Program-made: the position numbers and the translations under genes
Notes under the pieces: model-generated
Told to the model about the DNA's origin: nothing
What the model saw: only the letters and a program-made list of their open reading frames with translations
Databases searched by the model: none
Shown here: piece by piece, positions 1 to 64,000 of the stretch
Layout of the letters: the number at the start of each line of letters is the position of its first letter
Numbering within the stretch: the first letter of the stretch is position 1
Assembly (NCBI RefSeq): GCF_001921215.1
Contig: NZ_MSIF01000001.1
Span: 744,001-808,000, forward strand
Origin: Actinophytocola xinjiangensis
GTDB lineage: Bacteria; Actinomycetota; Actinomycetes; Mycobacteriales; Pseudonocardiaceae
Reading direction: 5' to 3'
Length of the DNA: 64,000 nt

Positions 1-2
1 AG

Positions 3-797
3 ACCCGCGCCGAGGCCACCGCCGCCACCGAGCACGAGCGCCGAACGCGGCTGGAGTTCGACGAGTTCGCCGCCGCGAGCTACCAGCAGCGCAGCTCCAT
101 CGGCTCGATCCGCGCCTACCTCGGCGCCAAGAGTCCCGGTGACCTGCTGGACCGAGCCTCGATGGTCCGGGTCCTGGCCGGCGAGTACGTCGACGTCATG
201 GACACCACCAGCAAGGCGGTGGACCGCAAGTCCACCGCCGACCGGCAGGCCCAGTCAGCCCTAGAGAGCGCGGTGACCAACCGGGACGCCGCCGCGAAGG
301 CCAAGACCGAGGCCGAGCGCGCCTACCGCACCGCCGTCGACATCCAGGACGCGGCCAAGGCCGAGACGGCCCGCCTGGCCGAGCGGCGCGCCCAGCTCAG
401 CGGCGGCGGTTCGGGCGAGGTCGTCCTCCCCGCCCAGGGCACCTTCACCTCCGGCTACGGCGCCCGGGGTGGTGCCATCCACTTCGGCATCGACATCGCC
501 AACAGCATCGGCACCCCGATCCTGTCGGCGATGGCCGGCGAGGTCATCGACTCCGGCCCGGCGAGCGGGTTCGGCCTGTGGGTGCGGGTGCAGCACCCCT
601 CGGGCGAGATCACCGTCTACGGCCACATCGACCAGTCGCTGGTCAGCGTCGGTCAGCAGGTGGCGGCCGGTGAGCAGATCGCCACCATGGGCAACCGCGG
701 CCAGTCCACCGGCCCGCACCTGCACTTCGAGGTCCACGAGAACGGCAACAAGATCGACCCGCTGCCGTGGCTGCGTGGCCACGGGATCAACCTCTAA
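3..797 (+). CDS. M23-family murein endopeptidase, 5' end outside window
   Basis: The gene is cut by the window edge: the frame is open from base 3, and the first ATG (162) lies inside an already coding stretch. About 135 visible N-terminal residues are rich in Ala, Glu, Lys and Arg without prolines or glycines, as in a coiled coil. The C-terminal 110 residues are a peptidase M23 (LytM) domain with both zinc motifs: HFGID (HxxxD) and HLHFEV (HxH). Known proteins of this shape are exported cell-wall endopeptidases that cleave peptide cross-links, the coiled coil being autoinhibitory or a partner-binding arm. The signal peptide would lie upstream and cannot be seen. The stop overlaps the tail of the convergent lipoprotein gene by 4 nt. 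Confidence 0.9.
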   Translation, partial: TRAEATAATEHERRTRLEFDEFAAASYQQRSSIGSIRAYLGAKSPGDLLDRASMVRVLAGEYVDVMDTTSKAVDRKSTADRQAQSALESAVTNRDAAAKAKTEAERAYRTAVDIQDAAKAETARLAERRAQLSGGGSGEVVLPAQGTFTSGYGARGGAIHFGIDIANSIGTPILSAMAGEVIDSGPASGFGLWVRVQHPSGEITVYGHIDQSLVSVGQQVAAGEQIATMGNRGQSTGPHLHFEVHENGNKIDPLPWLRGHGINL

Positions 798-1666
798 CGA
801 AGCAGCTGCCGGACCTGGACGGGAGACACGTCCCATGGCGCGGCCGTGTTGATGACCGTCAACTGGCCCGAGGTGTCGAGGAAGAACACGCCGGTCCGTT
901 CCTGCTGGACGGGGAAGGCCCAGGTGCCGCCGGGCTGCGCCGGCTGTGGGCCGCGGGTCACCGCGACCGGCCCTGGCAGCTCGCCCTTGAGCGCCTCGAT
1001 CGGCTCCAGGGTGCCGGTCGGGGCCCAGTCGAGCCGGGGGGTGCTGGTCTCGACGCTGCCCGCGTCGCCGGTCGCGGCGGCGAACACGATGACATCGGCC
1101 ATGGCCACCCACTCCCGGAGCTGGTCGCTGGTGGGCGGCGGGAGCGTGGCGGGCAGGCCGGCGAGCGCGCGGGCGAACCACTGGGCCGCGAACTCGTGGT
1201 CGTGGACACCGACGTGGCCGAACAGCGTCGGCGCGTCACCGCCGTCGCGCAGGACGAAGACGCCGCCGGAGCGGGCCTTGCGGTCGCCGGACGCGTGGGC
1301 GGCGTCGACGAGGAAGTAGGACGACTCCGGCTTGGTGATCGACAGCTTGTCCGGTGCGGGGTCGCCCTTGAGCGTGGCCGTGACCTCGATCGTCGCGGTC
1401 TGCGGACCGTAGGCGTCGCCGGCGCCGTCGGCCGGGGTGGTGTCGGTGATCGTGCCGGTGACGATCAGGTCCGCGTCGGCGACCAGCGCCGGGATCGGCT
1501 CGGCCGGATTAGTCGCCCGGTCGCCGCTGTCGCCGCTGCCACTGCTGTCGACCGGCCGCTGGGCGGTCGCGGTTTCGGTCCGCATCGGTTGCTCCTTCTG
1601 GTCTGCCGAACAGGCGCTGGCCGTGGTCACCACGAGGATCGCGGCCAGGACGCTCGTCCGCTTCAC
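794..1666 (-). CDS. Putative lipoprotein of unknown function
   Basis: This 290-residue protein starts with a classical lipoprotein signal: basic MKR, a hydrophobic stretch and a lipobox ASAC with the lipidated cysteine at residue 19. It should be exported and anchored to the outer face of the membrane. Residues 20-50 are a Ser/Gly/Asp-rich linker, and the remainder looks like a soluble globular domain I do not recognise. The GTG start overlaps the TAG stop of the calpain-like gene by one base, so the two are probably translationally coupled. As the last gene of the operon it may be an immunity, anchoring or accessory protein for the secreted protease; that is inferred from position only. Confidence 0.75.
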   Translation of the reverse strand: MKRTSVLAAILVVTTASACSADQKEQPMRTETATAQRPVDSSGSGDSGDRATNPAEPIPALVADADLIVTGTITDTTPADGAGDAYGPQTATIEVTATLKGDPAPDKLSITKPESSYFLVDAAHASGDRKARSGGVFVLRDGGDAPTLFGHVGVHDHEFAAQWFARALAGLPATLPPPTSDQLREWVAMADVIVFAAATGDAGSVETSTPRLDWAPTGTLEPIEALKGELPGPVAVTRGPQPAQPGGTWAFPVQQERTGVFFLDTSGQLTVINTAAPWDVSPVQVRQLLR

Positions 1667-2949
1667 TAGTCCCAGTCCTCGACGTAGCGGACCTTGTAGA
1701 ACTCCTCGGAGAAGTCGTCCATGTTCATGACGATCCGCCCGTCAGGGTAGGCCTCGCCACCCGCCTCCTTGACGCCGTTGATGATGGCGTCGTTGTTCGA
1801 GGCCCACGGGTTCATCATCTCGACGTACTGCACGCCGTCGCGCTCGTACATGTTGGTCACCATCAGCGCGTGGCCGCCGTCGATCCCGATCCGGCCGCGC
1901 ACGCTCGCGGTGACCGGCCGCCCGTCGTCGAGGGCCTCGCGCATCTCGTTGTACGAGTCGCCCGGCGACTTGTTGTCGCCGAAGAACAGGTCGGTGGAGG
2001 AGTCGGGGTCGAAGGCGCCGGTGTTGGCGCCGAACAGGTCCTCGTAGGCCTCGTTGGAGTCCCCGCCGTTGATCTCCTCGTAGTTGCCGCCCTCGTGCTC
2101 GGCGTAGGCCGTCTCGACGATCGCCACCCACTTGCCCTGGTCGGCGCCCTGGTCCAGCAGGCTGTCGTCGTTGACGGTGACGTCGCCGTCCTGGAAGTGC
2201 ACGGTGTAGGTGCCGTCACCGTTGTCGGTGATCAGGTCCTTGATCTTCTGCGGGTCGGTGAGGGCGGTCGACCCGAGTGCGGCCAGCAGCCAGCAGTCAC
2301 CGAAGTCACCCTGACGGATGTCGGTGATGTCCGGTTCCCCGTTGGGGTAGAGCGGGTCGCCCGAGCGGTCCTCGGTGTTGTGGTCGCCGGGCGGACCGGC
2401 GGGGTTCATGTCCTCTTCGGACAGACCGTCGAAGGCGCCGCTGATGGCGGCGGCGGCCCGGGCGTCCTCGGCGGTCATGCCCGCGAGGTTCTGCTTGATC
2501 GTCGCCTCGTACTGGCGGGCCTTCTCGTCCAACGCGTGCTGGGCCGACACGACCTGCTCGGCTTCGGCGTCGCCGGGGAGGTAGAGCATCGCCGACGGCG
2601 CGGTCACGCTCCCGTCCTCGGCGACGGTGAAGTCCTCGGACTCCGCCCGGAGGATGGCCGCGCGCGCGAGCGACTGGTAGCCCTCGATGCCGGCCGCCCC
2701 CGCGTCGGCGGCCTCGGCGGCGTCGGCGTGCGCGTCGGCGAGCTTGCGGACCTGCCCTTCGGTGCGGCCCATGGACTCGGTGGCCGCGTCGGCGGCGTTG
2801 CCGAGCCAGCTGCCCAGCAGGTCACCGAGCACACGGAGCGCGGTCTCGTTCCCGTCGCGCAGCAGCGTGCCGTTGGCGCGGAACTCCTCGGCCTGCGCCC
2901 GCAGCGCGCCGACGTCACCCCGCAGTGCCTGCGTCTTGCCGATGGCCAT
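1666..2949 (-). CDS. Calpain-family (C2) cysteine protease with WXG-type N-terminal domain
   Basis: This 427-residue protein combines two parts. Residues 1-190 are helical and Ala/Glu-rich with a SWLG turn at 47-50, like the WXG100/LXG targeting domains of type VII secretion substrates. Residues 205-427 carry the calpain (peptidase C2) core: GDFGDCW with Cys219, GGHALMV with His360 and NPW with Asn380, in the right order and spacing for the Cys-His-Asn triad. I chose the ATG at 2949 because the upstream extension in this frame is Arg-rich and overlaps the preceding gene, which ends 2 nt before this start. There is no Sec signal, so ESX export is plausible. It may be a secreted effector or toxin; its substrate is unknown. 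Confidence 0.85.
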   Translation of the reverse strand: MAIGKTQALRGDVGALRAQAEEFRANGTLLRDGNETALRVLGDLLGSWLGNAADAATESMGRTEGQVRKLADAHADAAEAADAGAAGIEGYQSLARAAILRAESEDFTVAEDGSVTAPSAMLYLPGDAEAEQVVSAQHALDEKARQYEATIKQNLAGMTAEDARAAAAISGAFDGLSEEDMNPAGPPGDHNTEDRSGDPLYPNGEPDITDIRQGDFGDCWLLAALGSTALTDPQKIKDLITDNGDGTYTVHFQDGDVTVNDDSLLDQGADQGKWVAIVETAYAEHEGGNYEEINGGDSNEAYEDLFGANTGAFDPDSSTDLFFGDNKSPGDSYNEMREALDDGRPVTASVRGRIGIDGGHALMVTNMYERDGVQYVEMMNPWASNNDAIINGVKEAGGEAYPDGRIVMNMDDFSEEFYKVRYVEDWD

Positions 2950-2951
2950 CG

Positions 2952-3251
2952 TCACACCACCGCGCCGCGGAGGAGGGACTCGCCGCTCTCGTCGGACCGC
3001 GTGTAGGCGGTGGCGCCGCTGGCCGCCGCGTCCGCCCACGCCTGCCACGACCTGGCGACCCCGGAGAACGCGGACTCGGAGGCGGTTCCGGCCGCCTCAC
3101 AGGCCCCGGCGACCGTGAACCCGGCCATCCCGGAGCCCACCCCGGCGGCGGCGCCGGTCCTGCGCCCCGACTCGATCTGCTGGCGGCACTCCTCGACCGA
3201 CCCGGCCGCGCCCCGCAACAGGGTCGGCACCACCTGAAATGCCTCCGGCAT
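2952..3251 (-). CDS. Small type VII secretion target (EspC/WXG100-like)
   Basis: This 99-residue helical, Ala/Ser-rich protein has a WQAWA segment (around residue 70) and no signal peptide, fitting the EspC/WXG100-type family annotated as type VII secretion targets. I start it at the ATG at 3251 (MPEAF); 13 further in-frame residues upstream look non-coding. It ends 2 nt before the calpain-like gene, so the two are probably co-translated. Known members form a heterodimer with a longer WXG partner and pass through the ESX channel, so the likely role is partner of the calpain protein's N-terminal domain. No ESX core genes (EccB-E, mycosin) are in the window. Confidence 0.7.
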   Translation of the reverse strand: MPEAFQVVPTLLRGAAGSVEECRQQIESGRRTGAAAGVGSGMAGFTVAGACEAAGTASESAFSGVARSWQAWADAAASGATAYTRSDESGESLLRGAVV

Positions 3252-3367
3252 CGCCCCTCCACGCCCCGCTTGACACGCCCGCTCGATCATCGACTCAAGA
3301 TCAGACCGAGGCTACGCGCCGTTGGTTCCCCGCAGAGTGAAAATGAGACGGGTTCTATCCTGACGGC

Positions 3368-3754
3368 GTGCCTGATGCCATCCACGCCAGCCTGGCCGAG
3401 CTCCAGGCGTCGTTCACCGAGACCCACACCGCGCAGTCCCGGGACGGCTCCGTCCGCGCCGAGGCGACCGCGCGACGCCAGACCGCGCTGTACCTGTCCC
3501 CAGGAGCGTTGAGACTGTCTCCGAGCGACCTGGCGGAGTTGATCCTGGAGACCCAGCGGGAAGCCCAGTCCGCGGCGGAGGCAGCCGTCTCGTCACGGCT
3601 GGACGGCTTCCGCGCCGACCCCCGGGTGTCAACGGCCCTCGACTCACTGCGGGACGCCCAGGCGCTCCCGACCCCACCGCCCACCCGCCGCCCGTCACGC
3701 GACGACGACGAGAACTACACCGTCTCGGTCTACAACAGCAACACCAGCTGGTGA
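3368..3754 (+). CDS. YbaB/EbfC-family DNA-binding-like protein
   Basis: This 128-residue protein resembles the YbaB/EbfC family: a helical N-terminus, a short central beta region (ALYLSPGALRLSPSDL) and a long Ala/Glu-rich helix, followed by a disordered Pro/Arg tail. Family members are dimeric nucleoid-associated proteins. In actinomycetes divergent YbaB-like genes are common beside ESX substrate genes, as here. A TATCCT hexamer at 3356-3361 sits 7 nt before the GTG, so a leaderless mRNA is possible; no Shine-Dalgarno sequence is visible. Family assignment is by resemblance and is moderately sure. Confidence 0.6.
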   Translation: MPDAIHASLAELQASFTETHTAQSRDGSVRAEATARRQTALYLSPGALRLSPSDLAELILETQREAQSAAEAAVSSRLDGFRADPRVSTALDSLRDAQALPTPPPTRRPSRDDDENYTVSVYNSNTSW

Positions 3755-3874
3755 ACCGCGCCGGGGCCGTGGACGGTCCGCCGGGCTCGCCTGTCCGGCG
3801 GTACTGACCGCGTCCCCTGAAGCACTACGCTGTTCGTGGCGTCGGGGGCGGCGGTCGAACACCCCGGAGTCGAC

Positions 3875-4186
3875 ATGAGCGGCGACAAGTGGGCGAAAAT
3901 CTTCCAGGACAACCAGAGCGTCGGCGGTGTCCTCGGCGCCGCGGTCGGAGCGGTCGCCGGCTTCGCCGGAACCGCCGCTGTACTTGGGTTGGCTGAACTC
4001 GGCCTCCCCGGCATCGCCGACAACGTGGCCGACCGCCTGAACCTACCCGTGGACCAGGCCACGGGCGAGGGCGTGCGAGTGGTGCTGGAAACGGCCGCCC
4101 TGGCCGGCGCGGGCGCCGGCGCGAAACTCGGACACGCCGCCGATCCCCACGTACGCCGCTTCCTCCGCCGCTTCGCCCCGAGGTGA
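3875..4186 (+). CDS. Small Gly/Ala-rich protein, possibly membrane-associated
   Basis: I do not recognise this 103-residue protein. I start it at the ATG at 3875 because GGAG lies 5 nt upstream; an in-frame ATG at 3836 has no such site. Residues 15-45 form a Gly/Ala/Val-rich hydrophobic stretch that could insert in a membrane, and residues 65-85 form a second, weaker Ala/Gly segment. The C-terminus is basic (RRFLRRFAPR). It ends 8 nt before the convergent XRE-type gene. It could be a small ESX-associated or envelope protein, but nothing in it says so directly. Confidence 0.5.
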   Translation: MSGDKWAKIFQDNQSVGGVLGAAVGAVAGFAGTAAVLGLAELGLPGIADNVADRLNLPVDQATGEGVRVVLETAALAGAGAGAKLGHAADPHVRRFLRRFAPR

Positions 4187-4194
4187 CAGGTTCG

Positions 4195-5127
4195 CTAGGG
4201 ATTCGTGGTCTTCAGGTCGACGAGGAAGCGCTGGCTCTCGCGGGAGTCGCACGGTTGTTGGACGGCTTCGGCGCCTTCGGCGGTGTCGTCCTTGCGGAGG
4301 CCGACGCACTGGTCGGTGTGTGCCCGGCGGAGTCGGTAGCCGGTGAGGGAGTCGGGGGCGAAGCGCTCGATCCGGAACAGTTGCGCGTCGTCGTCGGGGT
4401 CGCAGCGGGAGCGGGGTTCGAGCATGTCCTTGGCGGGGGGCTCCTCGCGGATCGTCAGGCAGCCCATCACCTTGTCCTTGGGGTGTTCCCACTTGATCTG
4501 GGTGAGGTCCTCGTCCACGGGTTCGAGGAGGGTGCGGGGACCGTCCGGCTTGGTGCACGGGAGTTGGACCATCACCACGTCCTCGTAGCGGAGGGAGCGG
4601 TCGAAGCCTTCCGTCAGGCACAGGTCCGGTGTCCGGGCGGGCCGGATCCGCACCCATTCCCCCGCCGAGGACAGGGGGAGCACGTCGGGGGGATCGGGCG
4701 TCGGGGGTCGGTCCGGTTCGGTGGTGATGGTGATGACGAGCAGAACTGCGGCGACGACCATCACCAGGGTGAGCAGGATCAGCAGTCGGGTGCGCGCCGG
4801 ACGTGTCGGCGGCGGGGGATCCGCGACCGTGTCGGCCGTTGTGTCGGTGGCTTCACGGACGAGGCGTTCGTAGGCGCGCATCCAGTCCGCCAGCCGGTTC
4901 TGTTCGCCACAGGCGCGGACGAACGCCGCGACGAGTTCCGGTCGCGGCAGCGTCTGTCTTCGGAGCAGATCCGCCGCGGTACTGCGGGCGAGGGCGTCGC
5001 CGCGAGCGGTCGCCTGGTCCTCCAACTGGCGCAGGGTCAACCCGGATCGTTCCTTGAGGGCACGCAACGCGGCCACGAATTCGACGGCATCGCGTGCGGC
5101 AGCGGGATCAACCCGTTCGTCCTCCAC
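4195..5127 (-). CDS. Membrane-anchored XRE-type regulator with ricin-like extracellular domain
   Basis: This 310-residue protein has three parts. Residues 15-95 are an XRE-type helix-turn-helix (LRALKERSGLTLRQLEDQA). Residues 112-136 are one transmembrane helix after an Arg-containing stop. The remaining 170 residues lie outside and hold two repeats with paired cysteines and a ricin/RICIN-like pattern (DLCLTEG, QLPC; QCVGLR, QQPC). Proteins with this cytoplasmic-HTH plus external-lectin layout are frequent in actinomycetes, where they are thought to sense cell-wall carbohydrate and signal to the DNA-binding domain; few are characterised. Start is GTG. The gene stands alone, convergent with its left neighbour. 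Confidence 0.75.
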   Translation of the reverse strand: MEDERVDPAAARDAVEFVAALRALKERSGLTLRQLEDQATARGDALARSTAADLLRRQTLPRPELVAAFVRACGEQNRLADWMRAYERLVREATDTTADTVADPPPPTRPARTRLLILLTLVMVVAAVLLVITITTEPDRPPTPDPPDVLPLSSAGEWVRIRPARTPDLCLTEGFDRSLRYEDVVMVQLPCTKPDGPRTLLEPVDEDLTQIKWEHPKDKVMGCLTIREEPPAKDMLEPRSRCDPDDDAQLFRIERFAPDSLTGYRLRRAHTDQCVGLRKDDTAEGAEAVQQPCDSRESQRFLVDLKTTNP

Positions 5128-5428
5128 CCTTCAGAGGTACCGCACCGTGTGCGCATGACGCAACGGAGGCTGTCCGGACGTTCGGACAGGGACCGTGTTT
5201 CCGTTGCCGGCCAGGCGAAACGCCCGGGCGGCTGTCCCGGACAGGCGAGGGGTGTTGCCTGAGTCACCCGGATGACGTGAACCTGTCACCGTGCCCGGTC
5301 CGGCGATCGCCGGCGGGCCAGCGGAACGCCAGTGCATCGCGGGGGTGCGGCTTTCCGCCACCGACGAGGCCGGGGACTCGGCGGCGTCATCCATCATCAG
5401 CAATCCCATACCAAGGGGGATATTTGTC

Positions 5429-5560
5429 GTGTCCACGTTGACGATCAGCGTGCTCGTCGTGCTGTTGTTCTCCACCACCACGGCCACGGCCGCGGTGGTG
5501 GAGGAGTCGGTCGGAACCTCCGTCGTGACGGACGACCACCCCTGCTGCAGAACTCCGTGA
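5429..5560 (+). CDS. Candidate small exported peptide with C-terminal Cys pair
   Basis: A 43-codon frame starts at GTG 5429, with AAGGGGG ending about 10 nt upstream. Third positions are almost all G or C. Residues 3-22 are hydrophobic and end in TATAA, as in a signal peptide; the remainder (VVEESVG..DDHPCCRTP) is acidic with a Cys-Cys pair near the end. A strong hairpin begins 9 nt after the stop, as expected for a transcription unit. It is convergent with the SARP gene of the peptide island and could be a second peptide substrate or a regulator. The complementary strand also reads open here, so coding is not certain. Confidence 0.35.
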   Translation: MSTLTISVLVVLLFSTTTATAAVVEESVGTSVVTDDHPCCRTP

Positions 5561-5568
5561 CACCGTGC

Positions 5569-5603
5569 GTGTGGCCGGCGCCGGCTGCCGGTTCCGGCCA
5601 CAC
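5569..5603. terminator. Bidirectional hairpin terminator
   Basis: Perfect 10-bp inverted repeat GTGTGGCCGG (5569-5578) / CCGGCCACAC (5594-5603) with a 15-nt GC-rich loop. It lies between the stop of the candidate small peptide (5560) and the stop of the SARP gene (5606), where two convergent transcripts would both need to end. There is no T-tract, which is common in high-GC actinomycetes. Confidence 0.6.
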
Positions 5604-5605
5604 GA

Positions 5606-8404
5606 TCACGTGGTGCTGACCGATTTCGAGTACTCGCTCAGCGCATCCGTTCTGGCCTGCGTGCCGTGCAGGCCGTCGCTGCTCACGACGGCCTGCTCGG
5701 CGCAGCGGCCCGCGTCCTCGGCGTTGCCCGCCAGGCGGTGCGCCCGCGCGAGGACCGTGAGTGCCCAGATCTCGCCGAACCGGTTGGCGCTGCGGCGGGC
5801 CTGGTCGAGCCCCTGGGTCATCAGCTCGATGGCCCGGTCGTACTGGCCGAGGTCGATGTGGATGCGGGCGAGCACCTCGCACACGTCGGTCTGCCGGTAG
5901 TGGTCGTCCATCCGCTCGTAGAGCGCCAGTCCCGTCTCGATCATGCTGATGGCCTCGGCTGACCGGCCGAGCTGGTGGTGTGCCTTGCCCAGGTTGACCA
6001 GCGCGAAGGCCTGACCGACGGCCGCTCCGATATCCCTGGCGATCTCCAGTTGCCGCTGGAGGAACTCGATCGCCTGGTCGGGACGCTGCCGCGCCAGGTG
6101 CGTGTAGCCGAGGTTGCCGAGCGCGCGTTGTTCGCCGAACCTGTCCCTGAGTTCCCGGCAGATCTCGAGTTCGGCCGAACCGTGGACGAGGGCCTGGTCG
6201 GGCTGGCCGACGTGCAGGTTGGTCACCGCCAGGTTGCCGTGCGCCACGGCCAGCGAACCGCGGTCACCCAGGCGTTCGGCCGCCGCGACGACCTCCTGCT
6301 GGAACCCGACGAGGGCCGACAGGTCGTTGGCGCCCGAGTGCAGGTACCAGTGCAGGCCCAACGCGAGGTCCACACCGAGGCGCAGGTGTTCGGCGGGACC
6401 GAGCCACGCCTGCCGGACGACCTCGATCAGGTCGCGCCGGTGTTCGTCCAGCCAGCGCGACGCTTCCTCCGTCCCACCCAGCGGACTGAACCGGACACCG
6501 TCGCCGGTCGCGGGATGGTGCGCCCGATGCGGGTACACCAGCGCGTTCGCCCGCGCCACCGTGGCCAGCAGGTAACCCAGAACCCGGGTCAGGACCTGGG
6601 ATCGCTCCGGCGCGGATACCGTGTCGAGACCACACTCGTTGGCGAAGAGCCTGATCAGGTCGTGCATCAGGAACCGGCCCGGCACGTGTTCCTCGACCAG
6701 GTGGGCGTCCAGCAGGCGTTCGACGGTCCGGTCGGCCTCGGCCGGCGACGTGTCGAGCATCGCGGCTGCCAGGGTCAGGTCGATCTCGGTGACGGGCACC
6801 AGACCGAACAAGCACAGGGCCTTGGCCGCGGTCCGGTCGGTGGGGTCGTCGCTGTCGCGCAGCGCGGCATGGCTGACCGCGAGGCTGCTGCGCAGGGCAG
6901 TGTCGCCCGAGGCAAGTTCGGCGAGCCGGTGCCGGGCGTCGGCGAGCCGTTCGACCAGGTCACTCACCGCCCAGCTGGGCCGGGCGTTGAGCCGGGCCGC
7001 GGCGACGTGCAGTCCCAGTGGCAGGTTCCCGCACAGTTCGGCCAGCCGCCGGACCGCTTTGGGGTCGGCGGCCGGCCGCACGTCCGGGACCAGCGCGTCG
7101 AGCATCATGCTGGCCTCCTCGGCGGCGAGCGAGCCGACCCGCAGATGGGTGACACCCTCCACCGTCGCCAGCCTGGTCCGGCTGGTGACCAGCACCGCGC
7201 ACCCCGCCAGCAGCGGCCGGACCTGGGCGGGGGTGGCGGCGTTGTCCAGCACGATCAGCAGCCGCCGCCCGGCCACCATCGTGCGCAGCAGTCCGGCGGC
7301 CTTGTCGACGTCCGCCGGCAGGTCCGACCCCACGGCCCCCAGCCCGCGCAGCAGCTGGTGCAGCGCCTCCACCGGGGACAACGGCGTCACGCCGGGGGTG
7401 GCGCCACGGAGGTTGACGTGCAGGTGACCGTCGGCGAACCGGGAAGCCGCCAGGTGCGCCGCCCGGGTGGCCAACGCCGACTTGCCCACGCCGGGAGCGC
7501 CGTGCAGCACCACGACCGGCCCGGCGGTGGTGGCCTCGCCGTGGAGCATCCCGTTCAGCACGTCGAGTTCGTCGTCCCGGCCGATCAGCGTCGGCAGGTC
7601 ACGCGGTAGCTGCCGGGGAACGTGGACCACCCTGGCCGGCGCGGTCCTCGACGGGCTCAGTGACGGGTCGGCGGCGACGATCCGCTGGTGCAGCCGCTGG
7701 AGATCGGCTCCCGGGTCGAGCCCCAACTCCCCGATCAGGCGGGTGCGCAGGTCCTGGTAGTGCTCGAGCGCGTCGGCCTGGCGACCGCTCAGGTACAGCG
7801 ACAGCATGAGCTGGCCGCCGAGCCGCTCGTCCAGCGGGTGTTCGGCAGCGCGCGCGGTCAGCTCGACGACCAGGTCGCCGTGGTTTCCCCGGCGCAACAA
7901 CAGGTCTGCGCGGTCCAGCTCCACCGCGAGGCGGTGCTGGTGCAGGGTGGTCCGCACGTCGTCGAGCCACGGAGAGCGCAGGCCGGCGAACGCCTCGCCC
8001 CGCCACAGCCCGAGCGCCTCCCGCATGAACCGCAGGGCGCGGTCCTCGTCGTCGGTGGCCCGCGCCTGTTCGACCAGGTGGTGGAACCGGTACAGGTCGA
8101 CGGCCATCGGGTCGACCGGGATGGCGTAGCCGCCACGTCGCCGCACGATGCCGGCCCCGCCGGCCGAGACGAGGGCCCGCCGCAGCCGGGACAGGTAGCT
8201 GTGCAGCGTGGCCCGGCCGCGAACAGGGAGATCATCGCCCCACACCCGGTCCATCAGCTGGTCAGCGGAGACCGGCTTGTCGGCCTCGATCAGCAGAACC
8301 ACCAGAACGCTCTGCTGCCGGGCATGCCCGACATCGACGAGTTGTCCGTCGACGCGTGCTTCGGGAACACCGAGCAGGCGGTAACCCTCGGCGATGGACG
8401 ACAC
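5606..8404 (-). CDS. SARP-family regulator with NB-ARC and TPR domains (AfsR-like)
   Basis: This 932-residue protein has the AfsR layout: OmpR-type winged helix (about 1-95), bacterial transcriptional activator domain (about 97-245), an NTPase with P-loop GAPGVGKSA near residue 300 and a Walker B-like LLIVLDN, then TPR repeats to the end. Such proteins activate biosynthetic operons by binding direct repeats at the promoter, with the NTPase/TPR part gating activity. The frame extends upstream to 8560, but I start at GTG 8404 because the extension is not domain-like, a good promoter (8438-8466) lies inside it, and it would overlap the peptide gene. It is divergent from the Cys-rich peptide gene, so its likely target is the shared intergenic region. 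Confidence 0.9.
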   Translation of the reverse strand: MSSIAEGYRLLGVPEARVDGQLVDVGHARQQSVLVVLLIEADKPVSADQLMDRVWGDDLPVRGRATLHSYLSRLRRALVSAGGAGIVRRRGGYAIPVDPMAVDLYRFHHLVEQARATDDEDRALRFMREALGLWRGEAFAGLRSPWLDDVRTTLHQHRLAVELDRADLLLRRGNHGDLVVELTARAAEHPLDERLGGQLMLSLYLSGRQADALEHYQDLRTRLIGELGLDPGADLQRLHQRIVAADPSLSPSRTAPARVVHVPRQLPRDLPTLIGRDDELDVLNGMLHGEATTAGPVVVLHGAPGVGKSALATRAAHLAASRFADGHLHVNLRGATPGVTPLSPVEALHQLLRGLGAVGSDLPADVDKAAGLLRTMVAGRRLLIVLDNAATPAQVRPLLAGCAVLVTSRTRLATVEGVTHLRVGSLAAEEASMMLDALVPDVRPAADPKAVRRLAELCGNLPLGLHVAAARLNARPSWAVSDLVERLADARHRLAELASGDTALRSSLAVSHAALRDSDDPTDRTAAKALCLFGLVPVTEIDLTLAAAMLDTSPAEADRTVERLLDAHLVEEHVPGRFLMHDLIRLFANECGLDTVSAPERSQVLTRVLGYLLATVARANALVYPHRAHHPATGDGVRFSPLGGTEEASRWLDEHRRDLIEVVRQAWLGPAEHLRLGVDLALGLHWYLHSGANDLSALVGFQQEVVAAAERLGDRGSLAVAHGNLAVTNLHVGQPDQALVHGSAELEICRELRDRFGEQRALGNLGYTHLARQRPDQAIEFLQRQLEIARDIGAAVGQAFALVNLGKAHHQLGRSAEAISMIETGLALYERMDDHYRQTDVCEVLARIHIDLGQYDRAIELMTQGLDQARRSANRFGEIWALTVLARAHRLAGNAEDAGRCAEQAVVSSDGLHGTQARTDALSEYSKSVSTT

Positions 8405-8437
8405 CTCCCGGACCCGAGCCCGTAACCGACACCTAAC

Positions 8438-8466
8438 GAAATACAGGCTCTGGCCAGCGGATTCAA
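8438..8466 (-). promoter_or_regulatory. Sigma-70-like promoter of the SARP gene
   Basis: On the minus strand TTGAAT (8466-8461) and TATTTC (8443-8438) are separated by exactly 17 nt. Transcription would begin near 8431, about 27 nt before the GTG at 8404. Overlapping the -35 box is a small palindrome CAAGACTTG (8464-8472), and CAAGA recurs 12 nt on (8476-8480); these are possible regulator contacts in the 145-nt divergent region. I found no convincing -35/-10 pair for the opposite direction, as is usual for activator-dependent promoters. Confidence 0.45.
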
Positions 8467-8549
8467 GACTTGTCGCAAGATCCGCACAGCCCCGGCCGGA
8501 CATCGTCTGAAGCGAGATTCCAGCACCACACCAGAGATGGGAGAGAAAC

Positions 8550-8717
8550 GTGTACCGCAAGATCGAATCGATGGGCGCGAGGCTGCTCGGCCTGTTCGTG
8601 CCCAGCGTGGATGCCTCGGCGGCCTGTCAGTACTACTGCTGGAGCGCCTGCTACCAGTGCCCGAACTACGCGCCGTGCTGCCGGCTGACCAGCTGCTCGC
8701 TGTCCTGCCAGATCTGA
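8550..8717 (+). CDS. Precursor of an eight-cysteine secreted peptide
   Basis: A 55-codon gene begins at GTG 8550, with GGGAGAG 5-6 nt upstream, and ends at TGA 8715-8717. The N-terminal half is a short leader with three charged residues and a modest hydrophobic stretch (ARLLGLFVPSV), ending in the signal-peptidase-like motif ASA-A at residues 22-25. The core (26-55) holds eight cysteines at 26, 30, 34, 37, 43, 44, 49 and 53, one Trp and several Tyr. Cysteines are absent from the leader. The even count, absence of a lanthipeptide, radical-SAM or YcaO enzyme nearby, and downstream thiol-redox genes suggest four disulfides. It resembles no precursor family I can name. Cleavage site and bridging are inferred. 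Confidence 0.8.
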   Translation: MYRKIESMGARLLGLFVPSVDASAACQYYCWSACYQCPNYAPCCRLTSCSLSCQI

Positions 8718-8827
8718 CCGGTCCTCGACGCGTCATCCGGACCGATCGCTGCCGCTGGTGGACCCCCGCGATAACCACCACCGTCGTGACAGTGAGGCCC
8801 GGTTGAGGATCAGGGGTTGATCGTGGA

Positions 8828-8867
8828 ACGCCTTCCGCGACGACGGAACGGTTGTCGCGGAAGGCGT
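8828..8867 (+). terminator. Hairpin between peptide gene and export operon
   Basis: Perfect 14-bp inverted repeat ACGCCTTCCGCGAC (8828-8841) / GTCGCGGAAGGCGT (8854-8867) with a 12-nt loop and no T-tract. It sits 110 nt after the peptide stop and 28 nt before the MauE-like start. The likely role is partial termination or mRNA 3'-end stabilisation, giving more precursor than export-machinery transcript, as in many peptide operons. Confidence 0.65.
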
Positions 8868-8894
8868 CTCCGGCGCTTCGGAAGGGTGTTTCCC

Positions 8895-9431
8895 ATGCAG
8901 TACTGGACGATCGGTGTCCACAGCGCGGTCGGCGTGATCTTCCTGGTCTCGTCGGTGAGCAAGGTGCGCAACCGGGCCGCGTTCGACTCCTTCGTCGACT
9001 CGGTGCGGACCATGCGCCTGCTCGGCCCGGCGTGGTCGCTGCCGGTCGCGGTCGCGGTGGTCGCCACGGAGTTCCTGATCTGGGTGCTGCTCGCGATCCC
9101 GGCCCGTCTCGTTTCCGCCGCCGGTCTCGTGCTGGCGGCCGGGTTGCTGCTGGTGCTGGCGGGTGCGATCGCCGTAGCGGTCCGGCGCGGGGTTCGTGCT
9201 CCGTGTCGGTGCTTCGGAGGTTCGGTGTCCCCGCTCGGACCGTGGCAGGCCGTGCGCAACGTCGTGCTCGCCTCGGCCGCGCTCGGCGCGGCCATGACCG
9301 GTCTCACCCCCGGCCCGACCCAGCCGGCCGGGGTGGCCGTCGCGGTCGTCGCCGGCGTGGTTCTCGGCTACCTGGTGGCCGTGTCCGACGACCTGATCGA
9401 ACTGTTCGCCGGTGTCGACGCACCGGCCTGA
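8895..9431 (+). CDS. MauE/DoxX-family membrane redox protein
   Basis: This 178-residue protein has four predicted membrane helices (about 5-22, 48-70, 72-95, 120-165) and a conserved-looking Cys pair in APCRCFGG (Cys104, Cys106) at a membrane boundary, typical of MauE-like proteins. In methylotrophs MauE works with the thioredoxin-like MauD to form the disulfides of the methylamine dehydrogenase small subunit. No methylamine dehydrogenase genes are here; the obvious client is the eight-Cys peptide upstream. I use the ATG at 8895 (AAGGG 8 nt upstream) instead of an Arg-rich in-frame extension that would run through the hairpin. It is followed after 19 nt by the TlpA-like gene. Confidence 0.85.
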   Translation: MQYWTIGVHSAVGVIFLVSSVSKVRNRAAFDSFVDSVRTMRLLGPAWSLPVAVAVVATEFLIWVLLAIPARLVSAAGLVLAAGLLLVLAGAIAVAVRRGVRAPCRCFGGSVSPLGPWQAVRNVVLASAALGAAMTGLTPGPTQPAGVAVAVVAGVVLGYLVAVSDDLIELFAGVDAPA

Positions 9432-9450
9432 CAAGTCAACTGGAGGAACG

Positions 9451-9993
9451 GTGTCCATCCTGATCTCGGCCGTGGTGCTGGTGGGTCTGCTCGCCGCGCT
9501 GAACCTGGTGCTGAACGTGGGGGTGGTCAGGCGCCTGCGTGAGCACACCGAACTGCTCGCCAGGGCGTCCAACCCCCGCACCGCCATCGGCGCCGGCGAG
9601 TCCGTCGGCCCGTTCGAGACGACCATGACGGATTCGCGGACCCTGGCCATGGACGACCTGGTCGGCGAGAACCTGATCGCCTTCTTCTCCACCACCTGTG
9701 AGCCGTGCGAGGAGAAGCTGCCCAAGTTCATCGACCTGGCGAAGGTCTGGCGCGGTGGCCGCGACCAGGTCGTCGCGGTGGTGGTCGGTGACCCGGCCGA
9801 CGCGACGTGGCGGGTCGCGGACCTGGAGGCGGTCGCCCGGGTGGTGGTCGAGGAGACCGACGGCGCGGTGAGTACCGCGTTCGGCGTGCGGGGCTACCCG
9901 ACGGTCCTGGTGACCGGGCCAGGGCCGGAGGGGCAGCTGGTGGTGACCGAGGACCGTGTCCAGCTCGAGGCCCGCGTCCCAGTGCGGGCATGA
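9451..9993 (+). CDS. TlpA/MauD-like membrane-anchored thiol oxidoreductase
   Basis: This 180-residue protein has one N-terminal membrane helix (residues 2-23) and an external thioredoxin-fold domain with active site TTCEPC (Cys83, Cys86) and a cis-Pro region near GVRGYPTVLV. Start is GTG 9451, with GGAGG at 9442-9446. It is likely the thiol-disulfide exchange partner of the MauE-like protein: MauE would relay electrons through the membrane while this domain oxidises or shuffles cysteines of the exported peptide. Its stop overlaps the exporter start (ATGA), so the two are translationally coupled. Confidence 0.88.
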   Translation: MSILISAVVLVGLLAALNLVLNVGVVRRLREHTELLARASNPRTAIGAGESVGPFETTMTDSRTLAMDDLVGENLIAFFSTTCEPCEEKLPKFIDLAKVWRGGRDQVVAVVVGDPADATWRVADLEAVARVVVEETDGAVSTAFGVRGYPTVLVTGPGPEGQLVVTEDRVQLEARVPVRA

Positions 9994-11963
9994 CCGGGTC
10001 CGCCGGGGCCGGGGGAGGGGCCACGGTGCGGCAGGTGCTCGCGGTGTGTTCGCTGGCGGCCGGTGCGGCACCGGGCATCCTGCTGGTCTACTCGGTGCTG
10101 ATGGTGGCCAGCGGCGCGCTGCCGGTGGTGATCGCCTGGCTGACCAAGCTGGTGCTGGACCAGCTCGCCGGGGAGCCGGTGTCCGGCACGCTGGTCGTGG
10201 TGGGGGTCGGGCTGGCGCTGGCCGGGCTGGTGGGGGGCGTCGCGCCGCACGCGCACCGCTACCTCGGCGCCGAGCTGGACCGGCGGGTGGAGGTACGGGC
10301 CCAGGACCGACTGTTCGGCGCGGTGGAGCGGTTCGTCGGCCTGGGTCGCTTCGAGGATCCCGTGTTCCTCGACCGGCTCCGGCTGGCCCAGCAGTCGGTG
10401 CACAATCTCGCCGACCAGGCCGTCGGCGGGGTGCGGGGCGTGGTCACCTCGGCGATCACGATCGCCGGGTTCGTCGGGTCGCTGTTCGTGCTCAGCCCGA
10501 CCCTGATGGTCGTGGTGTTGGGCACGGGGATGCTGACGCTGGCGGCCGAGATCGCGTTGTCCCGCCGGCGGGCCCGCATGCTCTGGCGGATCGGGCCCGT
10601 CGAACGTCGGGAGTTCTTCTACGCCCAGCTTCTGTCCACTGTGGAGGCCGCGAAGGAGGTCCGGTTGTTCGGCACGGGCGGCTTCCTGCGCCGGCGGATG
10701 ATGGGGGAGCGGTTGACCGCCAACGCGGCCCGGCGCGCGACCGACCGTCGCGAGGTCGCGGTCCAGTCTGTCCTGGCCGTGCTGGCGGCGACCGTCGCCG
10801 GCGGCGGGCTGCTGTGGGCGATCGGTGACGCGCAGCGCGGCGGGCTCTCGGTCGGGGACGTCACGGTGTTCGTCGCGGCGGTGGCTGGGGTGCAGGCGGC
10901 CCTGGCGTCGCTGACCAACGAGGTCGCCCGAACCCACCAGGCACTGCTGATGTTCGATCACTACCTCGCGGTCACCCGGGCCGCGCCCGACCTTCCGCTG
11001 GCGGCGCGTCCTCGCCCGCTGCCCCCGCTGCGGCACGCGATCGAGCTGCGGGACGTGTGGTTCCGGTACTCCGAGGAGCATCCGTGGATCCTGCGGGGGG
11101 TCACGCTGCGGATCCCGCACGGCCAGGCGCTGGCGCTGGTCGGGCTGAACGGGGCCGGCAAGTCCACGCTGGCGAAGTTGTTGTGCCGGTTCTACGACCC
11201 CACCCGCGGCGTGATCCTGTGGGACGGCGTGGACATCAGACAGGTGGACGTGACCGAACTGCGGCAGCGGGTCGGCGCCGTGTTCCAGGACTACATGGCC
11301 TACGACCTGACCGCCGGGGAGAACATCGCCCTGGGCGACCTGGACGCCCTCGGCGATCCGGGCCGGATCAGCACGGCCGCGCGCCGGGCCGGCGTCCACG
11401 ACCGGATCACCGAACTCCCCCGGGGCTACGACACCCTGCTGTCCAGGACGTTCTTCAGCGAGTCCGACAAGGACGACCCGGAGACCGGCGCCATGCTCTC
11501 CGGCGGCCAGTGGCAGCGACTGGCCCTGGCCAGGGCCTTCCTGCGCGACCGGCACGAACTGCTGATCCTCGACGAGCCGTCCTCTGGCCTGGATCCCCAG
11601 GCGGAGGCCGAGATCCACCGCTCGCTCCGCCGGTTCCGCAGTGGACAGACAAGTCTGCTGATCTCCCACCGCCTTGGCGCCGTCCGGACCGCCGACCTGA
11701 TCGTCGTCCTGGACGACGGGCAGGTGGCCGAACGTGGAACCCACCTGGCACTGATGACCCGGGGTGGCCTGTATGCCCAACTTTTCCGCCTACAGGCGGC
11801 CGGCTATCAGGAGTCGGCACCAACAGGAGGCGACGATGTCGACACTGGTCCCCGGCCTGACCGGGTTGGCACTACTGCTGGCGGTTCTCGTCCTTCTGGC
11901 CCGAACGGTGGTCAGGGTGACGGTGCGCGGCATGAGCATGGAACCGGCCTACCGGGAAGGTGA
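9990..11963 (+). CDS. ABC exporter (fused membrane and ATPase domains), no C39 peptidase
   Basis: This 657-residue half-transporter has six membrane helices (about residues 10-320) and one ATPase domain: Walker A GLNGAGKST (about 384), signature LSGGQWQRL (about 503) and Walker B LLILDEP (about 523). The SGGQWQR form is frequent in exporters of peptide natural products. There is no N-terminal C39 peptidase, so leader removal needs a separate enzyme, supplied by the next gene. The start is the ATG at 9990 overlapping the TlpA stop. Oddly, the frame continues 43 codons past the normal ATPase end, overlapping the signal peptidase gene by 128 nt, with a Gly/Arg/Pro-rich low-complexity tail. Confidence 0.9.
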   Translation: MTGSAGAGGGATVRQVLAVCSLAAGAAPGILLVYSVLMVASGALPVVIAWLTKLVLDQLAGEPVSGTLVVVGVGLALAGLVGGVAPHAHRYLGAELDRRVEVRAQDRLFGAVERFVGLGRFEDPVFLDRLRLAQQSVHNLADQAVGGVRGVVTSAITIAGFVGSLFVLSPTLMVVVLGTGMLTLAAEIALSRRRARMLWRIGPVERREFFYAQLLSTVEAAKEVRLFGTGGFLRRRMMGERLTANAARRATDRREVAVQSVLAVLAATVAGGGLLWAIGDAQRGGLSVGDVTVFVAAVAGVQAALASLTNEVARTHQALLMFDHYLAVTRAAPDLPLAARPRPLPPLRHAIELRDVWFRYSEEHPWILRGVTLRIPHGQALALVGLNGAGKSTLAKLLCRFYDPTRGVILWDGVDIRQVDVTELRQRVGAVFQDYMAYDLTAGENIALGDLDALGDPGRISTAARRAGVHDRITELPRGYDTLLSRTFFSESDKDDPETGAMLSGGQWQRLALARAFLRDRHELLILDEPSSGLDPQAEAEIHRSLRRFRSGQTSLLISHRLGAVRTADLIVVLDDGQVAERGTHLALMTRGGLYAQLFRLQAAGYQESAPTGGDDVDTGPRPDRVGTTAGGSRPSGPNGGQGDGARHEHGTGLPGR

Positions 11964-12312
11964 CCAGGTCCTGGTGCGCCGGGGCAGAACCCTGGAACAG
12001 GGTCAGGTCGTTGTCCTGGAACAGCCGAGCGGCACCGGCTGGCGCCTGCCCCCGCTGCGCCAGGGCGCCGGCGCCGCGGCGATCGCCACCCGCTCGTGGC
12101 TGATCAAACGCGTGATCGCCGTCGCCGGCGACCCGGTCCCTCGCGACCAGGTCCCCCTGCTGGCGACGTTCCCCGAAACCCGTGTCCCTCCGGGCAAGAT
12201 CGTCCTGCTCGGCGACAACCAGGCCGTGAGCCTTGACTCCCGACGCCTGGGCTACTTCCCGACCGACCGCGTCCTGGGGGTCGTCGCCCGCGACCTCCCG
12301 CGCCGGGGGTGA
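11836..12312 (+). CDS. S26-family (type I) signal peptidase, pathway-specific
   Basis: This 158-residue protein is a short signal peptidase with one N-terminal membrane helix (6-22). The catalytic Ser34 lies in GMSMEP, the general base Lys91 in LIKRVIAV, and the family box GDNQAVSLDSR is near residue 126. The start is ATG 11836, preceded by AGGAGG. It is shorter than a housekeeping LepB and lies in a peptide-export operon, so its probable substrate is the peptide leader at the AxA motif before the Cys-rich core. It is the last gene of the operon and convergent with the AraC gene 7 nt away. Confidence 0.9.
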   Translation: MSTLVPGLTGLALLLAVLVLLARTVVRVTVRGMSMEPAYREGDQVLVRRGRTLEQGQVVVLEQPSGTGWRLPPLRQGAGAAAIATRSWLIKRVIAVAGDPVPRDQVPLLATFPETRVPPGKIVLLGDNQAVSLDSRRLGYFPTDRVLGVVARDLPRRG

Positions 12313-12319
12313 CCGCGCG

Positions 12320-13234
12320 TCACCAGATCTGTTGGCGGTAGCGCAGGGGGGAGAGGCCGACCTGGCGTTTGAACGCGGTGCTGAACGCGCTTTCCGAGGT
12401 GTAGCCGAGGTTCGCGGCGAGGGCGCCGACGCGGATGTCGGTGTCGCGCAGGGCCCGTTGGGCGAGCAGCATCCGCCAGCGGCTGAGGTAGGTCAGGGGT
12501 GGGACGTCGGCCACGGTGCGGAAGCGTTCGGCGAAGGACGTGCGGGACATCGCGGCGGCGGTGGCCAGGTCGTCGAGGTTCCAGGGCCTTCCTGGGTCGG
12601 CGTGCATGAGCCGGATCGCGGGGCGCAGGCGCTCGTCGGTCAGCACTCGTAGCCAGCCTGGGGGGAGGTCGGCCTGGTCGACGTGGGCGCGCACCATTTC
12701 CAGCACCAGGAGCTGTACGTGCTGGCGGATCGCGAAGTCCGCGCCGATTCGCCGGTGGCGTACCTCGTCGAACACCCGGTGGATGGTGCCGCGCAGGGTG
12801 AACGCGGCGGTGGCCGATCCTCGGATGTGCGCGACCGGGGGAAGTGCCGCGGACAGCAGTGCCCGGCCGGCGGGGTTGAGGTCGACCCGCCCGCCGACGA
12901 CGATGTCGTCGGTGTCGAGGTCGACGCCGGTGAGGTCGGTCGACGGCGGGTTCTCGTCGGGCCGGAGTTCACGGGGTGGACCGTCGCCGGTGCCGCCTTC
13001 CAGGCGCAGCCACGACCGGTCGTTCAGCACGGCGACGTCGCCCGGTTCGAGGTCGATCGGCGAGGCGGCGGCGTCGGTGGTCAGGCGCGCGTGGCCGCTG
13101 ACCATCGCGAAGAACTTGAGCGGGGTGCCGAGTGCGCCGTGCGTCACCCACGGGTCGCGTGCCGCGAACCCGCCGGAGAGCACGCCCCGGACCTCGACGA
13201 GGTCGAACACCTCGGAGAGCTGATCTCCGTCCAC
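12320..13234 (-). CDS. AraC-family transcriptional regulator
   Basis: This 304-residue protein has an N-terminal cupin-like sensor domain (AraC-binding-like/cupin_6 type; LEPGDVAVL) and a C-terminal double helix-turn-helix (residues 200-300, ending with LGYTSESAFSTAFKRQVG and LSPLRYR, the AraC signature). Start is GTG. It is divergent from an SDR gene with a 73-nt gap, the usual layout for a regulator and the single enzyme it controls. It is not obviously tied to the peptide island to its left. Confidence 0.9.
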   Translation of the reverse strand: MDGDQLSEVFDLVEVRGVLSGGFAARDPWVTHGALGTPLKFFAMVSGHARLTTDAAASPIDLEPGDVAVLNDRSWLRLEGGTGDGPPRELRPDENPPSTDLTGVDLDTDDIVVGGRVDLNPAGRALLSAALPPVAHIRGSATAAFTLRGTIHRVFDEVRHRRIGADFAIRQHVQLLVLEMVRAHVDQADLPPGWLRVLTDERLRPAIRLMHADPGRPWNLDDLATAAAMSRTSFAERFRTVADVPPLTYLSRWRMLLAQRALRDTDIRVGALAANLGYTSESAFSTAFKRQVGLSPLRYRQQIW

Positions 13235-13307
13235 GCTCGTACTATCGCGAAGAAAAACCGGATGGACAAGTATTCATCGTCCCCCGGTCGGGGTCCAGGC
13301 TGGAGTC

Positions 13308-14318
13308 ATGACACTGGGTATCACGCACAGTCAGCACCCGCTCGGCTCCGGGTTCACCGCCGCCTCGACGGCCGAGGACGTGCTGGCCGGCATCGACCTC
13401 ACCGGGAGGAACGTGATCGTCACCGGTGGCCACTCCGGCCTCGGACTGGTGGCCACCCGGGCGCTGGCCGAGGCCGGCGCCTCGGTCACGGTCGCCTCGC
13501 GGGACACCGACCGCGCCGCGCGGGCGGTCGCCGGGATCGCGCGCGTCGAGGTCGGCCGGCTGGACCTGCTCGATCCCGCCTCGATCGACGCGTTCGTCGA
13601 CGGCTACCTCGGGTCCGGTCGCCCGCTGCACATCCTGGTCAACAACGCCGGGTTCACCCCCTCCGGCAGCGGGCTCACGCACGACGCGCGCGGCTACGAA
13701 ACGCAGTTCGCCGTCAACCACCTCGGTCACTTCCAGCTGACGCTCGGGCTGTACCCGGCGCTGCGGGCGGCGGGCGGCGCCCGGGTCGTCACCACCACCT
13801 CGGGCGCCCAGCGCATGTCCGACATCCTGTGGGACGACCCGCACTTCACCACCGGCCGGCACGACCCCGGCCTCGCCTACCCGCAGTCCAAGACCGCCAA
13901 CGTGCTGTTCACCGTCGAGCTGGACCGCCGGTGGGCCGCCGACGGGATTCGTGCCTACGCACCACATCCGGGGATCGTGCCAGCCACGGCCTTCAACCGG
14001 GCGGTCGGTGAACGGGCACAGCGGGACATGGGCCTCATCGACCAGGCCGGTGAGCCGATCATCGACCCCGTCCGGGGACAGAAGACCCCCGAACAGGGCG
14101 CGGCGACGATTGTGTTCGCGGCCGCCAGCCCGCTGCTCGCCGGCCTCGGTGGCGTCTACCTCAACAACAGCGACATCTCGCCCCTGGACGAGGACCCGAG
14201 GGCCATCGACCTCACCGAACCCGGCCCCGACGGGATCCCGGTCGACGTCGTGCCGCACTCCGTCGACCCCGACTCCGCGCGGCGCCTGTGGGAGCTCAGC
14301 GAGGAGCTGATCCGGTAG
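13308..14318 (+). CDS. Short-chain dehydrogenase/reductase
   Basis: This 336-residue SDR has the NAD(P) motif TGGHSGLG (about residues 40-47), NNAG near 115 and the catalytic YPQSK near residue 190. The length and LNNS/DISPLDED C-terminus resemble protochlorophyllide-reductase-like/retinol-dehydrogenase-like SDRs that are widespread in actinomycetes and usually of unknown substrate. It is divergent from and probably controlled by the AraC regulator. A Ser-rich N-terminal extension of about 25 residues precedes the Rossmann fold. Confidence 0.88.
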   Translation: MTLGITHSQHPLGSGFTAASTAEDVLAGIDLTGRNVIVTGGHSGLGLVATRALAEAGASVTVASRDTDRAARAVAGIARVEVGRLDLLDPASIDAFVDGYLGSGRPLHILVNNAGFTPSGSGLTHDARGYETQFAVNHLGHFQLTLGLYPALRAAGGARVVTTTSGAQRMSDILWDDPHFTTGRHDPGLAYPQSKTANVLFTVELDRRWAADGIRAYAPHPGIVPATAFNRAVGERAQRDMGLIDQAGEPIIDPVRGQKTPEQGAATIVFAAASPLLAGLGGVYLNNSDISPLDEDPRAIDLTEPGPDGIPVDVVPHSVDPDSARRLWELSEELIR

Positions 14319-14324
14319 GGAGTC

Positions 14325-14873
14325 TCACGACGAGTCGGGTGCCAGCGACCAGACCTCCGCGGTGGTGAGGAACGCCGAGGACGACGGTCGCTCGGCGCCG
14401 CCCTCCCGGCGCACCGCGCCGGCCACCGGTGTCCCGCCGATCGTGACCGACGCGTCCGCCGCCGGGGCCAGGACCAGGCGCAGCGCGTGCGGTACGCCGT
14501 CGAGCGGGAACGCGTCGGTCTCGAACGTGCGGACGGCCAACGCGCCGGAGACGGTCACCGCCACGTCACCGGCGCGGGCCGACAGCCCGTCGCGGAGGTC
14601 GAGGTCGACCGTGACCTCGGCCCGCTCCGGGGTCGGCTCCGGCCACGGCAGTCCGGCGGCCTCGGGGAAGTGCCGGACGAACGCGCGCTCCAGCCAGCCG
14701 CCGAGGGTCGGGTCGTCGGCGAGGACCCGCACCCGGCCGTCGTGCCACAGCACGATCGCCCTGCCGGGGCCGTGCACCGACCAGTCGACCGTCCACACCG
14801 AGGCGAACGCGGTCACGTCGTCGCCGTCGAACAGCCGGACGGCGGGGTTGGCGCCGCACAGCAGCACGGTCAC
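14325..14873 (-). CDS. Hypothetical protein, last gene of the carbamoyltransferase operon
   Basis: I do not recognise this 182-residue protein. It has no signal peptide or membrane helix, many beta-type segments and two motifs common in bacterial hypothetical proteins (VLWHDGRVRVLADDP and WLERAFVRHFPE). Its GTG start overlaps the stop of the membrane protein upstream (GTGA), making it the seventh gene of a coupled operon. A tailoring or binding role in that pathway is possible but unsupported by motifs. Confidence 0.65.
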   Translation of the reverse strand: MTVLLCGANPAVRLFDGDDVTAFASVWTVDWSVHGPGRAIVLWHDGRVRVLADDPTLGGWLERAFVRHFPEAAGLPWPEPTPERAEVTVDLDLRDGLSARAGDVAVTVSGALAVRTFETDAFPLDGVPHALRLVLAPAADASVTIGGTPVAGAVRREGGAERPSSSAFLTTAEVWSLAPDSS

Positions 14874-15556
14874 CGCGCCGGCCTCGTGACACGCTCGTCC
14901 ACCCAGCGCTCCACCGGCGCCACCAGCACGGCGACCGCGAGAGCCAGGTGCACGGCCAGGAACACCACGGCCGTCACCACCCCCGGCGGCCCGCCGACGA
15001 ACACGACGATGTGCGAGGCCCAGTCGAGGGTTTCGGGACGCCCGTCCGGCCAGGCGTACAGCAGCCAGAAACCCAGGTCGTTCAGCCCGGACACGACCAG
15101 CAGCACCGACGCGACACCGACCTTGAGCACCGTCGCGGTGCGCGCGCCGCCGAGCCGGAACGCGATCAGCCCGAACAGCACCAGATAGCTGACGACGAAC
15201 AGCTGGAACTGGTAGACGGTCTGGAACCCGCCCGCCTCACCGACCTCGCGTGCGGTGCCGTAGTCGAGGACCCGCAGGATCAGCGCGGTGTCCACGTAAC
15301 CCATGTAGGCCAGCACCCCGAGGACCACCAGCACCGGACCGAACCGGCCACGCGGGAACGTCGCGACCGCGAGCGTCGCGAACACCAGCGGACTGATCTT
15401 GAACGCCCACTCGCCGAGGTCGTCGAGGGTCTGGTCCGGCGGCAGGGCGACCATGATGAGACCGGCGAGCACCGCGGCCGGAACCGCGAAGGCGAGCCAC
15501 AGCCAGGACCGGGCTCGGTACAGGGTGGCCACCGGCCCGGCGACGTGGGTGGTCAC
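14870..15556 (-). CDS. Multi-pass membrane protein of unknown function
   Basis: This 228-residue protein has about six hydrophobic helices with short loops and an Arg-rich C-terminal end. The GTG at 15556 overlaps the stop of the carbamoyltransferase gene (GTGA), which fixes the start; the longer in-frame extension is a shadow of that enzyme. I recognise no family motif. In this operon it could help transport or present the product made by the carbamoyltransferase, glycosyltransferase and epimerase. Confidence 0.7.
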   Translation of the reverse strand: MTTHVAGPVATLYRARSWLWLAFAVPAAVLAGLIMVALPPDQTLDDLGEWAFKISPLVFATLAVATFPRGRFGPVLVVLGVLAYMGYVDTALILRVLDYGTAREVGEAGGFQTVYQFQLFVVSYLVLFGLIAFRLGGARTATVLKVGVASVLLVVSGLNDLGFWLLYAWPDGRPETLDWASHIVVFVGGPPGVVTAVVFLAVHLALAVAVLVAPVERWVDERVTRPAR

Positions 15557-17379
15557 GCCGGGGCCTCGCCGGACTTCTCGACCCAGAACGGGCCGAGCGC
15601 CAACGCGTCCACATCGGTCTTGAGGAAGCAGGCCAGCGCGTCCTGCGGGGTGGTGACGATCGGTTCGTTGTTGTCGTTGAACGACGTGTTCAGCACCATG
15701 GGCACACCGGTCAGTCTGTCGAAGTGCGAGATCATCCGGTGGTAGAGGGGGTTGTCGGTCGCGCTGACGGTCTGGACGCGTGCGGTGCCGTCCACGTGGG
15801 TGATCGCCGGGACCACCGAGCGCTGGTGTTCGAGCACGTCGAACACCAGCAGCATCACCGGCGAGGGGTAGCCGCTCGCGAAGAACTCCCCGGCCCGTTC
15901 GGCCAGGCACGACGGCGCGAACGGGCGGAACGGCTCGCGGTGTTTGACCTTCTCGTTCATCCTGGTCTTCGACTCCGCGTCGCGGGGATCGGCCAGCAGC
16001 GAGCGGTTGCCCAGCGCCCTCGGGCCGCACTCCATCCGGCCCTGCATCCAGCCCACGATCAGACCCTCGGTGAGCTTGGTGGCCGTGTGCTCGGCGATGT
16101 CGTCGACCCGCCGGTACTCCACGCCGGCGTCGACCAGCGCCTGCTCCAGCTCGGCCTCGGTGAACTCGGGGCCGGTGAACAGGAACCCGTCGCGCGGCCG
16201 GGGCGCCTTGCGCTCACCCACGCTGACCTGGAGCGCGGCGCCGAGCGCGGACCCGTCGTCGGCGGCCGCCGGCTGGGCGAAGAACTCCTCGAACGGGGTC
16301 TCCAGCAGGATGCGGCCGTTCATCACCGAGTTCAGCGCGACCCCGCCCGCCACGCACAGCTTCGTCAGCCCGGTCCGCTGGTGCAGCCAGCGCGCGAGGT
16401 GCAGGCCCGCGTCCTCCAGCACGGACTGCAACGCGAACGCGATGTCGACGTAGTGCTGGGGAACCGGGTCGTCGGCGGTGACCTTGGTCCGCGCGCGCGG
16501 CGGGCCGAAGGTGTCGATGAACTTCTGGGACACCACGTGCTTGCCGGAGGTGTGGTGGCGGAACCAGCTCAGGTTCAGCTCGTAGCCGCCGTCGGGGTCG
16601 AGGTGGACGAGGTCCTTGAACGCCTCGACGTAGGTGTCCTCGCCGAACGGGGCCAGGCCCATCACCTTGCCCTCGTCCATGGTGGGCCAGAACCCGAGGT
16701 AGCCGGTGACCATCGCGTACAGCGCGCCCAGCGAGTGCGGGAACTTGATGCGCCGCAGGTCGGTGATCGTGTTGCCCCGGCCGACCGACAGGCACGTGCT
16801 GGTGCCGTCGCTGCCGATGCCGTCGAGGGTCAGGACCGCGGCCTCCTCCCACGGCGAGATGAAGAAGGTGCTGGCGCCGTGCGCGCGGTGGTGGTCGACG
16901 AGCCGCACGCGGAACTTCGTCGGCCCGGTGTACCCGAGCGCCTGCCTGAGGTCGCGGCCGAGGGTGTAGCCGCGTTTGACGTGCCCGAGGACCGCGCCGC
17001 CGACGTGGTAGTCGTCGATGCCGCGCCCGCCGTGGCGGAAGGTGTCGACCATCGTCTGCGCACGGCCGCCCTGGTCGCCCTTGGCGTTGCGGAACACCTC
17101 CAGCGTGCCGGGGAAGTAGCGGGCGAACACCTTGGCCGCGTGGAGGGGTTCTGGCCAGCGCTGCCAGAAGTAGGCGACGTGGTCCAGGTCGCCGAGGGTG
17201 ATCCCGCCCTGCCGCAGGCAGTAGGCGATCGCGTCCGTGGGGAACGCGCCGTCGTGCTTGATCCGACTGAACCGCTCCTGCTCGGCGAACGCGACGATCT
17301 CCCCGTCCCGGACGAGGGCCGCGGCGGCATCGTGGTGCCTGCTGATACCGAGTACGTACATGGTGGCTCCGCTGGTCAT
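15553..17379 (-). CDS. NodU/CmcH-family O-carbamoyltransferase
   Basis: This 608-residue enzyme matches the NodU/CmcH/TobZ carbamoyltransferase family in length and layout. The N-terminal YrdC/HypF-like actin-fold part has LGISRHHDAAAALV, VDHHRAHGAST (metal-binding histidines) and GGVALNS; the C-terminal part has ECGPRALGNRSLLADPRD. Family members transfer a carbamoyl group from carbamoyl phosphate, through carbamoyl-AMP, to a hydroxyl of a sugar or antibiotic. The ATG at 17379 overlaps the flippase stop (ATGA). With an epimerase and a glycosyltransferase in the same operon, the acceptor is probably a sugar; the actual substrate cannot be read from sequence. Confidence 0.92.
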   Translation of the reverse strand: MTSGATMYVLGISRHHDAAAALVRDGEIVAFAEQERFSRIKHDGAFPTDAIAYCLRQGGITLGDLDHVAYFWQRWPEPLHAAKVFARYFPGTLEVFRNAKGDQGGRAQTMVDTFRHGGRGIDDYHVGGAVLGHVKRGYTLGRDLRQALGYTGPTKFRVRLVDHHRAHGASTFFISPWEEAAVLTLDGIGSDGTSTCLSVGRGNTITDLRRIKFPHSLGALYAMVTGYLGFWPTMDEGKVMGLAPFGEDTYVEAFKDLVHLDPDGGYELNLSWFRHHTSGKHVVSQKFIDTFGPPRARTKVTADDPVPQHYVDIAFALQSVLEDAGLHLARWLHQRTGLTKLCVAGGVALNSVMNGRILLETPFEEFFAQPAAADDGSALGAALQVSVGERKAPRPRDGFLFTGPEFTEAELEQALVDAGVEYRRVDDIAEHTATKLTEGLIVGWMQGRMECGPRALGNRSLLADPRDAESKTRMNEKVKHREPFRPFAPSCLAERAGEFFASGYPSPVMLLVFDVLEHQRSVVPAITHVDGTARVQTVSATDNPLYHRMISHFDRLTGVPMVLNTSFNDNNEPIVTTPQDALACFLKTDVDALALGPFWVEKSGEAPA

Positions 17380-18665
17380 CGGTGGGTGGGAACGGGGGTG
17401 GCGCGCAGTTCCGGGTGGCGGCGCAGCACCAGGTGGCGCAGCACGGTCGCCCGGGCGGTGGCGGCCAGGACGAGCGTGAGCAGGCCGCCGGCGGCGCCGA
17501 GCCAGGGCACGAGAACCGCGGCGAAGGCCGCCGTCGCCACGATGCCCGCCACGGCGGTGGTGGAGGTACTGGTCAGGATCGCGCTGTTGGTGTTCTCCAG
17601 CACGAAGTTCGCGTACATGACGAGGAACGACACGACGATCTCCACCGCGACGAGGAGACCGAGGAGCACCATGGGCACCAGGCTGTCCGTTGTGGACAGT
17701 GCGGCGCGCCCGCCGGGGAAGGCCACCAGCACGGCGACGCCCGAGGCGAACACCAGGCCGATGCGCTGGGCGGCCCGCAGCCGGTTCAGCGCGCTCGTGC
17801 GCCCGCCGGCACCGCCCGCGCCCCGCAGCCGCGCCGAGAACGCGGGCTGGTGCAGTTTCATCTGGTAGAGCAGGAAAGCGCCGGCCATGCTGGCGACCAG
17901 CAGCGCCATGTAGAGCGGCCCGCTGTCGGTGACCCGGCCGGACAGCGCCAGCGCAAGGTAGACCAGGGACGCCCCGGCCACCTCCAGGACCTCGGACAGG
18001 CCGAGCAACCCGGCGCTGCGACCGTAGGCGCGCAGCACCCGGCGGCCGGCCGGGACCCCCGGGCGTACCCACTCGGCGGGCAGGCCGATCATCGAGCAGC
18101 CGGCCACCGCGCCCACACAGGCCAGCTGCACCAGCAGGTGGGTCGTCGGTGACCAGCCGAGCAGCCAGGTGGCGGCCGTGCCGGCGAGCACCAGCACGGT
18201 GAGCGCGCCGAACGCCGAGGCGTCGCGCAGCGGGCGGCCACGCAGCCGGTGCAGGCCGCTGACCGTCATCAGGAAACCGGTCGCCGCCGACCAGGCCGCC
18301 GCCGCGAGGTACAGGGTGGCGGTCGAGTGCGGGGCGGCGACCAGCGCGACCGCGAGCGCGACGAGCAGCGCCACCACCGGCGCGGCGGCCGCGCGCAGGG
18401 TCAGCGCGGCCACCCGAGGGCGCAGCAGACGCAGGCGTGGCAGGACCTTGAGCGCCGTCTTCTCGGCGGCGGTCGGCAGCAGCGCCAGCCACGCGCACAG
18501 TCCCATCGCGTTGGCGAACTGCCCGAAGGCGTCCTCGTGCCACGCGATGGCCAGACCCACCGCGGTGAACTGTCCACTGAGCCGGAACACGCCCCGCCCG
18601 GCGGCCAGCCGCACGATCTCCGAGAACCGCAGCGCCGTGCCGGTGGTCGCCGTGCCGGTGGTCAC
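17376..18665 (-). CDS. Polysaccharide flippase-like multi-pass membrane protein
   Basis: This 429-residue protein has about twelve hydrophobic helices and a basic C-terminal tail (RHLVLRRHPELR). The regular helix pairs recall the MOP superfamily (Wzx/MurJ/lipid-linked sugar flippases), although no diagnostic motif is clear. Its GTG start overlaps the ATP-grasp stop (GTGA). A flippase beside a GT2 glycosyltransferase of the polyprenyl-phosphate type would carry a lipid-linked product across the membrane. That role is inferred from topology and context. Confidence 0.6.
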   Translation of the reverse strand: MTTGTATTGTALRFSEIVRLAAGRGVFRLSGQFTAVGLAIAWHEDAFGQFANAMGLCAWLALLPTAAEKTALKVLPRLRLLRPRVAALTLRAAAAPVVALLVALAVALVAAPHSTATLYLAAAAWSAATGFLMTVSGLHRLRGRPLRDASAFGALTVLVLAGTAATWLLGWSPTTHLLVQLACVGAVAGCSMIGLPAEWVRPGVPAGRRVLRAYGRSAGLLGLSEVLEVAGASLVYLALALSGRVTDSGPLYMALLVASMAGAFLLYQMKLHQPAFSARLRGAGGAGGRTSALNRLRAAQRIGLVFASGVAVLVAFPGGRAALSTTDSLVPMVLLGLLVAVEIVVSFLVMYANFVLENTNSAILTSTSTTAVAGIVATAAFAAVLVPWLGAAGGLLTLVLAATARATVLRHLVLRRHPELRATPVPTHR

Positions 18666-19858
18666 GGTGCCATCAGCTCGACGGACAGGCTCCTGGTGAC
18701 CGTCGTCGCGGCGGTGCGCAGTGCGGCCGGGGTGTCGGCGGCCAGGATGACGTAGCCGACCTTGTTCGCCGCCTGGTCGTAGGGTTTGACCTGGTCGCCT
18801 GGCGCGGCGAACAGCCGGACGTCGAGCACCTCGGGCATCGCGCGGACCTCGGCCAGCCCGTGGACGGCCGCGAGCCGCCCCGGCCGGTCGGCGGCCAGCA
18901 CCCACAGCATCACCGGGCGGGGCGGGCGGGGAACCACCGTCACCGGGTCGCCGACCGCGAGGGACACGGTGGCGGCCAGCAGGTCGACGCCGTAGCTCGC
19001 CTCGACCAGCTCGGCCATCCCGTTGCCGCCGGACCGCGCGCCCATCTCCACCAGGTACAGCTCGCCGTCGTGGCCGAGCACCGCGTCGAGGTTCAGCGGC
19101 CCGCTGGCGTACCCGAGTTCGGCGACGAGGGTGGCGAGCATCTCCGCCAGTCGCGCCTCGACGCCGTCGGGCAGGTCCGCCGGCACGGTCTGGGTCGCGG
19201 TGATGAAGTATGGCGGCGGGGTGAGGGTGCGGGCGCTGACCGTGTGGAACACCGGCCGGCCGGCGCGCACCAGCGCCTCGACCGTGAGGTGCGTGCCGTC
19301 CACGAACTCCTCGACGACGAGCCGGTTCGCGGGGGAGAACGTGACGGCGTCGCGGATCGCGGCCGCGAGGGAGCCGGGCACACCGCACGGCACCACGCCC
19401 CGGCTCCCGGTGCTGTCGACCGGTTTCACCAACACCGGGAAGCGCAGGCCGCGAGCCGCGCGGACCAGCTCGCCGCCGGGGGAGCCGGCGACCGTGCGGT
19501 AGGAGGGGAACCCGAGCCGGTCGCAGACCTGGCGGAACTCCCACTTGTCGGCCGACGCCGCGACCGCCGAGGCGGAGACCGGATCCGGCAGTCCGAAGTG
19601 GAGGGCGAGCTGCCGTTGCGTGGGCAGCGCGATGTCGCTCGCGGGCGCGAGCACCCCGACGATGTCGTCGCGGCCGGCGAGCGCCGTCGCGACCAGTTCC
19701 GGCGCCCGCGTGCTGACGTGCAGGAACTCGTCGGCGTAGGGCACACCGGGCGCGCCGGCGTTGATGTCGACGCACACCGTGCGATAGCCCATCTTGGACG
19801 CGCACTGGTAGGTGGGCACCGCGCCGTCGGCGGCGCCGAGGATCAGCAGCGAACTCAT
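18662..19858 (-). CDS. ATP-grasp carboxylate-amine ligase
   Basis: This 398-residue enzyme has an N-terminal preATP-grasp Rossmann-like region (LLILGAADGAVP), the ATP-grasp core (PVLVKPVDSTGSRGV for the phosphate loop; VVEEFVDGTHLTVEALV; YLVEMGARSGGNGM for the metal/ATP site) and a C-terminal domain of about 100 residues. Such enzymes form an acyl phosphate and join it to an amine, making an amide. It is coupled to both neighbours by 4-nt overlaps. It may add an amino acid to a sugar acid or build a dipeptide unit in this pathway; the substrates are not predictable. Confidence 0.88.
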   Translation of the reverse strand: MSSLLILGAADGAVPTYQCASKMGYRTVCVDINAGAPGVPYADEFLHVSTRAPELVATALAGRDDIVGVLAPASDIALPTQRQLALHFGLPDPVSASAVAASADKWEFRQVCDRLGFPSYRTVAGSPGGELVRAARGLRFPVLVKPVDSTGSRGVVPCGVPGSLAAAIRDAVTFSPANRLVVEEFVDGTHLTVEALVRAGRPVFHTVSARTLTPPPYFITATQTVPADLPDGVEARLAEMLATLVAELGYASGPLNLDAVLGHDGELYLVEMGARSGGNGMAELVEASYGVDLLAATVSLAVGDPVTVVPRPPRPVMLWVLAADRPGRLAAVHGLAEVRAMPEVLDVRLFAAPGDQVKPYDQAANKVGYVILAADTPAALRTAATTVTRSLSVELMAP

Positions 19859-20850
19859 CTCGCGCGCCCCCCGGTGCCCACCGGCTCCAGCGCCGCCGTG
19901 GTGAGCAGCAGGTCGGCCGGCTCCACGTCGATGTTGGACTCCCGTACGTAGTACAGCGCCGGCCGTGGCTGGCCGGAACCGACCGCCACCACGTAGCGCA
20001 CCGTCACCGCGAGCGCCGCCAACAGGGGGACCAGCAACAGCAACAGGACGGTGACGCCGCCCACCGGGTCGAGAAGTCCGGTCACTCCGCCCAGCGCGGC
20101 GACCAGGGCCAGCCCGGCGGCCACCAGGGCGACCAGCGCGGCGACCGAGGCCAGCCGGTTGGAGAACCCGACGAACAGGCCCATGGCGTGACCGACCAGC
20201 CAGCGCAGGTTCAGCTTCGAGGAACCACGTGCCCTGGCGCGGTGCTCGACCGCGACGGTGGTGTACCGGTTGGTCAGCCGGGGGACCGTGGCGAGGAAGT
20301 ACGGCGTGCCCAGCCGCAGGTCGACGATCCGGCGGGCCAGTTCGGTTCGCACCAGGCGGAACGTCGTGGCGCCCGGCGGGATCTCGATGCCGAGCAGCCG
20401 GCGCGCGACGAGGTGGTAGGCCCGCGCCCCGGCCCGCCGCACGAACGGGTCGTGGCGCGTCTCGCGCACGCCGAACACCGCGTCCTGGCCGGCCGAGGCC
20501 GCGACCAGCTTGTGCGCCTCGGCCACCGGGAACTGCACGTCGGCGTCGATGTGCAGTACCCACGGCTTGCTGGCGTAGCGGTAGCCGGCCGAGAACGCCG
20601 CCTCGAAGCCGAAGTTGCGGGTGAACGACAGGTACCGCACCCGGGGGTCGGCCGCCGCGAGCCGCCGGACGATCGGCAGCGTGCCATCGGTGCTGCCGTC
20701 GTCGACGAACACGAACTCGACGTCGTGGTCGCCGAACTCGGCGACCACCTGCCGGTAGGCGTCCTCGACGTTGTCCGCCTCGTTGTAGCACGGCACGACG
20801 ACGCTGACGCCCTGTCCGGCGAGGTCGGGTTCGTGCGCGGTGTTCGTCAT
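19855..20850 (-). CDS. GT2 glycosyltransferase of the DPM1/GtrB type
   Basis: This 331-residue protein has an N-terminal GT-A domain with SVVVPCYNEADN, VFVDDGSTDGT and the metal-binding DADVQ (DxD), followed by two C-terminal membrane helices (about 225-285). This layout is that of dolichol/polyprenyl-phosphate sugar transferases (DPM1, GtrB), which move a sugar from an NDP donor onto a lipid phosphate at the inner membrane face. Start ATG 20850. It lies 8 nt after the epimerase gene and overlaps the ATP-grasp gene by 4 nt. Confidence 0.9.
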   Translation of the reverse strand: MTNTAHEPDLAGQGVSVVVPCYNEADNVEDAYRQVVAEFGDHDVEFVFVDDGSTDGTLPIVRRLAAADPRVRYLSFTRNFGFEAAFSAGYRYASKPWVLHIDADVQFPVAEAHKLVAASAGQDAVFGVRETRHDPFVRRAGARAYHLVARRLLGIEIPPGATTFRLVRTELARRIVDLRLGTPYFLATVPRLTNRYTTVAVEHRARARGSSKLNLRWLVGHAMGLFVGFSNRLASVAALVALVAAGLALVAALGGVTGLLDPVGGVTVLLLLLVPLLAALAVTVRYVVAVGSGQPRPALYYVRESNIDVEPADLLLTTAALEPVGTGGRAR

Positions 20851-20858
20851 GCCGGTGG

Positions 20859-21818
20859 CTAGTTCGTCGTTCGTGCCAGGCGCATCTGGTCCGGGACCGA
20901 CCAGTGGACGCCCTCGTTCTCGATGAACCAGTCGACCGTGCGGGCGAGCCCGTCGCGCAGCGGGACCAGGGTTGCCGGGTCCATCCCGATCTGTCGCAGG
21001 GTTTCCGGGTCGGCGGTCACCACCGCGCCGGGCTGCTCGCCGGGCCGCATGGGCAGCGCCTCGATCGGCACCGGCGCGTACCCGCGCTCGACACACAGCT
21101 CGATGACGGTCTCGGCGACGGCGCGGATGGTGGTCGACTCGGCCGGACCCACCTCGACGGTCCTTTCCGGAACCTGACCCCGTTCGGCCGTTTCCAGGGC
21201 ACTGACCAGCGCGCGGGCCACGTCCGCGACCCACACCATGTCCGAGACCTGCACACCGCCGCCGTAGAGCTCGACCGGCTGTCCGGACAGCGCGCGGCAC
21301 ACCACCGCCGGGGTGATCTTGCGGACCTTGGCGGCGGCGAACGGCGCCGCGGCGGCCTGGCGCGGGCCGTAGGCGTTCACGACGCGCACGTTGTGCACCC
21401 GGGTGCCCCGGTCCGCGTTGAACATGTGGGCGTAGCGCTCCACCGCGGACTTCGAGATCGAGTAGCTGTTGTTCATCCAGTGGTTACCCACCGCGATGTT
21501 CACCCCGGGCAGGTCGTACTGGGCGACCGCCTCCAGGAAGTTCAGACCGCCGATCAGGTTCGTCTCGGCGGACGGTCGGGGATTGAGGATCGTCTCCTGG
21601 GTGCCGAGGACGGCGGCCAGGTGGATGATCCCGTCGCAGTGCGCGGCCAGTTCGACCATCGCGGTGGCGTCCCGCACGTCACCGAGCATCAGCTCCCACC
21701 GGTCCTGTGCCGGCTTGCGGTGGTGGTCGAGCACGACGGGCTCGTGGCCCCGGCTGACCAGTTCCTCGCAGACGTAGGTTCCGATGAATCCGTGTCCACC
21801 GGTGACGCCAACCTTCAT
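20859..21818 (-). CDS. NAD-dependent nucleotide-sugar epimerase/dehydratase
   Basis: This 319-residue extended SDR has TGGHGFIG at residues 6-13 for NAD binding and the catalytic YxxxK in SYSISKSA near 135-142, followed by VVNAYGPRQ, a hallmark of nucleotide-sugar epimerases such as GalE-like and WcaG-like proteins. I prefer ATG 21818 (GGGAG 7 nt upstream) to the ATG at 21833, which is five codons earlier. It is the first gene of the minus-strand operon ending at 14325 and probably supplies the sugar for the GT2 gene next to it. The 215-nt region to the divergent 22034 gene should hold its promoter; I see no clear box there. Confidence 0.88.
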   Translation of the reverse strand: MKVGVTGGHGFIGTYVCEELVSRGHEPVVLDHHRKPAQDRWELMLGDVRDATAMVELAAHCDGIIHLAAVLGTQETILNPRPSAETNLIGGLNFLEAVAQYDLPGVNIAVGNHWMNNSYSISKSAVERYAHMFNADRGTRVHNVRVVNAYGPRQAAAAPFAAAKVRKITPAVVCRALSGQPVELYGGGVQVSDMVWVADVARALVSALETAERGQVPERTVEVGPAESTTIRAVAETVIELCVERGYAPVPIEALPMRPGEQPGAVVTADPETLRQIGMDPATLVPLRDGLARTVDWFIENEGVHWSVPDQMRLARTTN

Positions 21819-22033
21819 CGAGAACTCCCTCATGGATGTCCCTGACCACGGGTTCAGGATGACTGTGGGCTAGGGCAGGCGGATTTGTAACAGACAAACC
21901 CCCGAAACACGCAGCGACGGGGGTGCAATTCGGCTGGTTGGCGCAATTGGCGCGTGGCCCCGCTGCGGCCGTTCAGGCGCATCACGGTGGTGACGCCGAT
22001 GATTGCCGAGGTCGCGTGGCACACTCGCCGCCC

Positions 22034-22594
22034 GTGAGAACAGTGGCCTCGGGCCTGTGGTGGCGTGTGGCCTACCGGCGCGCGGTCACCTCGGCCTTCC
22101 GCACGGTCCCGTTGTACCGCGAGGTATGGGCGTTGTCGGGGCGGACCGACCCGGTGCTCGTCCCCGGTCGGACCGGTGTGGACGGTGGCGCGGTGCGTTC
22201 CTCGGTGGTGCGCGGGCGTCTGGCCGACCTCGTTCCGCTGGCCGGCGGCGCGGCCGTCGTGGATCCGACGCGGGGTCTGGATCACGTCCGGTCCCTCGGC
22301 GGGTTCGGCCGCGACGCGGAGCCGGAGGTCGTGGCACCGGACGAACTGGCGCGGGCCGGCGGTAAACGAGGTGTTCTCCGCGATCCGCTGCTCGGTTTCC
22401 TCGGGGCGTCCCGGTCCTGTGGGGAGTGGCACCTGGACTGGCCCAGGGTGTACGCGCGGGCGACCGGCGGCGGTCTGGCGGTGACGCTGCTGGCGCACCG
22501 GTCGCCGATGCTGGTGGACGTCCTGGTGTGTGACGGTGTGGCGGGCGAGGTGGTGGCCTGTCCGGTGCACGGCACGCCGGTGGTGCGGACGTGA
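22034..22594 (+). CDS. Unknown protein coupled to two acyltransferase-like genes
   Basis: I do not recognise this 186-residue protein. The N-terminus (WWRVAYRRAVTSAFRTVPLYREVW) is basic and amphipathic, a little like the first helix of phenylacetate-CoA-ligase/LuxE-type adenylating proteins, but the ATP-binding motifs of that family are absent. I start at GTG 22034, the first start in frame that gives coding-like sequence. The stop overlaps the next gene (GTGA), so it belongs with the two FemAB/GNAT-like genes downstream. It may be a partner or substrate-presenting protein for them. Confidence 0.55.
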   Translation: MRTVASGLWWRVAYRRAVTSAFRTVPLYREVWALSGRTDPVLVPGRTGVDGGAVRSSVVRGRLADLVPLAGGAAVVDPTRGLDHVRSLGGFGRDAEPEVVAPDELARAGGKRGVLRDPLLGFLGASRSCGEWHLDWPRVYARATGGGLAVTLLAHRSPMLVDVLVCDGVAGEVVACPVHGTPVVRT

Positions 22595-23631
22595 CCGTGG
22601 CGTGCGAGGTGTACGACCCGAGGGTCGACCCGGAGCCGCCGGGCTGGCCGGAGTTCCGCCGGCACCTGTACCAGCCGTGGGACTACGACCTGCTCCGTGT
22701 GGACGCGTGGATGGCGCGAAACCCGCCGCTGCTGGTCCTCGCGCGCGAGGGCGGCGCGGTGGTGGCCGCGATGACCGCGATGGTGTGCGGCCTGGTGGAC
22801 GTGCGCCGTTTCGCCCGTGCGCCGGGGTCCCGCCGGGTGGGCGGGTTGCGGCTGGCGCAGGTGTTCCAGCCGTGGCTCGGCGAGGCGGGCTTCACGTTCG
22901 CGGACGGGGTCGAGCCGGGTGAGCGCCGGGGGCTGCTGCGTGCGCTGGAGCGGGCGGTGCGTCGTCGTCTCGGGGTCGGGTTGACCGCAGTGGTGTACCG
23001 CAACGTGCCGCTGGAGCTGGTGCCGCTGGTCTCCGGGCGGGGCCGGTTGGTGCGTGAGGTCGCGGTGCCGGCGGCGGTGTTGACCAACACGTGGCGCACC
23101 GACGAGGAGTGGCTGGCGTCGTTGTCGCGCAACCGCCGCAAGAACGTGCGACGGATCGACCGGCTGGTCGCGGCCGACGACTCGCTGGTGGTGGATACCG
23201 GTCCCGCACGGTCCGACGTGGATGGTGCGGAGCTGGCGGCGATGCTGCGTGAGCACCGTGCCGGCCACGGCCGGCAGCCGTTCGACCCGCGTGGCCCGGT
23301 CGCGGCGGCCTACCTCGGGGCGTTGGTGCGGCGGCCGGACGTGCACACGCTGACCTACCGGGAGCGCGACGGCGAGCTGATCGCGTTCTGCACCATGCTC
23401 GACCATCCGCAGGTCCCGTTCCTCCAGTTCTGGGCGTCGCGGGCCCGCGTGGACGGCGGTCGCCCGCACCTGTACTTCGACTGTCATGCCAGGGCGGTGC
23501 GGCACGTGATCGCCCGGGGTCTTGGCGGGTTGGCGGCCGGCCGGGGGATGTTCGAGCAGAAGGCGTCGCTGGGTTTCGCGGCCCAGCGGATGTGTGTGGT
23601 CGCGGCGCCGGCCCCGGTCGTGGGGCGGTGA
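22591..23631 (+). CDS. FemAB/GNAT-fold acyltransferase-like protein (first copy)
   Basis: This 346-residue protein fits the GNAT-like Acetyltransf_6/FemAB group (PF13480-type). Its hallmark is the basic helix LSRNRRKNVRRI in mid-protein, followed by a C-terminal GNAT half ending in FEQKASLGFAAQRM. Such proteins transfer acyl or aminoacyl groups, some in lipid or cell-wall chemistry and some in siderophore tailoring. It is paralogous to the next gene, with the same start (DPR.D.EP) and the same basic helix. Its location directly before the iron-regulated NRPS operon makes a link possible, but a terminator and an iron box lie in between. Confidence 0.7.
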   Translation: MTVACEVYDPRVDPEPPGWPEFRRHLYQPWDYDLLRVDAWMARNPPLLVLAREGGAVVAAMTAMVCGLVDVRRFARAPGSRRVGGLRLAQVFQPWLGEAGFTFADGVEPGERRGLLRALERAVRRRLGVGLTAVVYRNVPLELVPLVSGRGRLVREVAVPAAVLTNTWRTDEEWLASLSRNRRKNVRRIDRLVAADDSLVVDTGPARSDVDGAELAAMLREHRAGHGRQPFDPRGPVAAAYLGALVRRPDVHTLTYRERDGELIAFCTMLDHPQVPFLQFWASRARVDGGRPHLYFDCHARAVRHVIARGLGGLAAGRGMFEQKASLGFAAQRMCVVAAPAPVVGR

Positions 23632-23634
23632 GCG

Positions 23635-24642
23635 GTGGACCTGGAGGTGCTCGACCCCCGGTTCGACGCGGAGCCAACGTACTGGCGGGCGTTGCGGGAA
23701 CGGGCCGGGCTGCGTGCAGACTGGGCGTGGGAGGTGTTGGCGGTCAGGGCGTGGTCGGGCCGCACACCGGTGCTGCTCGCGGTCGCCGGCGGAGCGCGGC
23801 CCTGGGCCGTCGTGTGCGCGGAGTGGGCGGGACTACCGGTGCGCCGCAACGGTTTCGTCGGGGCCGGCCGCGCCCGTGTGCTGGGTGGGCTGCACGTGCG
23901 TGCCCCGGGCACCGGGTCCGTGCCGGGGTGGTGGGCGGCCGAGGACGTTCCGGTGGGGGAGCTGCTGCACGACTACGTCCGGGCGATGCGCCGTGAACTC
24001 GGTATCGGCTGTCGTGGCGCGCTGCTGCGCCAGGTCCCCCAGGAGGTTCTCGACCGGTTGCGGGTGTCCCCGCGTCTGGTCCGGCCCACCGAGGCGATGG
24101 CGGTGCTCGACCTGACCGGTCTGCGCACCCACGACGAGTGGGCCGCGACCCTGCCGAGGAAGCGCCGCCAGAACCTCCGCAAGATCATCCGGGATCTGGC
24201 GGCGGCCGACCACATCGCGGTCGACGTCGTCCCCGGCTCGGCGGTCGATCCCGTCGAGATGGCGTCGGTCCTGGTTCACAACGAGCGCAAGTACAACACC
24301 GGCCGGCTGGTGCCGCTGCCGCAGAACACCGGGTACCTGGCGGCGTTGTTGCGCCAACCGGACACCCTCGTTGGCCGGTACACCGACCGGCGCACCGGCC
24401 GGCTGCTCGCCCTGGTGTCCATCCTGGACCACCCGACGTGGCCGGTGATGCGGCACTGGTCGGCCGTGCCGTGGCCGGATCCCGGTGCGCGGCCCAACCT
24501 CTACCTGAACCAGTACAGCACCGTCGTGAGCTGGGCGACCGAGGGCGGGCGCCAGGGCATCCTGGTCGGCAAGGGCAAGGCCACGCTCAAGGAGTCGCTC
24601 GGCGCCGAGCTGGTTCCGCAGTTCGCGGCCGTCCTGCGCTGA
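23635..24642 (+). CDS. FemAB/GNAT-fold acyltransferase-like protein (second copy)
   Basis: This 335-residue paralogue of the preceding gene shares the layout: N-terminal half beginning LEVLDPRFDAEP, central basic helix LPRKRRQNLRKIIRD, and C-terminal GNAT half ending GKGKATLKESLGAELVPQF. The GTG start is 3 nt after the stop of the first copy, so the two are co-translated. Tandem divergent copies suggest either a heterodimer or sequential transfer to two positions. Substrate is unknown. A rho-independent-like hairpin at 24679 closes this operon. Confidence 0.7.
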   Translation: MDLEVLDPRFDAEPTYWRALRERAGLRADWAWEVLAVRAWSGRTPVLLAVAGGARPWAVVCAEWAGLPVRRNGFVGAGRARVLGGLHVRAPGTGSVPGWWAAEDVPVGELLHDYVRAMRRELGIGCRGALLRQVPQEVLDRLRVSPRLVRPTEAMAVLDLTGLRTHDEWAATLPRKRRQNLRKIIRDLAAADHIAVDVVPGSAVDPVEMASVLVHNERKYNTGRLVPLPQNTGYLAALLRQPDTLVGRYTDRRTGRLLALVSILDHPTWPVMRHWSAVPWPDPGARPNLYLNQYSTVVSWATEGGRQGILVGKGKATLKESLGAELVPQFAAVLR

Positions 24643-24678
24643 CCGCCGCGCGATCACGCGCTGTCGACCCGATCACTG

Positions 24679-24706
24679 ACCCGGCGAGGCTCGCCGGGTG
24701 TTTCCG
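24679..24706 (+). terminator. Rho-independent-like terminator after the acyltransferase operon
   Basis: Perfect 9-bp stem ACCCGGCGA (24679-24687) / TCGCCGGGT (24691-24699) with a 3-nt loop, followed by GTTTCC. It lies 37 nt after the stop at 24642 and upstream of the iron box, so it separates this operon from the NRPS operon. Confidence 0.75.
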
Positions 24707-24746
24707 TGTGGCCTGTTCCGTGCACGTCTTGCCACGGACCGTACTC

Positions 24747-24765
24747 TATGGTTAGCCTAGCCTAA
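24747..24765 (+). promoter_or_regulatory. IdeR/DmdR1-type iron box for the panD-mbtH-NRPS operon
   Basis: The reverse strand reads TTAGGCTAGGCTAACCATA, 16 of 19 positions identical to the actinobacterial iron-box consensus TTAGGTTAGGCTAACCTAA. It lies about 140 nt before the first gene (panD), in promoter position. Fe(II)-bound IdeR/DmdR1 would occupy it and repress the operon when iron is plentiful. Confidence 0.88.
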
Positions 24766-24795
24766 GTTCGACGTGCGGGGCTGACCGGAGGCCCG

Positions 24796-24819
24796 GACCA
24801 GGCAAAACAGTGCCTGGTC
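24796..24819 (+). promoter_or_regulatory. Hairpin in the 5' leader of the NRPS operon
   Basis: Perfect 9-bp inverted repeat GACCAGGCA (24796-24804) / TGCCTGGTC (24811-24819) with loop AAACAG. It falls between the iron box and the panD start at 24903, so it would be in the mRNA leader. It may act in attenuation or transcript stability; nothing shows which. Confidence 0.4.
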
Positions 24820-24902
24820 GGCCCGGAATTCCGTTGTCCCGCAGCGATGACGTGTGTCCACCCGCGCACGTCCGTCCCGTTTCCACTCACCAGGGGGAGT
24901 TC

Positions 24903-25331
24903 GTGCTGCGCACGGTTCTCAACGGCAAGATCCACCGCGCGACCGTCACCCAGGCGGACCTGCACTACGTCGGCTCCTTGACCATCGACGCCGATCTCAT
25001 GGCCGCGGCCGACATCCATGAGGGTGAGCGCGTCCAGGTCGTGGACATCACCAACGGCCACCGGCTGGAGACCTACGCCATCACCGGCGAGGCCGGCAGC
25101 GGGGTGATCGGGGTCAACGGCGCCGCCGCGCACCTCGTCCACCCCGGTGACCTGGTGATCATCATCACCTACGTCGGGGTGCCCGACGAGAGGCTCGACG
25201 CGCACCGCCACCGGGTCGTGCATGTCAACGCGCGCAACGAGATCGTCGAACTGGGAGCCGATCCGGCCGCACCGGTGCCCGGTGGCGGTCCCACGCGTTC
25301 CGGTCGTGACGTCGCCGCGATCAGCGGCTGA
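24903..25331 (+). CDS. panD: Aspartate 1-decarboxylase (pyruvoyl-dependent)
   Basis: This 142-residue proenzyme matches Pan[21 protein letters not shown] with the substrate-binding Lys9, and the self-cleavage site Gly24-Ser25 in HYVGSLTID, where Ser25 becomes the pyruvoyl group. It converts aspartate to beta-alanine. The GTG at 24903 has GGGGGAG directly upstream and gives the standard length. It is the first gene behind an iron box and 15 nt before mbtH, so it is tied to siderophore production and not to a panBCD operon. Beta-alanine may be a building block of the peptide, or extra phosphopantetheine may be needed for the nine carrier domains. Confidence 0.93.
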
Positions 25332-25346
25332 GACAGAGAGGGTGCC

Positions 25347-25559
25347 ATGACCAACCCGTTCGACGACGAGGACGGCGTGTTCCTCGTGCTGGTCAACGAC
25401 GAGAACCAGCATTCGCTGTGGCCCCGGTTCGCGGAGGTGCCCGACGGCTGGCGCACCGCGCACGGCCCGGCCACTCGGCAGGAGTGCCTCGCCTACGTCG
25501 AGGAGCACTGGACCGACCTGCGCCCGCGCAGCCTCATCGAGGCCATGGAACGCGACTGA
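25347..25559 (+). CDS. mbtH: MbtH-like protein
   Basis: This 70-residue protein is a typical Mbt[27 protein letters not shown] and VPDGW, ending with WTDLRPRSL. MbtH proteins bind the adenylation domains of actinomycete NRPSs and are often needed for their folding and activity. The ATG at 25347 has GAGAGGG 4 nt upstream. It lies between panD and the first NRPS gene, 35 nt before the latter, as expected for co-expression with the enzymes it serves. Confidence 0.97.
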
Positions 25560-25594
25560 CCGCACTCCACACCGACGACACCGAGAGGGCAGCA

Positions 25595-28500
25595 GTGAAC
25601 GCCGGTGAGTTCCTGCCACTGACCACGGCACAGCAGGGCATCTGGCTCGGCCAGCGGCTCGACCCCGACAGTCCCGCCTACAACGTCGGCGGCTACGTCG
25701 ACCTCCGCGGTGTCCTCGACCCCGGCCTGCTCGCCACGGCGTGCGCGGTGGTCAGCGGCGAGGCCGAGACACTGCGGGTGCGCGTCGAGCCGGGCGGGGA
25801 ACGGCAGGTCGTGCTGGCCGAGCCGGGGCCGGGGCTGTCGGTGGTGGACGTGAGCGGCGAGCCCGACCCGGAGGCGGCCGCGTCGCGCTCGATGCGGGCC
25901 GATCTCGCCCGGCCGTCGGATCCGGTGCGGGAGCCGGTGTTCGTGCCCGTGCTGTACCGGCTCGCCGACCACCACCACCTGTGGTTCGTGCGGTGTCACC
26001 ACATCGCGATCGACGGGTACAGCTTTCCGTTGGTGTGCCGGCGGATCGCTGAGGTCTACACCGCGCTCGCGCGGGGCGCCGAACCCGGGGCCCCGCCGTT
26101 CGCGCCGCTGCGCCTGCTGGTCGAACGGGACCTCGCCTACCGGGAATCGTCCGAGCGGGAGCGCGACGCCGGGTACTGGGAGCGGACCCTGGCCGACGCG
26201 CCGCCCGCCACCACGCTGAGCGGCCGGCGGGCCGCGCACACCCGCGCGTTCACCCGACACTCCACCCACCTCGCCGACGACGCGGCCGCCGTGCTCGCCG
26301 GTGCGGCGAAGGCCTCGCGCACGACGTGGGCCGAGATCGCCATCGCCGCGTTCGCCGCCTTCCAGTGCCGGCTGACCGGCGAACCGGTGGCGCGGATCGG
26401 GATCCCGACCACCGACCGGGTCGGGACGGCGTTGCTCCGGGTGCCCGGCATGGCCGCGAACGTCCTGCCGCTGGTGGTCGACGCGGCGCCGGAGCGGACG
26501 GGCGCGGAGGTGGTCGCGGCGGTCGCCACCGGCCTGGCCGGGCTGCGCGCCCACCAGCGCTACCGGCTGGAGGACCTGCTGCGCGGCGGCGGGCGGGACG
26601 TGCGCGACCTGTACGGGCCGAGCGTGAACATCAAGTTCTTCGACTACGGCCTCGACTTCGCCGGTGTGCCCGGGGTGTTCCACAACCTGGCGGCCGGGCC
26701 GGTCGACGACGTGACCGTGTCGGTCTACCACGGCGCCGGGCGGTTCGCGGTCGACCTCGACGCCAACAGCGAGACCCACACCCCGGCGCGGACCGCCGGG
26801 TACGGCACCCGGTTCACCGAGTTCCTCACCGCGTTCGCCGCCGCACCGGACCTGCCGGTCGGTGACGTGGAACTGGCCGAACAGCGACGGTCCCGCGGGA
26901 ACGGTGGACAGCTGACCGGTGTGCCCGTCGCCGAGGCTCCGTCGCTGGGCACCGCCTTCCTCCGGACCGCCACGGCGTTCCCGGACAGGTGCGCCCTGCG
27001 TGACGGCGACCGGTCGTGGACGTTCGCGGAACTGGCCGAGGAGACCGGTCACCTCGCCGCCGTGCTGCGGGACGCCGGCGCGCGGCCGGACGACGTGATC
27101 GGCATCGTGGCGCCCCGCTCGGCGGAGACGGTGATCGCGATGCTCGCCGTCGCGCGGGCCGGTGCGGCCTGGCTGCCACTGGACCACGAACTGCCCGTCG
27201 AGCGGCTGCGGCACATCGTCGAACAGACCGCGCCCCGGCTGATGATCACCTGCCGCGGCGGGGCCACGCTCGACCTCGCCGGCATCGCCCCGGACGTCCC
27301 GGTCATCGACCTGGACACGGTCGACCTGCTCGCGCCCACGGTCCCACCCGACCACGTGCCACCGCCCGACGCGCGGGCCTACGTGATCCACACCTCCGGG
27401 TCCACCGGGCTGCCCAAGGGCGTGCACGTGTCCCACCGGGCGCTGGGCACGTTGCTCGCCGCGCACGGAACCGGCCTGTTCACCCGGTTCCCGGGCCGGC
27501 TGCGGGTCGCGCACACGGCGCCGTTCGCGTTCGACGCCGCGCTCGACCCGGTGCTGTGGCTGGTCGCCGGGCACGAACTGGTGGTCGTCGGCGACACCGT
27601 CTCCCGCGACGTCGACGCGCTCGTGGACCTGGTGCGCCGGCAGCGGATCGACTCCCTGGACCTCACGCCCGTGCACCTGGCCGCGCTGGTGGACGCCGGA
27701 CTGCTGGCCGGCGAGCACCGGCCCAGGCTCGTCGTGTTCGGTGGTGAGGCCGTGCCGGCGCCGCTGTGGCACACGCTCGCCGCGACACCCGCGCTGGTGG
27801 CGGTCAACAGCTACGGGCCGACCGAGTTCACCGTCGACGCCACCCAGGCCGTGGTCACCGGGACGGAACCCGTGATCGGCGGACCCGTCGGCGGCGCCCG
27901 GGCGCTGGTGCTCGACGCCCGGCTGCGGCCGGTGCCCGCCGGGGCGGTCGGTGAGCTGTACCTCGGCGGGCCGCAGCTGGCACGCGGCTACACCGGTGCG
28001 GCGGCGACCGCGTCCCGGTTCGTCGCCGACCCGCTGGGCCCGGCGGGCGCGCGGCTGTACCGCACCGGTGATCTCGTGCGTCTTCGGGAGGACGGCGCGC
28101 TCGACCACCTCGGCCGGGGGGACGCCCAGGTGAAGCTGCGCGGCTACCGCATCGAGCCCGGCGAGGTCGAGCTGGCGCTGACCGCCCACCCCGCCGTGGT
28201 GCGCTGCGCGGTGGTCGTCCGCGACGACCTGCTCGTCGCCTACGCGGTGACCACCGCCGCCCAGGAGGACCTGCTCGCCCACCTGCGGACCCGGCTGCCG
28301 CACTACCTGGTGCCCGCCACGATCGTGCCGGTCGCCACTCTTCCGTTGACCACCAACGGAAAACTCGACATCGCCGCCCTGCCCGTACCCGAACCGTCCA
28401 CGTCGGACACCGAACCGAGGACCGCCACCGAGACGGTGGTGTGCGCCCTGTTCGCCGAGGTGCTCGGGCGTGACCGGGTCGGTGTGCACGACGACTTCCT

Positions 28501-31500
28501 CGCGCTGGGCGGGCATTCACTCAGCGCCGGCCGGCTGCTGGCCGCGCTCCGGGCACACACGGGCGTCGGCCTCGACCTGCCGACCGTGCTGACCGCACGC
28601 ACCCCGGCAGCGCTGGCCCGGGCGGTCGAGGACGTCAACCCGGACACCGAGCAGGACGCCGGGCACCCGCCGCTGGTGCGTGACAGCGACGACAGCCCCG
28701 TGCCGTGGTCGCCGGCACAGGCCCGGTTCTTGTTCGCCGAGCAGCTCGCCGGGCCGAGCCCCGTGCACCACGTGCCGCTGGTCATCCGGTTCCCCGGCCG
28801 GGTCGCCGAGGAACCGCTCGCGGCCGCGATCCGCGACGTGGTGCTGCGGCACGAACCGCTGCGGACCGTCCTGGTGGACGGCCACCAGCGCGTGCTTCCC
28901 GACGCCGACGTGTTCACCGTCCGCCGGGTCGCCGACGAGGAGGCGGAGATCCGGGCCCTCGTCCGCACCCCGTTCGACCTCACGACCGAGCCGCCGCTGC
29001 GCGCCACCATGCTGCGCGGCGGCACCGGCGACGTGCTCGTGCTGGTGTCGCACCACACCGCCGCCGACCACGGCGCCACCGCCCCACTGCTCGCCGACCT
29101 CGCCCACGCCTACGCCACGCGCGCGGAGGGCCGCGAACCCGACTGGCCGCCGCTGGCCGTGCGCTACCGCGACCACACCCGCTGGCACGCCCGCCTGCTC
29201 GACCGCACCGCCGGCGACCACGTCGCGTTCTGGCGGGCCAGACTCGCCGGGGCGCCGGAGGAGATCCCGTTGCCGGTCGACCGGCCGCGCGGGGACACGA
29301 CCACCACCGACGGCGCGGTCGCGGGCCGGGTACTGCCCGCCGCCGTGCACCAGGCGGTCGCCGAGTGCGCGCGGGCCGCCGGGGTCACCACGTTCACCGT
29401 GCTGCGCACCGCGGTCGCGCTGCTGCTGAACCGGCACGGCGCCGGCACCGACCTCCCCCTCGGCACCCCGGTCGACGGCCGCACCGAACCGGCCCTGCGG
29501 GACGTCGTCGGCTGCTTCGTCAACACCGTCGTGCTGCGCACCGACCTGTCCGGGACACCGACCGTCCGCGAACTGCTCGCCCGCGTCCGCGACGCCGACG
29601 CCGAGGCCCTTGCCCACGCCGACCTGCCGTTCGACCGGGTCACCGAGGCGGTCAACCCGCCACGGGTACCCGGCCGGCACCCGCTGTTCCAGGTGCTGGT
29701 GGTGCACGAGCACGCCACCGTCGACGCACTGCGGCTCGGTGACCGGACCGGGCGGGTCGAACTGGTGAACACGGGCACCGCCAAGGTCGACCTGACGATC
29801 AAGTTCACCGAACGCGCCGACCGGGGCGGGATCGCCGTGTTCGCCGAGTACGCGACCGCGCTGTTCGACGAGGGCACCGCGCACGCGCTGCTGGCCCGGC
29901 TGGTGACCCTGCTGGCCGCCCTGACCACGGGTCTGGACCGGCCGGCCGCCGGCCTGGACGTGCTGGCGCCCGCCGAGGCCGCGCGTCTGCGCCGCCACGC
30001 CGCCGGGCCGCGCGTGCCGGTCGAGGACACGACGCTCGCCGGCCTGCTGGACCGCGCGGTCGCCGAGCACCCCGCCCGGCCCGCGCTGCGGTTCGGCGCG
30101 CGACGGCTCACCTACGCGGAGTTCGACGACCGCGTCACCCGCCTCGCCGCCGGGCTGCGTGACCGGGGGGTCGGGGCGGGCACGGTCGTGGCCGTGGACC
30201 TGCCCCGCTCGGTGGAGCTGGTGGTGGCGCTGCACGCGGTGGTCCGCGCGGGCGCCGCCTACCTGCCGCTGGACCCGGACCACCCGGCGCGGCGCCGCGA
30301 GCTGATGGTCACCGACGCCCGCCCGGTCCTCACGCTGACCGCCGGCCTCGTCCGCGAGCTGGCGGCCACCCCGGCGCGGCGTGACTGGCGCGCGGCGACC
30401 CCCGCCGAACCCGCGTACGTCATCTACACGTCCGGGTCGACCGGGCGGCCCAAGGGCGTGGTGGTGACCCACCGCGCGGTCGTGAACCGGCTCGCGTGGG
30501 CGCAGGACACGCATCCGCTCGGGCCGGGTGACGCGGTGCTGCACAAGACGCCGGCCGGGTTCGACGTGTCGGTGTGGGAGTTGTTCTGGCCGCTGGCCCA
30601 CGGCGCCGAGCTGGTGGTCGCCCGACCGGACGGGCACCGCGACCCGGAGTACCTCGCCGCCGAGATCCGCGCCACCGGTGTCACGACCGTCCACTTCGTA
30701 CCGTCGATGCTGCGCGCGTTCCTGACCGACCCGGCCGCCGCCACGTGCACCGGCCTCACGCGCGTGCTGTGCAGCGGTGAGGCGCTGACCCCGGACACGG
30801 CCGCCGCGTTCCGCGACGTGCTGCCCGGAGTGGAGCTGCACAACCTGTACGGCCCGACGGAGGCGGCCGTCGACGTCACCGCGTGGCGGGTCACCGACGA
30901 GCCGGGTCCGGTACCGATCGGCACCCCGGTGTGGAACACCGACGTGCGGGTCCTGGACGCCGCGTTGCGGCCGGTGCCGCCCGGGGTGGCGGGGGAGCTC
31001 TACCTCGCGGGCCGCCAGCTCGCGCTCGGCTACCTCAACCGGCCGGGCCTCACGGCGGAGCGGTTCGTGGCCGACCCGTTCGGGCCGCCGGGGACACGGC
31101 TGTACCGCACGGGCGACCTCGCGCGCTGGCGTGCGGGACCGCTGCCCGGCCCGCTGGACTACCTGGGGCGTACGGACTTCCAGGTCAAGGTGCGCGGGGT
31201 GCGGATCGAGCTGGGGGAGGTGGAGGCCGCGCTGTGCCGCCACCCGGAGGTGACGGCGGCCGCCGCCGCGGTGCACGGGACCCGGCTTGTCGGGTACGTG
31301 GTGCCCGCGACCGTCCCACCCGTCGCGGTGCGCGAGTTCGTGGCGACGGTCGTGCCGGACGCGCTGGTCCCGGCGGTCGTCGTGCCGCTGGCCGCGTTGC
31401 CGCTCACCCCGAACGGGAAGCTCGACCGCCAGGCCCTGCCCGCACCGGGAGTCACCGCGCCGGACACCACCCGGACCGGCCAGGTCGGGGTCGTGCGGGC

Positions 31501-34500
31501 GGCGTTCGCGGCGGTGCTCGGCGTCGCGGACGTGGGCGCCGACGACGGGTTCTTCGCGCTCGGCGGGGACAGCATCCTCGCCATCGACCTGGTGAACCGG
31601 GTGCGGGCCCACGGGTTGACGGTCGGCGTGCGGGACGTGTTCGCCCACCAGACGCCCGCCGAACTGGCCGGGCGGGCGGCCGTCGTGGAAGCGCCGGCGG
31701 CGTCCCGGCCGGCCGTGGGGCCGGTGCCGCTGACGCCGATGCTGCACTGGCTGCACGACCGCGACGACCTGACCGCGACCCAGAGCGCCGAGCTGCCGCT
31801 GCCCGCCGGGGTGACCGAGGAGTCCGTCGTCGCTGCGGTGCGGGCGCTGATGGCGCGGCACGAACTGCTGCGCGCCCGGCTGACCGTGAGCCGCGACGGG
31901 CTGTGGTCACTGGCCGTGCCGGAGTCCGCCGAGCCGGTGTTCGACGGCACGGTCGACCCGACGGCCGGGCGGACGGTCGTGTGGCGGGTGCTGCCCGGCC
32001 GGCTGGCGGTCACCGCGCACCACCTCGCGGTCGACGCCGTGTCGTGGGGTGTGCTGGCGGCCGACCTCGACGCGCTGCTCGCGGGGCGCGTGCTGGCACC
32101 GGTCCGCCCGTTCCGCGAGTGGGCGGACCGGCAGCTCGAACGGTCCGCCGCCCCGGAGGTGCTCGACCGGTTCGGGTACTGGCGCGACGTGCTCGCCGGC
32201 CGCACGCCGCTGCCGGCCGGCGACACCGCGCCGGGAAGTCTCGAATGGACTGTCCAGGTCGGTGACCTGTTCCGGCAGGCCGAGGAGCGGTTCCGGGTGA
32301 CCGGCGGTGAACTCCTGGTCGCCGCGGTCGTGCTGGCGCTGGGCGAGGTGACCCTGGGCGTCGAGACCCACGGCCGCGACGACGACAACGCCGGCCAGGT
32401 CGGCTGGTTCACCACCCTCCACCCGGTTCACCTCGCCGCGCCGGGCCCCGATCCGGTCGCGGTGCTCAAGCACGTCAAGGAAACCCTGCGCACCGTGCCC
32501 GACCCGGCGAGCTACGGGCTGCTGCGCCACCTCAACCCGAGGACCGCGCCGGCGCTGGCCGCGCTCGGCGACCCCGAGCTGATCGTGAACCACCTTGGCC
32601 ACCGCGACACGGTGCTCGCCGGTGACGCGCCACCGGCCGCCGCGCTGGAACTGACCGCGTACACCACACGGGACCTGCACCTGCGCCTGGACTCGACCGG
32701 CCACGACCTCGCCGCGTTCCGTACGGGTCTCGACCGGGCACTGGCCGACCTGGCGGTCGCGGTCGCGGCCAGCGCGGGCGGGCGCACCCCGTCCGACCTG
32801 ACCAGGCCGGGCCTCACCCAGTCCGATGTGGACGATCTGGACCGGGAGTGCCCCGGCTGGCTCGACGCCCTGCCCGTCACGCCGTTGCAGGAAGGTCTGC
32901 TCGCGCTGGCGCACACGCACCCGGACGCGCTCGACGTGTACACGGTCGAGGTGGTCCTGCGCTTCGCCGAACCCCTCGACGCGGACCGCCTCGCCGCCTC
33001 GGCGACCCGCCTGGTGGCCCGGCACACCGCCCTGCGGACGGGTTTCCGGCACCTCGCCAGCGGCGAGGCCGTCGGTGTCCTGTACCCGGCGGTACCGGTC
33101 CCGGTGACCACCGCCACCGGCCGGCACACCCCGTTCGACCTGTCCGCCCCGCCGCTGGTGCGGTTCGCGCTCGACGCCAGCACGCTCACCGTCACCGGCC
33201 ACCACCTCGCCTGGGACGGCTGGTCGGCGCCGCTGCTGGTCCGCGAACTGCTCACCCTGTACGTGGGCGGCGTGGTCGACGACACCAGCCTGCCCGCACA
33301 CCTCACCTACCTGCGCGGACTCGGGCCCCCGGACCTCGACGTGTGGCGCGAGGTCCTCGCCGGGCTGGCCGCGCCCACCCTGCTCGTCGCGGCCCAGCCA
33401 GGACCGGCCACCGAACTCCCGGCCGAGATCACCGCCGAACTCGACGAGACCAGGACCGAGGCCGTCCGCGCGCTCGCCAGGGCCCACGGCCTGACCGTCA
33501 ACACGGTCGTGCGCGGCGCGTGGGGCCTGACCCTCACCGAGGCCACCGGCACCGGCGACGTCGTGTTCGGCGTGACCGTGTCCGGCCGACCGGCGGGCGT
33601 CCCCGGTATCGACACGGCCATCGGCATGTTCGTCAACACCGTCCCGGCGCGCTTCACCGGCGGTGACACGATCCTGGCCGCGTTACGCCATCTGCAGGAC
33701 ACCCACGCCGCCACCATCGACCACCAGCACACGGGTCTCGCCGCGATCCAGCGCGCCCTGGGGCTCGGCCCGCTGTTCGACACGCTTGTCGTCGTCGAGA
33801 ACTACCCCCTCGACGAGGAGGCGTTGCTGGCCGGGTTCGGTGAGCTGCGCCCGATCGCGATCGAGGCCGACGACGCCACCCACTATCCGGTGACCCTCAC
33901 GGTGTTCCCCGGCCCGACGCTGGGCGTGTCGCTGAAGTACCGCCGCGACGCGCTGTCCGAACAGGACGCGCGGCGGCTGCTGGCCACGTTCCTCGACCAG
34001 CTCGACCGCTGTGTCGCCGACCCGGGCGCGCGGGTCGAGCACCACGCCGCAACGCCCGCGCCCCGACCCACCCCGACGCCCCTGGTCGCCGCCGGCCCCA
34101 CCGCCGCGCGGATCGCGACCCTGTTCGCCGAGACGCTCGCCCTGCCGGAGGCCGGCGCGGGGGACAGCTTCTTCGGGCTCGGCGGCGACAGCATCCTCGC
34201 CATCCAGCTCGTCGCCAGGGCACGCGCGGCGGGGCTGCGGTTCACCGCCGCCGACGTGTTCGCGCACCGCACCCCGGCGGCGCTCGCGGCCATCGCCGTT
34301 CCGCACGCCGACACCGCCGTGCCCACCGTGACCGAACGGGGTGGCGACGGGCTCGTCCCGGTCATGCACGCGCTGCGCGAACTCCATGGCCCGATCGACG
34401 GCTACGCCCAGCAGATGCTGCTGCGCCTGCCGGGCGACGCCGACGAACCCCGGCTCCGGGCGGCGATCAGCGCGATCCTCGCCCGGCACCCCCTGCTGCG

Positions 34501-35656
34501 GTCCCGGCTCGTCACCACCCCCGCCTGGCAGCTCGAACCCGGCGAGGCCACCGTCCGTCCGCACCGGTTCGACGGCGACACCTCGGCGGCCGCCCGCCGA
34601 CTCGCCCCGGAGAACGGTGTCCTGACCGACTGGGCGTGGCGCGCGGGCGAACTCCTCGTCACCATCCACCACCTGGCCGTCGACGGCGTCTCGTGGCGGA
34701 TCCTGCTCGACGACCTTGCCACCGTCTGGGCGGGCCGCGAGCCGTACCCGGTCGGCACGACCTTCCACCAGTGGGCCGGCCTCCTCGCGGCGGAGGCCCG
34801 CGCGCCGCGCCGGACCGCCGAACTCGATCACTGGCGGACCGCGCTGTCGGCGCCACCCGTCCTGCCGGGAGTGGTTCTCGATCCGGTCTGGGACGTCGCG
34901 GCCACCCAGGCCGAGGTCTCTGGCACGCTCGGCCCCGCCGACACGACCGCCCTGCTCGGCGAGGTCGCCGACGCGTTCCACACCGGCCCGCAGGAACTGC
35001 TGCTCGCGGCGCTCACCTCGGCGTTGGGCACCGGCGACGTGTCGGTGCTGCTGGAAGGCCACGGTCGCGCCGACGAGCTGTTCCCGGGTGCCGACACCAG
35101 CCGCACCGTCGGCTGGTTCACCACCCTGTACCCGGTCCGGCTGCCCGGCGCCACCGATCTGTCCACAGTGGTCAGACAGGTCAGGGAGGCGCTGCGGGCG
35201 GTGCCCGACCGGGGGATCGGCTACGGCCTGCTGCGCCACCTCAACGACACCACCGCCGCCGACCTCGCCGCCCTGCCGGCACCGCAGGTCCGGTTCAACT
35301 ACCTGGGACGCCTGACCGCCGGCACCGACCGCCCGTTCGAACCGGTCGACACCAGGGAACCGCTGGGCGGTCACGTGCCGCCCGGTCTGCCCGTCCCGCA
35401 CCCGCTGGACATCACCGTGGTCGTCGTCGACGTCCCGGCCGGGCCGGTGCTGCGGTGGCGGATCGCGTGGCCCGCCGAACGCGTGGCCGGCGACGTGGTC
35501 CGCGACCTCGCCGCCCGTTTCCACACCGCGCTGACCGAACTGCCGCGTCTGGCCGCCGACGGCGTGCCCGGCGGTCACACCCCGTCCGACTTCACCCTGG
35601 TGCACCTCGCCCAGGACGAGATCGACGAGTTCGACGAACTCTGGAGGACCTCGTGA
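25595..35656 (+). CDS. Siderophore NRPS 1: C-A-PCP / C-A-PCP-E / C-PCP-E
   Basis: This 3353-residue synthetase has, in approximate residues: C1 6-425 (HHIAIDGY), A1 450-930, PCP1 941-1015 (GGHSL), C2 1035-1455 (HHTAADHG), A2 1475-1950, PCP2 1961-2028 (GGDSI), E1 2043-2398 ([10 protein letters not shown]), C3 2421-2811 (HHLAWDGWS), PCP3 2838-2905 (GGDSI), E2 2918-3335 ([10 protein letters not shown]). By my alignment to GrsA, A2 lines its pocket with D-V-W-H-L-S-L-V-D, a serine code; A1 gives D-A-D-D-V-G-S-V-D, acidic and fitting Arg, Lys or Orn. C1 is EntF-like and probably accepts 2,3-dihydroxybenzoate from a separate aryl carrier. The third module has no adenylation domain between C3 and PCP3. 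Expected order: DHB, basic residue, D-Ser, D-X. The GTG start at 25595 puts C1 at the very N-terminus; the stop overlaps NRPS 2 (GTGA). Confidence 0.96.
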
Positions 35657-38600
35657 GCGGCCTGGCCGACGTACTGCCCCTCACCCCACTGCAGCAGGGG
35701 CTGATGCTGTGGGCCGGGTACGGCGGCGCCGCCTCGGGCGTCTACACGGTCCAGACCACGATCGACCTGGACGGCGTCGTCGAGGCGAAGGCGCTGCGGG
35801 CCGCCGCCGAGACGTTGCTGCGCCGCCATCCCACCCTGCGCGCCGGTTTCCGCTTCCGGCGCGGCGGTGAGCCGGTCGCGCTGGTGCCCGCCTCGGTCAC
35901 CGTCGACTGGCGCACCGTCGAGACCCAGGACCGCGCCGCCGAGGCGCGGGCCGAGCGGGAGCGGCCCTTCGACCTCGCGCGCCCGCCGCTGCTGAGGTTC
36001 CTGCTGGTCACCACGGCGGCCGACCGGCACACGCTGGTGCTGACCCACCACCACATCCTGCTCGACGGCTGGTCGATGCCGCTGCTGGTGCGGGAGCTGT
36101 TCGCGCTCTACGCCCAGGCCGGGTCCGACGCCGGCCTGCCGGCGCCCGCCCGGTTCCGCGACCACCTGGCGTGGCTGTCCACCCGCGACACCGACGCGTC
36201 CAGGGCCGCGTGGCGCCGCCACCTCGACGGCGCCGAGCCCACGCTGGTCGCCGCCGGTCACGACCTGCGCGGCGCGGCCACCGCCGCCGAGCACACGGTG
36301 TGGCTCGACGCCGCCACGACCGCCGGGGTGCTGGCGGTCGCGCGGCGCCTCGACGTCACCGCCAACACCGTCCTGCAGTGCGTGTGGGCGCTCGCGCTCG
36401 GCGAGCTGACCGGCCGCGGCGACGTGACGTTCGGGCTCACCGGCTCCGGCCGGGACACCGACGTGCCCCGCGCGACCGAGATCCTCGGCCTGCTGATCAA
36501 CACCACGCCGGTCCGGATCGCCCTGCGCCCGCACGAGACCCTCGCCGACCTGGTGACGCGGGTCCAGCGGGAACAGGCCGGGCTGCTGGCCCACCAGCAC
36601 CTCGGGCTCGCCGACCTCCAGGACGGCCGGGGCGAGTTGTTCGACACGTTCACCGTGTTCGAGAACTACCCGGCCGACCCCGACGAACTGGACCGGCTCG
36701 GCCGCGCGGCCGGTCTGCGGGTCCTGGGCATCGACGGCGCCGACTCCAGCCACTACCCGCTGGGGGTGGTGGCGACGCCGGGGGAGCGGCTGCGCCTGGA
36801 CCTGCGCCACCGCGCCGAGGTCGTCCCGGACGTGACCGCCCTGGCCGCCCGGCTGGTCGCGTTGTTCGGCGCGTTCGCCACCGACCCGGACCGTCCGGTC
36901 GCGACACTGCCCCGGTTGACCGCCGCCGAGCACGAGCGGTGGGTGACCGCGCCCAACCGCACCGGTGCCCAGGTCGGCACCGCGTCGTTCCCGGCGCTGG
37001 TCGAGCGGGCCGCCGCCGCGCACCCGGACGCCGACGCCGTGGTGGGCGACGCCGAGCGCGTCACCTACCGGGAGCTCAACGCCCGCGCGAACCGGCTCGC
37101 CCGCTACCTCACCGACCGGGGGGCCGTGGCGGAGCAGCAGATCGCGGTCGCGCTGCCCCGCGGGGCGGACCAGGTCGTCGCGATGCTCGCCGTCCTCAGG
37201 GCGGGCGCGGTGTACGTGCCGGTCGACACCGACTACCCGCCGGACCGGATCGGGCTGCTGCTCGGCGAGGCGCGGCCCGCGCTCGTGCTCACCGAGCCGC
37301 AGCACCTGCCCGTGCTGCCCGGCACCGCCCCCGTCGACCTGCTCACCACCGCCGAGGCCGTCGCCGCCACCCTCCCCGCCGGCGACCCCGCGACCGTGCC
37401 GCACCCGGACACCGGGGCGTACGTGATCTTCACGTCCGGCTCCACCGGCACCCCCAAGGGCGTGGTCGTCACCCATCGCGGGCTGCCGAGCCTGGCCCAC
37501 ACCGTTGCCGAGCACTTCCGCCCGGGGCCGGGGGACCGGGTGTTGCAGTTCGCGTCGCAGAGCTTCGACACCTCGGTGTGGGAACAGGTCATGGCCCTCA
37601 CGACCGGTGCCACGCTGGTGATCGCACCGCCGGAACGACGGCTCGGTGAGGCGCTCGCCGGCCTGCTCGCCGAGCACCGCGTCACCCACCTGACGCTGCC
37701 GCCCGCCGCGCTCGCCGAACTCCCGACCACGGCCGTGCCGGCCGGTGCGGTCGTCATCGTCGCCGGTGAGGCCTGCCCGCCGGACCTCGCGCGCACCTGG
37801 GTCGAGGCCGGGCACACCCTGTTCAACTCCTACGGCCCCACCGAGACCACGGTCGACGTGACGCTCTGGCGCGCCACCGGCACCGGCCTCGACGGCACCG
37901 CCCTGCCCATCGGCACGCCCGTGCACAACACCACCGTCCACGTGCTCGACCCGTGGCTGCGGCCGGTGCCGGCCGGCACGGTCGGCGAGCTGTACGTCGG
38001 TGGCCCCGGCCTGGCGCGCGGCTACGCGGGCGCGCCGGGCCTGACCGCGACCCGGTTCGTGGCGGGCCAGGGCGGGCAGCGGTGGTACCGGACCGGTGAC
38101 CTGGTGCGGTGGCGGTCCGACGGCACGCTGGAGTTCGCGGGCCGCGCCGACCACCAGGTCACGATCCGGGGCTTCCGCGTGGAGCCCGGCGAGGTCGAGG
38201 CCGCGTTGCGCGCCCTGCCCGGCGTGACCGGCGCGCTCGTGCTCGCCGTCCCCGACCCGGCGCCCGACCCGGCGACCGGCGCGCGGCTGGTCGCCTACGC
38301 GGTGACGAGCCGCGACGCCGGTGACCTGCGGGCCGCGCTCGCCGGATCGCTGCCCGACCACCTGGTGCCGGCGGCGATCGTCGTGCTGGACGCGTTCCCG
38401 CTGACCCCCAACGGAAAGATCGACCGGGCCGCCCTGCCCGCGCCGGCCGTGCGGGCCGCCCGTGCCGACCGGGGCGACCCTCGGCTGGAGCTGATGTGCG
38501 GGCTGTTCGCGGCCGTGCTCGGACTGCCCTCGGCCGGCCCGGACGACGGGTTCTTCGCGCTCGGCGGGCACTCGCTGCTGGTCGCGCGGCTGCTCGCGCG

Positions 38601-41600
38601 GGTGCGGACCGCGTTCGGCGACGAGGCGAGCATCCGTGACGTGTTCGACCACCCGACCCCGCGCGGCCTGCTCGCCCGGCTGGGCACCGGCATCCGCCGC
38701 CCGGCGCTGGTGCCCCGGCCGCACGACGGGGTGGTGCCGCTGTCGCCGGCCCAGCAGCGCCTGTGGTTCCTGCACCGGCTCGACGGGCCAAGCCCCGCCT
38801 ACAACATCCCCTCGGTGCTGCGGCTGACCGGCGACCTGGACGTGTCCGCGCTGGAACGCGCGTTCGGTGACGTGGCCGACCGCCACGAGACCCTGCGCAC
38901 GGTCTTCGCGCAGGACACGCAGATCATCCGGCCGGACGCCGCCGTCCCGTTCACCGTCGTGCCGGCCGACGAGTCCACTGTGGACGCGGCACTGGCGGGT
39001 GCGGCCGCCCACCGCTTCGACCTCACCACCGAGACCCCGCTGCGGGTCACCGTGTTCCGCCTCGGACCGGACGAGCACGTCCTGCTCGTGCTGGTGCACC
39101 ACATCGCCGGCGACGAGTGGTCGGTCGGCCCGCTGTTCGCCGACCTGCGCACCGCCTACCTCGCCCGCCGCGCCGGGCAGCCACCCGACTGGCCGCCGCT
39201 GCCGGTGCGGTACGCGGACTACGCGCGCTGGCAACGGGAACTCGACGTGGACACCCAGCTCGACCACTGGCGCACCGCGCTCGACGGCTCGCCGGCCGAG
39301 CTGGGACTGCCGGTCGACCACCCCGGTGCCGAGGTCACCGGCCGGGGCGGCTACCAGCCGTTCGAGGTCCCGGCCGAGGTGCACGCCCGGCTGATCGCCC
39401 TGGCGCGCGCGAGCGACGTCACCGAGTTCATGGTGGTGCAGGCCGTGGTCACCGCGCTGCTCACCAGAATGGGCGCGGGCGAGGACATCCCGCTCGGCGC
39501 GCCGGTCGCCGGCCGCTCCGAGGCCGCGCTCGACGACCTCGTCGGCTTCTTCGTCAACACGCTGGTGCTGCGGGTGTCCACGGCGGGCGACCCGACGTTC
39601 ACCGAGCTGCTGGGCCGGGTCCGGGAGACCGACCTGGCCGCCTTCGAGCACGCGGACGTGCCGTTCGAGCGGCTCGTCGAGATGCTCGCGCCGGCCAGGG
39701 TGCCCGGCCGCAACCCGCTGTTCCAGGTGATGGTCACCCACCAGCACCAGCTCGACCTGGACCTCGGGGTCGCCGGGCTGGTGAGCCGGGCGGTGCCGTT
39801 CGGGCTGGACACCGCGAAGTTCGCGCTGTCGTTCAGCTTCTTCCCCGAGGCGGACGGACGGCTCGGTGGCGGCGTCGAGTACGCGGCCGACCTGTTCGAG
39901 CCCGCCACCGCCGCCGCGCTCGCCGACCGGCTGACCCTGGTCCTGACCGCCCTGGTGACCGAACCGGACCGTCCACTGTGGTCACACAAGGTGCTGCTGG
40001 CCGGGGAGGCGACGGTCCCGGCACCGGCCCCGGTGTCCGGGCGGCTCACCCCGGACCTGGTACGGGAGGCGGCGCTGCGCCACGCGGGCCGCATCGCGCT
40101 GGTCGACCCGGCCGGCGACGAGCTGTCCTACGCGCGGCTGACCCGCCGGGCCAACCAGCTCGCGCGCCTGCTGGCCGCGCGGGGGATCGGCCCGGAATCG
40201 GTGGTGGCACTCGCGTGCCCGCCCTCGGCGGGGTTCGTCGTCGGCCTGCTGGCCGTGCTGGCGGCCGGAGCCGCGTACCTGCCGCTCGACCTGGACCACC
40301 CGCGGGCCCGGCTGCGGCTCATGCTCGACGACGCGACCCCGGACCTGGTGCTGGCGGCCGGGAACGCCGTCAGGTGGTGGTCCGGTGAGCGGCTCGCGCT
40401 GGACACCGTGGATCTGGCGGTGGACCTGGCGGCGTACTCCGGCGCCCGCCTGACCGACGCCGACCGCACCCGGCCGCTGCGCCAGGAACACCTGGCGTAC
40501 GTGCTGTTCACCTCCGGCTCCTCCGGGCGGCCGAAGGCGGTCGCCGGAACCCACGCCGGGCTCGCCGCCCGACTCGAGTGGGGCCGGGACGCGTTGCCGC
40601 TGGGCACGCACGAGGTCGTGCTCGCCAAGAGCTCACCCGCGTTCGTCGACGCCAGCACCGAACTGCTCGGCGGCCTCGCCGGGGGCGCCCGCGTCGTCCT
40701 GGCCGCCGACCGGCGCGACCCGCACGCGCTCGCCGCGGCCGTCCAACGCCACCGGGTCACCCGGCTCACCGGCGTGCCCAGCCTGCTGACCGCGTTGCAC
40801 CGCGAGACGGACGCGGACCTGTCGTCGGTCCGCACCTGGATCTCCAGCGGCGAACCACTGCCCACGACGCTGACCCCGCCGGGCCGGCTGGTGAACCTGT
40901 ACGGCTGCTCGGAGGCCAGCGGCGACAGCCTGCACGCCGAGGGCGCGGGCCCGTTCACCGGCCGCGTCGACGGCACCGCCGGGTACGTCCTCGACCCGAG
41001 GCTGGGGCTCGCGCCGGTCGGCGTCACCGGCGAGCTGTACCTCGCCGGGGTCGGCCTGGCCCGTGGCTACCTGGGCGCCCCTGGCCTGACCTCGGCGCGC
41101 TTCGTGGCCAACCCGTTCGGTCCCGGCCGGCTGTACCGCACGGGCGATCTGGCCCGCCGGACGGACGCGGGCATCGCACTGCTGGGCCGCGCCGACGACC
41201 AGCTCACCGTGCGCGGCTCCCGCGTCGAACCGGCCGAGGTCGAGGCCGCGCTGGCCCGGGCCGAGGGCGTGACGGCCGCGGCGGTCGTCGCCAGGGACCG
41301 GGCGGGTGAGCGCGAGCTGGTCGCGTTCGTGACCCCGGACACCGTGGCGCTGGCGGCGCTCCGCGCCTCGGTCACGGCCGCCCTGCCCGCCCACCTCGTG
41401 CCGACGTCGTTCGCCGCGCTGCCCGAACTTCCCCGGCTCCCCGGCGGCAAGGTCGACCGGCGCGCCCTCGCGGCCCTGCCCGCCGGCCCCGCGCCCACCG
41501 GGACGGTCGCCCCGTCGAACGACCGTGAGCTGGCCCTGGCCCGGATCTTCGCCGGCGTGCTCGACCGGCCGGTGCCGGACGTGACCGCGAGCTTCTTCGA

Positions 41601-44600
41601 ACTCGGCGGCCATTCGCTGCTCGCGACCCGGCTCGTCGCCCGCGTCCGCGCCACGCTCGGCCGTGAGGTGTCGCTGCGCACCGTGTTCGAGGCGCCGACC
41701 GTCCGCGCCCTCGCCGCCCGGCTCGACGAGCGCGCCACCCGGCCGCCGGTGCGGGCACGGCCCCGCCCGCAACGCGTGCCGCTGTCCTACGCCCAGCGTC
41801 GCCTGTGGTTCCTCGACCAGTTGGCGGACACCGGTGCCGCCTACACCGTCCCGTTCCTCACCCGCCTGAGCGGTCCGGTCGACACCGCCGCGCTGTCCGC
41901 CGCGGTCGGCGACCTGCTGGGCCGGCACGAGGCGCTGCGGACCGTGCTGCGCGCGGCCGACGGCGAGCCGTACCAGCACGTCCTCACCGACCCGCCGGTC
42001 CCGTTCGCCACCGGGTGCGCGGCGGACCTGCCGGCGGTGCTGGCGCACCGCTTCGACCTGGCCCACGAGCCGCCGCTGCGGGTCACGCTGCTGCGCGATG
42101 GCCCGACCGACCACGTGCTGGCGGTCGTCGCGCACCACACCGCCGCCGACGCGCTGTCGGCGGGGCCGCTGGTCACCGATCTCGCCACCGCCTACGACGC
42201 GCGCCGCGCCGGCCGGGCACCGGACTGGTCGCCGCTGCCCGTCCAGTACGCGGACTACACGCTGTGGCAACGGGAACTGGACGTCGACGGTCAGCTTGAC
42301 CACTGGCGCGCCCGCCTCGCGGACCTGCCCGACGAGCTGACCCTGCCCACCGACCGGCCCCGCCCCGCGCGCGCCAGCCACCGGGGCGGAGTCGTCGAGG
42401 CCGACCTCCCCGCCGATGTCCACAGAGGACTTCAGGCGATCGCCCGCCGGACCGGCGCGACGCCGTTCATGGTGCTGCACGCCGCCGTCGCCGCCCTGCT
42501 GTCGGCGCTGGGCGCGGGGGAGGACATCCCGGTCGGCACGCCGGTCGGCGGCCGGATCGACCCCGCGCTGGACGACCTCGTCGGGTTCTTCGTCAACACG
42601 GTCGTACTGCGCACCGACCTGTCCGGCGACCCCACGTTCACCGAGCTGGTGACGCGGACCGCCGACACCGACCTCGCCGCGCTCGCCCAGGCCGACGTCC
42701 CGTTCGAACGGCTCGTCGACGAGCTGGCGCCCCGCCGCTCCCGCGCCCGGCACCCGCTGTTCCAGGTCCTGGTGAACCACAACCACCGCCAGCTCGCGGC
42801 ACCCGCCCTGCCCGGCACCACGGGCGAGGCCCTGCCCGTGGACCTCGACACCGCCAAGGTCGACCTCGCGTTCGCCTTCGACGAACTGCCGGACGTGCCC
42901 GGCCTGACCGTGTCGGTCAACTACTCGGCCGACCTGTTCGACCGGGCGACGGTCGACACGCTGGTCATCCGCCTGCTGGCGCTGCTCGCGACCGTCGCGG
43001 CGGCACCGGACACCCGGCTCTCGCGCCTGGACCCGCGCCTGCCGGCCGAACGCGTCCAGCACGACACCTCGGTCGACGTGGCACCGGGCACCGCAGTGGA
43101 CCGCCTGCTGCGCGCGGCGCCCGACACGCCCGCGGTCCTGCACGGCGGGCGCACCCTCACCTACGCCGACCTGGTTCGTCGCAGCGGCGCGGTCGCGGCG
43201 CACCTGCGTGCGCGTGGCGTCGGCCAGGACGACGTGGTGGCCGTGGCCATCCCGCGCTGCGTCGACCTGGTCGTCGCGCTGTGGGGGGTGCTGCGCGCCG
43301 GTGCCGCCTACGTGCCGCTGGACCCGGACGACCCGCCCGCCCGCCGCGCGTTCGTCGTCGGCGACGCCGGCGCGACCGTCACCCTGTCCGATGTGGACGT
43401 TCCGGACGCGGACTTCACCGACACCCCCCTCCACCCGGACACGGCCGCCTACCTGATCCACACCTCCGGCTCCACCGGCCGCCCCAAGGGGGTGGTGGTC
43501 ACCCACCGCGCGCTGGTCAACCGCCTGGAGTGGATGCGGGCCGCCTACGACGTCGGCCCGGCCGACCGGATCGCGCAGAAGACCCCGACCGGGTTCGACG
43601 TGTCGGTGTGGGAGCTGTTCCTGCCGGCGTTCACCGGTGCCGCCCTCGTGCTCGCCGACCCCGGCGGCCACCGCGACCCGGCGTACCTGGCGGAGCTGGT
43701 CAGCGGCGTGACGATCGCGCACTTCGTCCCGTCGATGCTGCGGGCCTACCTCGACGCCGGGCAGACGCTCACCGGCCCGCGCCTGGTGGTCACCAGCGGC
43801 GAAACCCTCACCCCGGACCTCGCCGCGCGCTGCGCCGTGCCGGTGCACAACCTGTACGGGCCCACCGAGGCCACCGTCGACGTCACCCACCACGCCGTCA
43901 CCGCCGCCGACCTCGACGCGGGCGTGGTCCCCATCGGCCGGCCGGTGTGGAACACGACCGTGCACGTCCTGGACCGCCTGCTGCGGCCGGTTCCGGACGG
44001 CGTGCCCGGCGAGCTGTACCTGGGTGGCGTCCAGGTCGCCCGCGGCTACCACGCCCGCCCCGGCCTCACCGCGACCCGGTTCGTGGCCGCCCCGAACGGG
44101 CAGCGCTGGTACCGCACCGGCGACCTCGGCCGCGTCCGCGACGGCGTGCTCGACCACCTCGGCCGCACCGACGACCAGGTGAAGGTCCGGGGCGTGCGCG
44201 TCGAGCCGGGCGAGGTCGAGGCGGCGCTCACCGCGCTGCCCGGGGTCCGCGCGGCGGCGGTCCTCGCCGTCGACGACCGCCTGGTCGCCTACGTGGCCGG
44301 CGGGACCGGGGACCCGCGCTCCGCGCTCGCCGGCACACTGCCCGCGCACCTCGTGCCGTCGGTCATCGTCCCGCTCGACGACCTGCCGCTCACCCCCAGC
44401 GGCAAGCTCGACCGTGGTGCCCTGCCCGACCCGGTCGCCCGGCCCGAGGGGACCGACCTCGCCCGCGACCCGGTCGAGGAACTCCTGCTGGGCATCACCG
44501 GGGACCTGCTGGGCACGACCGTCGGCGTCACCGACGACTTCTTCGCCGTGGGCGGCCATTCGCTGCTCGCGGTCCGGCTGGTCGCCCGCGTGGGCGCCGA

Positions 44601-47600
44601 ACTCGGCGTGCCGTTGTCGGTCGCCGACGTGTTCGACGCCCCGACCGTGCGCGCGCTGGCCCGCCGGATCGCCGGCCGCGCCCCCGGTGCCCGGCCCGCG
44701 CTGGTCCCGGTGGACCGTCCGGCCGTGCTGCCGCTGTCCCCGGCCCAGCGACGGCTCTGGTTCCTCCACCGGATGGACGGGCCCGGCGCGGCCTACAACC
44801 TCCCGTTCGCGGCCCGGCTGTCCGGCGACCTGGACGTCGAGGCGCTGCGGCGCGCGGTCGGTGACGTCGTGGCCCGGCACGAGATCCTGCGCACCTGCTA
44901 CCCGGACGGCGCGACCCCGACCCAGGAGGTGCTGGCCGACCCGGTGATCCCGTTCCACCGGGCCGCCACCACCGAGGACCGGCTGGCCGGCGACCTCGCC
45001 CTGGCCGCCGCCCACCCGTTCCGGCTCGCCGACGAACCGCCGGTCCGCGTCACCGTGTTCGCCACCGGCACCGACCACGTCGTGCTGGTGCTCGTGCACC
45101 ACATCGCGGCCGACGAGTGGTCCACCCGGCCACTGTTGCGCGACCTCGCCACCGCCTACGCCGCCCGCCGCACCGGCCACGCTCCACAGTGGACACCGCT
45201 GCCCGTCCAGTACGCCGACTTCGCCCTCCAGCGACCGTCCGGTGACCTCGCCTACTGGACCGAGCACCTCGCCGGGCTGCCCGACGAGCTGAACCTGCCC
45301 ACCGACCGGCCACGCCCGCCGGTCGCCACCTACGCGGGCGGCGAGATCGTCCAGGCCCTGCCGCCCGAACTGGCCGCGGCCGTGCGCACGACGGCGGCCC
45401 GGCACGGCGTCACCGTGTTCATGGTCGTGCAGGCGGCGGTCGCCGCGCTGCTCGGCAAACTCGGCGCGGGCACCGACATCCCGCTCGGCTCACCCGTCGC
45501 CGGCCGCACCGACCCGGCGCTCGACGACCTCGTCGGGTTCTTCGTCAACACCCTGGTGCTGCGCGCCGACCTGTCCGGCGACCCCACGTTCGCCGAACTC
45601 CTCGGCCGCACCCGCCGCACCACGCTCGACGCGTTCGCGCACGCCGACGTCCCGTTCGAACGGCTCGTCGACCACCTGGCCCCCACCCGGTCCACCTCCC
45701 GACACCCGCTGTTCCAGGTCGTCGCCACCCACCGCCTGGTCGACGACACCGACCTCGGCCTGCCCGGCCTGCGCACGACCGAGATCGACCCCGGCCTGGT
45801 GAGCGCCAAGTTCGACCTCACCTTCACCGTCCGCGAGACCCGCGGCGACCCCGGCCTCACCCTCACCGTCGTGTACGCGAGGGACCTCTACGACGACCCG
45901 ACCGCCGTCGACCTGCTCGACCGGCTGGCCGGTCTGCTCACCGCGTTCTGCGCCGCGCCGGACACCCGCCTGAGCGGGGTCGAGATCCGCACCACCGCCG
46001 AACGGAACCGGATCGCCGGGTGGAACGACACCGCCCGGGACGTGCCGCCCGCTGGACTGGCGCAGCTGTTCGAACGCCAGGCCGCTGCCCGCCCGGACGC
46101 TCTCGCCCTCGCCGACGGCGACCGCCGGTACACCTTCGCCGAGGTCGACACGGCGGCCAACCGCCTCGCGCACCGGCTGATCGACGCCGGGGTGGCGCCG
46201 GAGAACCTGGTGGCGCTCGCGTTGCGCCGCGGCGCCGACCTGGTGGTCGCGCTGCTGGCCGTCGCCAAGGCCGGGGCGGCGTACCTGCCGGTCGACCCCG
46301 ACCTCCCCGAGACCCGGATCCGGCACGTCCTCGACGACGCACGGCCCGTGCTCGCCGTCGGTGAGCCCATCACCGGGCTCCCGCACGTGCCGGTCGGGAC
46401 CGCCTGGGACACCACGCTTCCCGCCGGCAACCCCGGGCTGCCGGCCCCCGCGCCGGAGGCGCTCGCGTACGTGATCCACACCTCCGGCTCCACCGGCCGC
46501 CCCAAGGGCGTCGCCGTACCGCACGGCGGGCTCGCGTCGCTGGTCGCCACCATGGCGGGCGGCTCGGACAGCGGGCCCGGCCGGCGGGTCGGCCAGTTCG
46601 CGTCGTTCTCGTTCGACGTGTCCCTGGCCGAGCTCGCGATCTCCGTGCTCGCCGGCGCGAGCCTGCACCTGTTGCCCGAGCACGCCCGTGCCGGGGCCGC
46701 GCTCGCCGCGTTCGCCACCGAACACGCCCTGACCCACCTGGTGATCCCGCCGTCGGTCGTGGCGTCGCTGCCCGAGGACGCGCTGCCGGCCGACCTCACG
46801 CTGATCGTCGGCACGGAGGCGTTGCGGCGCGAGCTGATCCGGCGCTGGGCGGGCGGGCGGATCCTGCTCAACGCCTACGGCCCGACCGAGCACACGGTGA
46901 ACTCGACGCTGTGGCGCGCCGATCCGACGTGGGGGTCGGGAGTCCTGCCGATCGGCCGCCCGGACGTGAACAAACAGGCGCACGTCCTTGGCCCGGACCT
47001 GGTGCCGGTGCCGCCGGGGGTGACCGGCGAGCTGTACCTCGGCGGCACCGGGCTCGCACGCGGCTACCTCGGCCGGCCGGGGCTGACCGCGACCCGGTTC
47101 GTGGCCGCCCCGGACGGGCGGCGGTGGTACCGCACCGGCGATCTCGTGCGCTGGACCGGCGACGGGCTGCTGGAGTACCACGGCCGCGTCGACGACCAGA
47201 TCAAGGTGCGCGGCTACCGCATCGAACCGGCCGAGATCGAGGCCGCGCTGGTGGACCGGCCCGGTGTCCTGGCGGCGGCGGTCGCGGCCAGGGAGATCGA
47301 CGGCCGGCGGGTGCTGGTCGGCTACACGGTCGGCGCGGATGTGACCGCCGGGGACCTGGCCGACACCCTGCCCGAGTACCTGATCCCGTCCGCGTGGCTG
47401 CGGCTCGACGCGCTGCCGCTCACGGTCGCGGGCAAACTCGACCGCGACGCCCTGCCCACGCCGAGCGCCCGCGCGCGCGGCACGGACGCCCCGGCCGAGA
47501 ACCGGCGCGAGGAGACGCTGCTCGCCCTGTTCCGCGCGCTGCTGGGCCGCGACGACATCGGTGCCACCGACGGGTTCTTCGAGCTGGGCGGCGACAGCAT

Positions 47601-49047
47601 CGTGTCCATCCAGCTCGTCGCCGCCGCCAGGGAGCGGGGCCTGGCGCTCGCCCCGCGCGACGTGTTCGAACGCCGGACCGTGCGCGGCCTGGCCGCCGTC
47701 GCCACCGAACTCGCCGCGCCGGACACGCACGACGACGGTGCCGGCCTGGTGCCGCTGACGCCCGTCATGCGCTGGTTCGTCACCCACGACCCGGCCGTGG
47801 AGAAGTTCGGCCAGTCGATGGTGATCCGGCTGCCGGCCGACGTCGACGAGACCCGGCTGCGGGCGGCGTTGCGCACGGTGCTCGCACACCACGACGCGCT
47901 GCGCGGCCGGCTCACCGCCGACGGTCTGGACATCGGCCCCCTGGCCCACGACCCGCTCGACGTGCTGGCGTGCCCGGCGGGCACCCGGCCCCGCGACGGA
48001 TTCCTGCTGGCCCGCGACCGGCTCGACCCGCGCGCCGGCCGGATGCTGCGCGCGGTCTGGTTCGACCACGGTCCCGGCGTCGAGTCCGAGCTGCTGGTCC
48101 TGGTGCACCACCTGGTGATGGACGGCGTCTCGTGGCGCGTGCTGCTGCCGGACCTGGAGGCCGCGTACGCGGGCCGGGACCTGCGCCCGGTTCGCACGTC
48201 GCTGCGCACCTGGGCCACCGGACTGGTGGCGGTGGACAAGGAGAACGAGGCCGCGTACTGGCGCGGCGTCCTCGATCCGCCGCCGGCACCGCTGGGCGGT
48301 GGCACCCACGCCACCGTGCGGCGGCTGCGGGTCACCGCCCCCGCCGAACCGCTGCTCACCACCGTCCCCGGCACGCTCCGCGCCGAGATCGACGAGGTCC
48401 TGCTGACCGGTCTGGCGCTCGCGGCCCGCGACTGGAGCGGCGAGGACGACCTGCTGGTCGACCTGGAGGGCCACGGCCGCGCCCAGGACCTCGTGCCCGG
48501 CGCGGACCTGTCGCGCACCATCGGCTGGTTCACCAGCGTCCACCCGGTCCGCCTGCGCACCACCGGCATCGGCGTCGCCCGGGCCGAGGCCGACCCGGCG
48601 CGCGCCGAAGACGTGCTGCGCCTGGTGAAGGACCACCTGCGCCGCGTGCCCGACCACGGCATCGGCTACGGCCTGCTGCACGACCGGTCCCCGGCCCAGA
48701 TCGCCTTCAACTACCTGGGCCGGCTGGGCGGCGGCGCGGACGCCGGACCGTGGCAGCCGGTCGACGGCGGCCTCGGCGGCACGGTCGACGAGCACCGCCG
48801 CGTCGACCACCCGCTGGTGGTCGACGCGGTCACGGTCGACGGCGAGCTGCGCGTCGACCTCGCCCACACCGGCGTCGGCGAGGCGTCCGCGCGCCGCCTG
48901 GCCGACCTGTTCGTCCGGGGACTGGCGGCCGTCGTGGCGGCGGCCGCCCGGCCGGACGCGGGCGCCCACACCCCGGTCGACGTGCCGCTGGCGCGGCTGT
49001 CGCAGTCGCAACTGGACCGCATCCGAACGAGGTGGACGACCCGATGA
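35653..49047 (+). CDS. Siderophore NRPS 2: four modules, C-A-PCP x3 and C-A-PCP-E
   Basis: This 4464-residue synthetase has, in approximate residues: C4 6-420 ([11 protein letters not shown]-accepting type, fitting E2 before it), A3 445-930, PCP4 940-1012, C5 1026-1436 (HHIAGDEWS), A4 1465-1945, PCP5 1956-2030, C6 2041-2452 (HHTAADALS), A5 2478-2927, PCP6 2940-3010, C7 3025-3437 (HHIAADEWS), A6 3466-3935, PCP7 3953-4022 (GGDSI), E3 4031-4450 ([10 protein letters not shown]). Pocket residues by my alignment: A3 D-T-W-T-I-A-S-V-D (unresolved), A4 D-A-E-T-I-S-L-G-D with the unusual YGCSE in place of YGPTE (unresolved), A5 D-V-W-H-V-S-L-V-D (Ser), A6 D-V-A-V-I-G-A-V-N (unresolved, small or hydrophobic). 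It overlaps NRPS 1 and NRPS 3 by 4 nt each, so stoichiometric translation is likely. Confidence 0.96.
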
Positions 49048-52000
49048 ACGCGCCGGCACTGGCCGACATCCTGCCCCTGTCCCCACTGCAGGAGGGCCTG
49101 CTGTACCTGAGCAGCTACCAGCCAGACGGCCCGGACGCCTACACCGTGCAGCTGGCCGTCGACCTGTCCGGCGACCTCGACCCCGCCCGCCTGCGGGACG
49201 CGGTCCACGGCCTGCTTGACCGGCACCCGAACCTGCGGGCCTGCTTCTGGTTCGAGGAGTCGGACCGGCCGGTCGCGCTCATCCCGGAGTCGGTGACCGC
49301 GCCGTGGACCGAGACCGACCTGCGCGGACAGCCCGACCCTCTGGCGCGGGCACAACGGATCGCCGCCGCCGCGCGCGCCGACCGGTTCGCCCTGGACGTG
49401 CCGCCGCTGTTCCGGTTCCACCTGCTGCGCCTGACCGACGGCGACCACCGCCTGCTGATCACCAGCCACCACATCCTGCTCGACGGCTGGTCCAACGCGC
49501 TGCTGGTGCGCGAACTCCTTGCCCTGTACCGGGACCGGCACCTGCCACCACCCGCCGGTCGCTACCGCGACTACCTGGAATGGCTCGACCGCCGCGACCG
49601 CGCGGCGAGCGAACGGGCCTGGCGGGACGCGCTGGCCGGAGCCACGTCGTGCACCCCGTTCTCCACCGCCCGGCGCACCGGCACCGCACCGGACCGTGCG
49701 GCGCTGACCCTTGACGCCGGGCCGCTCACCGCGCTGGCCCGCCGGGCCAGGGTGACGCTGCCGACCGTGCTGGCCGCGGCGTGGCTGACCGTGCTCGCCG
49801 CCTACACCGGCACCCCGGACGTGATCACCGGGCAGGCCGTCGCCGGCCGCCCCGCCGAGGTGCCCGCCTCCGGTGAGCTGATCGGACTGTTCCTCAACAC
49901 CGTGCCGGTGCGCGGGCGGCTGCGGGCCGACGAGCCGTTCACGGCGCTGCTGCGCCGGGTGCGCGACGAACAGACGGCGTTGCTGGACCACCAGTACCTC
50001 GACCTCGCGACCGTCACCCGCGTCGCCGGGGTGGGGGAGCTGTTCGACAGCCTGCTGGTGGTCGAGAACTACCCGGTCGACGAGGACGCCCTGGCGGCCT
50101 CGGAGCGGGGGACCGGGCTGCGGGTCGAGCGGGTCAGCGGCCAGGACGGCACGCACTACCCGCTGATGGTGACCGCCGTTCCCGGCGGCGACACGCTGCG
50201 CCTGGAGGTCCGGCACCGCATCGACCCGGCCACCGCCACCGGCGTCCTCACCCGGCTGCGGGCCGTGCTCACCGAGGTCGCCACCGCCCCGGACACGCCG
50301 GTCGGCGCGCTCGGCCCGGCCACCGGCACGGCGCTGACCGGTCCGGTCGCGCCGGTCCGGCACCCGGACCTCACCTCGCTGCTCACCCTCGCCACCGACG
50401 CGGTCGTCCTCGTCGCCGGGCCTGACCGGCTCACCGGCCGCGCACTGGCGGCCCGCGCCGACGACCTCGCCGCCGAACTCGCCGCCCGGGGCGTCGGCCC
50501 GGACTCGGTGGTGGGCCTGGCGACCGGCTACCACGCCGACCTGGTCGTCGCGTTGTTGGCGGTCCTGCGGGCCGGGGCCGCGTACCTGCCGCTCGACCTC
50601 GGTTACCCGGTCGCGCGCCTGCGCCACATGATCACCGACGCCCGGCCGTCGCTGGTGCTCACCCGGGGTCCGCTCCCGGCCGGACTCGGTGGCCTGGCCC
50701 CGGAACTCGACGTGTCCATGGTGGAGTTCGCCGCCCGGCCGGCGCCACCGGTCGAGGTCCGCCCGGAGCACCCCGCCTACGTCGTCCACACCTCCGGGTC
50801 CACCGGCGAGCCCAAGGGCGTGGTCGGCACCCGGCTGGGCCTGGCCAACCGGCTCGAATGGCTCCAGCGGGCCGAACCGCTCGGCCCCGACGACCTGGTA
50901 CTGGCCAAGAGCTCGATCAGCTTCCTCGACGGATCGACCGAACTCCTCGGCGCGCTGGTCGCCGGCGCGCCCGTCGTCCTGGCGTCCACAGCGGACCGCA
51001 CGGACGCGCTCGCGCTGGTCGACCTCGTCCGGACCCACCGGCCGACGCGGGTCACCGGTGTCCCCAGCCTGCTGCGCACCCTGGCCGACCACGGCCGCGA
51101 CGCGCTCGACTCGGTCCGCCTGTGGGTCAGCAGCGGTGAGGCGCTCACCGAGGCACACGTCGCGGCGCTGTCCGGCGGCGGCCGGATCCTGAACCTGTAC
51201 GGCTGCTCGGAGGTCAGCGGCGACAGCCTGTGCGCCCCCGACGCCGGCGCCGCGCTCAGCCTCGGCACGCCGGTGGGCAACACCGTCGCGCGGGTCCTGG
51301 ACGCGTGGCTGCGTGAGGTGCCGCCCGGTGGCGTCGGCGAGCTGTACCTGGCGGGCGCCGGCCTCGCCCGGGGCTATCTCGGCCGCCCGGGCCTGACGGC
51401 CGACCGGTTCGTCGCGACCGCCGGTGGCGCCCGGATGTACCGCACCGGCGACCTCGTCCGGCTGCGCCACGACAGCACGGTCGACCACCTGGGCCGCACC
51501 GACGAACAGGTCAAGATCCGGGGCTTCCGCGTCGAGCCGGCGGAGATCGAGTCGGTGCTCGGCGGCGTCGCGGGCATCAGCGCCGCGGCGGTCGCCGTGC
51601 ACCGCGCCCCCACCGGACCGGTCCGTCTGGTCGGCTACCTGGTCACCGAGGACGGCGAGCCGTTCGACCCGGCCGTGGTCCGTGCGGTCGCGGCCGAACG
51701 GCTCGCCGAACACCAGCTCCCGTCGCTGCTGATCCACCTGCCCGCGTTGCCGACCACCCCCAGCGGCAAGATCGCCCGCCGCGCGCTGCCCGAACCCGAC
51801 CTGGCCGGGCTGACCGGCACCGACCGCCCGACCACCGACGCCGAAGCCACGCTGGCGGCGTTGTTCGCCGACGCGCTGGGCCTGCCGTCGGTCGGCGTGC
51901 ACGACGGTTTCGCCGATCTGGGCGGCGACAGCCTCGTGTGCATCCAGGTCGTCGGCCGCGCCCGCGCCGCCGGGCTCGCGATCAGCCCCCGGGACGTGTT

Positions 52001-55000
52001 CGAACACAAGACGGTCGCCGCGCTCGCGGCGGTCGCCACCGCACCGGCGGCCGACGTGCCGGCGGCCGACGGCCTGGCCGAGCGGCGGGCACGGCACGCC
52101 GCGCTGCTGGCCGAACCCGGGGTCAGCGACGTCGCGCCGGCCACGCCGCTGCAACAGGGCATGGTGTTCCTGTCCGGCTACGCACCCGGGCGCCCCGACC
52201 CGTACGCGATGCAGCTGGTGCTGCGGCTGACCGGTCCGCTCGACGCCGCCAGGCTGCGGGCGGCCGCCCAGCGGGTGCTCGACCGCCACAGCGCGCTGCG
52301 CGCCGGGTTCCGGCTCGCCGACGGCGAGGTCGTCCAGGTGTTCCACAGTGGACTCACCGTGCCCTGGGCCGAGTTCCCGGACGCTGACGTGTCCACGGTC
52401 GCCGAGGCCGAACGCGCGGCACCGTTCGACCTGGCCACGCCGCCGCTCGTCCGCTTCGCACTCGTCCGTCTCGGGCCGGACGAGCACCGCCTGGTGATCA
52501 CCAACCACCACGCGATCCTCGACGGCTGGTCGGTCCCGCTGCTGGCCCGCGCCCTGTTCACCGCCTACGCCGGCCTGCCAGACGACGACACCGACGACAC
52601 CGACCACTACCCGGACTACCTCGCCTGGCTCGCCTCCCGCCCCGACAGCGACAACGCCTGGCGCGCCGCGCTGTCCGGCGTGCGCGGACCGACGCTGCTC
52701 ACCGACCCGTCCGCGCCGACCACCGCCGGGGAACCCGCACGGCTGCTGCCCCTCGACCTGCCCGGTGATCTCGCGGCGAGGCTCACCGGGCTGGCCCGGT
52801 CAACGCACGTCACCCTCAACACCGTCGTCCAGCTCGCCTGGGCGGTCGTCCTGGGCCGTGCGACCGGCACCGACGACGTGGTCTTCGGCGCCACCGTCTC
52901 CGGCCGGGCCGCCGACGTGCCGGCCGTCGGCTCGGTCGTCGGCCTGCTGATCAACACCGTGCCGGTGCGGGTCCGGCTGCCGCACACCAGCACCGTGCGT
53001 GACGCGCTCGCCGAACTCCAGCTGGCCCAGGCCGGGCTCGTCGAGCACCAGCACGCCGGGCTCGCCGACATCCAGCGCTGGTCCGGCCACCGCACCCTGT
53101 TCGACACGCTGCTGGTGTTCGAGAGCTTCCCCGTCGACGAGGACGCGCTGCGCGCCGCCGAGACCGCCGGCGGGCTGGACGTCGAGGTCGTCGAGGGCCG
53201 CTCGCTCACCCACTACCCGCTGACCGTCACCGTGTTCCCGCACCCACGCCAGGAGACCGGCCTGGAGATCGTCCTGGAGTACCGGCCGGATGTGCTCACC
53301 GAGGACGACACCCGTCGTCTGGCAACCCAGCTCACCGACGTCCTCACCGCGCTGGCCACCAGACCGGACGCGCCCCTGGCGGCGCTGCCGTCGGCGTCGG
53401 CCGGCGAACGCGAACTCGTCACCGCCCACGGCACCGGCACGATCCGCCCGCCCGGCGCGCTGCTGCCCGACCTGTTCACCGACCAGGCCGCCCGTGGCGC
53501 GCACCGCCCGGCCGTCACCTGCGGGGACCGGGTGCGCACCTTCGGCGAACTGGCCACGGGCGCCAACCGGCTCGCCCGCGCGCTCATCGCGCGCGGCGCT
53601 GGCCCGGAGACCGTGGTCGCCGTTCGGCTCGACCGGTCGGTCACCGCGATGACCGCCATGCTCGCCGTCCTGCTGTCCGGCGCGGCGTACCTGCCGGTCG
53701 ACCCGGCGCTGCCCGACGAACGCACGGCCGTCGTCCTGGCCGACGCGAACCCGGTCGTCGTGATCACCGACGGCGCGGTCCCCGGCGACCGGACCGTGCT
53801 CGACCCGGAGGCCGCCGTGGTCGCCGCGACGCGCGCCGACCCGGTCACCGACGCCGACCGCCGCGTCCCGCTGCGGCCCGAGCACCCCGCCTACGTGATC
53901 TACACGTCCGGCTCGACCGGCGTGCCCAAAGGTGTCGTCGTGCCGCACCGGGCCATCGCGAACCTGTTCGCGAGCCACCGTCGCGCCCTGTACGAACCGC
54001 TGCGCCGGCGCACCGGACGGGACCGGCTGAACGTGGCCCACGTGTGGCCCTTCGCGTTCGACGCCGCGTGGCAGCCGCAGCTGTGGCTGTTCGACGGGCA
54101 CACCGTGCACGTCCTGCCCGACGACGAACGCGGCGACCCGGCCGCGCTCGCCACGGTGATCGCTGCCAGGGACATCGACTTCGTCGAGGTGCCGCCGGCG
54201 ATGCTCGACCCGCTGGCCGACCTCGGCGCGCTCGCCGGCCTGCCGATGATCGGCTTCGGTGGCGACGCGGTCGGCGACGCCCAGTGGCGCCGGCTCGCCG
54301 CCACCGACGGGCTCGCCGCCGTGAACCTGTACGGCCCCACCGAGACCACGGTGGACACGCTCGCCGCGTGGACCACCGCCAGCGACCGGCCGGTCATCGG
54401 CCGGCCGGTCGACAACGCCCGCGTGTACCTGCTCGACGCGACCCTCAACCCGGTGCCGCCGGGCGTGGTCGGCGAGCTGTACGTCGCCGGGGCGGGTGTC
54501 GCGCGCGGCTACCTCGGCGCGCCGGCCCACACGGCGCAACGGTTCGTCGCCGACCCGTTCACGCCGGGGCAGCGCCTGTACCGCACCGGCGACCTGGCCC
54601 GGTGGACCGCGCGGGGGGACGTGGACTACCTCGGCCGCGCCGACGGGCAGGTCAAGATCCGGGGCTACCGCGTCGAACTGGGCGACGTGGAGGCGGCGCT
54701 GACCGCGCACCCGTCGGTGGACGCGGCGATCGCGAGCCCGGCCGGCGACCGGCTCGCCGCGTGGGTGACCGGGGCGGTGTCCGCCGAGGACGTCCGGGCG
54801 TGGGCGGTGCGCCGGCTGCCGGACCACTCGGTGCCATCGGCGATCGTCGTGCTCGACGCGTTTCCGTTGACCGGCAACGGAAAGGTCGACCGCGCCCGGC
54901 TGCCCGCGCCGACGTTCGCGGCGGCGGCACCGTTCCGCGCCCCGGCCACCGACCGCGAACGCGCCCTGTGCGCCGCGTTCGCCGCGGCGCTCGACGTACC

Positions 55001-55169
55001 CCGGGTCGGTCTGGACGACGACTTCCTCGAACTGGGCGGCGACAGCCTCGCCGCGATGCGGCTGATCGCCGCCGCCGCGCACGCCGGTGTGCGGCTCACC
55101 CCCCGGGACGTGTTCACCCACCGCACGGCGGCGACCCTGCTGGCCCACACGGAGACGGAGAAGGAATGA
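49044..55169 (+). CDS. Siderophore NRPS 3: C-A-PCP-C-A-PCP, no release domain
   Basis: This 2041-residue synthetase has, in approximate residues: C8 9-420 ([10 protein letters not shown]-accepting type after E3), A7 443-920, PCP8 935-1000 (GGDSL), C9 1028-1450 (HHAILDGWS), A8 1473-1960 and PCP9 1970-2036 (GGDSL), then stop. No thioesterase, reductase or terminal condensation domain follows. A7 pocket: D-G-E-T-V-S-L-G-D with YGCSE, a close relative of A4. A8 pocket: D-A-Q-E-G-G-L-V-D; Glu278 suggests a basic residue such as ornithine or hydroxyornithine, common at the end of actinomycete siderophores. C9 has the D-accepting look although module 8 has no epimerase. The ATG start overlaps NRPS 2; the stop overlaps the oxidase gene (ATGA). 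Confidence 0.95.
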
Positions 55170-57157
55170 CGGACGACGAAGGGCGGCGCGGCTGGTCCCG
55201 TCGCCGGCTGCTCACCGGCGCGATCGCCACCGGTGCGATGGTGCCGGTGATCCTGCCCGGCGGCCCGTTACCCGGGCTGTACGAGGCACTCGCGGGACAG
55301 CGGCGCGTTCCCGCCCGAACGGTGCGCGCGGGCGGCACGCCCCGGCTGCCCGGCCGGCTCACCGCCGAGGTGACGCGGGTCAGCCACCAGGCGCACCCCG
55401 AACCGCTGGAACCGTTCCGGGACCCGCTGCCGATCCCGCGCGTGCTGCGGCCCGACCGCGACGGCGAGGTCCAGGTGCGGCTGCGGACCGCACGCGTGCG
55501 CCTGCACTCCCAGCTCCCGCCCACCACGATCTGGGGCTACGAGGGCACCGTCCCCGGCCCGACGATCGAGGTCCGTAGCGGGCGGCGAACCCGCGTCCGC
55601 TGGGTCAACGACCTCACCGGGACGATGCCGCTGATCGCCGTGGCTCCCCCGATAGCGCAGGCCGACCCGCCGCTGTGGGACCGCCCCGGCCGCGACGGCG
55701 CGCCCGAGCTGACCGACGTGTCGAACCTGCCCGCGTGGACGGTCACCCACCTGCACGGCGCCGAGACCGGCATGGACAACGACGGCTGGCCGGAGGCCGG
55801 CGTGCCGCGCGGGGACACCCAGGTCGCCGAGTACGGCAACGACCAGCGCGCCACCCTGCTCTGGTACCACGACCACGCGATGCCGGTGTCGCGGTGGAAC
55901 ACCATCGCCGGGCTCGCCGGACTGTACGTGGTCCGGGACCGCACCGAGGACGCGCTGGACCTCCCGTCCGGCCGCTACGAGGTGCCGCTGGTGTTGTGCG
56001 ACCGCAACTTCGACCTCGACGGCCAGGGCCGGCTCACCGGGACCCAGCTGTACAAGACGGTGCTGTACGCCACCGAGCCGGAACCGCAGGCGACGTCGTT
56101 CTCCGGCCCGTTCACCACGGTCAACGGCGTGATCTGGCCGCACCTGGCGGTCGAGCCGCGCTGGTACCGGCTGCGGATCGCGAACGTGTCGAACGTGCGG
56201 CCCTACCAGCTGCGGTTCACGGTCGAGGACGGGTCGCCGGTGCCGGCGGGCGTGGTGGCCCTGATCGGTACCGACGGCGGGTTGCTGCCGGCGCCGCTGC
56301 CGGTCGACGGTGTGCTGCCGGTGGCGGCGGCCGAGCGCGCGGACGTGCTCGTCGACTTCGGTGCCGTGCGCGGCCGGCGGATCCGGCTGACCAACGTGGA
56401 CTACGACCCCGGCCCGTGGCCGCAGGTCATGGAGTTCCGGGTCGGCGGTCGCGGCGGTGGCGCGTCCACGCCACCCGCGACGCTCGACCGGACGTTCCGG
56501 GAGCCCGACCCGGCGGCGGCCGACGCGCCGGAACGAATGATCATGTTCCCGCCGCTGGGCACCGGGCAGATCGAGCAGTGGGAGATGACGGAGGTGCCGG
56601 CCCCGTCCGGCCCGTTCCCGGTCGACGGGATCGTGCAGGTGCGCGGCCAGGACGGGCGGGTCCGCACCTACCAGCGGGTGGCCCGCCACTTCAACGACCC
56701 GGTCCGGTTCATGACGGCCACCGGCAGCTGGGAACGGTGGACGTGGCTGAACCTGGACGTGGCCGGGTGGCCGCACCCCCAACACGTGCACGCCACCCAC
56801 TTCCGGGTCACCCACCGCCACCACTACGACGTCGAGGACAAGTGGGAGTTCGTCCTGGACGACGCCGGCCGCACGGTCGGCGGCGGGACGGTGGCCCCGG
56901 TGGAGTTCCGTTCCGCCGGTGAGATCACGCCGATGGAGAGCGGCTGGAAGGACGTCGTCCAGGTCAACAACGGCGAGGCGGTCACCGTGGCCGCCAAGTT
57001 CGACCACAGTGGACGGTTCCTGCACCACTGCCACATGCGCGACCACGAGGACATGGGGATGATGCGCCCGTTCGTGGTGATGCCGGCCGAGGTCATGAAG
57101 ATCGAACGCCAGCACGGCCACCCGATGCCCCCGGCGCAGGGACACACCGGGCACTAG
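55166..57157 (+). CDS. Tat-exported multicopper oxidase in the siderophore operon
   Basis: This 663-residue protein starts with a twin-arginine signal (SRRRLLTG at 11-18 plus a hydrophobic stretch ending near residue 50). Four copper motifs follow: HLHG (about 195), WYHDH (about 232), HPQHVHATH (about 536) and [14 protein letters not shown] (about 619). Length and sequence resemble CotA/bilirubin-oxidase/phenoxazinone-synthase-like enzymes. It would act folded and copper-loaded outside the membrane. Its ATG overlaps the NRPS 3 stop, so it is the last gene of the iron-box operon. Possible roles: oxidising Fe(II), oxidative closure or coupling of catechols, or copper protection of the siderophore. 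The choice cannot be made from sequence. Confidence 0.9.
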
Positions 57158-57179
57158 GCACAGTCGAACAGGTTCGGTG

Positions 57180-57209
57180 GCCGCCTCGGGGACGTAGTCC
57201 CGGGGCGGC
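57180..57209. terminator. Hairpin between convergent oxidase and reductase genes
   Basis: Imperfect inverted repeat from GCCGCC (57180) to GGCGGC (57209), with inner stem GGGAC/GTCCC around a 3-nt loop. It lies in the 89-nt gap between the two convergent stops, so it may end both transcripts. Confidence 0.5.
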
Positions 57210-57246
57210 ACGACTGGTCCACCGACGGTGCCGGGTGTCGATGGAT

Positions 57247-57993
57247 TCAGCCGGCGCGCCAGTACCCGCAGAAGTAGATCCGGTCCTTGGCCATGCCCCG
57301 GTCGTTCACCAGATGCCGGCGCACCCCGGTGGCCAGCGCGGACTCGCCCGCCACCCACGCGTAGGGCACGCCCGTCGGCAGCTCCCGCTCGCGCAGCGCG
57401 GCCAGTACCGCCTCGCCGCGGCGCGCGTCGCCCCGGTGCACCCAGGTGACGGCCGAGCTGAGCGGAAGTTCGTCGGCCTCGTCGGCGACCTCGAGGAGCG
57501 CGACGGTGGGGAAGCGCGGGTCCTCCAGGATCGCCGCCACGGCGGGAAGTGCGGCCTCGTCGCCGATGATCAGCTGCCACTCGGTGCCGGCGGGCGGCGC
57601 GTAGTCGGCGCCGTCGCTCAGCACGCCGATCTTGTCGCCGGGCGCGGCGGTGGCGGCCCACGCGGAACCGGGGCCGGCCTGCTCGCCGTGGCCGTGCAGC
57701 ACGAAGTCGATGTCCAGCTCGCGGGTCGCGCGGTCGAACCGGCGCACGGTGTAGTTGCGCAGGGCCGGGCGAACCGTCTCCGGCATCGCGCACAGCTCCG
57801 GCCACCACTCGGTGGTGACGGGCAGCGGCGGTGGTTCCTCGCCGACCGGCAGGAACAACCGGACGAGCTGATCCGGGCCGTCGTGGGCGAAGTCCGCGAG
57901 CGCGTCGCCCGCGAGTGTCACCCGCACCATCCGCTCGGTGAGCGGCGTGGTCCCGGTGACGGTCACCAGCACGGGCTGCTGACGTGTGGCCAT
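57247..57993 (-). CDS. Siderophore-interacting protein (FAD-dependent ferric-siderophore reductase)
   Basis: This 248-residue protein is of the SIP/ViuB family: an N-terminal FAD-binding barrel with RNYTVRRFD (about 95-103), then an NAD(P)H-type fold with LIIGDEAALPA and the C-terminal FCGYWRAG. Such enzymes reduce Fe(III)-siderophore in the cytoplasm and release iron. The ATG at 57993 has GAGGAGG 6-7 nt upstream. It is divergent from the import operon, and an iron box 18 nt before its start controls it. Confidence 0.95.
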   Translation of the reverse strand: MATRQQPVLVTVTGTTPLTERMVRVTLAGDALADFAHDGPDQLVRLFLPVGEEPPPLPVTTEWWPELCAMPETVRPALRNYTVRRFDRATRELDIDFVLHGHGEQAGPGSAWAATAAPGDKIGVLSDGADYAPPAGTEWQLIIGDEAALPAVAAILEDPRFPTVALLEVADEADELPLSSAVTWVHRGDARRGEAVLAALRERELPTGVPYAWVAGESALATGVRRHLVNDRGMAKDRIYFCGYWRAG

Positions 57994-58010
57994 CCGACAA
58001 CCTCCTCAAC

Positions 58011-58029
58011 GATGGTTAGCCTAGCCTAA
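58011..58029 (-). promoter_or_regulatory. Iron box upstream of the siderophore reductase
   Basis: The minus strand reads TTAGGCTAGGCTAACCATC, 15 of 19 matches to the IdeR/DmdR1 consensus and almost identical to the box before panD. It is placed at the promoter of the siderophore-interacting protein gene. Confidence 0.85.
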
Positions 58030-58079
58030 ACTTCGCTTCCGGCGAATGATCGCGTAACCCCTGTGATCACGAGCTTTGC

Positions 58080-58098
58080 TTAGGCTAGCCTTAGTCAA
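58080..58098 (+). promoter_or_regulatory. Iron box upstream of the siderophore import operon
   Basis: TTAGGCTAGCCTTAGTCAA matches about 13 of 19 consensus positions; the core TTAGGCTAGCCT is clear, the right half is weaker. It lies 36 nt before the GTG of the first permease gene. With the box at 58011 it gives each divergent gene its own operator. Confidence 0.75.
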
Positions 58099-58134
58099 TC
58101 CGGAGTGGCTGAATGACTACGGGCGGGTTGACGG

Positions 58135-59181
58135 GTGACCACGAGGGCGGTCGGAGAGCAGCGGACGCGGACGCGTCCCGCCCGGCGGGCCGCGCTGGGG
58201 GCGGGGCTCCTCGGCGCGCTCGCCGTGCTGGCACTGTTCGTGGTGCTCAGCGTGTGCGTCGGCTCCGTGTCACTGTCCCCGAGCGTCCTGCTCGACGTGC
58301 TCGCCCACTACGACCCGACCAACGGCGATCACCTGATCATCGGGACCATGCGGGTGCCGCGCACCGTCGTCGGCCTCGTCGCCGGCGCCGCGCTCGGGCT
58401 CTCCGGTGCGGTCATGCAGGGCCTGGCCCGCAACCCGCTCGCCGACCCCGGCATCCTCGGCGTCAACGCCGGCGCCTCCCTGACCATGGTGCTCGGCATC
58501 AGCGCGTTCGGCGTCACCGCGTTCTCCGGTTACGTGTGGTTCGGCTTCGCCGGCGCCGCGGCGGCCGGGCTGCTCGTCCACCGGATCGGCTCGTTCGGCC
58601 GGGACGGCGCCACCCCGGTGAAACTCGCGCTCGCCGGCGCCGCCACCTCCGCCGCGCTCGGCTCGCTGACCACCGCGATCCTGCTCACCGACACCGAGGC
58701 GTTCGACGAGTTCCGGTTCTGGCAGGTGGGATCGCTGGCCAACCGGGAACTGGCGGTCGTCGCGCAGGCGCTGCCGTTCCTCGCGGTCGGCGCGGCGGCG
58801 GCGCTGGTGTGCGGGCGGCTGCTGAACATCCTGTCGCTGGGCGGCGACGTGGCCCGCTCGCTGGGTGTGAACCTCGCGGTGGCCCAGGGGATCGCCGCGC
58901 TCGCCGTGGTGGCGCTGTGCGGCGCGGCGACGGCGATCGCCGGACCGATCGCGTTCGTCGGCCTCGCCGTGCCGCACGCCGCGCGGGTACTGACCGGGCC
59001 GGACCACCGGTGGATCCTGCCGTACTCGATGGTGCTGGCGCCCGCGTTGCTGCTCGCCGCCGACGTGCTCGGCCGGGTGGTCGCCCCGCCGGGCGAGGTG
59101 CAGGTCGGGGTCGTCACCGCGGTCGTCGGCGCGCCCGTGCTGGTGTCGTTGGTACGCCGCAGGAAGGTGGCGGCCGTATGA
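58135..59181 (+). CDS. FecCD-family ferric-siderophore permease, first subunit
   Basis: This 348-residue protein has about nine to ten membrane helices and FecCD hallmarks: RVPRTVVGLVAGAALGLSGAVMQGLARNPLADPGILG near the N-terminus and GPIAFVGLAVPHAAR near residue 270. It forms half of the transmembrane channel of a type II ABC importer. Start is GTG 58135; no strong ribosome site is visible. Its stop overlaps the second permease (ATGA). Confidence 0.95.
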   Translation: MTTRAVGEQRTRTRPARRAALGAGLLGALAVLALFVVLSVCVGSVSLSPSVLLDVLAHYDPTNGDHLIIGTMRVPRTVVGLVAGAALGLSGAVMQGLARNPLADPGILGVNAGASLTMVLGISAFGVTAFSGYVWFGFAGAAAAGLLVHRIGSFGRDGATPVKLALAGAATSAALGSLTTAILLTDTEAFDEFRFWQVGSLANRELAVVAQALPFLAVGAAAALVCGRLLNILSLGGDVARSLGVNLAVAQGIAALAVVALCGAATAIAGPIAFVGLAVPHAARVLTGPDHRWILPYSMVLAPALLLAADVLGRVVAPPGEVQVGVVTAVVGAPVLVSLVRRRKVAAV

Positions 59182-60236
59182 CGGCGGTGCTCGACGAGCG
59201 GAACGCGGTGCGGCGGGTGGCGTCGGTGCGGCGGCGAGGGATCCGACGCGGCCGGACCGTCGGTCTCGTCCTGGCGGCACTGGCCAGCGGGCTGGTGCTG
59301 CTCGAACTGTCGCTCGGCAGCGTCACCCTCCCGCCGGACGACGTGCTGGCGGCGCTGTTCGGGACCGCAACGCCGCAGGCGGAGTACATCGTCGGCGAGG
59401 TCCGCGCCCCGCGTGCGCTCACCGGTGCGCTCGCCGGCGCCGCGTTCGGCCTGTCCGGGGCGATCTTCCAGGGACTGGTGCGCAATCCGCTCGCCAGCCC
59501 GGACATCATCGGCATCACGATGGGCGCGAGCGCGGCGGCCGTCGTCGCGATCGTCGTGTTCGGGGCGACCGGCGCGCCGGTGTCGGTCAGCGCGTTCTGC
59601 GGGGCGCTCGGTACCGCCACGCTGATCTACGTGCTCGCGTGGCGGCGCGGGATGAGCGGCTACCGGCTCGTGCTCGTCGGGATCGCGGTCGCCGCCGTGC
59701 TCTCCAGCGTCGTGTCCTACCTGATGACGCGCGCGCAGGTGCGGGACGCGCAGCAGGCGCTCGTCTGGCTCACCGGCAGCCTCACCGCCCGCACCTGGAC
59801 CGACGTCGCACCGCTGGCCGTGGCGGTCGTCGTCCTGGTACCGCCGGCCGTCCTCCTCGCGTCGGGACTGCGGCCGTTGCAGTTCGGCGACGACGCGGCC
59901 ACCGGGCTTGGCGTGCGCGTCGAACGGCACCGGCTCGGGCTGATCGTCGTGGCCGTCGCGCTCGCCGCCGCCGCCACCGCGGCCGCCGGACCGGTCGCGT
60001 TCGTGGCGTTCGTGTCCGCGCCCATCGCCCGCGCGCTCGTCAACGGCAACGGGCCCGCGCTCGTGCCCGCCGCGTTCACCGGCGCGGTCGTGCTCGTCGG
60101 CTCGGACCTCGTCGCCCAGCACGTGCTCGAACTGGTCGGGATCGTGGCGCTGCCGGTCGGTGTGGTCACCGGCGTCCTCGGCGCGCCCTACCTGCTGTGG
60201 CTGATGTCCACGACCAACCGGACGGGGCGGGCATGA
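59178..60236 (+). CDS. FecCD-family ferric-siderophore permease, second subunit
   Basis: This 352-residue protein is a paralogue of the first permease, with a 35-residue basic N-terminal tail (Arg-rich, RRGIRRGR), then RAPRALTGALAGAAFGLSGAIFQGLVRNPLASPDIIG and GPVAFVAFVSAPIAR. It should pair with the first subunit as a heterodimeric channel. Both ends overlap neighbouring genes by 4 nt. Confidence 0.95.
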   Translation: MTAVLDERNAVRRVASVRRRGIRRGRTVGLVLAALASGLVLLELSLGSVTLPPDDVLAALFGTATPQAEYIVGEVRAPRALTGALAGAAFGLSGAIFQGLVRNPLASPDIIGITMGASAAAVVAIVVFGATGAPVSVSAFCGALGTATLIYVLAWRRGMSGYRLVLVGIAVAAVLSSVVSYLMTRAQVRDAQQALVWLTGSLTARTWTDVAPLAVAVVVLVPPAVLLASGLRPLQFGDDAATGLGVRVERHRLGLIVVAVALAAAATAAAGPVAFVAFVSAPIARALVNGNGPALVPAAFTGAVVLVGSDLVAQHVLELVGIVALPVGVVTGVLGAPYLLWLMSTTNRTGRA

Positions 60237-61108
60237 CCGGTGACGCGCTGGCGGGGCAGGGCCTGCGCCTGGGCTACGACGGCCGGGAGGTGGTCCGCGA
60301 CCTCACGGTGGCCATCCCGCGGGGGGTGATCACCGCGATCGTCGGGCCCAACGCGTGCGGGAAGTCGACGCTGTTACGCGGACTCGCGCGCCTGCTCGTC
60401 CCGGACGCCGGCCGTGTCCTGCTCGACGGCCGCGACATCCACGCCATGCCCACCCGCGCGGTCGCGACCCGGCTCGGCATCCTGCCGCAGCACCCGATCG
60501 CGCCGGAGGGTCTGACCGTCACCGACCTCGTCGGCCGGGGCCGCCACCCGCACCACGGGTGGTTGCGCCGTTGGGGCGCCGACGACGACCGCGCCGTCGC
60601 CGACGCCATGCGGGTCACCAGCACGCTCGACCTGGCCGAGCGCCCGGTCGACGAACTGTCCGGCGGGCAGCGGCAGCGCGCGTGGATCGCGATGGCGCTC
60701 GCCCAGCGCACCGGTGTGCTGCTGCTCGACGAACCCACCACCTACCTCGACGTGACCCACCAGGTCGAGGTGCTCGACCTGCTCACCGACCTCAACCGGA
60801 CCGACGGCACCACGATCGTCATGGTGCTGCACGACCTGAACCTGGCCTGCCGCTACGCCGACCACCTGATCGCGCTGCGCGACGGCGAGGTCGTCGCCAC
60901 CGGCACACCGTCCGACGTGGTCACCCGTGACCTGGTCGCGGACGTGTTCGACCTGCCGAGCGTGGTCGTGCCGGACCCCGTCTCCGGCACCCCGCTGATC
61001 GTGCCGATCGGCCGTCACCACACCGAAGTCCTTCCCGGACCACCACCCACCACCGCGCTCCCCGTCCCCGAACTCGCCGAACCCCGGCGGGAAAGCAGGT
61101 CCGAGTGA
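60233..61108 (+). CDS. FecE-family ATPase of the siderophore importer
   Basis: This 291-residue ATPase has Walker A GPNACGKST (the ACGKS form is typical of FecE proteins), a Q-loop near ILPQHP, signature LSGGQRQRAWIAMALAQ, Walker B LLLLDEPTTYLD and the switch His in VLHDLN. It powers the two FecCD permeases. A Pro-rich tail of about 30 residues follows the usual end. ATG 60233 overlaps the permease stop. Confidence 0.96.
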   Translation: MTGDALAGQGLRLGYDGREVVRDLTVAIPRGVITAIVGPNACGKSTLLRGLARLLVPDAGRVLLDGRDIHAMPTRAVATRLGILPQHPIAPEGLTVTDLVGRGRHPHHGWLRRWGADDDRAVADAMRVTSTLDLAERPVDELSGGQRQRAWIAMALAQRTGVLLLDEPTTYLDVTHQVEVLDLLTDLNRTDGTTIVMVLHDLNLACRYADHLIALRDGEVVATGTPSDVVTRDLVADVFDLPSVVVPDPVSGTPLIVPIGRHHTEVLPGPPPTTALPVPELAEPRRESRSE

Positions 61109-62061
61109 AGATGGTCAGCAGGCGTGGGTTCCTCGCCGGTACGACAGGCGCGGCCGCCATCGCGTTCCTGGCCGCGTGCGGCGGTGATGACCAGGGCGGT
61201 GCGGCCGCCGCCGGCCGTGCGGTCGAGACCGACAAGGGCCCGGTCACGGTCCCGGACAAGGCCACGAAGGTCGCGTGCGCGGACTTCTTCGGCGCGTTCG
61301 CGGTGGTCGACCTCGGCCTGGTGCCGGTGGCCGTGTGCGGCTCCCACTACGAGGACACCGGTCCCCGGTACGAGACCACGCTCGCTGAGGTGCCGCTCGT
61401 CGGCGACTTCACCACGCCCGACCCGGAGAAGCTCGCCGGCACCGACCCCGACCTGATCCTGCGCACCATCGACACCGACGACGCGCTGTACGAGCAGTTG
61501 CGGGGCATCACGCCGGCGACCGTCGTGATCAGCTTCCAGCAGCTGTCGCTCACCGAGGTCGCCACCAGGGTCGGCGACGTGCTGGGTCGCCGGAAGGAGG
61601 CCGACGCGCTGCTCGCCGAGTACGAGGCGGCGTGCGAGGACATCAGGACCAGGCACGCCGACGTGCTCGGCCGGTACACGTTCACCTTCGCGCAGGCCGC
61701 GTCGGACACCACGTTCTGGACGCTCGGCGAGAAGTGGACCGACACCAAGGTCCTCGTCGACTGCGGGGTGACGCTGGCCGAGCCGTCGGCGTCCCAGGCC
61801 GAGCCGACGGAGGAGTTCTCGCTGGAGCGGATCAGCGTGCTGGCCGACAGCGGTGTGCTGCTGATCCCGTCCGGGCCGGACGGCGTCACCGAGGCGCCGG
61901 ACAACAAGCCGTTGACCAGCAACGCGTTGTGGGGCCAGCTGCCGGCGGTGACACAGGGCCGGGTGTGGCCGGTCCTGTCGGGGGCCGCGTCGCTGGGCAC
62001 CGCGCTGGAACTGGTCGAGCGCTTCGACACCGTCCTGACCGAACTGGCGACCAAGGACTGA
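61105..62061 (+). CDS. Ferric-siderophore-binding lipoprotein of the importer
   Basis: This 318-residue substrate-binding protein starts with SRRGFLAGTTG, a Tat-like twin-arginine pattern, followed by lipobox LAAC with Cys25, so it is probably a Tat-exported lipoprotein. The remainder fits the FecB/FhuD (peripla_BP_2) clamshell: EVPLVGDFTTPDPEKLAGTDPDLIL is characteristic. It captures the Fe-loaded siderophore outside the cell. GTG 61105 overlaps the ATPase stop (GTGA); it is the last gene of the import operon. Confidence 0.95.
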   Translation: MKMVSRRGFLAGTTGAAAIAFLAACGGDDQGGAAAAGRAVETDKGPVTVPDKATKVACADFFGAFAVVDLGLVPVAVCGSHYEDTGPRYETTLAEVPLVGDFTTPDPEKLAGTDPDLILRTIDTDDALYEQLRGITPATVVISFQQLSLTEVATRVGDVLGRRKEADALLAEYEAACEDIRTRHADVLGRYTFTFAQAASDTTFWTLGEKWTDTKVLVDCGVTLAEPSASQAEPTEEFSLERISVLADSGVLLIPSGPDGVTEAPDNKPLTSNALWGQLPAVTQGRVWPVLSGAASLGTALELVERFDTVLTELATKD

Positions 62062-62089
62062 CGGCACCGACCTCACCGGCGGCGTCACC

Positions 62090-62120
62090 GGCGGCACGGG
62101 GACTCGTTCCGCGTGCCGCC
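62090..62120 (+). terminator. Hairpin after the siderophore import operon
   Basis: Perfect 9-bp inverted repeat GGCGGCACG (62090-62098) / CGTGCCGCC (62112-62120) with a GC-rich loop, 29 nt after the stop of the binding-protein gene. No T-tract. It probably separates this operon from the DHB genes. Confidence 0.6.
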
Positions 62121-62179
62121 CGACGCTGATCACCGGCCGCCACCAACTCTTCACGCTGTGCCATAGGCCTCTTGATTAC

Positions 62180-62198
62180 TTAGGTTAGCCTCTCCTAA
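62180..62198 (+). promoter_or_regulatory. Iron box upstream of the DHB biosynthesis genes
   Basis: TTAGGTTAGCCTCTCCTAA matches 16 of 19 positions of the IdeR/DmdR1 consensus TTAGGTTAGGCTAACCTAA. It lies 56 nt before the GTG of the entA-like gene, in promoter position. Confidence 0.88.
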
Positions 62199-62254
62199 TA
62201 TCGAAGGACTGGCGCTGACCTCGGGTGAGGCGCCCCGAGCGGCGGGGGAACGGC

Positions 62255-63031
62255 GTGAGCGGTGTCGAGGGCCGGGTCGCGATCGTCACCGGCGCGGCGC
62301 GCGGCATCGGCGCCGCCGTCACCGCCGCCCTGGCCCGGCAGGGCGCGCTGGTCGCCGCCGCCGACGTCGACAAGGAGGTCGTGGCCACCGCGGCGGCCCA
62401 CCGCGCCGACGGCCGGCAGGTGCGCGCGTTCCTCACCGACGTGTCCGACCCGGTCGCCGTCGACGAACTGGTCGCCGACGTCGACCGGCTCCTCGGCGGC
62501 ATCGGGATCCTCGTGAACGTCGCCGGCATCCTGCGCCCCGGCCCCGTGCTCGCCACCTCCGACGCCGACTGGGCCGCCATGTTCGCGGTGAACACCACGG
62601 GCGTGTTCCTGACCGCGCGGGCCGTCGCCACGCGGATGGTGGCCCGAGGCGGCGGCAGCATCGTCACCGTCGGCTCCAACGCCGCGGGCGTCCCGCGCAC
62701 CGGCATGGCCGCCTACGCCGCGTCGAAGGCCGCCGCCACCGTGTTCACCCGCTGCCTCGGCCTCGAACTCGCCGCCCACGGCATCCGCTGCAACATCGTC
62801 TCGCCCGGCTCGACCGACACCGCCATGCAGCGCGCGCTGTGGACCGACGAGCACGGCGCGGACCGGGTCATCGCTGGCTCGCTCGCCGAGTACCGCACCG
62901 GCATCCCGCTCGGCCGCATCGCCGACCCCGCCGACATCGCCGACGCCGTGTCGTTCCTCGTCTCCGACCAGGCGCGGCACATCACCATGCACGACCTGTA
63001 CGTCGACGGTGGCGCCACCCTCCGGGGCTGA
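62255..63031 (+). CDS. dhbA: 2,3-dihydro-2,3-dihydroxybenzoate dehydrogenase
   Basis: This 258-residue classical SDR has TGAARGIG (12-19), NVAG and the catalytic YAASK around residue 150. Length and context match EntA/DhbA, which oxidises 2,3-dihydro-2,3-dihydroxybenzoate to DHB with NAD+. Sequence alone would only say SDR; the isochorismate synthase 32 nt downstream and the iron box upstream make the assignment firm. I use GTG 62255 (GGGGGA about 6 nt upstream); ten Arg-rich codons further upstream are unlikely to be translated. DHB would be the cap loaded onto the first NRPS module. Confidence 0.88.
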
Positions 63032-63063
63032 CGCCGACGACGATCCACCAGAACGGAGCACCT

Positions 63064-64000
63064 GTGCCGACCATCCACGCCGACGCCCCACCGGGTGCCG
63101 GCGACCTGCTGCGCGCCTACCGTGCCGGCGCGTTCTTCCTGTCCACACCGGACGGTGTGCTGCTCGCCGGCAACCTCGGCGCGCCGCTGACCACTGTCGC
63201 CGCGGCCCGTGTCGCGCTGACCCGAGGCGCGACGGTCGTGGGCGCCATCCCGTTCGACCCGGCCGCCCCGGCCCGGCTCGCGGTCGCCGGAACCGTGCGC
63301 CGGGCCGCCCCGTGGCACCGCCGCGCCGGCCGTGGCACACCGTTGGCCGCGCGGTCCTGGACCTGGCGCGACGCCGACCCCGACGTGTTCCGCGACGCCG
63401 TGACAACCGCACTGTCCCGAATGGACGGAACGGGGCTGCGTAAGGTCGTACTGTCCCGCGTGCGCGAGCTGACCGCCAGCCAGCCGGTCGACGAGCGGGA
63501 CCTGCTGACCGCGCTCGCCGACCGCGACCCCTTCGGCTACATCTTCGCCGCCCCGCTCGACGGCCGCACCCTGCTCGGTGCCAGCCCGGAACTGCTGGTG
63601 TCCCGGCGGGGCACGGTCGTGCTCGCCAACCCGCTGGCCGGATCCGCACCCCGCGACCGCGACCCGGTCCGCGACGGGCGCAACGCCACCGCGCTGCTGT
63701 CGTCGGCCAAGGACCGCCGCGAGCACGAACTGGTCGTCACCGCGGTCGCCGACGGGCTGTCCCCGCTGTGCCGCCGCGTCGCCGTGCCGGCGCCGGAACT
63801 GTTACCCACCAGGACGATGTGGCACCTGTCGACGCGGATCACCGCCGAGGTGCCCGACGACGTGTCGGCCATCGAACTCGCCACCGCACTGCACCCGACC
63901 CCGGCGGTCTGCGGCGACCCGACCCCGGACGCGCGGGTGCTCATCGACGAACTGGAGCCGTTCGACCGCGGCTTCTACACCGGGATCGCCGGCTGGACCG
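63064..64000 (+). CDS. dhbC: Isochorismate synthase, 3' end outside window
   Basis: The first 312 residues are visible and the gene runs off the right edge. The chorismate-binding fold shows [39 protein letters not shown] and GFYTGIAGW, in the order seen in EntC/DhbC. The enzyme converts chorismate to isochorismate, the first committed step to DHB. The GTG at 63064 has GGAG 7 nt upstream. Salicylate-type synthases (MbtI/Irp9) share the fold, but the dhbA neighbour favours DHB. EntE- and EntB-like genes, needed to finish and load DHB, should follow. Confidence 0.93.

Follow-up and report, generated by a model that had tools for sequence, protein, structure and literature searches.

An earlier note on this DNA had placed a 55-codon gene encoding eight cysteines between a divergent SARP gene and genes for MauE-, TlpA-, ABC- and S26-type proteins. 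Pfam and TIGRFAM searches and inspection of the reading frames confirmed this arrangement in the window (the whole 64-kb stretch of DNA that was analysed), which contains the following features:

5606..8407, minus strand: SARP/AfsR-like regulator gene with BTAD, NB-ARC and TPR domains, divergent from the peptide gene
8550..8717, plus strand: precursor peptide gene of 55 codons, with a 24-residue leader up to AxA and a 31-residue core with 8 Cys
8550..8621, plus strand: leader part, family pattern approximately M, (R/K), L(G/A)DRLL, (F/V)VP, A.A
8622..8714, plus strand: core part, Cys pattern C-C-C-C-CC-C-C
8895..9431, plus strand: MauE-family membrane protein (PF07291, 1.5e-22)
9451..9993, plus strand: TlpA-like thioredoxin-fold protein (PF00578, 1.4e-6) with an N-terminal membrane helix and a CEPC motif
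9990..11963, plus strand: ABC exporter with membrane and ATPase domains in one protein (Pfam)
11836..12312, plus strand: S26 signal-peptidase-like protein (PF10502, 2.9e-21; TIGR02227, 6.7e-21)

The regulator gave a BTAD match of 8e-37 in a profile search and was read from the GTG at 8407, with an earlier TTG at 8560 as a possible alternative. The precursor frame starts with a GTG, just 5' of which lies GGAGAG, and its GC fraction at codon positions 1, 2 and 3 is 0.47, 0.56 and 0.95. All eight cysteines are C-terminal to the AxA motif and none is in the leader; the computed mass of the core is 3530.38 when reduced and 3522.32 with four disulfides. The MauE protein has five long helices in a structure model and a CxC motif at residues 104 and 106. 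Read from an ATG behind AGGAGG, the S26 gene begins at 11836, which gives it a 128-base overlap with the ABC gene; its product carries the Ser in GMSMEP and the Lys in LIKRVIAVAG. A C39 peptidase domain is absent from the nine Pfam families matched by the ABC protein, in line with the earlier note, which saw no C39 protease gene. No RiPP-type modification enzyme was present among 16 Pfam-scanned proteins between 1669 and 18543 (part of the frames there), and no immunity gene was recognised. The same genome has seven other PF07291 matches; in the five neighbourhoods examined, none of TlpA, ABC, S26 or a leader peptide was found near the MauE-type gene.

Across the relatives of the peptide, a constant leader precedes a variable and Cys-rich core in short genes that lie beside export and processing genes, as is characteristic of RiPP-like systems. 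Mean identity over 400 sampled pairs from 91 non-redundant peptides was 0.42 for the leader, 0.30 for the core and 0.27 for the core without its cysteines. The proposed AxA cleavage motif at the leader end was borne out, with Ala at -1 in 86/91 and Ala or Val at -3 in 86/91 of these peptides. In a group of six relatives dN/dS was 0.06 for the leader and 0.40 for the core, and the core cysteines were identical in 150/150 comparisons and the other core residues in 399/555; among five close relatives that form another group, the values were 0.17 for the core and 0.22 for the leader, so that the core is no less constrained there. The family contains 19 distinct Cys frameworks. A structure model of the precursor was of low use (mean pLDDT 68.9, with five models at 48.8 to 68.9, and pTM 0.36), its core blocks reaching a pLDDT of 81-83 and its leader forming a helix over residues 3-16, and a sequence search of the PDB gave no convincing relative of the peptide (best E 0.38). 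The best explanation, which as a whole we hold with considerable confidence, is that actinomycetes have a family of ribosomal peptide systems to which the unit in the window belongs. The idea of a peptide factory is supported, in the form of a shared leader and a variable Cys-rich core with a conserved gene set around it.

The number of core cysteines is almost always even. A leader model that contains no cysteine found 131 frames in 118 loci, 129 of them with an even number of core cysteines, in agreement with the cysteine pairing that had been proposed. The same was true of 89/91 non-redundant cores (p=1.7e-24), of 41/42 cores at the strictest redundancy limit and of all 70 non-redundant cores from outside the loci that supplied the seed. 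Cores with 6 Cys (39 of the 91) and 8 Cys (35) predominate, followed by those with 10 (10) and 4 (4). Both odd exceptions are adjacent peptides (7+7 Cys) at a single locus, where the MauE frame is broken. A further peptide, at L235, has a recognisable leader with 3 core cysteines and looks degenerate; it lay above the E limit of the parity survey and is outside the counts of 131 and 91. Other Cys-rich frames from the same loci show no dip at odd counts (4 Cys, 906; 5, 367; 6, 170; 7, 55; 8, 30; 9, 1; 10, 2), and neither Ser (even in 52/91 cores) nor Thr (48/91) shows parity. Because of this evenness, we strongly infer that the core cysteines are joined pairwise as disulfides, four of them in the window peptide.

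The four-gene set was assessed in 80 loci retrieved by the ABC protein alone. All four genes were present in 58, and singly TlpA was found in 74, S26 in 74 and MauE in 59. MauE, a part of the set as first proposed, is not always present: it fell below threshold in the other 21 loci; 15 of these keep TlpA and ABC, among them one on a short contig (L198) and two with traces of MauE (L200 and L207). A precursor-type frame was found in 69/80 loci, 59 in a first round and 10 in a second, with four of the latter accepted by eye at E 0.28 to 3.8. The earlier note had suggested, as a test, looking for cassettes retained without a Cys-rich frame, and the system withstood it in nearly all cases: the frame is present in 53 of the 58 full cassettes (43 from the first round, 10 from the second), three more are truncated at the end of a contig or locus and two, L212 and L250, had no precursor that could be found. 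Of 62 matches to the Cys-free leader model in the 80 loci, 61 lie no more than 500 bases from a gene of the cassette, an association beyond chance, and the core Cys count is even and at least 4 in all but one of the 62, the exception being L235 with its 3. Conversely, the precursor profile led to 43 loci in other genomes; all four genes were present in 38 of them and three or more in 42, with ABC in 41 and S26 in 42 (L141 is without S26). Gene order varies between loci, and the gene set stays together. The CxC of MauE is conserved in 87/88 proteins, the CxxC of TlpA in 77/78, and the protease residues of S26 are conserved among relatives. A survey of the 25 largest protein clusters over 146 loci, in which those beyond the cassette and SARP were labelled by eye, found ABC, MauE, TlpA, S26 and SARP to be the frequent ones, the next cluster occurring in 12 loci; SARP-type proteins form two clusters, in 54 and 11 loci. 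No lanthipeptide, YcaO or radical-SAM enzyme was frequent among these 25, which agrees with their absence from this locus in the earlier note. At the margins of the search, MauE is the sole cassette gene at L055 and L070, where there is also no precursor; at L056, MauE, TlpA and S26 are accompanied by a 4-Cys candidate of weak score (E 1.1), with no ABC match. Two further loci, L053 and L054 (E 0.0066 and 0.0086), were dropped as relatives, having no cassette.

We propose that the SARP regulator, from its position, would switch on the precursor gene, and that the conserved leader, modelled as a helix, may be recognised by dedicated membrane machinery. The core cysteines, to judge by their parity, would then be paired into disulfides (four in the window peptide); the conserved motifs suggest that the TlpA CxxC protein could act as thiol oxidant or isomerase and that the MauE CxC could pass electrons on. 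The S26 protease would remove the leader after AxA, and export of the peptide would fall to the ABC protein, which itself lacks a peptidase domain. Oxidation and cleavage may occur either outside or at the inner membrane face. The order put forward in the earlier note, export followed by cleavage and then oxidation, is unproven, and the membrane charge patterns point the opposite way. Lys and Arg are more numerous on the active-site side in 71/76 TlpA (mean 3.36 vs 0.43), 82/87 MauE (13.2 vs 3.1) and 59/62 S26 proteins (2.95 vs 0.60), after exclusion of 2/78, 1/88 and 12/74, respectively, that had no usable helix or motif. These patterns put the redox motifs and the S26 domain inside, so that folding might precede export: TlpA, the CxC loop of MauE and S26 would be cytoplasmic, oxidation and cleavage would take place at the inner membrane face, and the ABC protein would export the folded peptide. 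In two housekeeping signal peptidases encoded by this genome the charges are distributed the other way round, with 3 ahead of the helix and 1 and 2 behind it. The S26 protein also matches, under its cut-off, TIGR02754 (5.3e-10), the model for the nickel-SOD maturation protease, an enzyme that works within the cell. However, the positive-inside rule is statistical and the hydropathy method crude; S26 signal peptidases normally act outside, and the same bias in S26 could be a sign that the rule is misleading in this case. Disulfides are also unusual in the bacterial cytoplasm, and the TlpA-type controls were poor, with three readable (L275, L277 and L278), of which L278 was without bias. On balance we regard an inward-facing system as possible, if somewhat doubtful. 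If true, its logic could also explain MauE/MauD in methylamine dehydrogenase, the small subunit of which is probably exported in its folded state.

The AxA end and the S26 partner would also suit a Sec signal peptide with its own signal peptidase, the ABC protein then exporting something else or giving immunity. This we consider improbable, as the longest leader run without D, E, K, R, N, Q, H or P is at most 6 residues in 84/91 peptides and never more than 9, an Asp-Arg pair is common in mid-leader (D 66%, R 81%), and ABC accompanies the precursor in nearly all the loci found by precursor profile. Less likely still is that the cysteines bind metal, making the peptide a secreted metallothionein or zinc-ribbon-like chelator: an even Cys number also fits paired metal ligands and one of 26 precursors has a weak zinc-ribbon match (E about 0.001), but 6-Cys cores are as common as 8-Cys ones and 10-Cys cores also occur, His is rare (1.7% of core residues) and the partner proteins are thiol redox proteins. 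Least likely of all is that enzymes from outside the locus join the cysteines in thioethers or other RiPP links, for although unclustered RiPP enzymes exist, and a 2022 study reportedly dealt with unclustered lanthipeptide proteases, no modifying enzyme is frequent in the 146 loci and a parity confined to Cys is unexpected for Cys-to-Ser/Thr links.

MauD is the thioredoxin-fold partner of MauE. In methylamine dehydrogenase maturation, where the role of MauE is described as speculative (PMC7794033), a MauE-family membrane protein serves a disulfide-containing substrate. The same presumably holds here, but with a short peptide encoded next to an ABC exporter as the substrate. No match to MauA (PF02975) was found in 149 genomes including this one, although the control genomes gave none either, so that the search is no proof of its absence. 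The term 'undescribed' in the earlier note has to be withdrawn, since the decRiPPter study already lists three mauE-containing Streptomyces families of RiPP candidates whose precursors have 8 Cys or more. Apart from a mauD homologue in one of them, these families have no other mau genes; they were obtained with a filter that demands a transporter, a regulator and a peptidase (Kloosterman et al., 2020; PMC7794033). The window peptide shares with these the MauE homologue and a precursor of at least 8 Cys, and the decRiPPter mauE families are likely identical with the family described here. As presented in that account, they are three in silico families from one genus, for which it gives no product and describes neither a common leader nor an even Cys number nor a logic based on S26 and TlpA; nor does its treatment of the mauE candidates cover the leader family, the gene set, its spread or the copies on plasmids. 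Moreover, 39/91 relatives have 6 Cys and 4/91 have 4, fewer than in the decRiPPter candidates, and S. viridosporus NRRL 2414 (L227), a relative of a decRiPPter strain, has the cassette with a precursor of 6 core Cys. Among the matches listed in an open-access library, PMC7794033 was the one paper found to deal with MauE together with Cys-rich peptides. Actifensin and other defensin-like bacteriocins are also small secreted actinobacterial peptides; they have three disulfides and variable homologues, some of their operons contain several copies, and ABC genes lie close by (PMC6989792). They differ in the leader end (G-X-E/GA), in an operon with a subtilisin-like protease and a LuxR regulator, and in having one conserved six-Cys pattern against the 19 here; a term search of that text did not find thioredoxin, signal peptidase or MauE (PMC6989792). 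With its 8 Cys, the window core departs from the six-Cys defensin framework. A screen for bacterial defensins, which are similarly short, Cys-rich and secreted, demanded, as described, that the Cys pattern be fixed and that a Sec-type signal peptide be predicted, and for this reason probably passes over peptides with the leader found here (PMC11561630).

Since variation in the core resembles that of toxins or bacteriocins, we take chemical antagonism among soil bacteria, with some reserve, to be the likeliest use of these peptides. Conotoxins, which are animal venom peptides, combine a constant leader, a hypervariable core, conserved cysteines and several Cys frameworks; the likeness is one of logic alone and no homology is claimed. 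If our reading is true, actinomycetes carry a large and hardly exploited supply of conotoxin-like disulfide peptides, whose production does without the modification enzymes that usually reveal a RiPP cluster. The Cys-free leader model offers a direct means of finding such precursors, and the cassette a compact system for studying MauE function and its membrane side. On sequence evidence, the gene unit recurs in many soil actinobacteria and some of their plasmids. There are up to 8 precursor matches per genome, and some species have several loci per genome. At a limit of E 1e-90 the ABC protein retrieved 29 plasmid records (E down to 2e-163), and these were used here; a run at 1e-120 gave none. 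For L255, a locus on pSCL4, the computed peptide masses are 4913.22 and 4797.03 with three disulfides and the leader cut after AxA, each of which would be 6.05 higher on reduction. Two clear plasmid cases belong to pSCL4 of Streptomyces clavuligerus, an industrial organism.

Rereading of the window sequence confirmed the frames, strands and coordinates proposed in the earlier note, and domain searches upheld its gene identities: a SARP regulator, MauE, a TlpA-like protein, an ABC exporter lacking a C39 domain and an S26 signal peptidase. The 55-residue window peptide had no match in Pfam or NCBIfam, and for 26 diverse precursor relatives searches of NCBIfam, Pfam and PHROGs yielded no more than isolated weak hits. 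The features concerned are:

1669-5127: neighbours assigned by Pfam to a WXG100-like/calpain-type protease, a small protein weakly resembling EspC, a YbaB-like protein, and an HTH/ricin-lectin protein
8550-8717, forward strand: 55-codon gene of the window peptide, eight core cysteines
11836-11963: 128-base overlap, the S26 gene starting inside the ABC gene
15556-18543: 996-codon frame, a carbamoyltransferase by Pfam, residues 1-396 without a Pfam match

In the window ABC protein (657 residues) the C-terminus appears extended, as the alignment of most relatives stops at about residue 610. The neighbours at 1669-5127 may form a type VII secretion island of their own. Three further MauE-family genes in the same genome (L264, L265 and L266) have no TlpA, ABC, S26 or leader peptide genes nearby.

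Relatives of MauE were found in 17 of 100 genomes and relatives of the peptide in 11 of 298 genomes of the order, both counts including the genome itself and the latter also two weak matches that were later discarded. A first set of thirty loci was assembled, of which 21 match the MauE search (24 places outside the own genome, the 3 weaker being left out); in most of the thirty the four genes lie side by side, and adjoining short frames share one leader and are Cys-rich towards the end. Eighteen of these frames, picked as Cys-rich and not by cysteine parity, were the source of a leader model, which for the key tests was trimmed at the AxA motif and is therefore Cys-free. The leader consensus has a mid-leader L(G/A)DRLL and a proline (94%); position -3 is Ala (92%) or Val, and position -1 is Ala.

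The core cysteines, to judge by their numbers, work in pairs. With the Cys-free model at E values up to 0.05, 131 frames were found in 118 of the loci examined (the window and 153 others), and 129 of the 131 have an even number of core cysteines; 11 of the 118 loci hold two or three precursors. Removal of cores at least 60% identical left 91, with 4 cysteines in 4, 6 in 39, 7 in 2, 8 in 35, 10 in 10 and 12 in 1. The number is thus even in 89 of 91 (p=1.7e-24 for equal odds, a value that is too small because the cores are related), and stricter redundancy limits gave 74/76, 64/65 and 41/42. Outside the window and the thirty loci that supplied the seeds, all 70 non-redundant cores are even. There was no comparable split for eleven other residues in the 91 cores, the most uneven being Lys (even in 57), nor for cysteines of other Cys-rich frames in the same loci. 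The sole odd peptides counted are an adjacent pair with 7 cysteines each in locus L051 (5977-6147 and 6181-6363), where the MauE frame is broken in the assembly; the two chains may be joined as a pair, the locus may be in decay, or the assembly may be at fault. In L235 a frame with a leader but 3 core cysteines (E 0.08) lies outside the E limit and was not counted; three or so other weak frames, excluded on the same ground, had 6. As the cysteines are even in number and their partners are thiol redox proteins, disulfides are the simplest meaning of the pairing.

Over 400 sampled pairs, leaders had a mean identity of 0.42 and cores one of 0.30, or 0.27 when the cysteines are left out. In six close relatives dN/dS was 0.06 for the leader and 0.40 for the core; in five relatives of another group the core was no less constrained than the leader (0.17, against 0.22 for the leader). 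The cysteines were identical in 150/150 and 100/100 comparisons, respectively. The precursors of loci L073 (6083-6609) and L074 (5931-6430), two in each, form a side branch and resemble each other in an element of the core (such as NNCNGQC); both loci also carry a second TlpA gene.

Precursor and cassette were also sought from either end. A 26-row precursor profile, core included, matched 21 of 394 genomes of the class, 2 of 296 in a phylum sample and 20 of 150 of the family, counts that all include the own genome. Each of the 43 places that the class-level search gave in other genomes was examined: MauE was present at 40, TlpA at 42, ABC at 41 and S26 at 42, with all four genes at 38 and at least three at 42; L169 has S26 alone. 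Conversely, the best 80 of at least 587 relatives matching the ABC alignment, a few of them duplicates (L229 of L060, L239 of L065) and some truncated by contig ends, had TlpA in 74, S26 in 74, MauE in 59 and the complete set in 58. With the Cys-free leader model, 62 frames were found in 59 of these 80 loci, 43 of which are full cassettes. Of the 15 full cassettes still without a precursor, a second-round model supplied one in 10, six at E<0.05 and four (L190, L215, L228 and L245; E from 0.28 to 3.8) judged acceptable by eye. Three of the last five are cut by a contig or locus edge (L187 begins at MauE; L243 and L249 stop at S26), and in the L243 genome a precursor lies just past the edge, found as L167. 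The expectation that MauE, TlpA, ABC and S26 neighbourhoods would hold a short Cys-rich frame thus held in most cases and failed in two full cassettes, L212 and L250, where neither leader model found a precursor. MauE is absent from 21 of the 80 loci, 15 of which retain TlpA and ABC. Two further loci, L055 and L056, have similar neighbours: L056 has MauE, TlpA and S26, with a weak candidate of 4 Cys and no ABC match, and L055 has MauE alone, a difference that looks like stepwise loss.

Clustering of the proteins of 146 loci, of which 80 had been selected through ABC, with a simple frame caller that makes all counts lower bounds, gave ABC in at least 134, MauE in at least 87, TlpA in at least 75, S26 in at least 73 and two SARP types in at least 54 and at least 11. 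The next cluster (at least 12) looks like a response regulator, and no RiPP modifying enzyme was recognised by eye among the 25 clusters listed. The CxC of MauE is retained in 87/88 and the CxxC of TlpA in 77/78, and the Ser and Lys columns of S26 have a conservation of 1.0 among aligned rows. A high-confidence MauE model (pLDDT 92.9) has five long helices and one shorter, with the CxC in the loop that joins helix 71-97 to helix 116-135; nothing close was found among PDB sequences. A simple count based on hydropathy and charge puts the positive charges on the side of the active site in 71/76 TlpA, 82/87 MauE and 59/62 S26 proteins, 2, 1 and 12 without a usable helix or motif being excluded. 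Two housekeeping signal peptidases from this genome have the usual, opposite pattern; of the only three TlpA-type controls that could be read (L275, L277 and L278) two are lipoprotein-like and one is without bias. At face value the charges would place folding and cutting of the peptide inside, which we consider possible rather than probable.

The system had seemed undescribed, but there is clear prior art, in Kloosterman et al. (2020; PMC7794033), for the idea of MauE as a modifier of Cys-rich RiPP precursors in Streptomyces. No characterised product of such a system was found in the open-access literature, which was the scope of the search. Added here are the leader family, the complete set of genes, TlpA and S26 included, and the cysteine parity, and also the spread over actinomycete families and plasmids, the MauE-free loci and the question of sidedness. 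Secreted disulfide-rich ribosomal peptides are already known; this route to their production had been no more than a conjecture in the open-access literature.

In an exporter tree (n=56) actinomycete families are intermixed. The window exporter falls within a supported set of 14 rows (99/94) together with Streptomycetaceae, Micromonosporaceae, Nocardiaceae and Thermomonosporaceae and not with that of Actinophytocola algeriensis, a placement that suggests horizontal transfer. The unit is plasmid-borne in Streptomyces atratus, S. sp. NBC_00053, S. nigrescens and S. clavuligerus (pSCL4), and in S. atratus a BTAD regulator is divergent from it; in the three annotated records of these four plasmids MauE is labelled MauE/DoxX and the precursors are hypothetical proteins. 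The cassettes of L253 (S. atratus plasmid) and L284 (S. sp. NBC_00376 plasmid) adjoin an integrase gene or lie between IS transposase genes.
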